The position numbers were made by a program, and so were the translations under genes. A DNA stretch of 39,079 nucleotides from an uncultured Eubacterium sp. (lineage in GTDB: Bacteria > Bacillota > Clostridia > Oscillospirales > Acutalibacteraceae): NCBI GenBank assembly GCA_905233545.1, contig CAJOEV010000017.1, forward strand, positions 1 through 39,079. The letters run 5' to 3'. Of this stretch, positions 1 through 39,079 are shown in pieces (positions within the stretch are counted from its first letter, which is position 1; every line of letters starts with the position of its first letter). The notes under the pieces were generated by a model. That model made no database searches, was not told the origin of the DNA, and saw only the letters and a program-made list of their open reading frames with translations.

Positions 1-398
1 CATATAAATCCTGGTTAAAAGAGAGGGAAGAAAAGTGCTTGCCGTACAGGGCATATAGCATTGGAGCTCTTTCAATTTCAAGTGTAATTTCTGTTATTGC
101 AACATCGTTTTTGTCTGTTTTAACACTGAAAAAAATTCTTCTTCCGCTTTTATATCACTTCTTCGGAAGCTATGGTTATAATCCTGAGAACATCTTTAAC
201 ACATATCAGGTTGCATATCAGAATCTTATAACAGCAATGCCTTTTATCGAAAAGGTTGTTCCGTCTCTTGACAGTTTGAATATCGGAATTATGCTTTATA
301 ACATTCCTTTGAATATGTTAAAGTATTCTTTATGTGCAGTTTTTGCTATAGTAGCATATTATTTTATAAACGATATAATAAACAGGGAACCGCAATAA
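1..398 (+). CDS. Membrane protein C-terminal fragment, possible ECF transporter S component
   Basis: The reading frame is open from the left edge of the window (first whole codon at base 3) to the TAA at 396-398, so this is the 3' part of a longer gene. A TTG at 39 could only be an internal codon. The fragment has a polar loop with KEREEK, a hydrophobic segment around ISVIATSFLSVLTL, a polar stretch, and a final hydrophobic helix preceded by YNIPLNMLK. In ECF transporter S components (RibU-like and related families) the last helix is typically introduced by a motif such as P-F-N-L-I-K, which this resembles. The family assignment is an inference from topology and that motif. The substrate cannot be told, and another small integral membrane protein remains possible. 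An ECF energising module lies about 30 kb downstream in this window. Confidence 0.5.
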   Translation, partial: YKSWLKEREEKCLPYRAYSIGALSISSVISVIATSFLSVLTLKKILLPLLYHFFGSYGYNPENIFNTYQVAYQNLITAMPFIEKVVPSLDSLNIGIMLYNIPLNMLKYSLCAVFAIVAYYFINDIINREPQ

Positions 399-415
399 AT
401 TTTTGAAATAATTCC

Positions 416-444
416 TTGACATCATAACACTTTAGTGCTATGAT
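416..444 (+). promoter_or_regulatory. Sigma-A promoter of the trpB2 T-box transcript
   Basis: TTGACA at 416-421 and TATGAT at 439-444 are separated by exactly 17 bp. This is close to perfect consensus, immediately upstream of the T-box leader. The spacer and -10 form an imperfect inverted repeat: ATCATA at 421-426 with TATGAT at 439-444, and CACT at 428-431 with AGTG at 434-437. This could be an operator or a coincidence. Confidence 0.8.
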
Positions 445-451
445 ATGTTAA

Positions 452-714
452 ACCGATGAGAAAGAGTAGTAATCAGTTATGGTTATCTCAAGAGAGTCGC
501 TGACGGTGGAAATGCGATGGTAAGCTGATTGATGAATGGACTTTTGAGGGCAAGCGGAAAGATTATTCGAGTATGCAAGCCGGAGCTGGCGCTTCGTTAA
601 CAACAGTCGGCATATGATAGTATGCACAGAGTGGGCGCAGTATATCGCGTCAAGCCGGGTGGCACCACAGGAATTAACATCCTGTCCCAGCATTTGCAGG
701 GACAGGATTTTTTA
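452..714 (+). promoter_or_regulatory. T-box leader, tryptophan specifier (UGG)
   Basis: This fills the 363-nt gap before trpB2. Stem I can be folded by eye: AAAG at 461-464 pairs with CTTT at 541-544, and AATCAG at 471-476 pairs with CTGATT at 524-529. They enclose an internal loop whose 3' side contains TGG (537-539) followed by A, the expected place for the specifier codon plus a purine. The conserved T-box bulge sequence GGGTGGCACCAC lies at 657-668 and is followed by an intrinsic terminator. T-box RNAs bind uncharged tRNA and switch from terminator to antiterminator. A UGG specifier implies sensing of uncharged tRNA-Trp, which fits the downstream tryptophan synthase beta-like gene. Confidence 0.92.
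679..714 (+). terminator. T-box regulated intrinsic terminator
   Basis: The arms ATCCTGTCCC (679-688) and GGGACAGGAT (699-708) are a perfect 10-bp stem with a 10-nt loop, followed by a T run. The T-box bulge sequence just upstream would form the alternative antiterminator by pairing with part of the 5' arm. Confidence 0.9.
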
Positions 715-761
715 TGTCCCTGAGAAATTTGCCAGAAAAAATTTATAAGGAGGAAAAAACA

Positions 762-2135
762 ATGGCAGAAAACAAAATACCCTACAAAATCTATCTTGAA
801 GAAAATGAGATGCCGAAAAAATGGTACAATGTTCGTGCGGATATGAAGAACAAACCGGCACCCCTTCTTAACCCCGGCACACATGAACCTATGACAGCTC
901 AGGAGCTCGGCGGAGTATTCTGCGAAGAGCTTGTACAGCAGGAACTCGATAATGAAAATCAGTATATCGATATTCCTCAGGAAATTCAGGACTTCTACAA
1001 AATGTATCGTCCGTCACCGCTTGTAAGAGCTTATTGCCTCGAGGAGAAACTTCAGACTCCCGCAAAGATTTATTATAAATTTGAAGGCAACAACACCAGC
1101 GGTTCACATAAACTCAATTCGGCAATCGCTCAGGCTTACTATGCTAAAAAGCAGGGCTTGAAGGGTGTAACAACCGAAACAGGAGCAGGTCAGTGGGGAA
1201 CAGCTCTTTCAATGGCTTGTTCATATTTCGACCTTGACTGTAAAGTATTTATGGTTAAATGCTCATATGAGCAGAAGCCTTTCAGACGCGAGGTTATGAG
1301 AGTTTACGGCGCTTCCGTAACACCTTCTCCCTCAATGGAAACCGAAATCGGTAAGAAGATTAATGCAGAGCATCCCGGTACAACAGGCTCACTTGGCTGC
1401 GCTATCTCAGAGGCAGTTGAGGTTGCAGTAAAGAATCCCGGTTATCGCTATGTTTTAGGTTCAGTTCTTAACCAGGTTCTTCTTCATCAGTCAGTAATCG
1501 GTCTTGAAACAAAGGCTGCTCTTGATAAGTACAATATCAAGCCTGACATTATCATCGGCTGTGCAGGCGGCGGATCAAACCTCGGAGGACTTATTTCTCC
1601 GTTCATGGGCGAAAAGCTCAGAGGCGAAGCTGATTACAGGATAATCGCAGTTGAGCCCGCATCATGCCCGAGCTTTACAAGAGGTAAGTATGCATACGAT
1701 TTCTGTGACACCGGAATGGTTTGTCCTCTTGCTAAGATGTATACTCTCGGTTCAGACTTTATTCCTTCTGCAAACCACGCAGGCGGACTTCGTTACCACG
1801 GTATGAGCCCCGTTCTTTCTCAGCTTTATGATGACGGACTCATGGAAGCAACAACCGCAATTCAGACAGATGTATTTGAAGCTGCAGAGCAGTTCGCAAG
1901 AGTTGAAGGAATTCTTCCTGCACCCGAAAGCTCACATGCTATTAAGGTTGCTATTGACGAAGCTCTCAAGTGCAAAGAAACAGGCGAAGAGAAAACAATC
2001 GTATTCGGTCTTACAGGAACAGGCTACTTCGATATGGTTGCATATGAGAAGTTCCACGACGGTAAGATGGATGATTATATTCCTTCTGATGAAGAGCTTG
2101 CAAAATATGCAGCAAAGCTTCCCAAGATGGACTAA
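762..2135 (+). CDS. trpB2: TrpB2-type tryptophan synthase beta chain-like protein
   Basis: This is a PLP-dependent enzyme of the TrpB2 branch, expected to condense indole with L-serine (or O-phosphoserine in some TrpB2 enzymes) to form tryptophan in the cytoplasm. The product is 457 residues, a normal TrpB2 length. The PLP lysine is visible as K117 in GSHKLNSA, followed by the TETGAGQWG substrate loop and the glycine-rich CAGGGSNLGG phosphate cradle. The frame is open from an ATG at 714, but that codon lies in the terminator T-run. The ATG at 762 has AAGGAGG at 748-754 at proper spacing and was chosen. No trpA or other trp gene is nearby, so it may act alone on scavenged or free indole. Expression is controlled by the upstream Trp T-box. 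Confidence in the family is high; the in vivo role is inferred. Confidence 0.93.
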   Translation: MAENKIPYKIYLEENEMPKKWYNVRADMKNKPAPLLNPGTHEPMTAQELGGVFCEELVQQELDNENQYIDIPQEIQDFYKMYRPSPLVRAYCLEEKLQTPAKIYYKFEGNNTSGSHKLNSAIAQAYYAKKQGLKGVTTETGAGQWGTALSMACSYFDLDCKVFMVKCSYEQKPFRREVMRVYGASVTPSPSMETEIGKKINAEHPGTTGSLGCAISEAVEVAVKNPGYRYVLGSVLNQVLLHQSVIGLETKAALDKYNIKPDIIIGCAGGGSNLGGLISPFMGEKLRGEADYRIIAVEPASCPSFTRGKYAYDFCDTGMVCPLAKMYTLGSDFIPSANHAGGLRYHGMSPVLSQLYDDGLMEATTAIQTDVFEAAEQFARVEGILPAPESSHAIKVAIDEALKCKETGEEKTIVFGLTGTGYFDMVAYEKFHDGKMDDYIPSDEELAKYAAKLPKMD

Positions 2136-2143
2136 TAAAAACT

Positions 2144-2172
2144 AAAGGGCGATTTTTCAATCGCCCTTTTTT
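2144..2172. terminator. Bidirectional terminator between trpB2 and cotJB
   Basis: AAAGGGCGATT pairs with AATCGCCCTTT with a TTTC loop, and T runs flank it on the plus strand (A runs read from the minus strand). It sits between the convergent ends of trpB2 (2135) and cotJB (2171) and could serve both. Confidence 0.85.
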
Positions 2173-2407
2173 ATTTTTCAACTTCCCACGGCCATGGGTC
2201 TTTCAGCCATTCATCACTGTTTAATCCGTTAAGGGTGAGAGGTCCGAACTGCTGTTCATATTCCTTTTTAAGAACATCATATTTTGATTGGTATTTATCA
2301 TACATCTGCAATGCCTCTTTGTTGTCCTTATGTGTGTCAAGAAACAATCTGAGCTCATACATTGCAAATTGAGCAGCAGAGAGCCTTTTTAAAAGCTTTT
2401 CTTTCAT
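2171..2407 (-). CDS. cotJB: Spore coat protein CotJB
   Basis: This 78-residue protein matches the CotJB family in length and layout. It has an N-terminal helix with AAQFAMYELRLFLDTH, a central acidic and tyrosine-rich helix, the QFGPLTLNG stretch, and the characteristic C-terminal tryptophan-proline cluster DPWPWEVEK. CotJB is a small inner-coat component of endospores made in the mother cell. Its ATG at 2407 overlaps the cotJA stop codon by four bases (ATGA), so the two are translationally coupled. The usual third gene of the operon, cotJC (a manganese-catalase-like coat protein), is not present here; the operon ends at the bidirectional terminator with trpB2. Confidence 0.9.
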   Translation of the reverse strand: MKEKLLKRLSAAQFAMYELRLFLDTHKDNKEALQMYDKYQSKYDVLKKEYEQQFGPLTLNGLNSDEWLKDPWPWEVEK

Positions 2408-2616
2408 TTTTTATCAACCATCCTTCCTTTAAACGGTTTGTTTAAATCGGGGAATAGAGTACCTTTTTCAAGTGCTTTATCAGCTGAATAGCTTTCAAGA
2501 GTTTCCTGAAGCGGAATATATGCCATAGTAACGCTTGCATCCTTTGGAATTGCAGGGCGTTTTTTCATATCTTTTTCCAAAAAGGTCGGAACAAATAGTT
2601 CTTCAAAATTTTCCAT
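2404..2616 (-). CDS. cotJA: Spore coat associated protein CotJA
   Basis: This 70-residue protein contains the CotJA core MAYIPLQETLESYSADKAL followed by KGTLFPDLNKPF, the hallmark of this short spore-coat family. The first 25 residues are a variable charged extension. An AAAGGAG ribosome binding site lies just upstream of the ATG at 2616. It is first in a two-gene cotJA-cotJB operon, divergent from mazF. Together with the SigH-like factor later in the window it indicates a spore-forming host. Function in the coat is known only at family level. Confidence 0.9.
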   Translation of the reverse strand: MENFEELFVPTFLEKDMKKRPAIPKDASVTMAYIPLQETLESYSADKALEKGTLFPDLNKPFKGRMVDKK

Positions 2617-2636
2617 ATTTTTTCTCCTTTCTCTTT

Positions 2637-2664
2637 TATTCTATGTTTATTCCTGTCTTTTGAC
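2637..2664 (-). promoter_or_regulatory. Candidate mother-cell sigma (SigE/SigK-like) promoter of cotJAB
   Basis: Read on the minus strand, CATAGAATA (2645-2637) resembles the -10 element of SigE/SigK promoters, and GTCAAAAG (2664-2657) lies where a SigE -35 would be. The start site would fall about 15 nt before the cotJA ribosome binding site. The match is partial and rests on the known SigE dependence of cotJ in Bacillus. Confidence 0.35.
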
Positions 2665-2768
2665 ATTAAACACATTTGAATAATCCTTTGAATATAATGA
2701 TTTAGATGTTTAAATTTTACCTGTTTTGATAAAACTATTAATGAAAACATAATAAAAAAGGTGATAAA

Positions 2769-3110
2769 ATGTATGTCAGAAGAGGCGATATATACTATGC
2801 TGATTTAAGCCCCGTTGTCGGAAGCGAGCAGGGCGGTGTGCGTCCCGTTTTGATTGTTCAGAATGATATTGGAAATAAGTATTCTCCAACAGTCATTGCA
2901 GCTGCAATAACAAGCAGAATGGATAAAACCAATTTACCTACACATATTGAAATAGACGCGCACGAATGCGGTCTTTCAAAGGACAGCGTTGTTCTTCTTG
3001 AACAGGTTCGAACAATTGACAAAAAGCGCCTGAGAGAAAAAATGGGCGCGCTTGACAACAGTGATATGACAAAGGTAAATCAGGCACTGAATGTCAGCTT
3101 TGGATTATAA
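2769..3110 (+). CDS. mazF: MazF/EndoA family mRNA endoribonuclease toxin
   Basis: The 113-residue product is a full-length MazF (PemK-like) toxin. It opens with [20 protein letters not shown] and has the RPVLIVQND strand. Arginine 25 and threonine 48 stand at the positions used for catalysis in Bacillus MazF (EndoA), and the conserved [13 protein letters not shown] segment is present. MazF enzymes cut mRNA at short recognition sequences and are neutralised by MazE. An AAGGTGAT ribosome binding site precedes the ATG. No MazE-like antitoxin ORF lies on either side: the divergent neighbour is cotJA and the next gene is dut. It is therefore an orphan in this window, or its antitoxin is encoded elsewhere. 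Confidence 0.93.
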
Positions 3111-3128
3111 AACCGCTTTACTATTCAT

Positions 3129-3172
3129 CTCCTTTATGTTATTATTAATTTAGTAACATAAAGGAGTTTTTT
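3129..3172 (+). terminator. Hairpin with T-run between mazF and dut; 3' arm contains the dut ribosome binding site
   Basis: CTCCTTTATGTTA (3129-3141) pairs with TAACATAAAGGAG (3154-3166) and is followed by seven Ts ending directly at the dut ATG (3174). It has the form of an intrinsic terminator for mazF. The AAAGGAG of the 3' arm is also the only good ribosome binding site for dut, so the structure may instead or also sequester it. Confidence 0.75.
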
Positions 3173-3173
3173 T

Positions 3174-3683
3174 ATGAAAAGAATTGCTCAGTTTGAAAAG
3201 GTTTCATTTTCTCAGTTTGAAAAGGATTTTGTAAAGCTTTTTGGCGGCGAATATGATGTTAAGTCAATCTATGATGAAATAAAGCTTCCAAAAAGAGCAA
3301 CAACGGGCTCGGCAGGATATGATTTTTTTGCTCCGATTGATATTAAACTTGAAAAAAATAAAACAATACTTGTTCCGACGGGAATCAGAGCAAAGATTGA
3401 CGATGGATGGGTACTTAACATTTTTCCGCGCTCGGGGCTCGGATTCAAACACAGACTCCAGCTTGATAACACAGTGGGAATAATCGACAGTGATTACTAT
3501 TATTCATCAAATGAAGGTCACATTATGATAAAAATATCATGCGATGCATATGATGAAAACCACAGTGTTCATGTTGAAAAAACAAACGGCTTTGCACAGG
3601 GGATATTTATGCCGTTCGGAATAACGGTTGATGATGAAGTCAGCGAAAAGCGCGACGGCGGATTCGGTTCAACTACAAAATAA
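3174..3683 (+). CDS. dut: dUTP diphosphatase (trimeric dUTPase)
   Basis: It hydrolyses dUTP to dUMP and pyrophosphate, keeping uracil out of DNA and feeding thymidylate synthesis. All five motifs of trimeric dUTPases are visible in order in the 169-residue product: I, GSAGYDFFA; II, PRSGLGFK; III, DNTVGIIDSDYYY with the catalytic aspartate; IV, FAQGIFMPF; V, RDGGFGSTTK at the C-terminus. An N-terminal extension of about 35 residues, charged and Phe-rich, precedes motif I and is longer than in the smallest bacterial enzymes. The start at 3174 follows AAAGGAG by seven Ts. That ribosome binding site lies in the 3' arm of a terminator-like hairpin. The next gene, a secreted GH43, starts 10 bases after the stop. 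Confidence 0.93.
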   Translation: MKRIAQFEKVSFSQFEKDFVKLFGGEYDVKSIYDEIKLPKRATTGSAGYDFFAPIDIKLEKNKTILVPTGIRAKIDDGWVLNIFPRSGLGFKHRLQLDNTVGIIDSDYYYSSNEGHIMIKISCDAYDENHSVHVEKTNGFAQGIFMPFGITVDDEVSEKRDGGFGSTTK

Positions 3684-3693
3684 GGTGAAAAAT

Positions 3694-5745
3694 ATGAAAA
3701 AAATACTATCAATTCTTTTATCCTTAGCTGTGCTTATCTCATCGTTTTCATTAACATTTAGCGTTAACGCAAAGGATGCGTATTCAAACAACGAAATAAA
3801 AAGGGTGTGTCTCCACGACCCTTCAATTTTCCGCGCTCAAAACGGAAAATACTATGCTGTTGGCAGTCATCTTGCAATGGCTAAATCAAGCGATTTGATA
3901 GATTGGAGCAGTACAGGTTCTTCAATTGACGGCAAGAACTATTTAACAACCTCGACAAAATCATGGAAAGAAAACCTTGCCGAGCCTTTGGAATGGACAA
4001 CCACTTATCAGAAAACCGTTAACCCTGAAATCGCTGATGAAAATATTGAATACAACTGTTGGGCTAACGACATTATTTATAACGAGGATATGGGTAAATA
4101 CTGCTTATACGGATGCTGTTCTGTCTGGGGAACAACTGTTTCAGTTATATGGCTTGCAACTTCAAAAAGTGTTGAGGGACCATATGAATATGTTGATTCC
4201 TTTGTTTACAGCGGTCTGACCTGTTATGAAAAAGCAAAGGACAGGGACTATCTTGATGAAGGTCAGAAATACTATGCTCAGCAGATGGACTATTCTAATA
4301 CGAATATGAAAGAGCTTGTTGAAGCAGGTTATATGAACGAAAGTATGATAACCTCGAATGAAGGCAACTGGGGTTATGATTTTACTGATTATAACGGCTA
4401 TTATCTTCGTATAGGAGCGGGCGAGTACCCGAATGCAATAGACCCGACTGCATTTGTTGACAGTATGGGACAGATGTGGCTTGTTTACGGCTCATTCAGC
4501 GGCGGATGCTTTGTTTTGAAGATTGATAATAATACGGGACTTCCTGATTACAAATATATGAAGAGAGTTTCTGATTTCAACATCTATTTCGGAAAACGCA
4601 TTTCCTGCACGAATGACGAAACCGAAAGAACGGGCGAAGGACCGTTTATCATATATGATGAAAAATCAGGTTATTACTATTTCTTTTTGACATATGGCGG
4701 TCTCGGTGCAGCGGATGGATATAATATCCGCGAATACCGTTCAAAACGCCCCGACGGACCTTATGAGGACGCAGCGGGCAACAAGGCAACCGATTTCAAA
4801 AACACAGGGCTGAAAATCAGCGGAAACATAAAGTTTAATTCAATGAAAACTGCCTATCTCTCACCTGGTCATTCCTCTTGCCTGATTGATAAGGACGGAA
4901 GAATGTTCCAGGCTTTTCATACAAGATTCACTACCGATAACGGAATCGGTCATCAACTGAGAGTTCACCAGATGGCTCGAACGTCCGACGGTTGGGCAGT
5001 TTTGCTTCCGTTTGAATATCAGGGCGAAAAACTAACATCGGTCAAAAAGAGTGATATTGCAGGCACTTACGAGTATATAGACCTCAATAATATGACTCAG
5101 AGAAAGGCTGATGAATCTTCACCCTGGAGTGATATACTTCTGAAAAAACAGTATATCAAAATAAATTCTGACGGAACAATAACGGGAATAAGGGATTATG
5201 AATGTTCGCTCACTAACACCCATGTTTCATCAAAGAATGTAAGCGGAAAGTGGAGCTTTTCAACTTCGGGTATCAATGCAACATTTACTATAGGAAGTGT
5301 TAAGTATAAAGGAGTTTTTGCATATCAGAAGGATAGCAGTGCTTCGGGCAAAAAGGTTTTAACATTTTCTGCTGCAGGAAACGATAATTCAACAATTATG
5401 GGTGTTAAACACAGCCATTCAAACAAAACAACAAAGCTGACTCCTGCAACGCTGAAAGCAAACGGAAAGATAACCAAAAAATGCTCGGTATGCGGTGCGG
5501 TAACAAATACAGTTATCTACAGACCTAAAACCTTTAAGCTATCAAAAACGGCATATAAATACGACGGAAAAGCTAAGAAGCCCACGGTAACTATTAAAGA
5601 TACTAAGGGCAAGGTAATAAGCAAAAGCAATTACACAGTGGCTTATTCGTCGAATAAAAAAGTCGGAACGGCAAAAGTTAAGATAACTTTTAAAAACAAC
5701 TATAAAGGCAGTAAAACTTTGACATTTAAAATAAAGAAAAAATAG
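3694..5745 (+). CDS. Secreted GH43 family glycosidase, arabinanase-like, with C-terminal Ig-like domain
   Basis: This is an exported 683-residue enzyme predicted to cut alpha-L-arabinan or a related plant polysaccharide. A signal peptide (residues 1-26, ending VNA) is followed by a GH43 five-bladed propeller (about 36-440). The expected residues are D42 in HDPSIF (base), D250 in NAIDPTAF, E315 in GEGPF (acid) and H393 in SPGHSS. A beta-rich segment (about 445-570) looks like the C-terminal domain of GH43 endo-arabinanases. Then come a short CSVCG segment (C597, C600) and a lysine-rich Ig-like module (about 612-683). There is no LPXTG, dockerin or membrane anchor. The ATG at 3694 has GGTGA upstream and opens a proper signal peptide; upstream in-frame starts lie inside dut. 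The exact substrate is inferred. Confidence 0.88.
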   Translation: MKKILSILLSLAVLISSFSLTFSVNAKDAYSNNEIKRVCLHDPSIFRAQNGKYYAVGSHLAMAKSSDLIDWSSTGSSIDGKNYLTTSTKSWKENLAEPLEWTTTYQKTVNPEIADENIEYNCWANDIIYNEDMGKYCLYGCCSVWGTTVSVIWLATSKSVEGPYEYVDSFVYSGLTCYEKAKDRDYLDEGQKYYAQQMDYSNTNMKELVEAGYMNESMITSNEGNWGYDFTDYNGYYLRIGAGEYPNAIDPTAFVDSMGQMWLVYGSFSGGCFVLKIDNNTGLPDYKYMKRVSDFNIYFGKRISCTNDETERTGEGPFIIYDEKSGYYYFFLTYGGLGAADGYNIREYRSKRPDGPYEDAAGNKATDFKNTGLKISGNIKFNSMKTAYLSPGHSSCLIDKDGRMFQAFHTRFTTDNGIGHQLRVHQMARTSDGWAVLLPFEYQGEKLTSVKKSDIAGTYEYIDLNNMTQRKADESSPWSDILLKKQYIKINSDGTITGIRDYECSLTNTHVSSKNVSGKWSFSTSGINATFTIGSVKYKGVFAYQKDSSASGKKVLTFSAAGNDNSTIMGVKHSHSNKTTKLTPATLKANGKITKKCSVCGAVTNTVIYRPKTFKLSKTAYKYDGKAKKPTVTIKDTKGKVISKSNYTVAYSSNKKVGTAKVKITFKNNYKGSKTLTFKIKKK

Positions 5746-5772
5746 AAGTTCCGTCAGGAACTTCTATTTTAT
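5741..5772. terminator. Bidirectional terminator between the GH43 gene and mtaD
   Basis: AATAGAAGTTCC and GGAACTTCTATT pair perfectly over 12 bp with a GTCA loop, with A and T runs on the two sides. It covers the stop codons of both converging genes. Confidence 0.88.
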
Positions 5773-7011
5773 TCTGTCTATAACTTTCTGTGCGTTGTAA
5801 TAAATCTTTTCAATATCGGTGTTTTTGAATTCACCGTTTTCATAGAGAATCTTTCCGTTTATCATTGTCATTTTAACATTTTCTTTAGAGCCTGAATAAA
5901 CAATGTTTTTTAGAATGTTGTTAATCGGCTGCATATTTGGACGGTGAAGGTCGATAACAATCAAATCTGCTGTTTTGCCCTCGTCAATAACGTCGCAGTT
6001 ATCAAGTCCCATACACTTTGCAGAGCCGATTGTTGCAGCTTTGAGAATATCAATCGGATTTGTTGAAGCGGCGTCTTTATCGTTAATTTTCTGCATTGCT
6101 TCAATCAAAAACATCTCTCTGAACATATCCAGCGCATTGTTTGAGCTCGGTCCGTCAGTACCTACTGCAAGATTTATGCCCTTGCCGAGCATTTTTGAAA
6201 CGGGAGCAATTCCGCTTGCAAGCTTGCAGTTTGAACCTGCATTGATAACAGCCCAAATGCCTTTATTCTTATAAATTTCCAAATCCTCATCATCAACCCA
6301 AACACTGTGGAAGGCACCGCCTCCGTAGTTCCAGAGGCCAATTTCATCAAACAGCTTAGCAGGGGACATACCGTATCTTTCCTTGCAGCCATCAACCTCA
6401 GGTTTCGTTTCGCTTGCATGAACAAAAACAGGAGCCTTGTATTTTTCTGCAAGGTCGGCAATACCGCACATTATTTCCTTTGAGGTCGTATATTCAGCGT
6501 GGAATCCAAGCTTGTAAGAAACAAGTTCGTCGTAACTATTGTATTTGTTATAATAATCCTCAAGAATACTAACGCTTTCCCTGAAGTTGTTAACCGCACA
6601 GCACATAACAGTTCTGAAGCCTGCATCAATGCTTGCCTTTGCCATTGCTTCGGGAAAGTAGTACATATCAAAGCATGCACTTACACCGCTTGTTAAGTAT
6701 TCAAGAAATGCAAGCCTGGATAAATCATAGATATCCTGTGAAGTCAGCTTTGCTTCCATCGGGAATATCATATTGTATAGCCAATCCTGAAGCGGTAAAT
6801 CATCAGCAAATGAACGCGCAAAGGTCATTGCAGAATGGGTGTGGGCGTTTTTAAATGATGGCATAAGCAAATTGCCGTTTAAGTCATATGTTTCATCTGC
6901 CTGCTTTTCACATTTATTGATTGCAACGATTTTGTTTCCTTCAACAAAAACATCACTTTTTTCGATTTCAAAATCTTTGTTTAAAATATATCCGTTTGTA
7001 AATCTAATCAT
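5764..7011 (-). CDS. mtaD: 5-methylthioadenosine/S-adenosylhomocysteine deaminase family amidohydrolase
   Basis: This 415-residue cytoplasmic amidohydrolase is predicted to deaminate the adenine of MTA, SAH or 5'-deoxyadenosine to the inosine form. Metal and catalytic residues of the family are visible: H57 and H59 in NAHTHSA, H171 in GFHAEY, H198 and E201 in VFVHASE, H235 in AFHSV and D286 in GTDGPSSNN. Its start overlaps the mtnA stop by eight bases and it is the last gene of punA-mtnA-mtaD. The neighbours make it far more likely to act on 5'-modified adenosines than on other amidohydrolase substrates such as guanine. Whether MTA, SAH or 5'-deoxyadenosine (DadD-type activity) is preferred cannot be read from the sequence. 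Confidence 0.87.
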
Positions 7012-7975
7012 AAAGCTTTCTCATTTCCTCTCTGAATGGTTGTTTTATTATTCCTTTTTCGGTAATAATTGCAGTAATCAATTCATTGTTCGTAACATCA
7101 AATGCAGGATTATAGCATTTCGTTTGTGAAAGAGCAGTGGGCTTTTCAAAAAACATACTCTTTATCTCTTCACCGTCGCGTTCTTCAATAACAATATCGC
7201 TTCCGCTTTCGCAGTTGAAATCAATTGTTGAATATGGAGCAAGAACATAAAAGGGTATATTATAGTACTTTGCAAGAATTGCAGTGGAGCTTGTTCCTAT
7301 CTTGTTTGCTGTGTCTCCGTTGGCGGCAATTCTGTCTGCGCCGACAAGAACAGCATTGATTTTGCCTTGCTTCATAACCAGCGACGCCATATTATCACAT
7401 ATAAGCGTAACATCAATTCCCACTTTTTCAAGTTCGTAAGAAGTCAGCCTTGCACCTTGAAGAAGCGGTCTTGTTTCGTCGGTGAAAACCTTGAAACTAT
7501 ATCCTTTTTCTTTTCCGAGCAGCAGGGGACCGAGCCCCGTTCCGTAGCTTGAGGTTGCAAGTGCGCCTGCGTTGCAGTGAGTTAATATTCCATCTCCGTC
7601 ACTGAGAAGGGATAAGCCGTATTCGCTGATTTTCTTGCACATTTCTTTATCTTCATTGTGAATTGCAATTGCTTCATCAATAAGGCTTTTTCCGTCTTCA
7701 TATGCTTTTAACATTCTTGCGGTTGCCCATGAGAGATTAACTGCTGTGGGTCTTGCACTGTCAAGATACTTTTTCAGCTCTTTCTTATCTCCATCAAGCA
7801 GAGCCATGGCGTATGCTGCAAAAATTCCGATTGCAGGGGCACCGCGCACCTGCAGAGTTTTTATCGCATAAAAGTAATCCTCTTTGGTTTTCGGAGTTAT
7901 GTATTTTTCTTCATTCGGCAGCAGTGTCTGGTCAAGCAGATACAGCGTGCCGTTTTCGTATTTTATATTCTCCAT
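7004..7975 (-). CDS. mtnA: Methylthioribose-1-phosphate isomerase (MtnA)
   Basis: It isomerises 5-methylthioribose 1-phosphate (or 5-deoxyribose 1-phosphate) to the corresponding ribulose 1-phosphate. The 323-residue product has the RGAPAIG motif (44-50), the catalytic cysteine C134 in [11 protein letters not shown], and the catalytic aspartate D214 in [18 protein letters not shown]. Their 80-residue spacing equals that of Bacillus MtnA (C160/D240). Its ATG overlaps the punA stop by one base (TAATG), and a GGAG lies about 17 nt upstream, so it probably depends on translational coupling. No MtnB/MtnW/MtnX/MtnD genes and no aldolase are present in the window, so the fate of the ketose phosphate is not visible here. 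Confidence 0.92.
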
Positions 7976-8778
7976 TATATTGATTTTACAATCTCCTTAA
8001 TGAGTTTTTCAAAATTCTGTGAGACACTGTCAGCCGTTTCAACAACCTCTTCACCCGACAGCTTTTTGTCAAGTATTCCGCATGCATAGTTTGTTATAAG
8101 ACTGATTGCACAAACCTTGAATCCGCAGTGAACGGCAGCAATCGTTTCAATTGCAGTGCTCATTCCGACCGCATCTGCACCTAAGGCAGAAATCATTTTT
8201 ATCTCGGCGGGAGTTTCGAATTGAGGACCTTTGAGCTGACAGTAAACTCCTTTTTTTAGCGGAATACTATTATTTATCGCAACTTCTTTAATTGTTTTTT
8301 GAAGTTCAATATCATATGCGTTGCTCATATCAGGAAACCGATTTCCGAGAAAATCAATGTTTTTGCCGATAAGAGGGGAGTCAACGAAACATGATATGTG
8401 GTCGCTTATCATCATAAAGTCACCTGGCTTTAAATCCTTGTTTATTCCTCCTGCGGCATTGGTAAGAATAAGTTTCTTTGCGCCCATGAGTCTCATAAGT
8501 CTTATAGGAAAAGCAATGTGTTTTGCTGAATATCCCTCATAAAGATGAACTCTGCCCTGCATTAAAACAACTTTTTTGCCTTCCATTTCACCAAAAACAA
8601 AACGTCCTCTGTGTGAGGGTGCGGTAGAAATCGGAAAGCCTTCTATATTCCTATAGTCAATAATGCATTTTATATCAATTTTATCTGCAAGCTCACCGAG
8701 CCCCGAACCGAGAACAATGGCAATTTCGGGAACTATATCGGTTTTGCTTCTTATGTATTCAAGTTGAGCCTTAAGCAT
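7975..8778 (-). CDS. punA: Purine nucleoside phosphorylase (trimeric PNP family)
   Basis: It phosphorolyses purine nucleosides (inosine, guanosine; here possibly methylthioinosine or deoxyinosine) to base plus ribose 1-phosphate. The 267-residue product shows the trimeric-PNP features: LGSGLG phosphate loop, [19 protein letters not shown], the substrate-binding [10 protein letters not shown] and the purine-discriminating TNYACGI with asparagine. The frame also allows a GTG at 8787, but that codon is part of the GAGGTG ribosome binding site (8790-8785), so the ATG at 8778 was chosen. It is first in the operon with mtnA and mtaD and is transcribed from a strong promoter divergent from a BMP-family lipoprotein. 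The symbol could equally be deoD-like or mtnP-like. Asparagine in TNYACGI favours 6-oxopurines, which matches a preceding deamination step. Confidence 0.9.
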
Positions 8779-8796
8779 AACAGTCACCTCTATTTA

Positions 8797-8825
8797 ATTA
8801 TAGGAAATATGAAGTAATAAATCAA
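8797..8825 (-). promoter_or_regulatory. Sigma-A promoter of punA-mtnA-mtaD
   Basis: Read on the minus strand, TTGATT (8825-8820) and TATAAT (8802-8797) are separated by 17 bp and lie seven bases before the GAGGTG of punA. It is divergent from the promoter of the BMP lipoprotein; the two -35 boxes are only 17 bp apart. Confidence 0.8.
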
Positions 8826-8842
8826 TTATTTTTTATAATCTA

Positions 8843-8871
8843 TTGAAATATGTTTGTATATTTGATATTAT
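8843..8871 (+). promoter_or_regulatory. Sigma-A promoter of the BMP lipoprotein gene
   Basis: TTGAAA (8843-8848) and TATTAT (8866-8871) have a 17-bp spacer. They lie 36 bases before the ATG at 8908, which is preceded by TTGGAGG. Confidence 0.78.
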
Positions 8872-8907
8872 TTTATTTGGAGTATTCTGTATATTGGAGG
8901 CTAAAAT

Positions 8908-10575
8908 ATGAAGAAAGTTATTTCTGCTGTTCTTGCAGCGCTTATGGTTATCGGCTGTTTATCATTTGCAGGCTGTGCTAAGAAGGGCAGTGAAGGATAC
9001 GATGTTGTTATGATAACCGACGGCTCTGCTGTCAATGACGGCGCATATAATGAAAGCGCATGGAACGGCATTAAGAAATACGGTGACGAGAATAATGTTT
9101 CATATCGCTACTATCAGCCTTCTCCCGATGAAAACGGCAAACTGAGTGTTGATACAATCAAGAATTATATCGACCTTGCAGCTAAAGATAACGCAAAATT
9201 CGTTGTTCTTCCGGGCGAAGCATTTGCTGTCAGTGCATATGAAATTGCTCCTGCATATTCAGATATCAATTTCATTCTCGTTGACGCAATGCCCCATGCA
9301 GAAAAGGATGAAACAGTTCGTTTCCAGAGCAATGTTATGTGCATTTCATTCAATGCGCTTGAAGCAGGCTTTCTTGCAGGCTACAGTGCTGTTATAGACG
9401 GATTTAATAAGCTTGGATACCTCGGTGCAGTTGGCTCAAAGTCATCGGGTGATTACGGCGCAGGTTTTGCTCAGGGTGCTGCCTTTGCAGCTGACCAGAA
9501 GGATATTCCCGTTGTTCTTGATTATGCTAATTATGATGCATCAAATCTTAACTATGATTATGCTGTAAATATCAAAGCAGTTTATAAGAAAGTCAGCGAA
9601 GAAAAAGAAAAAACCTTCAAGGTTAAAGTTGAAGGCGGTCTTGGAAGCGGTGTTTATACCGACGGTCAGAATGTCACTATTTCTGCAAATCCTGCTTCCG
9701 AAGGCAAAAAGTTTGACCATTGGGAAACAAAGAGCGATACCGAAGGCGTTCGTGATTCAAAGGTTAATATTTCGTCAAAAAGCGATGAATCAATGAATCT
9801 TCTTGTCGGTGACTGCGATTGCACAATTACCGCTGTTTATGAAGTAACCGATGAGGCAGCTGAAGAGGAAACTCAGGAAGAGGAAGCTCCGAAGGACGAA
9901 AATGCCTTTGCATTTGAAGTAAATGTTGAAAACGGAACTGGCAGCGGTGAATACTATGCAGGTGAAAAGGTTCAGATTGTTGCCGATGCACCTAAGGACG
10001 GTTATATGTTCGAAAAATGGGAAAGCGTTGACAATCAGGGACTTGCAACGGGTATTGCAATGGATAATGAATATGACTACACAACCGAATTTGAAATGGT
10101 TGACCGTATTGCATCTGTTGCAGAAAAAATGTATGACGACGGTACGCAGATTGTTTTCGGCGGCGGAAATCCGACAAGCGATTCAGTTTTCACAGCAACC
10201 GAAAACTTTGATTATCAGGTCTGGGCATTCGGCTCGGGTACCGATGAACACAGCAAGAGCAATTGCTATGCTTCCGTTGTAAATGATTACGGTGCTGCCG
10301 TTAAGCTTGCACTTGAAGGCTATATGCCGGGCGGAGTTCTTTCGGCAAACTGTGCAAACGGCTGTATCTATGTAACGGGCAAGAGCCTTGAGGAATACAA
10401 AAAAGACAAGAAAGGCAATGAGGTTGAAAACGAAGAGTACAACGGCGATTATGCAATGATTTATCAGGCACTTGCCGACGGTAAGTTCAATCTTGTCAAT
10501 ATGGAGTCTGGCGGAGATGTCCGCAATGCCATTGAATCCTCCTGTTTAACTGTTAATTACTGGATAAATGAATAA
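8908..10575 (+). CDS. BMP/PnrA-family substrate-binding lipoprotein with inserted InlB-like repeats
   Basis: This is a 555-residue lipoprotein expected on the outer face of the membrane. The signal peptide ends at lipobox cysteine C23 (FAGC), with C17 as a less likely alternative. The N-terminal half (about 30-210) and C-terminal half (about 399-555) resemble basic membrane protein/PnrA nucleoside-binding proteins, with ITDGSAVNDGAYNESAWNGI and later AEKMYDDGTQIVFGGG. Between them lie two divergent InlB-type beta-repeats, about 236-311 (GSGVYTDGQNVTI, FDHWE, CTITAVYE) and 334-397 (GSGEYYAGEKVQI, MFEKWE). An acidic linker joins them. No ABC permease or ATPase is adjacent. It is divergent from the nucleoside salvage operon, which makes a nucleoside ligand plausible. 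The insert in a substrate-binding fold is unusual; see findings. Confidence 0.85.
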   Translation: MKKVISAVLAALMVIGCLSFAGCAKKGSEGYDVVMITDGSAVNDGAYNESAWNGIKKYGDENNVSYRYYQPSPDENGKLSVDTIKNYIDLAAKDNAKFVVLPGEAFAVSAYEIAPAYSDINFILVDAMPHAEKDETVRFQSNVMCISFNALEAGFLAGYSAVIDGFNKLGYLGAVGSKSSGDYGAGFAQGAAFAADQKDIPVVLDYANYDASNLNYDYAVNIKAVYKKVSEEKEKTFKVKVEGGLGSGVYTDGQNVTISANPASEGKKFDHWETKSDTEGVRDSKVNISSKSDESMNLLVGDCDCTITAVYEVTDEAAEEETQEEEAPKDENAFAFEVNVENGTGSGEYYAGEKVQIVADAPKDGYMFEKWESVDNQGLATGIAMDNEYDYTTEFEMVDRIASVAEKMYDDGTQIVFGGGNPTSDSVFTATENFDYQVWAFGSGTDEHSKSNCYASVVNDYGAAVKLALEGYMPGGVLSANCANGCIYVTGKSLEEYKKDKKGNEVENEEYNGDYAMIYQALADGKFNLVNMESGGDVRNAIESSCLTVNYWINE

Positions 10576-10584
10576 ATATAACGA

Positions 10585-10614
10585 AAAACGGCTCGTTTGA
10601 GCCGTTTTTGCTTT
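10585..10614 (+). terminator. Terminator of the BMP lipoprotein gene
   Basis: AAACGGCTC and GAGCCGTTT pair around a GTTT loop and are followed by TTGCTTTT. It lies between convergent genes and could also slow transcription arriving from the MIF-family gene. Confidence 0.85.
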
Positions 10615-10616
10615 TA

Positions 10617-10958
10617 TCAGAATGTCATATTATTCCAGCCCCACTGGGATGAACCGCTGAATTTAACATAAATCATATCGGGTGAAATGCCGAGGTTTGA
10701 ATTGAGTATTTTGCAAACCTCTTTTGTCATTGCATTACACTGTTCATCGGTTGATTTGCCGAAAACGCTGACATCAACAAATGCCATAGGCGCATTGCTC
10801 TGACCTTTGAAATACATCTCTTTTTCATCTTCGAAATTAAGCATAAGCCAGCTTTCGGTTTTGCCGAGAAGGGAAAGCGCTTTACCGTATTCGCTTTTGA
10901 TTATTTCTCTTTTTTCATCAGAAATCTTTGTGTTGGTTGTTGTTGTGATATAAGGCAT
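10617..10958 (-). CDS. MIF/phenylpyruvate tautomerase family protein
   Basis: The 113-residue product belongs to the macrophage migration inhibitory factor family. Proline 2, the catalytic base after removal of Met, is followed by YITTTTN. The internal PMAFVDVSVFGK strand and the C-terminal ISPDMIYVKF and WGWNNMTF are highly characteristic. Family members are small homotrimeric keto-enol tautomerases; the bacterial substrate is generally unknown. An AGGAGG overlaps the rnhA stop ten bases upstream, so the two genes form a minus-strand pair, although no functional link is evident. Confidence 0.9.
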   Translation of the reverse strand: MPYITTTTNTKISDEKREIIKSEYGKALSLLGKTESWLMLNFEDEKEMYFKGQSNAPMAFVDVSVFGKSTDEQCNAMTKEVCKILNSNLGISPDMIYVKFSGSSQWGWNNMTF

Positions 10959-10968
10959 AATGTTCCTC

Positions 10969-11403
10969 CTAATTATTCATATATTCATTAACTGCGAGTT
11001 TATCACAGCGTTCATTATATTTGTGTCCGTCGTGACCTTTTACCCAGATGAATTCAACATCGTGTTCTTCAAGAAGAGCGAGAAGCTCCTCCCATAAATC
11101 AACATTCAAAGCAGGCTTTTTATCAGCTTTTCTCCAGTTGTTTGCTTCCCACGAATAAACCCATCCCTGGTTAATTGCGTCGCATACATATTTTGAATCA
11201 GTTGTAAGTTTAACAGAGCAGGGCTCTTTGAGCGCTTTCAGTGCTTCAATAACAGCAGTAAGCTCCATTCGGTTATTTGTTGTCTGAGCATCAAAACCGC
11301 TGAGCTCTTTTTCGTGTCCGTTATAAACAAGCACTGCGCCCCATCCGCCTTTGCCGGGATTTCCGCTGCATGCGCCGTCTGTGTATATTTCTACAAGTTT
11401 CAT
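10969..11403 (-). CDS. rnhA: Ribonuclease HI
   Basis: It cleaves the RNA strand of RNA-DNA hybrids. The 144-residue product has the four acidic active-site residues at the expected positions: D9 in [12 protein letters not shown]47 in NRMELTA, D69 in TTDSKYV and D134 in NERCDKLA. The basic handle region (WRKADKKP) and VKGHDGH are also present. An AAAGGA ribosome binding site precedes the ATG at 11403. It is the first gene of a pair with the MIF-family gene. The 250-nt region upstream is divergent from the RNase J gene. Confidence 0.96.
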
Positions 11404-11425
11404 ATAAAAATTCCTTTGAAGATTT

Positions 11426-11511
11426 AAGGTTTTAGCTTATAGGGTTAGGTTTGGGTGATTCGCACGGTTATAATTGACATTATCCAAAAACCTGAAACCT
11501 AATGCCTAATG
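11426..11511. repeat. Imperfect inverted repeat in the rnhA-rnj intergenic region
   Basis: A GGTTT/TTAGG-rich stretch at 11426-11456 and a CCAAAAACC/AAACCTAATGCC stretch at 11483-11511 are rough reverse complements with an AT-rich centre. This resembles a degenerate intergenic repeat element. No ORF with a ribosome binding site is seen in it. Confidence 0.4.
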
Positions 11512-11569
11512 TATATTTTACCATTAGTTTGGCTAATAATCAATATAGTGTAAATAATTTTCGCAGCAC

Positions 11570-11598
11570 TTGACATAATTTATATAATAATATATTAT
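11570..11598 (+). promoter_or_regulatory. Sigma-A promoter of the RNase J gene
   Basis: TTGACA (11570-11575) and TATTAT (11593-11598) have a 17-bp spacer. About 50 nt of leader separate the probable start site from the ATG at 11654, which has AGGAGG upstream. Confidence 0.78.
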
Positions 11599-11653
11599 AA
11601 GTGATAACTATATTGCGGAAAAATATAAAGAAAAACAGGAGGTCTTTATTTTA

Positions 11654-13429
11654 ATGACAAATGAAAAAAAGATGCCAAATTCCGGTGCTAAGGGAAAACG
11701 GAATTCCCAGAGGCGCTATTATACCTACCGAAAGGCATCAAAGAAATCCCAGCCCGTTTTCCATACTGAAACGGAAAAGGTGAAGATTTCTTTTCTTGGG
11801 GGTATGAACGAAATTGGAAAGAATATGACTCTTTACGAGTATAAAAACGATATGTTTATCGTTGACTGCGGTCTGGCATTCCCGACTGCAGAACTTCCAG
11901 GAGTCGATTTGGTTATACCCGATTTCACTCATATTCTCAACAATCGCGACAGGATAAGAGGTATAATAATCACTCACGGTCACGAGGACCACATTGGCGC
12001 GCTTGCATATCTTTTGAAGCAGGCAAACATTCCCGTATATGCAACAAAGCTCACAATCGGACTTATCAAAGGCAAGCTTGAGGAGCATGGTATATTGAAT
12101 CTTGCAAAGCTTGTTGAAATCAAGCCGAGGGACAATATAACTCTCGGAGCATTCAATATAGAGCTTATTCATGTCAATCATTCAATTCCGGATTCCGTCG
12201 GTCTTGCAATAAGATGTCCCGCAGGAATAATCATCCAGACGGGCGACTTTAAAATAGACACAACTCCCGTTGACGGAGATATGATTGATTTGCCGAGATT
12301 TGCAGAATACGGAAAGAAAGGCGTTCTTGCTTTGCTTTCCGATTCAACAAACGCAGAGCGCCCGGGAACAACGCCTTCCGAAAGCATGGTTGGCGACAGT
12401 TTCGGAACGCTTTTCAGAAAAGCGGGAACAAGAAGAATTATTGTTGCAACCTTTGCATCAAATATCCACAGAGTTCAGCAGATTATGGACGTTGCAAAGG
12501 CAACCAAAAGAAAGGTTGCTGTTCTTGGCAGAAGTCTTGAAAACCTTGTTAATGTCGGTGCCGAGCTCGGATATCTGAATGTTCCTAAAAATGTTCTGAT
12601 TTCAATCGACACAATTAATAACTACAGCGATGATAAGCTTGTTATCATAACAACGGGCTCCCAGGGTGAGCCTATGTCGGCGCTGACAAAAATTGCAACG
12701 GGTGAACACAGAAAGGTTAATATAACCCCGAATGATTATGTAATCATATCGGCAACCCCAATCCCGGGTAATGAGAAAATGGTTGGCAATATAGTTAATA
12801 TTCTCATAAAACAGGGCGTTGAGGTTATTTATGAAAATATGTACGATGTTCACGCATCGGGTCACGCCTGTCAGCAGGATTTAAAGCTGATGATAGGCAT
12901 GGTAAAGCCAAAGTTCTTTATTCCCGTTCACGGTGAGCAAAAGCATCTAGTCAAGCATGCTTCTTTAGCACAGCAGATGGGAATTCCGAAAAAGAATATC
13001 TTTATCGGTGATATCGGCAACTGTATTGAAATATCACAGGACGAGGTCAAAAAGCTTGACAATGTTCCTGCTGGCGAGATATATGTTGACGGCTACGGTG
13101 TCGGCGATGTCGGAAATGTTGTTTTAAACGACAGAAAACGACTGAGCAAGGACGGTATTATTATTGTTGTTGCAACAATCGATTCACAAAACGGTTATGT
13201 TGTTTCAGGTCCCGATATCGTTTCAAGAGGATTTGTTTTCGTCAAGGAAAACGAAGAGCTTATGGCAAGCGCAAGAGAAGTTGCAGTTAATGTTTTCAAT
13301 TCGCAGTATAATAACAAATACCGCGATTGGAATTCACTTAAAACAAAACTTCGTGATGAGATTTCAAAGCTTATGTATGAAAAAACCAAGCGCTCACCGA
13401 TGATTCTTCCAATCTTTATGGAAATTTGA
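11654..13429 (+). CDS. rnj: Ribonuclease J
   Basis: This is a 591-residue metallo-beta-lactamase/beta-CASP ribonuclease with endo- and 5'-3' exonuclease activity, central to mRNA turnover and rRNA maturation in Firmicutes. After a basic, low-complexity N-terminal extension of about 38 residues come the SFLGGMNEIGKNM strand, the metal motif HGHEDH (H108-H113), GDFKID, the beta-CASP domain and the late HASGHACQQDL and PVHGE motifs. The C-terminal domain is complete. The ATG at 11654 follows an AGGAGG. It could be RNase J1 or J2; only one copy is in the window. It leads into rplI-dnaB-tilS-ftsH, the position in which many Firmicutes carry gdpP. Confidence 0.94.
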   Translation: MTNEKKMPNSGAKGKRNSQRRYYTYRKASKKSQPVFHTETEKVKISFLGGMNEIGKNMTLYEYKNDMFIVDCGLAFPTAELPGVDLVIPDFTHILNNRDRIRGIIITHGHEDHIGALAYLLKQANIPVYATKLTIGLIKGKLEEHGILNLAKLVEIKPRDNITLGAFNIELIHVNHSIPDSVGLAIRCPAGIIIQTGDFKIDTTPVDGDMIDLPRFAEYGKKGVLALLSDSTNAERPGTTPSESMVGDSFGTLFRKAGTRRIIVATFASNIHRVQQIMDVAKATKRKVAVLGRSLENLVNVGAELGYLNVPKNVLISIDTINNYSDDKLVIITTGSQGEPMSALTKIATGEHRKVNITPNDYVIISATPIPGNEKMVGNIVNILIKQGVEVIYENMYDVHASGHACQQDLKLMIGMVKPKFFIPVHGEQKHLVKHASLAQQMGIPKKNIFIGDIGNCIEISQDEVKKLDNVPAGEIYVDGYGVGDVGNVVLNDRKRLSKDGIIIVVATIDSQNGYVVSGPDIVSRGFVFVKENEELMASAREVAVNVFNSQYNNKYRDWNSLKTKLRDEISKLMYEKTKRSPMILPIFMEI

Positions 13430-13430
13430 C

Positions 13431-13485
13431 GTAGGGGCGGTTATTACAGCGAACAATGTAGGGGTCGGCGCCCTCGACGACCCGT
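13431..13485 (+). repeat. GTAGGG-type intergenic repeat, copy A
   Basis: Two adjoining units are seen: GTAGGGGCGG at 13431-13440, then GTAGGGGTCG at 13458-13467. The latter has a hairpin GGGTCG (13462-13467) / CGACCC (13478-13483). It lies between rnj and the rplI ribosome binding site. A related two-unit element occurs at 29849-29897 with different arms that also pair. Confidence 0.6.
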
Positions 13486-13505
13486 TAGTATAGGAGGACA
13501 AACAA

Positions 13506-13949
13506 ATGAAAGTTATTTTAAAAGCGGATGTAAAATCACTCGGAAAGAAAGGCGAACTTGTTAACACAAGCGACGGATATGCAAGAAACTTTCTCTTCCC
13601 GAAAGGACTTGCAGTTGAAGCAAACGCCTCTGCACTGAATGAATATAAAAACAAGGAAAAAGCAAAGCAGTTCCATAAGGCAGAAGAAATCAAGGCTGCC
13701 AATGCAGTAAAGGATGAGCTTGAAGGCAAAACCGTTAAATTAACTGCAAAAGCAGGCGCAAACGGAAAACTTTTCGGTTCGGTTACTTCAAAGGATGTTG
13801 CCGAAAAGATAAAGAAGGAGTTTTCTCAGGATATCGACAAGAGAAAAATCGTTATGCAGGATGTTAAAGCCTTTGGAACATATCAGGCAGAACTTAAAAT
13901 CTATCAGGGAATATCTGCAAATATCTTTGTTCAGGTTTCCGAGGAATAA
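13506..13949 (+). CDS. rplI: 50S ribosomal protein L9
   Basis: The 147-residue product is a typical bL9. The N-terminal RNA-binding domain ([19 protein letters not shown], then [14 protein letters not shown]) is followed by a long charged connecting helix (about 45-75) and the C-terminal domain ([15 protein letters not shown] to IFVQV). The TAGGAGGAC ribosome binding site lies just after the intergenic GTAGGG repeat. The gene precedes dnaB, the usual order in Firmicutes. Confidence 0.97.
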
Positions 13950-13978
13950 ATATTAATTGATGTAAGAGGGGAATTAAA

Positions 13979-15343
13979 ATGCCCGAAAATGTTAATGTAA
14001 ATTTACCGTATAATCTTGAAGCGGAGCAAAGCGTTTTAGGTTGTATACTCATAGAGCCAAGCTGCATGAATGATGTTATCGACCATCTTAAACCCGAAAG
14101 CTTCTATCTTCCGCAGCACCGCGAGATTTTCTCGATTATGCTTTCAATGTTCACAACACAGAATGGCGCCATTGACCCTGTTCTTGTTGCTGACGCACTT
14201 GCAAAATCAGGGAAGTACGATATCGCAGGCGGAAGGGATTACCTTGTTCAGCTTTATAATACTGTTCCGTCAACTGCTAATGCAGTTAAGTATGCTAAGA
14301 TTGTTAAAGAACAGTATTATCTAAGAACGCTTATTCAGGTTGCTCAGGAAATAATGGATGATGCTGCCTCAGGAAGCGGAGATGCTTCGGTAATTCTTGA
14401 TTCAGCGGAACAGAAAATATACGATATCCGTCAGGGCAAAGAATCAACAGGACCGTCGAAAATCGGCGATGTTATTCTCAACGGTGTTTACGGCAAGCTT
14501 AAAGAGCTCACAGGCGAAAATGCCGATGACTATAAGGGAATTCCGACTGGATTCGGCGCTCTTGATAAATACACAACTGGATTTAATAAATCAGACTTCA
14601 TTCTTATCGGCGCGCGTCCTGCAATGGGTAAAACAAGCTTTGCCCTCAACCTTGCAGACAATGTATCTATGATTGGAAAGAAGAAATGTGTTTTCTTCTC
14701 ACTCGAGATGACTAAGGAACAGCTTGCCGAAAGACTTCTGGCTTCAAGAGCAGGCGTTCCTTCACAGAAATTCAGAACGGGCGACCTTAACGACGATGAA
14801 TGGATAAGAGTCGGAAATGCCGCTTCTGCTTTCAGGGATGTCGAGTTGTATCTCGACGATACATCATCAATAACAGTGCCTGAAATCAAGTCAAGAGTAA
14901 GACGACTTAAAGGCGTTGATATTGTTATTATCGACTATTTGGGATTGGTGCAGTCCGCTGTCAGAAAAGAAAACAGAGTTCAGGAGGTTACCGAAATAAC
15001 CCGTAATCTCAAAATGATGGCAAAGGATTTAAACATCCCCGTTATCTGCTGTGCTCAGTTATCTCGTGGAACTGAGGGACGCGGAAAATCCCATAAGCCC
15101 CAGCTTTCAGACCTTCGAGAATCGGGCTCAATTGAGCAGGACGCTGATATTGTTATGTTCCTTTACCGTCCTGACTACTATAAAAACGAGCTCTCCGAAG
15201 ATAAGGTTGAGGAAATTGATGAAACACTAACCGAGCTTATTGTTGCCAAAAACCGTCACGGTCAGACAGGCACTATCGAGCTTTCGTTTGATAAGGAATT
15301 CACAAGATTCCGTGCAGTTGAAAATGTCAGAGAATACGATTAA
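13979..15343 (+). CDS. dnaB: Replicative DNA helicase DnaB
   Basis: This 454-residue protein is the hexameric 5'-3' helicase that unwinds the replication fork. The N-terminal helical domain (NLEAEQSVLGCILIEP onward) is followed by the RecA-like domain with Walker A GARPAMGKT (211-219), SLEMTKEQL, Walker B VDIVIIDYLGLV, and the DLRESGSIEQDADIVMFLYR region. Near the end lies the AKNRHGQTGT arginine-finger segment. In Bacillus the orthologue is called dnaC. No intein is present. The end of the gene overlaps tilS by 20 bases. Confidence 0.97.
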   Translation: MPENVNVNLPYNLEAEQSVLGCILIEPSCMNDVIDHLKPESFYLPQHREIFSIMLSMFTTQNGAIDPVLVADALAKSGKYDIAGGRDYLVQLYNTVPSTANAVKYAKIVKEQYYLRTLIQVAQEIMDDAASGSGDASVILDSAEQKIYDIRQGKESTGPSKIGDVILNGVYGKLKELTGENADDYKGIPTGFGALDKYTTGFNKSDFILIGARPAMGKTSFALNLADNVSMIGKKKCVFFSLEMTKEQLAERLLASRAGVPSQKFRTGDLNDDEWIRVGNAASAFRDVELYLDDTSSITVPEIKSRVRRLKGVDIVIIDYLGLVQSAVRKENRVQEVTEITRNLKMMAKDLNIPVICCAQLSRGTEGRGKSHKPQLSDLRESGSIEQDADIVMFLYRPDYYKNELSEDKVEEIDETLTELIVAKNRHGQTGTIELSFDKEFTRFRAVENVREYD

Positions 15344-16625
15344 AATCAGTAAAACAATTCAAAAATACAATATGCTCCAAAACGGTGATTTTGTTGTTGT
15401 CGGCGTTTCGGGCGGTGCGGATTCAATGCTTCTTCTGAGCTATCTGATTTCAATCAGAGATGAGATGAATCTAAGAATTCTTGCCGCAAATGTTGAACAC
15501 GGAATCAGGGGCGAGGAATCTGTTAACGACAGTCTTTTTGTTGAAAGCTTCTGCAAACAAAACGGCGTTGAATTTGAATGCTTAAAGATTAACGCGCCCG
15601 CCCTTGCAAAGGAAGCAGGAATGGGCGTTGAAGAGTATTCAAGAAAAAGACGCTATGAGTTTTTCGAGTCCTTTACTCCCGACAAAATCGCAACGGCGCA
15701 TAATCTCTCCGACAATGTTGAAACGGTCTTATTCCGTTTGAGCCGCGGAACCTCATTAAACGGCTGCTGCGGAATACCCGCTGTCAGAGAAAACGTTATC
15801 CGCCCGTTAATTGAACTTACTTCAGATGAAATAAGGGAAGAGTGTAAAAACGGCGAAATACCTTTCGTTGTTGATTCAACAAATTCTGATAATAACTATT
15901 CAAGAAACTATATCAGAAATGTGATTATTCCTGAATTTGAAAAGCTCAATCCCTCTTTTGAAAGGACATTTGAAAGATTCATAAGCAGTGCAGCAGAGGA
16001 TAGTTCGTATCTCAATGAAGAGAGCGAAAAATGCTTTGATAATTGCAAGAACGAAAACGGACTTGATATAAAGAAACTCAAAACTTATCACAGCGCTGTT
16101 TCAAAAAGAGCAATAATTCTTCTTGCAGAAGAAAGCGGAGCTTCACTTGATGAGCTTCATCTTGGCGGTGTATATGAGCTCCTTTCAAAAAGAGGAAGGT
16201 TTCAGATAAGAAATAATATCTTTGCTATTTCGGATTTAAAAACTCTGAGAATTAGCGAAATTGATAATTCAGAAATTGAATTTGTGTGCCGTGAAAGAAT
16301 TATCGGCATTGATGAATTTTTAAATAAATGTGAATTATTAAAAAAAGAATTTGATTTTTACTGTGATTATGATAAAATAATCGGCAGTGTTTCGGCAAGA
16401 CAGCGAGAAGAGGGCGATTGCATTTCTCCTGCAAAAAGAAATTGCACAAAGTCACTCAAAAAGCTTTTTAACGAGCTGAAAATTCCTGCCGACAAAAGAA
16501 GCAAAATCCCGATAGTTGCGGATGATTTCGGGGTTATAGGTGTTTCATCATACTGCGCTGATGAAAGAGTCAGACTTGATGAAGCAACAAAAAAAGTTCT
16601 TTTACTCAAAATAACGGAGGACTAA
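15324..16625 (+). CDS. tilS: tRNA(Ile)-lysidine synthetase TilS
   Basis: It modifies C34 of the AUA-reading tRNA-Ile to lysidine using ATP and lysine, and is essential for decoding AUA. The 433-residue product has the N-type ATP-pyrophosphatase loop SGGADS (S29-S34), followed by NVEHGIRGEES, AHNLSDNVETVLFRLSRGT and DSTNSDNNYSRNYIRN, then a C-terminal substrate-recognition region. The start chosen is the ATG at 15324, inside the dnaB end. The frame is open further upstream, but that stretch is only dnaB in another frame. The commonly linked hpt gene is absent; ftsH follows directly. Confidence 0.94.
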   Translation: MSENTIKISKTIQKYNMLQNGDFVVVGVSGGADSMLLLSYLISIRDEMNLRILAANVEHGIRGEESVNDSLFVESFCKQNGVEFECLKINAPALAKEAGMGVEEYSRKRRYEFFESFTPDKIATAHNLSDNVETVLFRLSRGTSLNGCCGIPAVRENVIRPLIELTSDEIREECKNGEIPFVVDSTNSDNNYSRNYIRNVIIPEFEKLNPSFERTFERFISSAAEDSSYLNEESEKCFDNCKNENGLDIKKLKTYHSAVSKRAIILLAEESGASLDELHLGGVYELLSKRGRFQIRNNIFAISDLKTLRISEIDNSEIEFVCRERIIGIDEFLNKCELLKKEFDFYCDYDKIIGSVSARQREEGDCISPAKRNCTKSLKKLFNELKIPADKRSKIPIVADDFGVIGVSSYCADERVRLDEATKKVLLLKITED

Positions 16626-16630
16626 TTTTA

Positions 16631-18610
16631 ATGAGAAAGAATTTATCTCAAAACTGGAAAACCGGTTTGTTTTACATTCTTATTCCTGCATTGCTGATTG
16701 TAATGATTTTTGCATTCGGCTCTCAGAACAATAAGGATGAAACAGTTTATTCCGATATTGTCAATCTATTCAGAACTAATCAGGTATCTGAATTTGAGAT
16801 TGACCTTAGCAGCGGAAGTCTTAAATATAAGCTTTTCAGCGATAAGGAAAAGGATAATCCGAAAACATATGCCGTTCCGAGCGTAAGTTATTTCCTTGAT
16901 GACATCAGCGATTATGTTGACGAGTACAATACTGCAAATCCGAATAACCAGATAAAGTATAACTATAAAAAGGGCAGGGGAGGCTCGGTATTCCTCAGTA
17001 TGCTTCCGTCGCTCTTAATCGGACTTCTTCTTTTCGGACTTGCAATCTGGACCATCAGAAGAATGGGCAGCACAATCGGCAATGAAACCAACAGAACGCT
17101 TTCGTTTGGTAAGATTAAAGCCAAAAATGCTGCCGAGGATTCCGATAAAACGTTTGAAGATGTTGCAGGCTGTGACGAGGAAAAAGAAGAACTTGCAGAG
17201 CTTGTTGACTTCTTGAAACAACCTGAAAGATATACTGAACTCGGCGCAAGAATTCCGAAGGGTGTTCTTTTAGTAGGCCCTCCGGGTACGGGTAAAACAC
17301 TTCTTGCAAAAGCTGTAGCAGGTGAAGCAGGAGCACCGTTCCTTTCAATTTCGGGCTCTGATTTTGTTGAAATGTATGTCGGTGTCGGCGCATCGCGTGT
17401 CCGTGACTTGTTTGAACAGGCAAAGAAAAAAGCGCCCGCAATTGTGTTTATTGACGAGATTGACGCTGTAGGACGCCACAGAGGCGCAGGTATGGGCGGC
17501 GGAAACGACGAGCGCGAGCAAACTCTCAACCAGCTCCTTGTTGAAATGGACGGCTTCGGAACAAACAGCGGTGTAATCATTATCGCCGCAACAAACCGTC
17601 CCGATGTTCTTGACCCCGCCCTTTTAAGACCCGGAAGATTTGACCGTCAGATTACGGTTAACCGTCCCGACGCACAGGGCAGGGAGGATATACTCAAAGT
17701 TCACGCAAAGAATAAGCCAATGGCTCCTGATGTTGATTTGCACGAGGTTGCAAAGGACACAATGGGATTCACAGGTGCTGACCTTGAAAACCTTCTTAAT
17801 GAGGCAGCTATTCTTGCAGTAAGAAACGGCAAAAAGGCTATTACTGCCCAGGATATTGCCGATGCTGCAACAAGAGTTGAAATCGGAACAGAGAAGAAAT
17901 CACATAAATATACCGAAAAGGCTAAAAAGCTCACAGCCTTCCACGAAGCAGGTCACGCTGTTTCATCCTTCTATGTTGAGGGACACGATAAGGTTAAAGA
18001 GGTTTCCATTATTCCGAGAGGTCTCGGCGCAGGCGGATATACATGGTATACTCCTGACGAAGAAAACTACACTTCCAAAAACGATATGCTCGGCAATCTT
18101 ATTTCCATGTTCGGCGGACGTGTTGCCGAAGCTCTTGCACTCGGCGATATCTCAACGGGCGCTTCAAACGACCTTCAGAGAGCTACCGAGATTTGCAGGG
18201 ATATGGTTGCTAAATACGGTATGACAGATAATGTCGGTCCCGTTGTTTACGACGGCGGAAGCGGTGAAGTATTCCTCGGCAGAGATTACGGTAATGTTAA
18301 GAACTACAGCGAGGATTCTGCTGCAAGAATTGATAAAGAGGTTGAACGCCTTATGCGTGAAGCATATGCTAAAACCCAGAAGATTCTCACTGAGCACTAT
18401 GACCAGCTTGAGCTCGTTGCAAATACTCTTCTTGATAAAGAAAAGATTACGGGTGAAGATTTTATGTCACTTATGACCGAAGGCAAGCTTCCCGAAAAAG
18501 AAGAGATTGCAGAAACCGAAGAAACGGTTGAAGCTCCTGAAGCTCAGGAAACTGAAACTGCTTTGGAAACAGCTGAAACTGAATTCGAGGATATTCAGGA
18601 TGAAGAATAA
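16631..18610 (+). CDS. ftsH: ATP-dependent zinc metalloprotease FtsH
   Basis: This is a 659-residue membrane-bound AAA+ protease that degrades misfolded membrane proteins and regulators. Transmembrane helix 1 spans about residues 11-29. An extracytoplasmic domain runs to about 115, and helix 2 spans about 117-140. The AAA domain has Walker A GPPGTGKT (216-223), the pore loop [17 protein letters not shown], Walker [10 protein letters not shown] and the second region of homology with RPGRFDRQI. The zinc site is HEAGH (438-442). The tail after about 620 is acidic and rich in E, T and A. GGAGG lies 12 bases before the ATG and five bases separate it from tilS. A strong terminator follows. Confidence 0.97.
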
Positions 18611-18614
18611 ACTA

Positions 18615-18644
18615 AAAGGACGGCGCTGCCGTCCTTTAGCTTTT
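18615..18644 (+). terminator. Terminator of the rnj-ftsH block
   Basis: AAAGGACGGC (18615-18624) pairs with GCCGTCCTTT (18628-18637) around a GCT loop, followed by AGCTTTT. It closes the plus-strand block after ftsH. Confidence 0.88.
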
Positions 18645-18657
18645 ATAAATGATTAAA

Positions 18658-18760
18658 GCCGTTCCAAAGGAACGGCGTAAATTTGCAGATTAGGGCAAGC
18701 TTGCCCTAATCTGCATTAAGCATTCTACTTATTCGTCTTTATTGGGTTACCCCAACATTT
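18658..18760. repeat. Cluster of three palindromes between convergent ftsH and zinc-ribbon genes
   Basis: After the ftsH terminator come a hairpin GCCGTTCC/GGAACGGC (18658-18676, AAA loop), a 32-bp perfect palindrome at 18684-18715 with left half TGCAGATTAGGGCAAG, and a short TTGGG/CCCAA inverted repeat near 18748-18762. No coding potential is evident. They may act as extra terminators for either side or be REP-like elements. Confidence 0.6.
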
Positions 18761-18785
18761 GACATTGAGCCAAATCTTATCGCGA

Positions 18786-19088
18786 TTATTCTTCGTTTTC
18801 TGCTTCTGCAGCTTCTGCTTCCTGAATTTTGGCAAAACATTCACTGCAGTAAACAGGACGGTCTTCCTTCGGTTCAAAAGGAACCTGGCAGGATTTTCCG
18901 CATTGAGCGCAAACCGCATCGTGCATTTCTCTCGGACCTTTTAATGCAGCTTTTCTTTTGTCTCTGCAAGCCTTGCAGCGCTGTGGCTCGTTTACGAAGC
19001 CTTTTTCAGCATAAAATTCTTGCTCTCCCGCAGTGAAAACAAATTCGTTATTGCATTCCTTGCAAATCAGCACTTTGTCTTCGTACAT
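18786..19088 (-). CDS. Two-zinc-ribbon protein (zf-trcl / CxxC-x17-CxxC type)
   Basis: This small, 100-residue protein has four CxxC pairs: CKEC (residue 9 on), CKAC (near 38), CAQC (near 60) and CSEC (near 81). They form two zinc ribbons. The N-terminal one, ending in the FVNEPQRCKACRD pattern, matches the probable zinc-ribbon family zf-trcl. The second fits the CxxC-x17-CxxC family that often follows it. The tail is a run of E and A. The molecular role is not known; nucleic acid or protein binding is a guess. The ribosome binding site is AGAGAGG. It lies downstream of the SigH-like gene on the same strand with an 80-nt gap. Confidence 0.82.
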   Translation of the reverse strand: MYEDKVLICKECNNEFVFTAGEQEFYAEKGFVNEPQRCKACRDKRKAALKGPREMHDAVCAQCGKSCQVPFEPKEDRPVYCSECFAKIQEAEAAEAENEE

Positions 19089-19168
19089 ACCATTTCTACC
19101 TCTCTAAAGATTTTGCCGGGGGAAGTGGTTAAAAACTACAGTGTTTAACCGAGATGCTGGGGAAATAT

Positions 19169-19738
19169 TCAAAAAGTAACTCCTTCGAGTTTCTTGCGAA
19201 TCCTTTGAATAGCATTGTCAATCGCTTTTGGATTTTTGGAAAGCTTGTCGGCTATTTCAACATAGGAATGACCCTGGATATAAAGCCTTAAAACTTCGTT
19301 CTCAAAACGCGACAATCCTTCGTACAAAAAATCTGTTAGAGCCAAAACGCTTTCTTTTGCAAGATATTCATCCTCGGCGCTGAGAGCGGGATAGTTATCG
19401 AAAAAATCCTCTTCAAGCGGCATAATGCTTGATGGCGGAATATCTTTCAGTCTTGAAAACTTTCTTAGTGCTGTCTGAACAGAATTATTAATACATATTG
19501 ATGCATAGGTGGAGAATTTTGCGCCCTTGTCATTTGAAAATGAATTAATCGCAGCGAGAAGACCGATTAAGCCTTCCTGAACCAAATCCTCCTTTTCAAG
19601 GGGTGAGTTGATATATTTCATTGCGATTGATTCAACTGTCGGACGATATTTGCTGATAAGCTCATTCATAGCTGTTGATGAACCGCTTTTTATCTCTTCG
19701 AGAAGAAGCTCATCACTGTTGTTTTTATCAGCAGACAT
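19169..19738 (-). CDS. sigH: RNA polymerase sigma factor, SigH-like (sigma-70 family)
   Basis: The 189-residue sigma factor has region 2 (DLVQEGLIGLLAAINSF, then KFSTYASICINNSVQTALRK) and a region 4 helix-turn-helix (HSYVEIADKLSKNPKAIDNA followed by RIRKKL). The whole pattern closely parallels Bacillus SigH, which drives the switch to stationary phase and early sporulation. It is slightly shorter than the Bacillus protein (218 residues). The frame extends to a TTG at 19750, but that codon belongs to the GGAGG ribosome binding site region, so the ATG at 19738 was taken. It has its own sigma-A-like promoter. Assignment to SigH rather than another small sporulation-type sigma is likely but not certain; it lies next to ychF, not the usual rplJ/secE region. 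Confidence 0.8.
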   Translation of the reverse strand: MSADKNNSDELLLEEIKSGSSTAMNELISKYRPTVESIAMKYINSPLEKEDLVQEGLIGLLAAINSFSNDKGAKFSTYASICINNSVQTALRKFSRLKDIPPSSIMPLEEDFFDNYPALSAEDEYLAKESVLALTDFLYEGLSRFENEVLRLYIQGHSYVEIADKLSKNPKAIDNAIQRIRKKLEGVTF

Positions 19739-19766
19739 ATAATCCTCCAAAACTTTAGCTTAATTA

Positions 19767-19795
19767 ATAATATATTAATTTTTGGAAATAGTCAA
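19767..19795 (-). promoter_or_regulatory. Sigma-A promoter of the SigH-like gene
   Basis: On the minus strand, TTGACT (19795-19790) and TATTAT (19772-19767) are 17 bp apart. The -10 lies within an AATTAAT/ATTAATT inverted repeat (19762-19780). No terminator is visible between the ychF stop and this promoter. Confidence 0.72.
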
Positions 19796-19883
19796 TCATT
19801 TTTTTATAAAATATACAAAAAACATACAAAAATTTAACAAATCAATATGCCTTTTTAACTATTTTATGCTTTTATCAACATTC

Positions 19884-20978
19884 TTAAACGTTGAATCTGA
19901 AAAGAACAATGTCTCCGTCTTTCATAACGTATTCCTTGCCTTCGCTTCTGACAAGACCTTTTTCTTTTGCAGCTGCCATAGTACCGCAAGCCATAAGGTC
20001 ATCAAACGAAACAACCTCGGCTCTGATGAAGCCTCTTTCAAAATCAGTATGAATCTTTCCTGCTGCCTGAGGCGCTTTAGTTCCTTCCTTTATTGTCCAT
20101 GCGCGTACCTCGGGCTTTCCTGCGGTTAAGAAGCTGATAAGTCCGAGAAGGGAATAGCTCTTCTGAATAAGTCTGTCGAGTCCTGAAGATTCAAGTCCCA
20201 TATCTTCAAGAAACATCTTTTTTTCTTCATCATCAAGCTCGGCTATCTCTGCTTCCATTTCAGCGCAGATGGGGAAGGTTTCTGCATTTTCTTCTTTTGC
20301 GATTTCCTTAACCGTCTGATAGAATTTGTTTTCTTCAATTCCGTCAATGAAATCGTTTTCGCCCATATTGCAAGCGTAGATAACGGGCTTAATTGTCAGC
20401 AGTGCAACTTCCTTTAAGTATTCGCGCTCGTCATCAGTCATTTCAAATGCTCTTGCGGTTTTGCCTTCCTCCATAAAAGCAACAAGCTTTTCAAGGAATG
20501 CAACCTCGGCGGCAATTGTTTTGTCGCCCTTCATAGCTTTCTTTCTGTTGTCAAGACGGCGTGTAAGAATATCAAGGTCGGAGAGAATCAATTCAAGATT
20601 AATTGTTTCAATATCTCTTGCAGGGTCAATATTGCCGTCAACATGGGTTATATCGTCATTTTCAAAACAGCGAACAACATGAATGATTGCGTCAACTTCG
20701 CGGATATGCGAGAGGAATTTGTTGCCGAGTCCTTCGCCCTTGCTTGCGCCTTTAACAAGACCTGCAATGTCAACAAACTCAATTGTCGCAGGGGTGAATT
20801 TATCGGGGTCATACATTTTTGCAAGTGCGTCAAGTCTTTCATCGGGAACGCTTACCATTCCGATGTTTGGCTCAATAGTGCAAAAAGGATAGCTTGCGCT
20901 TTGAGCTCCTGCGTTTGTTATTGCGTTAAAAAGTGTGCTTTTGCCGACATTAGGCAAGCCTACCATACCAAGTTTCAT
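19884..20978 (-). CDS. ychF: Redox-regulated ATPase YchF (Obg-like)
   Basis: The 364-residue product is a complete YchF, a universally conserved Obg-family P-loop protein that prefers ATP and associates with ribosomes. The G1 loop GLPNVGKST is near the N-terminus. The switch region and DIAGLVKGASKGEGLGNKFL follow. The altered G4 motif NMGEND (instead of NKxD) explains ATP preference. The C-terminal TGS domain ends with the conserved AAGKIHTDFERGFIRAEV and GDIVLFRFNV. AAGGAAGG lies nine bases before the ATG at 20978. It is divergent from ilvB with back-to-back promoters. Confidence 0.97.
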   Translation of the reverse strand: MKLGMVGLPNVGKSTLFNAITNAGAQSASYPFCTIEPNIGMVSVPDERLDALAKMYDPDKFTPATIEFVDIAGLVKGASKGEGLGNKFLSHIREVDAIIHVVRCFENDDITHVDGNIDPARDIETINLELILSDLDILTRRLDNRKKAMKGDKTIAAEVAFLEKLVAFMEEGKTARAFEMTDDEREYLKEVALLTIKPVIYACNMGENDFIDGIEENKFYQTVKEIAKEENAETFPICAEMEAEIAELDDEEKKMFLEDMGLESSGLDRLIQKSYSLLGLISFLTAGKPEVRAWTIKEGTKAPQAAGKIHTDFERGFIRAEVVSFDDLMACGTMAAAKEKGLVRSEGKEYVMKDGDIVLFRFNV

Positions 20979-21013
20979 TTAGGGTGTCCTTCCTTAGAAA
21001 TAATGATGCTAAT

Positions 21014-21042
21014 ATAATACACCAGTTTGACTTCATTTACAA
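21014..21042 (-). promoter_or_regulatory. Sigma-A promoter of ychF
   Basis: On the minus strand, TTGTAA (21042-21037) and TATTAT (21019-21014) have a 17-bp spacer. The promoter is divergent from that of ilvB. Confidence 0.6.
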
Positions 21043-21076
21043 GTGCAAATAAAACAAAAGCATTATAATTATAATC

Positions 21077-21105
21077 TTGACTTTAACATAAAAACAGTAT
21101 ATTAT
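21077..21105 (+). promoter_or_regulatory. Sigma-A promoter of the ilv-leu operon
   Basis: TTGACT (21077-21082) and TATTAT (21100-21105) are 17 bp apart. The leader is only about 30 nt, too short for a T-box or attenuator, so regulation by charged leucine or valine tRNA is not visible here. Confidence 0.75.
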
Positions 21106-21139
21106 ATTTATTAATATTTTTAAAACGGAGAGAATGCAA

Positions 21140-22804
21140 ATGAAACTCAACGGTTCACAAATAGTTCTTGAAACTCTCAAGGAGCAGGGATGCGATACTA
21201 TTTTCGGCTATCCCGGAGGAACTATTCTTAATATTTTCGACGAACTCTATAAATACGGAGACACTTTTAATCATATCTTAACCGCTCACGAGCAGGGCGC
21301 TGCTCATGCTGCAGACGGTTATGCAAGAGCAACGGGTAAGGTTGGTGTTTGCTTTGCAACATCCGGTCCCGGTGCAACAAACCTTGTAACAGGTATTGCA
21401 ACTGCTTTTCTTGATTCAGTTCCCGTTGTTGCAATAACAGCAAATGTTGCAAGCCCTCTTATCGGACGCGATACCTTCCAGGAGGTTGATATCTGCGGAA
21501 TTACCATGCCGATAACAAAGCATAATTTCTTTGTTAATAATATTGAAGACCTTGCACCTGCAATCCGCCGTGCATTCAAAATAGCTCAGAGCGGAAGACC
21601 GGGTCCTGTTCTCATTGATATTACTAAAGATGTTACTGCCGCTATCGGAGAGTATACTCCCGAGCCTGCCCAGGTTCCCGATGAATCACCCAAGCCGATA
21701 ATCGGAACATTTGATAAAGCAATTGAGCTTCTCAGAAATGCTAAAAAGCCTCTTATCTATGCAGGCGGCGGAACAATTATTTCAAATGTCGGCGAAGATT
21801 TAATAACCTTTGCAGAGAAAATCGACGCTCCCGTTGTTTCAACTCTTATGGGGCTCGGAGCATTCCCGAACGGACATCCTCTTCATCTTGGATTAATCGG
21901 AATGCACGGACATTTTGAGTGTAACAAGGCGGCTCACGACTGCGATGTTCTTATAACCTGCGGTGCAAGATTTTCTGACCGTGTTGCAGGTAACAGAGCA
22001 AAGTTTGCGCCCAATGCAGAAATATTACATATTGATATCGACGCTGCTGAGATGGATAAGAATATCAATTCCAACTACCATCTAAGAGGCGATTTGAAAG
22101 AGCTTATTCCCGAGCTGACAAGAGCAATCGAACAGCTTGATCACAGTGAGTGGAAAGCGGAGATTGAAACCTTCCGCCGTCCTTTTGTACAGAATCAGAT
22201 TGGCGATTATGTAAATCCGCAGAAGCTTATTGAAAAGGTCGACGAACTCACTCCTGACGACACACTTGTTGTAACGGATGTCGGTCAGCATCAGCTCTGG
22301 GCTGCTCAGTTTTATAAATTCACCCAGCCGAGGTCGATTTTAACATCTGGCGGTCTCGGAACAATGGGTTATTCTATGGGCGCTTCAATCGGCGGTCAGG
22401 TTGGCTGTCCCAACAGATGCGTTGTATCTTTTGCAGGTGACGGTTGCTTCCATATGAATTTAGCCGAGCTTGCAACCATGGCTTCATATAATGTTCCTGT
22501 TAAGATGTTCATTTTGAATAACCAGGTGCTCGGTATGGTGCGCCAGTGGCAAAAGCTGTTTTATGATAATCGTTTTGCAGACACCGACCCCCACAGAAAA
22601 ACCGATTTTGTTAAGGTTGCCGAGGCATTTGGTGTTAAGGGACTCAGAATTAATACTAACGATGATATTGACTCTATTGTTAAAGAAGCACTTGAAACCC
22701 CGGGTCCCGTTCTTGTTGATTGCAGAATAAGCCCCGATTCAAACGTTCTTCCTATGATTCCTCCCGGAGGAGCTCATACGGATATTATTGAAGAATTCAA
22801 TTAA
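21140..22804 (+). CDS. ilvB: Acetolactate synthase large (catalytic) subunit
   Basis: This is a 554-residue ThDP enzyme making 2-acetolactate or 2-aceto-2-hydroxybutyrate, the first common step of valine, leucine and isoleucine synthesis. The ThDP-activating glutamate is in TAHEQGAAHAADGYARATG near the N-terminus. The FAD/central domain is followed by the ThDP-Mg motif GDGCFHMN and the C-terminal LNNQVLGMVRQWQ typical of anabolic enzymes. Two start codons are possible. The ATG at 21134 is only 2-3 bases after the GGAGA, so 21140 (MKLNGSQ) has better spacing and was chosen. The regulatory subunit gene follows at 22818. ilvC and ilvD are not in the window. Confidence 0.95.
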   Translation: MKLNGSQIVLETLKEQGCDTIFGYPGGTILNIFDELYKYGDTFNHILTAHEQGAAHAADGYARATGKVGVCFATSGPGATNLVTGIATAFLDSVPVVAITANVASPLIGRDTFQEVDICGITMPITKHNFFVNNIEDLAPAIRRAFKIAQSGRPGPVLIDITKDVTAAIGEYTPEPAQVPDESPKPIIGTFDKAIELLRNAKKPLIYAGGGTIISNVGEDLITFAEKIDAPVVSTLMGLGAFPNGHPLHLGLIGMHGHFECNKAAHDCDVLITCGARFSDRVAGNRAKFAPNAEILHIDIDAAEMDKNINSNYHLRGDLKELIPELTRAIEQLDHSEWKAEIETFRRPFVQNQIGDYVNPQKLIEKVDELTPDDTLVVTDVGQHQLWAAQFYKFTQPRSILTSGGLGTMGYSMGASIGGQVGCPNRCVVSFAGDGCFHMNLAELATMASYNVPVKMFILNNQVLGMVRQWQKLFYDNRFADTDPHRKTDFVKVAEAFGVKGLRINTNDDIDSIVKEALETPGPVLVDCRISPDSNVLPMIPPGGAHTDIIEEFN

Positions 22805-22817
22805 GGAGGAAAATGAA

Positions 22818-23324
22818 GTGAAAGAAAAACTTATTCTCTCTGTTCTCGTTGACAACGAAAGCGGTGTTCTTCAAAGAGTTGCAAGCCTTTTTTCAAGAAG
22901 AGGCTATAACATTTCCTCTCTTACGGTATCCGAAACCGAGAAGGAAGAATATTCAAGAATGACAATTGAAACCTATACCGAGCCCGAGAATTTCAGGCAG
23001 ATTAAGCGTCAGCTTGCAAAGCTTGAGATTGTCAAGGAGGTTTTAACTCTCTCTGAGGAGAATTCTGTCTCTTCCGAGCTTCTTTTGGTAAAGGTTCATG
23101 CAAAGGGTATTGAAGAGAAAAATGCTGTTCTTGCATATAATGCAAAATTCGGCGCAAGAGTTCTTGATGTTTCGCTTGAAACAATGACTCTCGAACTTAC
23201 GGGTGCTGGCGAAACACTTGACAAGTTTGTTGGATATCTTGAAGAGAATTTTGGTATTTGCGAGCTCGCAAGAACAGGTATAACCTCTCTTGTAAGAGGA
23301 ATTCAGACTGATAACGACGATTAA
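22818..23324 (+). CDS. ilvN: Acetolactate synthase small (regulatory) subunit
   Basis: This 168-residue regulatory subunit confers feedback inhibition and full activity on IlvB. The N-terminal ACT domain begins ILSVLVDNESGVLQRVASLFSRRGYNISSLTV, and the C-terminal ALS_ss_C domain covers about 85-165. An ATG at 22813 is out of frame and stops after two codons. The real start is the GTG at 22818, eight bases after AAGGAGG. An in-frame upstream extension into ilvB is possible but lacks a ribosome binding site. The symbols ilvN and ilvH are used interchangeably. Confidence 0.93.
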   Translation: MKEKLILSVLVDNESGVLQRVASLFSRRGYNISSLTVSETEKEEYSRMTIETYTEPENFRQIKRQLAKLEIVKEVLTLSEENSVSSELLLVKVHAKGIEEKNAVLAYNAKFGARVLDVSLETMTLELTGAGETLDKFVGYLEENFGICELARTGITSLVRGIQTDNDD

Positions 23325-23341
23325 AATTGAGGATTTAAACT

Positions 23342-24607
23342 ATGGGAATGACAATGACACAAAAAATCCTTGCCTCTCACGCTGGACTTGAAAGCGTTAC
23401 GGCAGGTCAGCTCATTGAAGCAAATCTGGATATGGTGCTCGGAAACGATGTAACATCTCCCGTTGCAATCAATGAGATGAATAAATTTGATAAAAAATCT
23501 GTTTTCGACAGAACAAGAATTGCGCTTGTTATGGACCATTTCACGCCTAACAAGGATATTCTTTCTGCTGAAAACTGCAAGCAGGTAAGAGAGTTTGCAA
23601 AGAAAAACGAAATAACTCATTACTTTGATGTCGGAAATATGGGAATCGAGCACGCTCTTCTTCCCGAGCAGGGAATTGTAACCTGCGGTGACTGCATTAT
23701 CGGTGCTGATTCACATACCTGTACTTACGGTGCTCTCGGTGCATTTTCAACAGGTGTCGGCTCAACCGATATGGCTGCAGGTATGGTAACAGGCAAAGCA
23801 TGGTTCAAGGTTCCCTCCGCAATAAAGGTTGTTATCACGGGCAAAAAATCAAAGTATGTTTCAGGCAAGGATGTTGTTCTTCACTTAATAGGTGAAATCG
23901 GTGTTGACGGTGCGCTTTATAAGTCGCTTGAGTTTACGGGCGACGGAATAAGCGAGCTTTCAATGGATGACAGACTCTGCATTTCTAATATGGCAATTGA
24001 ATGCGGTGCGAAAAACGGAATTTTCCCCGTAGACGATATAACACTTGATTATGTTAACGGCAGAAGTGAAAGAGAATATAAAGTCTTTGAAGCTGATGCA
24101 GACGCTGAGTATGACAGCGTAGTTACAATTAATCTTTCAGAATTGAAACCGACTGTTGCGTTTCCGCATCTTCCCGAAAACACAAAGACAGTTGATGAAA
24201 TAGCTCCCGAATCAATAAAGATTGACCAGGTTGTTATCGGCTCATGCACAAACGGAAGAATTGAAGATATGAGATGTGCTGCCGAAATACTCAAGGATAA
24301 AAAGGTGGCTGACGGCGTAAGGGTTATTGTTATTCCTGCAACACAGTCAATTTATCTTCAGTGCATTAAAGAAGGACTTGCCGAGATATTTGTTAAGGCA
24401 GGTGCTGTTGTTTCAACTCCTACATGCGGACCCTGTTTAGGCGGTCATATGGGTATTCTTGCAGCAGGCGAGAAGGCTGTTTCAACCTCAAACAGAAACT
24501 TTGTAGGAAGAATGGGTCATGTTGACAGCGAGATTTATCTTGCTTCTCCTGCTGTTGCCGCTGCTTCGGCAATCAAGGGATATGTTGCAGACCCGAGGGA
24601 GGTGTAA
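23342..24607 (+). CDS. leuC: 3-isopropylmalate dehydratase large subunit
   Basis: This 421-residue aconitase-family subunit isomerises 2- to 3-isopropylmalate in leucine synthesis. The [4Fe-4S] ligands are visible: a cysteine in IGSCTNGR and two in [10 protein letters not shown]. Substrate motifs such as [15 protein letters not shown] are present. The length fits the shorter LeuC class of Clostridia and archaea, which is close to homoaconitase large subunits. A leucine role is favoured by the ilv neighbours. A second in-frame Met lies three codons downstream (MGMTM). leuD starts three bases after the stop. Confidence 0.94.
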
Positions 24608-24610
24608 GCT

Positions 24611-25090
24611 ATGATTGCTAAAGGTAAGGTACATAAGTTCGGAGATAATATTGATACTGATGTTATCATCCCTGCAAGATATTTAAACAGAAGCGATGAG
24701 GAATGGCTTGCTTCCCACTGTATGGAGGATATTGACGCTTCCTTTGCTTCGAATGTTAATAAAGGCGACATTATGGTTGCCAAAGCTAATTTTGGCTGCG
24801 GTTCTTCAAGAGAGCATGCTCCGATTGCTATTAAGGCATCTGGTGTCAGCTGTGTTATTGCTTCAACGTTTGCAAGAATTTTCTTCAGAAATGCAATCAA
24901 CATCGGTCTTCCCATTCTTGAATGTGAAGAAGCTGCAAACGAGATTCAGGCTGGTGATGAGGTTGAAATTGATTTTGACAGCGGTATTATCACTGACATA
25001 ACGACATCAAAAACTTATCAGGCACAGCCTTTCCCCGCATTTATTCAGAATATTATTAAAAACGGAGGCTTAATGAATTCCATTAAGTAA
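24611..25090 (+). CDS. leuD: 3-isopropylmalate dehydratase small subunit
   Basis: This 159-residue swivelling-domain partner of LeuC has [15 protein letters not shown] near the N-terminus and the substrate-recognition [13 protein letters not shown] in the middle, followed by [14 protein letters not shown]. The short form pairs with the short LeuC class. leuB, which normally follows, is absent; instead an unrecognised small gene begins four bases after the stop. Confidence 0.95.
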
Positions 25091-25094
25091 TGCT

Positions 25095-25508
25095 ATGAGT
25101 AATTTTGTTATTGATAAAGATGCTTTGAAAAAAGCCTGGGGCGCAGACAGTCAGTATTGGTTTTCTCTTGTTGATTATAAAATAGTTGAAGATATCGACT
25201 TTCTTAAGTTGTCTCTTTCCGATGGAATGGATGACGATGAGATATTCAAGCTTGACGAATTCATCCCTTATTTCCATTTCAAAAGAAGCGAGCTTGCAAA
25301 GGCGTATGTTCAGACTATAACCAACACTAAAATTAAATCAAAATTTGAGATTCTTGATGATGACGCTGTTGTTGAATATTTCTGGAAATGCTTCCATGTT
25401 TATCCCGATTTATTTAAGGATGTAGAAGAATTTCAGAGCGAGTATATTTTAGGCAGACTCGAGAATTGGTGCGAAAAAAACAAAATTAATTATACTGTTG
25501 AATTATAA
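25095..25508 (+). CDS. Hypothetical acidic protein at the end of the ilv-leu operon
   Basis: I do not recognise this 137-residue protein. It is soluble, acidic and rich in aromatic residues (several F, Y and W), with no signal peptide, transmembrane segment or cysteine cluster. It has only a few cysteines near the C-terminal half (KCFHVYP, NWCEKN). The ATG at 25095 lies four bases after the leuD stop, with a weak GGAGG-like site 20-30 bases upstream inside leuD. Its codon usage looks like that of its neighbours. Position suggests co-transcription with leuCD in the place where leuB is often found, but it is not a dehydrogenase (too short, no NAD motif). No function is proposed. Confidence 0.75.
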   Translation: MSNFVIDKDALKKAWGADSQYWFSLVDYKIVEDIDFLKLSLSDGMDDDEIFKLDEFIPYFHFKRSELAKAYVQTITNTKIKSKFEILDDDAVVEYFWKCFHVYPDLFKDVEEFQSEYILGRLENWCEKNKINYTVEL

Positions 25509-25514
25509 GAGTAT

Positions 25515-25534
25515 GGGAGGGTTTAAACCCTCCC
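25515..25534. terminator. 20-bp perfect palindrome after the ilv-leu operon
   Basis: GGGAGGGTTT followed by its exact reverse complement lies seven bases after the stop of the hypothetical gene. It is followed by CGTAATTTAT rather than a clean T run, so it may be a weak intrinsic terminator or a protein binding site. Confidence 0.5.
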
Positions 25535-25590
25535 GTAATTTATAGGTATTATTTATTTAATATTCAGTCTCTGAAGCATTAAGGAGTATT

Positions 25591-26139
25591 ATGAAAAAGC
25601 TTTTGATAATTAACGGCTCTCCGAGAAAAAAAGGAGTTTGTGCAGAGGTGATAAACCAGGTTAAACCCTATTTTGCAGATTGCGAAATCAAGGAGTATGA
25701 CACTTATAAACTCTCTCCTGCGCCGTGTACTGCCTGCTGTTATTGTGAACAGCACGAGGGTTGTTCGAATCACGACCTCGATATTTTCTTTGAAGATTAT
25801 GAAAGCGCTGATTATGTTGCAATTTTTAGCCCTGTTTATAATAATTTCTTTCCTGCACCGCTTAAGGCTGTAATAGACAGATTTCAGCGTTATTATTCAG
25901 CTCGTTTCTGCAGGGGAGCCGACCCTGCTATTGAAAAGCCGAAAAGTGCGGGACTTGTTGTTGTAAGCGGGTCAAATGCAAGGCAGAATGCTGATTTTAT
26001 GACTAACACGCTTAAACAGTGTTTGCCGATTTTGAATACTCAGCTAAAGGCAAGGTATTATATACCCGGCACAGATTCAAAGAGCTATACTTTCAATATT
26101 ACCGAGCTTGATAAATTTGTTCATCAGCTCAGAAGATAA
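25591..26139 (+). CDS. Flavodoxin-fold NAD(P)H-dependent FMN reductase / iron-sulfur flavoprotein-like
   Basis: The 182-residue product begins LLIINGSPRKKGVC, the FMN phosphate loop of the NADPH-dependent FMN reductase family, and continues with a Rossmann-like flavodoxin fold (FSPVYNNFFPAPLKAVIDR). A cysteine cluster PCTACCYCEQHEGC has the C-x2-C-x2-C-x5-C spacing seen in iron-sulfur flavoproteins, where it can bind a [4Fe-4S] cluster. Many plain family members share it without proof of a cluster. An AAGGAG lies upstream of the ATG. It stands between two terminator-like structures and is probably monocistronic. The electron acceptor is unknown. Confidence 0.83.
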   Translation: MKKLLIINGSPRKKGVCAEVINQVKPYFADCEIKEYDTYKLSPAPCTACCYCEQHEGCSNHDLDIFFEDYESADYVAIFSPVYNNFFPAPLKAVIDRFQRYYSARFCRGADPAIEKPKSAGLVVVSGSNARQNADFMTNTLKQCLPILNTQLKARYYIPGTDSKSYTFNITELDKFVHQLRR

Positions 26140-26167
26140 AAGCAGCGCATTAATGCGTTGCTTTTTA
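26138..26167 (+). terminator. Terminator of the flavoprotein gene
   Basis: AAAAGCAGCGCATT and AATGCGTTGCTTTT form a hairpin with one G-T pair and a T run, directly overlapping the TAA stop. Confidence 0.82.
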
Positions 26168-26187
26168 TAAATTATAATATTATAATA

Positions 26188-26216
26188 TTGCAATATATAT
26201 TATAATATGTTATAAT
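26188..26216 (+). promoter_or_regulatory. Promoter of the ruvC-ruvA-ruvB block
   Basis: TTGCAA (26188-26193) and TATAAT (26211-26216) have a 17-bp spacer in an extremely AT-rich stretch with several additional TATAAT-like hexamers (26174-26216). Other start points are possible. Confidence 0.6.
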
Positions 26217-26247
26217 ATACTGAATATATAGTAGGGTAGTATGCGTT

Positions 26248-26772
26248 ATGGTGATATTAGGAATAGACCCGGGTTACGCGATAATAGGCTGGGGATGCGT
26301 TGAGTACTCCCGCGGTAAGTTTTCGGTGCTCGGATACGGTGCAATAACAACCGAAGCAAAAACGCCTTTTCCCGAAAGACTTCAGATTATATACAATGAT
26401 ATGTGCTATCTCTTTGAGAAGTATAAGCCTGAAGCTATGAGTATGGAAAAGCTGTTTTATAATTCAAATCAGAAAACCGTTATTGATGTTGCGCAGGCAA
26501 GGGGAGTTATAACTCTTGCGGCTCAGATGTACGGCAAGGACATTTTTGAATATACTCCTCTGCAGGTTAAGCAGTCCGTAACAGGTTATGGAAGAGCTGA
26601 AAAGAAACAGGTTCAGGAAATGACCAAAAGTATTCTCGGGCTTAACGCTGTACCCAAGCCCGACGATACTGCTGACGCGCTTGCTATGGCAATCTGTCAC
26701 GGTCATTCAAGCGCTTCGTCAATAGGCAGGCTGAATAATATGATTAATAATCAAATCGGTGATAATAAATGA
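26248..26772 (+). CDS. ruvC: Crossover junction endodeoxyribonuclease RuvC
   Basis: It resolves Holliday junctions by symmetrical nicking. The 174-residue product has the first catalytic aspartate D7 in GIDPGYAIIGWG, the glutamate in MSMEKLFYNSNQKT, and the late KPDDTADALAMAICHGH with the remaining acidic residues. The upstream GTAGGG ribosome binding site is weak. It overlaps ruvA by four bases (ATGA). All three ruv genes are together, unlike Bacillus, which lacks ruvC and uses RecU. Confidence 0.95.
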   Translation: MVILGIDPGYAIIGWGCVEYSRGKFSVLGYGAITTEAKTPFPERLQIIYNDMCYLFEKYKPEAMSMEKLFYNSNQKTVIDVAQARGVITLAAQMYGKDIFEYTPLQVKQSVTGYGRAEKKQVQEMTKSILGLNAVPKPDDTADALAMAICHGHSSASSIGRLNNMINNQIGDNK

Positions 26773-27374
26773 TTTATAATGTAAAAGGTATTTTAACATA
26801 TGTCGACCCGACATTTGCGGTCGTTGAATGCGGCGGCGTCGGTTTCAAGTGCTTCATCAGCACAACAACGCTCAAAGAGCTTCCTTCTGGCGGCAAAGAG
26901 GTCAATCTCTATACTCATCTTGCCGTAAGAGAGGATGCAATGGATTTATACGGTTTCAAAGAGCTTGAGGAGCTTGAAGCTTTCAAACTTCTCATATCGG
27001 TTTCGGGAATCGGTCCGAAGGCTGCAATGGCAATCCTCAGCGTTCTTTCTCCCGATAAGCTTTCGCTTGCAATCTCAAGCGGCGATATAAGAGCCATTTC
27101 AAGCGCTCAGGGAGTCGGCAAGAAAACAGCTGAAAGAGTTGTTCTTGAACTAAAAGACAAAATGGTCGGCATTGCTTCTTCTTCATCAGCTTCTGTTATT
27201 GAAGGAATACAGTCAGTCGCTTCTTCAAGCAATGCTCAGGAGGCTGTTGAGGTACTCGTAACCCTTGGCTTCAATCAGAGTGATGCAAGCGCTGCAGTCG
27301 GAAAGATGGATAAAAGTCTTTCAACTGATGATATGGTTAGAAAAGCTCTTAAAGAATTATCAACTCAACTTTAA
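26769..27374 (+). CDS. ruvA: Holliday junction branch migration protein RuvA
   Basis: This 201-residue tetrameric DNA-binding subunit targets RuvB to four-way junctions. The N-terminal OB fold (MIYNVKGILTYVDPTFAVVE) is followed by tandem helix-hairpin-helix motifs (LLISVSGIGPKAAMAILS and SAQGVGKKTAERVVLELKDK). A serine-rich linker leads to the C-terminal RuvB-binding domain (EAVEVLVTLGFNQSDA). It overlaps ruvC by ATGA, and ruvB starts 20 bases on. Confidence 0.96.
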   Translation: MIYNVKGILTYVDPTFAVVECGGVGFKCFISTTTLKELPSGGKEVNLYTHLAVREDAMDLYGFKELEELEAFKLLISVSGIGPKAAMAILSVLSPDKLSLAISSGDIRAISSAQGVGKKTAERVVLELKDKMVGIASSSSASVIEGIQSVASSSNAQEAVEVLVTLGFNQSDASAAVGKMDKSLSTDDMVRKALKELSTQL

Positions 27375-27394
27375 AAATTATTGAGGTTTTTTAA

Positions 27395-28447
27395 ATGATA
27401 GAAAATGAAATGGATTTTGAGGGACGTCTTTCGGCTCCCGAATATATCGAAGGGGATAACGAAATAGAAAACTCCCTTCGCCCAAAACAGCTGTCCGATT
27501 ATATCGGTCAGGTTAAGGCAAAGGAGAATTTATCTGTTTATATCCAGGCAGCAAAGCTCAGAAATGAACCGCTTGACCATGTTTTGCTCTACGGTCCTCC
27601 GGGACTCGGTAAAACAACTCTTGCAGGAATAGTTGCTAATGAGCTTGGTGTTAATTTAAGAATAACATCGGGTCCTGCAATTGAAAAGCAGGGCGATTTG
27701 GTTGCAATCCTTTCGAATCTTGAAAACGGCGATGTTCTTTTCATAGATGAAATTCACCGTTTAAACAGAACTGTTGAGGAAATCCTCTATCCGGCAATGG
27801 AGGACGGCAAGATTGATATAATTATCGGAAAGGGACCGTCTGCAAGAAGCTTTCAGCTCTCGCTTCCGAAGTTCACATTAATCGGTGCAACAACAAGAGC
27901 GGGTCAGATTTCAGCTCCTCTTCGTGACCGTTTCGGTGTTATATTAAGACTTGAAATGTATACGAATGAAGAGCTTGCCGAAATCGTTAAACGCTCATCA
28001 AAGATTTTGAATATTCCGCTTGATGATGATGGAGCCGCTATTATTGCAAGCCGTTCAAGAGGAACTCCCCGTATTGCAAACAGACTTCTTAAACGCTCAC
28101 GCGATTTTGCTGAGGTTAAATACGAAGGTATAATCAACAAGAATGCTGCAAACGAAGCACTTTCAAGTATGGACATCGACGAGCTCGGTCTTGACACAAT
28201 AGACAGAAGACTGCTTTCAACAATGATTAAGAATTATAACGGCGGTCCTGTCGGACTTGAAACGATTTCAGCGGCTATCGGCGAGGAATCAGTTACAATT
28301 GAAGATGTTTATGAGCCGTATTTAATGCAGATTGGCTTCTTGGCAAGAACTCCGAGGGGAAGATGTGTTACCCCTGCAGGATATAAGCATCTCGGAATTG
28401 AATTCAATCCCGATAACAATAGTATCCAGCAAAAACTTGATTTATAA
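27395..28447 (+). CDS. ruvB: Holliday junction branch migration ATPase RuvB
   Basis: This 350-residue AAA+ motor drives branch migration. [11 protein letters not shown], Walker [11 protein letters not shown], Walker [12 protein letters not shown], the sensor [18 protein letters not shown] with its arginine finger, and the C-terminal winged helix ([11 protein letters not shown]) are all in place. The gene is full length. GAGG precedes the ATG at 27395, and glmM begins 14 bases after the stop. Confidence 0.97.
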
Positions 28448-28461
28448 GAAAGGTGATAACA

Positions 28462-29814
28462 ATGGGAAGACTATTTGGAACTGACGGTGTCAGAGGAATT
28501 GCAAATAAAGATTTAACTAATGAACTTGCGATGAAAATCGGTTCGGCAGCAGCTGCCGTTTTGCTTAAGGAAGCAAAGAGCGCAAAGCCAACTGTTTTAA
28601 TAGGGAAGGATACAAGAGCTTCGGGCGATATGCTTGAAGCTGCGCTCACAGCGGGTCTTTGCTCCGTCGGATGCAATGTTTTATCAATCGGTATTGTTCC
28701 GACTCCTGCGGTTGCGTATCTTGTAGGTAAATACGAATGTGAAGCAGGAATTATGATTTCCGCTTCTCATAATCCCTGTGAATACAACGGAATAAAGATT
28801 TTCCAAAAGAGCGGATATAAGCTTGATGATTCAATCGAGGATGAAATTGAAAAGATTATTCTCGGTGAGGAAGAGCATCCCGAGCTTAAAATCGGAGGAG
28901 AAGTCGGAAACAGACTTTATTCAAAGACCGCTGTCAAGGATTATATTGAGCATGTTGTTGAAACAACGGATGTTCGCTTTGACGGAATGAGCATTGCTCT
29001 TGACTGTGCAAACGGCTCTGCATCCGTATGTGCTAAAGAAATTTTCACAGCACTCGGCGCAAAGTGCCTTATGCTTTCCGATACGCCCGACGGAACAAAT
29101 ATCAATAATAACTGCGGCTCAACCCATCCGGAAGAACTTATGAAGTTCGTTAAGGATGCAGGACTAGACCTTGGACTTGCTTTTGACGGTGATGCCGACA
29201 GAATGCTTGCTGTTGATGAAAACGGAGAGCTTGTTGACGGTGATAAGGTTATTGCTATCTGCGCTAACAAGATGAAGAACGAAGGAAGACTCAAAAATAA
29301 CACTGCCGTTGTAACGGTTATGAGTAATATGGGATTCTTCAAGTTCTGCGATGAATATGACATTCACTGTGCAAGGACCGCTGTAGGCGACAGATACGTT
29401 CTTGAAAGAATGCTCAAAGATGACTACAATATCGGCGGAGAACAGTCGGGTCATGTTATTTTCCTTGATTATGCAACAACGGGTGACGGCGAACTTTCAG
29501 GCGTTCAGCTTATTGAAACCGTTGTTAAAAGCGGTAAAAAGCTCAGCGAGCTTGCAAAGATAATGACAGTTTATCCCCAGGTGCTTATTAATGTTAAGGT
29601 ATCCCCTGAGGGTAAGCAGAAATATAATAACGATGAATATATCATTGCCGCAACCCAGAAGGCAGAGATGGAGCTTATGGGAGACGGAAGAGTTCTTGTC
29701 CGTGTCAGCGGAACTGAGCCGCTTGTTCGTGTTATGCTTGAAGGAAAGGATATTGAGCATATAACAAAGCTTGGAAATGATATAGCAGAAGTCGTAAGAG
29801 AGAGACTCTCTTAA
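28462..29814 (+). CDS. glmM: Phosphoglucosamine mutase
   Basis: It interconverts glucosamine 6- and 1-phosphate on the way to UDP-GlcNAc for peptidoglycan. The 450-residue product begins MGRLFGTDGVRG. The phosphoserine is S102 in ISASHNP, the Mg2+ loop is FDGDADR, the substrate loop is GEQSGH, and the C-terminal phosphate site is RVSGTEPLVRVM. The frame also contains a GTG at 28453 within the AAAGGTGAT ribosome binding site; the ATG at 28462 was chosen. Confidence 0.96.
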   Translation: MGRLFGTDGVRGIANKDLTNELAMKIGSAAAAVLLKEAKSAKPTVLIGKDTRASGDMLEAALTAGLCSVGCNVLSIGIVPTPAVAYLVGKYECEAGIMISASHNPCEYNGIKIFQKSGYKLDDSIEDEIEKIILGEEEHPELKIGGEVGNRLYSKTAVKDYIEHVVETTDVRFDGMSIALDCANGSASVCAKEIFTALGAKCLMLSDTPDGTNINNNCGSTHPEELMKFVKDAGLDLGLAFDGDADRMLAVDENGELVDGDKVIAICANKMKNEGRLKNNTAVVTVMSNMGFFKFCDEYDIHCARTAVGDRYVLERMLKDDYNIGGEQSGHVIFLDYATTGDGELSGVQLIETVVKSGKKLSELAKIMTVYPQVLINVKVSPEGKQKYNNDEYIIAATQKAEMELMGDGRVLVRVSGTEPLVRVMLEGKDIEHITKLGNDIAEVVRERLS

Positions 29815-29819
29815 ATTAA

Positions 29820-29897
29820 GAGTGAAGAATTGAGAGTGAAGAGTTTAGGGCGGGACACCCGCACCCGATTGTAGGGAGCAGCGACCCCGACGCTCCG
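29820..29897 (+). repeat. Composite intergenic repeat: GAGTGAAGA direct repeats plus GTAGGG-type element, copy B
   Basis: GAGTGAAGA occurs at 29820-29828 and 29834-29842. Next is a hairpin GCGGG (29850-29854) / CCCGC (29858-29862), then GTAGGGAGC (29871-29879) with arms GGAGC (29875-29879) / GCTCC (29892-29896). The two-unit layout parallels the copy upstream of rplI. It fills the 99-nt gap between glmM and the methyltransferase gene. Confidence 0.6.
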
Positions 29898-29913
29898 ATA
29901 TTAAGGATGGATT

Positions 29914-30795
29914 ATGAGAGTTGCAACAGAATGGAAGGATTATGAATTAATCGACTGTGCCTGCGGTGAAAAACTTGAACGCTGGAACAGAAAGATTTTA
30001 ATTCGTCCCGACCCGCAGGTTATATGGAAAACCCCGAGAGCCCACAGACTATGGGCTCAGCCCAATGCAAAATACTTCCGCTCAAAGCATGGCGGAGGCG
30101 AGTGGAAGGCGTATTCCCGATTGCCGGGCTCATGGCAGATAAGATATAAGGATTTAACCTTTAATATCAAAACAATGGGCTTTAAGCATACAGGAATATT
30201 TCCCGAGCAGGCAGTCAACTGGGATATGGTAAGGGACATGATAAAAAGCCGAAGTCCTCAGGAGGTTAAGGTTTTAAATCTTTTTGCCTATACAGGCGGT
30301 GCAACGGTTGCCTGCCTCAAGGAGGGCGCAAGTGTTGTTCATGTTGACGCTTCAAAAGGCATGACTAACTGGGCTAAGGAAAACGCAAAAGCAAGCGGTG
30401 TTGATGAAGGCGATGTTCGCTGGATTGTTGATGACTGCATTAAGTTTGTTCAGCGTGAAATCAAAAGAGGCAACAGATATGATATCGTTATCCTCGACCC
30501 TCCCTCATACGGAAGAGGACCCAGGGGTGAGGTTTGGCATATTGAAGATTCAATCTTTGATTTTGTTGCTCTTGTTGAGCAGGTATTAAGTGCTGAGCCT
30601 CTTGCCGTTATCCTTAATTCATACACGACTGGTCTTTCTCCTTCGGTTATGAAGTATATTCTTGATGAAACAATAACAAAAAGGCGTGGCGGATTTGCAG
30701 TTGCAGACGAAATAGGTCTTCCCGTTACTCAGACGGGCGGAGTTCTTCCGTGCGGCGCTACTGCTGTCTGGTTCAGCCAAAACGGAAATATATGA
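29914..30795 (+). CDS. Class I SAM-dependent methyltransferase (RlmI/RlmK-like, probable rRNA methyltransferase)
   Basis: This 293-residue Rossmann-fold methyltransferase of the group related to RlmI/RlmK 23S rRNA m5C/m7G enzymes (Pfam Methyltrans_SAM type) has a visible SAM-binding motif I (LNLFAYTGGATVACLKEGA) and acidic loop (VHVDASKG). The motif IV loop is ILDPPSYGRGP. The N-terminal part is short and lacks a PUA domain, unlike E. coli RlmI. An AAGGATGG lies upstream of the ATG. Its stop overlaps the ecfA1 start (ATGA). The target RNA position cannot be deduced. Confidence 0.85.
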   Translation: MRVATEWKDYELIDCACGEKLERWNRKILIRPDPQVIWKTPRAHRLWAQPNAKYFRSKHGGGEWKAYSRLPGSWQIRYKDLTFNIKTMGFKHTGIFPEQAVNWDMVRDMIKSRSPQEVKVLNLFAYTGGATVACLKEGASVVHVDASKGMTNWAKENAKASGVDEGDVRWIVDDCIKFVQREIKRGNRYDIVILDPPSYGRGPRGEVWHIEDSIFDFVALVEQVLSAEPLAVILNSYTTGLSPSVMKYILDETITKRRGGFAVADEIGLPVTQTGGVLPCGATAVWFSQNGNI

Positions 30796-31655
30796 ATATA
30801 ATAGAATTTAAGAACGTTGACTTTTCGTATTTTGTTGATGAGGAAACTCAGGATTATTCCAAAACACAGAAAAGGGAAGTCGAGGTTTTAAAGAATTTTA
30901 ATCTGAATATTGAAGAGGGCTCGTTTGTTGCTGTGCTCGGTCATAACGGCTCGGGCAAATCAACAATTGCTAAGCTCACAAATGGCATTCTCGTTCCTAA
31001 CAGCGGGGAAGTTTCGGTTAACGGAATCCCCGTTAAAGAAGATGAAAGCATCTTTGATGTCAGAAGAAATGTCGGTATGGTTTTTCAGAATCCCGATAAT
31101 CAGATTGTTTCTTCAATTGTTGAAGAGGATGTTGCATTCGGAGTTGAAAATCTCGGACATCCTCCCGAGGAATGCAGAAGAAGAGTTGATGAAGCGCTTA
31201 AAACGGTTGGTATGTCCGATTTCGCCGAAAAGTCTCCGAGCAGACTATCTGGCGGTCAGAAACAGAGGGTTGCAATTGCGGGTATTATTGCAATGAAGCC
31301 CAAGTGCATCGTTCTTGATGAGCCTACTGCTATGCTTGACCCCAGCGGAAGAAAAGAGGTTATGAAAACAATCCTCAAACTTAACAGGGAAGAGGGCATA
31401 ACAATTCTTTTGATAACCCACTACATGGACGAGGCAGTTCAGGCGGACAGAGTTGTTGTCGTTGAAAAAGGCGGGATTAAACTTGACGGGACTCCGAGAG
31501 AGATCTTTTCAAATCCCGATGAAATAAGCGCATTGCATATTGATGCTCCTCAGTCAACAATGCTTATTGACAAGCTTGGAATAAAAACAAATGAAACTGT
31601 GCTGAATGCAGATGAATGTGCAGCACTTCTGTATAATAAACTGAAAGAAAACTAA
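30792..31655 (+). CDS. ecfA1: ECF transporter ATPase EcfA1
   Basis: This 287-residue ABC ATPase of the shared energy-coupling module powers vitamin uptake by interchangeable S components. Walker A is GHNGSGKST. The ECF-type Q-loop FQNPDNQIVSSIVEEDVAFG, the signature LSGGQKQR, Walker B CIVLDEPTAMLDP and the switch histidine in ITHYMDEA are all present. The ATG at 30792 overlaps the methyltransferase stop by four bases. The frame is open further upstream only because it runs through that gene. ecfA2 starts four bases after its end. Confidence 0.95.
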   Translation: MNIIEFKNVDFSYFVDEETQDYSKTQKREVEVLKNFNLNIEEGSFVAVLGHNGSGKSTIAKLTNGILVPNSGEVSVNGIPVKEDESIFDVRRNVGMVFQNPDNQIVSSIVEEDVAFGVENLGHPPEECRRRVDEALKTVGMSDFAEKSPSRLSGGQKQRVAIAGIIAMKPKCIVLDEPTAMLDPSGRKEVMKTILKLNREEGITILLITHYMDEAVQADRVVVVEKGGIKLDGTPREIFSNPDEISALHIDAPQSTMLIDKLGIKTNETVLNADECAALLYNKLKEN

Positions 31656-31659
31656 AACC

Positions 31660-32532
31660 ATGGCTATATTAGAGTGTGAAAAGTTAACATATCTATATTC
31701 AGTCGGCACTCCGTTTGAGACTGCCGCTGTTAATAATGCTGATTTTTCATGCGAAAAGGGCGAAATAATCGGAATTATCGGACATACGGGGTCGGGTAAG
31801 TCAACGCTTATTCAGCATCTAAACGGACTTCTTGAGCCCAATGACGGTAAGGTTATTCTTAACGGAAAGGACATCTGGTCCAAGAAAAATAGAAAGAACA
31901 TCAGGCAGGTGCGTTTTGCAGTCGGTCTTTGTTTCCAGTATCCCGAATACCAGATATTTGAAGAAAGCGTTTTCAAAGAAATAGCTTATGGTCCTAAACA
32001 AATGGGACTTGATGACAAAGAGATTGAAAAGCGTGTTTACGACAGTCTTGATTATGTCGGAATAAGCAGAGAGCTTGAAAAAAAGTCTCCGTTTGATTTA
32101 TCGGGCGGGCAGAAGAGAAGAATTGCAATCGCTTCAATTATTGCTATGAAACCCGATGTATTGATTCTTGATGAGCCCTGCGCTGGCCTTGACCCCAAAG
32201 GACGTGACAGAATTCTCGATTTGATAACCTCCTATCAAAGGCAGGAGGGCAACACTGTAATATTTGTTTCTCACTCAATGGAGGATATTGCAAAAATTGC
32301 AGACCGTGTTCTTGTTATGAATAAGGGCGAGGTTGCAATGTTCGGAACTGTTGATTATGTTTTTTCACATTCTAAAGAGCTTAAAGAGATGGGGCTTAAT
32401 GTACCCGAAATCACCGATGTATTCCTTAAGCTCAGTGAAATGGGAATAGACTGCAAAACAAATATCTATACTCTTGAGCAGGCGCAGAGTGAATATGAGC
32501 GTCTTATGAGTGAAAGGGGGAGCGCCGTATGA
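31660..32532 (+). CDS. ecfA2: ECF transporter ATPase EcfA2
   Basis: This is the second ATPase of the module, 290 residues, pairing with EcfA1. Walker A is GHTGSGKST, the Q-loop is FQYPEYQIFEESVFKEIAYGP, the signature is LSGGQKRR, and the H-loop is VSHSMED. Walker B reads ILDEPCAGLDP, with cysteine where threonine is usual, a conservative change outside the catalytic glutamate. There is no clear ribosome binding site, so translation is probably coupled to ecfA1. It overlaps ecfT by four bases (ATGA). Confidence 0.95.
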   Translation: MAILECEKLTYLYSVGTPFETAAVNNADFSCEKGEIIGIIGHTGSGKSTLIQHLNGLLEPNDGKVILNGKDIWSKKNRKNIRQVRFAVGLCFQYPEYQIFEESVFKEIAYGPKQMGLDDKEIEKRVYDSLDYVGISRELEKKSPFDLSGGQKRRIAIASIIAMKPDVLILDEPCAGLDPKGRDRILDLITSYQRQEGNTVIFVSHSMEDIAKIADRVLVMNKGEVAMFGTVDYVFSHSKELKEMGLNVPEITDVFLKLSEMGIDCKTNIYTLEQAQSEYERLMSERGSAV

Positions 32533-33290
32533 TGAATGATATCACTATCGGTCAGTATTTCCCCGGGAATTCACTGCTTCATAAAACTGATGCAAGAATG
32601 AAAATAGTTTTATTGCTGTTTATGATGATTTCTGTTTTTGTTTGCAAAAACTATGTTTCTCTTGCGATTGCGGCAGCTGCAACAACACTGCTTGTGATTA
32701 TCTCAAGAATAAAGCTTTCCGTTATTTTGAAAGGGCTTAAACCGCTGTTTTTTATCATACTGTTCACTGCAGTTTTAAATATCTTCTACGGAACAGGGGA
32801 GCCGATTGCACAGTTCTGGATATTCAAGATAACCGAGAGAGGACTGAATAATGCGCTGTTTATGGGAACAAGAATAATTCTTCTTGTTGTAATCGGTCTT
32901 ATGCTGACCTACACAACAACACCTACAGCGCTGACGGATGCAATTGAATCGCTGCTCAAACCTCTGAAAATCTTTAAAGCGGATGTTCATTCGCTTGCAA
33001 TGGTTATGACAATTGCGCTCAGGTTTATTCCTATTCTTCTTGAAGAGGTTCAAAAGATAATGGCTGCTCAGAAATCAAGGGGAGCCGACCTTGAAAGCGG
33101 AGGAATAATCAAAAGAGCCAAAGCAATAGTTCCGATTCTCATTCCGCTTTTTGTTTCTTCATTCAGAAGAGCGGATGAACGGCAGAACAAAAATGAAGGT
33201 TATGCACCTGCAGACAAGAGACTATTTCTCTTTGATTGCAGTTATGATATATTTTGCAGGAATAATAACAACGCGCGTTTTATTGGGTAG
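32529..33290 (+). CDS. ecfT: ECF transporter transmembrane protein EcfT, C-terminus altered by internal deletion and frameshift
   Basis: EcfT is the membrane scaffold joining the ATPases to S components. Residues 1-217 are typical: HKTDARMKI, several transmembrane helices (about 27-85 and 110-130) and coupling helix 2 with the AQKSRGADLE motif, then VPLFVSSFRRADE-type sequence at 203-217. Family members continue with LAxAMExRxYxGGEGRTK, carrying the second coupling motif. Here that part is missing, and the frame instead reads an unrelated 36-residue polar tail to the TAG at 33288. The expected continuation GRTKMK...QTRDYFSLIAV is present in the +1 frame from 33181 and ends at a TGA (33298-33300) overlapping the truA ATG. 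A deletion of about 41 nt explains both. The protein as read is probably non-functional, unless this is an assembly error. Confidence 0.88.
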   Translation: MMNDITIGQYFPGNSLLHKTDARMKIVLLLFMMISVFVCKNYVSLAIAAAATTLLVIISRIKLSVILKGLKPLFFIILFTAVLNIFYGTGEPIAQFWIFKITERGLNNALFMGTRIILLVVIGLMLTYTTTPTALTDAIESLLKPLKIFKADVHSLAMVMTIALRFIPILLEEVQKIMAAQKSRGADLESGGIIKRAKAIVPILIPLFVSSFRRADERQNKNEGYAPADKRLFLFDCSYDIFCRNNNNARFIG

Positions 33291-33300
33291 TGTTATATGA
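33181..33300 (+). pseudogene. Out-of-frame remnant of the EcfT C-terminus
   Basis: From GGC at 33181, the frame one base ahead of the ecfT frame encodes GRTKMKVMHLQTRDYF followed by a hydrophobic helix (SLIAVMIYFAGII), and stops at TGA 33298-33300. This is the normal last stretch and final transmembrane helix of EcfT. Its stop overlaps the truA ATG as ATGA, the junction type seen elsewhere in this operon, which indicates it was the original reading frame. Confidence 0.85.
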
Positions 33301-34031
33301 GAAGATTGCTTATAACTATCAGATACGACGGCTCAGCCTATCACGGCTGGCAGGTTCAGAATAATGCCCTAACCGTTCAGGAGGTCTTTCAGAACGCTGT
33401 GGAAAAGGTGTTTAATGAAAGGCTGGATGTCAAGGGCTGTTCAAGAACGGACAGCGCTGTGCACGCAAATATGTATTGCCTTACTATCGATACCGATATG
33501 AAGATTGAAAACGAAAATGTTGTTCTTGCGCTTAATACATATCTTCCGAAAGATATTGCCGTTGTTTCGTGTGAAGAAACCGATTTTGATTTTCACCCGA
33601 GATATTCCTGTAAGTCTAAGGAATATGTTTATAAAATCTATAACGGAAAAATAAGGGACCCGTTTCTTGAAAAATATGCTTTTCACTACAGATATCCTAT
33701 TGATGTTAATCTGCTGAATAAAGAGGCACAGGCATTTGTCGGAACATATGACTTCTGCGGATTTTGTTCGGTTAAAAGTGATGTTGAGGATACCGTGAGA
33801 ACGGTTAAAAGTATATCTGTAACTAAAGACGGCGATATGGTTTATATCAAGGTTGAAGCGGACGGATTTTTGTATAATATGGTTCGAATTATGGTCGGAA
33901 CGCTTCTGTTTATCAACGAAGGCAAGATTAAAGAGGGCGAACTGACAGATATAATAAACAGCAAAGAAAGAAAGAGAGCGGGTAAAACCGCTCAGCCACA
34001 GGGATTGTATTTGAATAGAATAAATTATTGA
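33297..34031 (+). CDS. truA: tRNA pseudouridine(38-40) synthase TruA
   Basis: This 244-residue enzyme converts U38, U39 and U40 of tRNA anticodon stems to pseudouridine. The start LLITIRYDGSAYHGWQVQ, the catalytic aspartate in GCSRTDSAVHA, the AKEY-like KSKEYVYKIYNG and the C-terminal FLYNMVRIMVGTLL and GLYL are all as expected. It commonly follows ecfA1-A2-T in Firmicutes. Its start overlaps the ancestral, now out-of-frame, ecfT stop. Confidence 0.96.
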   Translation: MRRLLITIRYDGSAYHGWQVQNNALTVQEVFQNAVEKVFNERLDVKGCSRTDSAVHANMYCLTIDTDMKIENENVVLALNTYLPKDIAVVSCEETDFDFHPRYSCKSKEYVYKIYNGKIRDPFLEKYAFHYRYPIDVNLLNKEAQAFVGTYDFCGFCSVKSDVEDTVRTVKSISVTKDGDMVYIKVEADGFLYNMVRIMVGTLLFINEGKIKEGELTDIINSKERKRAGKTAQPQGLYLNRINY

Positions 34032-34044
34032 TTCGGAGAGTAAT

Positions 34045-35223
34045 ATGCCATCTCAGAAAAGAGAAAACGAAAGAAAAGAAAAAGAACTGAAAAATGAACA
34101 GAAAACAAAACGTATTATTTGGATTGTTTTGATTTTTGTTGTTTTCGCTCTGGTAATAATGAGAATCTGCGAGGTTGACTTTAAGGAACTCAAAAACCGA
34201 TTCTTTGATGAAAACGGAAGGCTGACATTTTCAATGACAACCAATGAGGATGCCTATCCGTTTACTTTGAGCTCCTCGGGTGGAGTAAAAGTCGAGCCGA
34301 TTGGCGATAAGCTGAGCATTCTTAATGACACAACATTGAGCGTTATCAATCCAAGCGACGCAAAGGTTATCTACACCTTTAATCACGGCTACGCTAACCC
34401 CGTTATTAAATATGCAGGCAACTATTTCTGCATTATTGACCAGGGTGCAACAAGGCTCAGACTTGACAGATCCAATAAAAGTGTTTTTGAAACAAAAACC
34501 GATTTGCCGATTACCTGTGCAGATGTTTCCAAAAACGGGAATATTGCATATATAACAAGGGAACAAAACGGAAAATCTTATCTTACCGTTATTAATTCAA
34601 CCCTTAAAAAGCTTTTGACCTATGAAATCGACGACGGTTATTCGATTTACTGCGCGATTGATTCCTCGGGTAAAAAGATAGCTTATGCAACTGCAAATTC
34701 AAAGGGTGCCGATTTTATAACTACGGTTTATACTATTAATGTCGGTGATAAGGAACCGAGAGCTTCATTCGAATTTAAAAACAGCTCGCTTATGGATTTA
34801 CACTATTCCACATCTTCCGATTTGTATTATGTTTCAAATTCAGGAGTCAGCGTTATCAAAAACCAGAAAAGACTTCACGAAACATTTAAGGAAGGCAATG
34901 TTAACACCGTTTGTTATAACTACACAAAAGATAATGAACTTGTTTATGTATATTCAAAATATGCTTCCGCAAACGAAAACAAGCTTGTTTATATCAATTC
35001 ATCGGGAAGAGTGAAAACCGAAATAGACTTGAAACAAAAGCCAAAATACATCAGTGCTTCAAGTGAAATATGCGTATTGTTCTCGGATAAGATTGTAACT
35101 TATTCACTGACTAAGGGCGATGTTAAAAAGAGCTATAAATGCGATGATTCGATAACAAGTGCAAACAAGATATCAACAAAGATATTCATAAGCCGTCAGA
35201 AGCTTATTGATGTGATAGATTAA
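34045..35223 (+). CDS. DUF5711 family membrane-anchored protein
   Basis: This is a 392-residue protein. Its N-terminus is highly charged (about 1-22) and cytoplasmic. A single transmembrane helix follows (about 23-42), then a large extracellular part built of short beta-strand repeats, consistent with a beta-propeller-like fold. This layout matches the DUF5711 family common in Oscillospiraceae and Lachnospiraceae, whose role is unknown. GGAG precedes the ATG. It sits between truA and a CvpA-like gene with short gaps, so it is probably in the same operon. The family name is recalled from overall pattern, with moderate certainty. Confidence 0.72.
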   Translation: MPSQKRENERKEKELKNEQKTKRIIWIVLIFVVFALVIMRICEVDFKELKNRFFDENGRLTFSMTTNEDAYPFTLSSSGGVKVEPIGDKLSILNDTTLSVINPSDAKVIYTFNHGYANPVIKYAGNYFCIIDQGATRLRLDRSNKSVFETKTDLPITCADVSKNGNIAYITREQNGKSYLTVINSTLKKLLTYEIDDGYSIYCAIDSSGKKIAYATANSKGADFITTVYTINVGDKEPRASFEFKNSSLMDLHYSTSSDLYYVSNSGVSVIKNQKRLHETFKEGNVNTVCYNYTKDNELVYVYSKYASANENKLVYINSSGRVKTEIDLKQKPKYISASSEICVLFSDKIVTYSLTKGDVKKSYKCDDSITSANKISTKIFISRQKLIDVID

Positions 35224-35232
35224 GAGGTTATT

Positions 35233-35964
35233 ATGAGCGTTTTTAATTATGTAATTAACTATATTGATATTGCTCTTATTGCAATTCTTTTGATTTTTAT
35301 AATAATCGGTTTTTGCAGAGGGCTGTTGATTAATGTAATCAATTTTTTTCGCTGGTCAATAGGATTGTTTTTGTGCTTTTTCCTCAGTGAAAATATGAGC
35401 GTAACTGTATATAACAGCTACGTTAAGCCGAGAGCGCTTGAAACATTGAACGAAAAAGTTGTTACAAGCGGAAATATTGATGAGGTAATGAATAATCTTC
35501 AGTCCTATGCTGACGGACTGCCAAAGGCACTTACAAATTCAATTGATTTCAGCAAAATCAGTATTTCAAGCGACGATATCGCAAATGAAATATTAGAGAA
35601 TTATTTTGAAGGAATACTGATGTTCTTAACAAAAGCGGCAATATTTGCAGCAGTCTTTTTAATCTTTTTTGTAGTTACGGGAATTATAATTCTGATTGTT
35701 CGCAAATCAAGCAAAAAGAGAGAAGAGAGAAGGGGCAAAAAATCAGCTCTTAAAAAGACCGATAAATTCCTCGGCGGTATTCTCGGACTCCTCAAAGGCG
35801 CAATAGCCGTATTTGCCGTTGCATCGGTACTTATGTTCATTGTCGGATTATACGATGATGAAGCTCAGATGAGCGGTTTTGTTAAACAAGTAAGCGACAG
35901 TCAGCTTCTTGAGCTGATTGATCAAATAAATCCATTTAATGCAATTACGAAAGGATTACTGTGA
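35233..35964 (+). CDS. CvpA family membrane protein
   Basis: This 243-residue integral membrane protein has four predicted helices (about 13-30, 36-53, 133-157 and 186-208). The family hallmark, an early FCRGLLINVINFFRW segment after the first helix, is present, as is a long extracytoplasmic loop between helices 2 and 3. Members of the CvpA/colicin V production family are linked to envelope stress, but their molecular function is unsettled. A basic cytoplasmic loop (KSSKKREERRGKKSALKK) separates helices 3 and 4. GAGG precedes the start, and the stop overlaps the pgsA start (TGATG). Confidence 0.8.
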   Translation: MSVFNYVINYIDIALIAILLIFIIIGFCRGLLINVINFFRWSIGLFLCFFLSENMSVTVYNSYVKPRALETLNEKVVTSGNIDEVMNNLQSYADGLPKALTNSIDFSKISISSDDIANEILENYFEGILMFLTKAAIFAAVFLIFFVVTGIIILIVRKSSKKREERRGKKSALKKTDKFLGGILGLLKGAIAVFAVASVLMFIVGLYDDEAQMSGFVKQVSDSQLLELIDQINPFNAITKGLL

Positions 35965-36626
35965 TGAAGGATAAAAATGTTTTAAAAGATAATGTTAAAG
36001 ATCTTTTTGAAGGCTGGAACACTATTCCGAACTGGCTTTGCTTTTTGAGAATAGCACTCATCCCCGTCTTTTCCGTAATGTTTATCAAAGGTCAGTATGT
36101 TCCTGCTTTTATTACTATGATTATTGCAGCGCTGACTGATTTGTTTGACGGAAAAATTGCACGAAAATTCAATATGGTATCAAACCTTGGCAAAATCCTT
36201 GACCCGATTGCCGACAAACTTTCCCAGATGGCAATTGTAATTATTCTTATTGTTAAATATTGGGACGGCTATCTCAGATACATACTTTTCCTCTTTATTC
36301 TTAAAGAAATCTTGATGCTTGCAGGAGGAGCATTGCTTCTTTCAAAAGGACTTCGTCCGACTGCTGCTGAGATGTGGGGAAAGGTTGCAACAACAGTATT
36401 CTATGTGTTTATGATTCTGATTATTGCACTCGGCGGAGAGTCAAGCGCTCTGTACGGTGTAAAAGCATTTGAGAACCTTATTCTCAGTGACACCGTTGTA
36501 ACTGTTTTAATTGTTATTTCTGCGGTTATGGCATTTGTTTCACTTTTCGGCTATGTACCCGGTTTTGTAAAACAGCTTAAGGAGAAAAAAGAAAACCCCG
36601 AAAAAACTGATTTTGACGAGGAATAA
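35964..36626 (+). CDS. pgsA: CDP-diacylglycerol-glycerol-3-phosphate 3-phosphatidyltransferase
   Basis: It makes phosphatidylglycerol phosphate, the committed step to phosphatidylglycerol, in the membrane. The CDP-alcohol phosphotransferase signature D-G-x2-A-R-x8-G-x3-D-x3-D is complete in FDGKIARKFNMVSNLGKILD plus PIADK. The 220-residue protein has five or six helices. The chosen ATG at 35964 overlaps the preceding TGA by one base; a GTG three bases upstream is possible. The signature is shared by other CDP-alcohol transferases, and the PgsA assignment rests on the NWLCFLRIALIPVF start and general similarity. Confidence 0.9.
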   Translation: MKDKNVLKDNVKDLFEGWNTIPNWLCFLRIALIPVFSVMFIKGQYVPAFITMIIAALTDLFDGKIARKFNMVSNLGKILDPIADKLSQMAIVIILIVKYWDGYLRYILFLFILKEILMLAGGALLLSKGLRPTAAEMWGKVATTVFYVFMILIIALGGESSALYGVKAFENLILSDTVVTVLIVISAVMAFVSLFGYVPGFVKQLKEKKENPEKTDFDEE

Positions 36627-36659
36627 AAAACTTTATAACAAACTTTAAGGAGTTAAATA

Positions 36660-38960
36660 ATGAAACAACAATTATGTGTACGATGCAATAAGCGGCCTGC
36701 AGTCGTATTCATTCAGAAGATGGAAAACGGGGAAGTAACCCCCGAAGGATATTGCATAAACTGTGCTAAAGAACTTAATATCGGTCCCGTAAGACAGATG
36801 ATTGAAAAGCTCGGAATTTCCGATGAAGAGCTTGAGCTTGCAAGCGAACAGATGAGCCAGTTTATGGAGAATATGGATGATTTCGATTTTGGCGACATCG
36901 GCGAAATGTTTAATGCCGAGAATGCCGACGGAGCCCAGACCATGCCTTTTGCAAACCTTTTCGGAGGAGCAGAGGACTCTGAATCCAAAACAGGCGAGGG
37001 TAAAAAAGAGAAAAAGAAAAAGCGCCATAAGAACTCACAGGACGAAAGCAGAAAGTTTTTAAACACCTACTGCAATAATCTCACCCTGAAGGCTAAAAAA
37101 GGCGAAATAGACAATATTATCGGACGCGAGCAGGAGATTGGAAGAACTGTTCAGATACTTTGCAGAAGAACGAAGAATAATCCCTGCTTAATCGGTGAAC
37201 CCGGTGTCGGTAAAACCGCTATTGCAGAAGGTCTTGCAATCAGAATCGCAAAGGGCGAGGTGCCTGCAAGGCTTGCCGATAAAGAAATATATCTTCTTGA
37301 TTTAACTGCTCTTGTTGCTGGAACTCAGTTCAGAGGTCAGTTTGAAGGACGAATCAAAGGTCTTGTTGACGAGGTTAAACACGAGGGGAATATTATTCTT
37401 TTCATTGATGAGGTTCATAATCTCGTCGGAACGGGCGACAGCGAGGGCACAATGAATGCCGCAAACATTCTTAAACCTGCGCTTTCAAGAGGCGAGATTC
37501 AGGTTATAGGTGCAACAACCTTTACCGAGTACAGAAAATATATTGAAAAAGACGCTGCGCTTGAAAGAAGATTTCAACCCGTAAAAATTGAGGAGCCTTC
37601 AATAGAGGATTCCTATAAAATGCTTGTCGGAATCAAGTCATACTATGAAAACTATCATAAAGTACAGATAAGTGACACACTTGTTTATAAGGCTGTAACA
37701 ATGTCTGAAAGATATGTAACGGACAGATATCTTCCGGACAAAGCTATTGATTTGCTTGATGAGGCATGCACAAGCGCAAATTTAAGAAATCCCGCAATTA
37801 GCGAGTACCAGATGCTAAGCGAAAGAAAAGACTTTTTAAATGAGAGAATAGATGAGCTTTCAAATCCCGACGAGGGCGAAGAAATTGATTATGAACTTAT
37901 TTCAAAGTTCAAATCAGAGCTGATTCAGCTTGAAAATGCTCTTCCTGAGGTTGAGGAAAAAGCCAAGGATAACCAGGTACTGGAAGCGGATATTGCAAAG
38001 GTTATTTCGCTCTGGACGGGTATTCCTGCAAGCAAAATTGAGCAGGGTGATATCAATAAACTTGCTCTTCTTGATGAAGAGCTTAAAGCGCATATTATCG
38101 GACAGGATACTGCAATCGAAAAGGTTGCCAATGCAGTAAGAAGGGGCAGGGTACAAATCAGCCCGAAACGCCGTCCGCAGTCGTTTATATTTGTCGGACC
38201 TACCGGTGTTGGCAAAACCGAGCTTGTAAAACAGCTTGCTAATGCGCTGTTTGATTCACCCGATAATCTTATAAGACTTGATATGAGCGAATTTATGGAA
38301 AAGTTCTCAGTATCAAGAATTATCGGCTCGCCCCCGGGTTATATCGGATATGACGATGCAGGTCAGCTTACTGAAAAGGTACGCAGAAAGCCCTACAGTG
38401 TTATTCTCTTTGATGAGATTGAAAAGGCGCATAAGGATGTATTAAACATTCTTCTCCAGATTCTTGACGAAGGAAGAATAACCGACGCGCAGGGAAGAAC
38501 GGTTAATTTTGAAAATACCGTTATCATTATGACCTCAAATGCAGGTTCAACCGACCAAAACACAATGGGATTTGGAAAGAGCGCCGACGATATTAATGAA
38601 GAGGTCACAATGAAGGCGCTTGAAAGATTCCTGCGTCCGGAATTCCTCGGCAGAGTTGACGAAATAGTTATCTTCAAGAATCTCACAAAGGATAACTTTG
38701 AAAAGATTGCAGCGCTTATCCTTGATGAGCTTGTTGAGAGCCTTAAGGATAAGGGAATTGAGTTAAAATATGAGAATTCCGTATGTGCATATCTTGCCGA
38801 TAATGCCTTCGGTTCAAAGAAGAATGCAAGGGGACTCCGAGATGCTGTAAGGCGCGAGGTTGAAGAGAAACTTGCAAATGCAATCGTCTTTAATAAAGAT
38901 GTTGAAATTAAAACAATAACTCTTAGTGCCGATGAAAAAATTGAAATAAAAATTAATTAA
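36660..38960 (+). CDS. clpE: ClpE-like AAA+ protease ATPase subunit with N-terminal zinc finger
   Basis: This 766-residue Hsp100 unfoldase is predicted to feed substrates to ClpP. Instead of the usual Clp N-domain, it starts with a C4 zinc finger (C6, C9, C32, C35) as in ClpE and McsA. An acidic then lysine-rich linker (about 50-130) follows. AAA domain 1 has Walker A GEPGVGKT (179-186) and FIDEVHN; a short coiled middle region (about 385-440) follows. AAA domain 2 has Walker A GPTGVGKT (513-520) and [11 protein letters not shown]. The MGF at 636-638 is where the ClpP-binding loop of ClpC/ClpE lies. No CtsR-type operator is visible upstream; AAGGAG precedes the ATG. ClpE fits best by architecture, though a ClpC-like role is possible. 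Confidence 0.87.
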
Positions 38961-38965
38961 AGGTA

Positions 38966-38994
38966 TTGACAATTCAACGGACATTATATATAAT
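38966..38994 (+). promoter_or_regulatory. Consensus promoter of the tRNA-Gly gene, embedded in an inverted repeat
   Basis: TTGACA (38966-38971) and TATAAT (38989-38994) are perfect consensus boxes with a 17-bp spacer. CAACGGACA (38975-38983) and its reverse complement TGTCCGTTG (38997-39005) bracket the -10 box, with the right arm at the expected start site. No terminator separates it from clpE. Confidence 0.85.
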
Positions 38995-39011
38995 AGTGTC
39001 CGTTGCAATAA

Positions 39012-39079
39012 GCGGGTGTAGTTCAATGGTAGAATCTCAGCCTTCCAAGCTGATTGCGTGGGTTCGATTCCCATCACCC
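39012..39079 (+). tRNA. tRNA-Gly (anticodon UCC), 3' end cut by the window
   Basis: The cloverleaf is drawn by eye. The acceptor strand GCGGGTG (39012-39018) pairs with the truncated CACCC at the window end. The D arm is GTTC/GAAT with an AATGGTA loop. The anticodon stem TCAGC/GCTGA encloses the loop CTTCCAA, giving anticodon TCC at 39044-39046. The T arm GTGGG/CCCAT encloses TTCGATT. Only the last acceptor bases are missing. More tRNA genes may follow outside the window. Confidence 0.95.

Follow-up and report, generated by a model that had tools for sequence, protein, structure and literature searches.

An apparent 41-nt deletion removes the second coupling motif from EcfT in the draft genome of an uncultured Eubacterium sp.

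The ecfT gene of this uncultured Eubacterium sp. lacks 41 nt that are present in its closest relative, and with them the second X-Arg-X coupling motif of the encoded protein. The reading that we favour, with moderate confidence, is that of a very recent loss-of-function allele of a group II ecfT, present in the sequenced DNA. We favour it because of the 41-nt gap itself, because the motif is kept in all 38 relative loci and because this is the sole broken copy among 57 in the genus; the intact frames of all 20 compared neighbours and the lack of a long flanking repeat lead us in the same direction. The main features of the window, i.e., the whole stretch of 39,079 nt that was analyzed, are given in Table 1.

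Table 1. Features of the ECF module and its surroundings. Positions are those of the window, except for the last row.
Feature	Position	Strand	Remarks
ecfA, energy-coupling factor ATPase 1, intact	30792..31655	+	NCBIfam TIGR04520, 361.8 bits (cut-off 315; query began one codon upstream of 30792)
ecfA', energy-coupling factor ATPase 2, intact	31660..32532	+	NCBIfam TIGR04521, 372.1 bits (cut-off 330)
ecfT as it stands	32529..33290	+	253 aa; first 217 aa normal, remainder an unrelated polar tail
Junction	33177..33182	+	41 nt absent compared with the closest relative; second X-Arg-X coupling motif gone
Orphaned former C-terminal part of EcfT	33181..33300	+	GRTKMK... and last membrane helix, out of frame
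truA, intact, downstream	33297..34031	+	single frame, 91% identity to the sister genome
Divergent CbiQ-type T protein (C24)	L058 6286-7152		followed by a two-domain ECF-like ATPase

The preliminary description had reported a normal EcfT up to residue 217, and translation of the open reading frame bore this out. The gene starts in an ATGA overlap with ecfA' (32529-32532), and FRRADE occupies residues 212-217, with its last base at 33179. In the gene's own frame, FRRADE is followed by RQNKNEGYAPADKRLFLFDCSYDIFCRNNNNARFIG; this frame enters RQNKNEGYAPADKRLFLF... and reaches its stop at 33290. The next frame, open from 33181, reads GRTKMKVMHLQTRDYFSLIAVMIYFAGIITTRVLLGSVI and stops at 33298-33300, where it overlaps the truA ATG at 33297. 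Both the shift of frame and the still-readable former tail had therefore been described correctly. An ATGA junction style had also been attributed to the whole operon; it was observed at ecfA'/ecfT and, if the shifted frame is read, also at ecfT/truA. The ecfA/ecfA' junction does not show it: the stop ends at 31655 and the next start is at 31660.

The closest relative found was Eubacterium sp. isolate RGIG3418 (L033, the sister genome), a metagenome genome from goat reticulum. Its EcfT is intact (270 aa) and shares 92% identity with that of the window across the first 217 residues. Global alignment of the two genes contained a single internal gap, at the junction, and its 41 nt agreed with the size initially proposed. 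The stretch missing from the window reads LADAMECRCYRGSE in the sister and contains the second X-Arg-X motif, while the orphaned tail matched residues 231-270 of the sister EcfT with 77.5% identity (tblastn). As had been claimed, this motif (AMExRxY) is lost: it was absent from the window in either frame and present in frame in all 38 relative loci, which were drawn from two relative sets (29 and nine loci; 35 recognized by pattern, and L028, L029, and L041 individually). These correspond to about 37 distinct loci, as L034 and L004, which are of equal length and gave an identical match, are probably one contig under two names. In the alignment to close relatives, none exhibited the in-frame tail of the window, and the claim of a lesion stands.

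A draw of 60 genomes of the genus, including the window's own, was searched with the full EcfT protein of the sister. A match was obtained in 58 genomes and an orthologue (at least 58% identity in the matched part) in 57, the match in G337 being a paralogue only (31% identity) and left out. Fifty-six of the 57 orthologues, two of which (G004 and G009) were cut on the 5' side by a contig end, reached query residue 253 or beyond in a single frame. The window's copy alone was in two pieces, residues 1-220 and 231-270, in different frames. No EcfT match was found in G016 and G019, both of which are incomplete genomes (73% and 68%, respectively). In an order-wide search, a stop before query residue 249 was observed, among the matches listed, in the window's copy only. 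The gene thus combines a frame-breaking lesion with intact orthologues in relatives, as would be expected of a recent pseudogene.

Viral sequences were also searched. The junction had no match in IMG/VR viral contigs (0 matches). In a phage collection, six 'Bacteriophage sp.' records from human faeces matched the region at 68-87% identity; none covered 80% of the query, and they were set aside as a source of information on the junction. These unannotated records (MT836353.1, MT836546.1, and four others), which match chromosomal ecfT, are possibly bacterial DNA filed as phage.

The window ORF scored 133.8 bits with the Pfam CbiQ profile (cut-off 25), which assigns it by sequence to the CbiQ/EcfT fold, and the match reached profile position 198 of 216, versus 215 of 216 in the sister protein. 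The first X-Arg-X motif is present (AQKSRGAD), and its counterparts in solved EcfT, AQRSRGAD and AQRARGVD, align with the same place in the sister EcfT. In the gene's own frame, the tail is polar, with a maximum 19-residue hydropathy of 0.27 and no hydrophobic helix. In the other frame, the old tail reaches 2.0 (2.1 to 2.2 in three relatives), and the C-terminal membrane helix that follows coupling helix 3 is encoded in this next frame only. Because the motif stretch is gone and the new tail contains no hydrophobic helix, the protein has lost its second coupling motif as well as its last membrane helix.

Both Arg motifs of EcfT are described as ATPase contact sites (PMC3246461), and the X-Arg-X motifs as anchoring CH2 and CH3 in EcfA and EcfA' (PMC10368641). 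Replacement of either Arg is reported to render group II ECF transporters inactive and destabilized (PMC3246461, citing Neubauer 2009), and single Arg replacements to be partly tolerated in the group I transporter BioMNY (PMC3246461). From these published mutants of other ECF transporters, we infer that the window's EcfT is non-functional. If the allele is real, a single deletion of 41 nt would have taken away the last part of coupling helix 3 together with the X-Arg-X anchor that it carries, and the resulting change of frame would mean that the last membrane helix is no longer made. Deprived of its second anchor, EcfT should be unable to link the EcfA/EcfA' pair with the S components, and cells with this allele should, by analogy with those mutants, have a shared vitamin-uptake module that is dead or almost dead.

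The surroundings of the gene appeared undisturbed. Compared with the sister genome, ecfA and ecfA' were each in a single frame. In the comparison with the sister contig, 21 ORFs (ecfT and 20 others) were picked by hand, with overlapping shadow ORFs left out; the comparison starts at window position 18789. All 20 other genes were in a single frame (window 18789-38957), which indicates that the assembly is not noisy across the compared region. By eye, the junction had no flanking repeat long enough for assembly-graph collapse. The tetranucleotide TGAA is found on both sides near the junction (by eye, with the sister as a stand-in for the ancestor), but slippage between these copies would not, with this stand-in, have produced exactly the junction observed, and we propose no mechanism for the deletion.

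Several other features of the window were recorded. A gene of the NADPH-dependent FMN reductase/flavodoxin-like family (25591-26139) is flanked by the genes at 25095-25508 and 26248-26772; on the sister contig, the first of the corresponding flanks ends at 8701 and the next begins at 8866, too close together for such a gene to fit. The 137-aa protein encoded at 25095-25508 has no Pfam match at E 0.001 and shares 54% identity with its sister counterpart versus 94-97% for the compared flanking genes, an unusually fast change. A T-box leader (RF00230) was located at 447-692 on the + strand, and a tRNA gene at 39012-39079 is truncated by the contig end.

The divergence of the orphaned tail bears on the age of the lesion. 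Compared with the sister, 14 of its 21 differences are third-position changes in the old frame (dN/dS about 0.2), a bias that points to selection on the protein during much of the divergence. When the window was one member of a pair, the dN/dS of the tail was about 0.19-0.27; for pairs of intact relatives, it was about 0.06-0.13 (synonymous sites near saturation). Higher values with the window are as expected if selection lapsed, but they come from 39 codons only. The three tail changes assigned to the window branch were all replacements. Over the whole gene, replacements made up 8 of the 14 changes on the window branch and 6 of the 25 on the sister branch, a tendency towards replacement in the window that was not significant (Fisher P 0.08; P 0.22 for the upstream part alone). 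Such lineage-specific counts are too small to demonstrate relaxed selection. The deletion event itself appears to have been recent.

The genome consists of 2.23 Mb in 76 contigs and is 97.56% complete. A search of it with the first 217 residues of EcfT gave one match, so that a second group II EcfT was not found, in agreement with the genus draw. Eleven S-component loci scored above Pfam cut-offs (eight PF12822, two PF07155, and one BioY), the single above-cut-off ThiT match being one of the eight PF12822 loci; all 11 are stop-free within the match. The ecfT gene adjoins ecfA-ecfA' and the S components are scattered in the genome, which is the group II arrangement. One PF12822 protein (L042 1459-2127) is encoded directly behind an FMN riboswitch, where RibU would be expected, and is called RibU-like here, the riboswitch being the sole ground for assigning it to riboflavin; its best NCBIfam score was obtained with a folate-family model, below the cut-off. 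No curated cut-off was passed in an NCBIfam scan of 10 of the 11 loci, and substrates were assigned by family to BioY and ThiT only (Pfam).

Lumazine synthase RibH was not found in the window's genome, nor in any of the 41 genomes of the genus covered by the search, of which 27 are at least 90% complete; the controls were positive in 14 out of 14 cases. The genus probably needs external riboflavin. Given the lack of RibH in 41 out of 41 genomes, the presence of an S component behind an FMN riboswitch, and the 11 S-component loci that are still free of stops, loss of EcfT should be costly, and ecfT should be close to essential in the window's genome. By analogy with Listeria, such a loss need not be lethal: a single ecfT knockout of Listeria is described as growing like the wild type, with FmnA substituting, and a ribU knockout as still growing with riboflavin through another, unknown entry route (PMC9973259).

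The suggestion that a second EcfT might exist elsewhere was weakly borne out by one other T-like protein, C24, and not by any second group II EcfT. C24 is too divergent to be reached by a search with the window's EcfT and, by eye, has no Arg at the position of the first motif. Together with its fused two-domain ECF-like ATPase (L058 6286-8606), it lies behind a MreB/actin-like gene (named by eye). When C24 was searched in the genus, a match was obtained in 39 of the 41 genomes, and nearly full-length relatives with at least 30% identity were present in 35; the matches outside these 35 were short, or were weak hits to ordinary EcfT. In five of the 12 C24-type loci (pattern-matched, by eye), the first motif lacked its usual central Arg and the second (ARG) was kept. 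C24 is an ordinary companion in the genus rather than a newly gained replacement: since it is widespread where the ordinary EcfT is otherwise intact, it was not acquired with the loss.

It is quite possible that the true ecfT is intact and that the lesion was introduced locally during assembly, binning, or consensus calling, or that the consensus was taken from a minor allele or a chimeric read. Such an error would fit a gene expected to be near-essential in a genus where none of the 41 genomes searched had RibH, intact in all 56 other orthologues seen and accompanied in this genome by retained S components; because of that near-essentiality, a null as the dominant allele is unlikely a priori, which favours an artefact. 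In addition, the genome is a 76-contig draft, and nine of the nine named relatives are metagenome-assembled genomes. However, no frame break occurs in any of the 20 neighbouring genes compared, no long direct repeat was seen by eye that would lead an assembler to skip 41 nt, and only one ecfT copy was found in the genome, all of which argue against an error.

Other explanations accept the deletion and differ in its consequences. A real loss might be tolerated because the role of EcfT passes to C24, or uptake to a different route, much as FmnA replaces EcfT for flavin import in Listeria; this we consider improbable. The genome does encode C24 as a further T protein, with a two-domain ATPase of its own, and both Listeria knockouts are reported to grow (PMC9973259), but C24 is too divergent for detection with the window's EcfT, is devoid of Arg at the first-motif place, and has nearly full-length relatives in 35 of the 41 genomes of a genus whose ordinary EcfT is otherwise intact. 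It is equally hard to credit that the deletion is real and established, with a riboflavin-dependent bacterium living on an ECF module that lacks one ATPase anchor and C24 or an unknown route serving the 11 S components. Least probable of all, the altered EcfT could still work, through its new tail or by ribosomal frameshifting into the old one. Up to residue 217 the protein looks normal, and the old tail can be read without a stop as far as the truA overlap; however, frameshifting cannot restore the missing motif, single Arg replacements are reported to suffice to inactivate group II transporters (PMC3246461), and the new tail is shared by no relative read. Overall, the most likely account is an ordinary broken allele of very recent origin or an error confined to this site, and not a new mechanism.

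Each of these two outcomes carries its own lesson. If the allele is real, this strain should have lost in one step the uptake of all those vitamins that depend on the shared motor, and it would show, as an experiment of nature, whether these gut bacteria can survive without it. If it is an error, it illustrates how a key module can seem to be missing because of one gap in a draft genome, and calls for caution with automatic predictions of vitamin dependence.

The EcfT chains of solved group II structures (PDB 5d3m, 4huq, 4hzu) are matched by the sister EcfT over residues 4-255 or 4-261; compared with them, the window frame is without the second X-Arg-X motif and the last membrane helix. Among the papers listed in literature searches on EcfT and ECF transporters, none was recognized as a report of this case. 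As described in PMC6102330, S. aureus has, like the window, ecfA and ecfA' directly upstream of ecfT, with truA named in the same figure legend, and an ecfT frameshift null arose there in one small-colony variant. That deletion was judged against a parent strain, whereas the lesion of the window is known from a draft genome alone. In both cases, a small out-of-frame deletion lies in ecfT and the ecfAA'T module is otherwise present, but the S. aureus deletion is of 2 nt and lies close to the midpoint of ecfT (residue 114 of 268; PMC6102330), and that of the window is of 41 nt, near the end of the gene.
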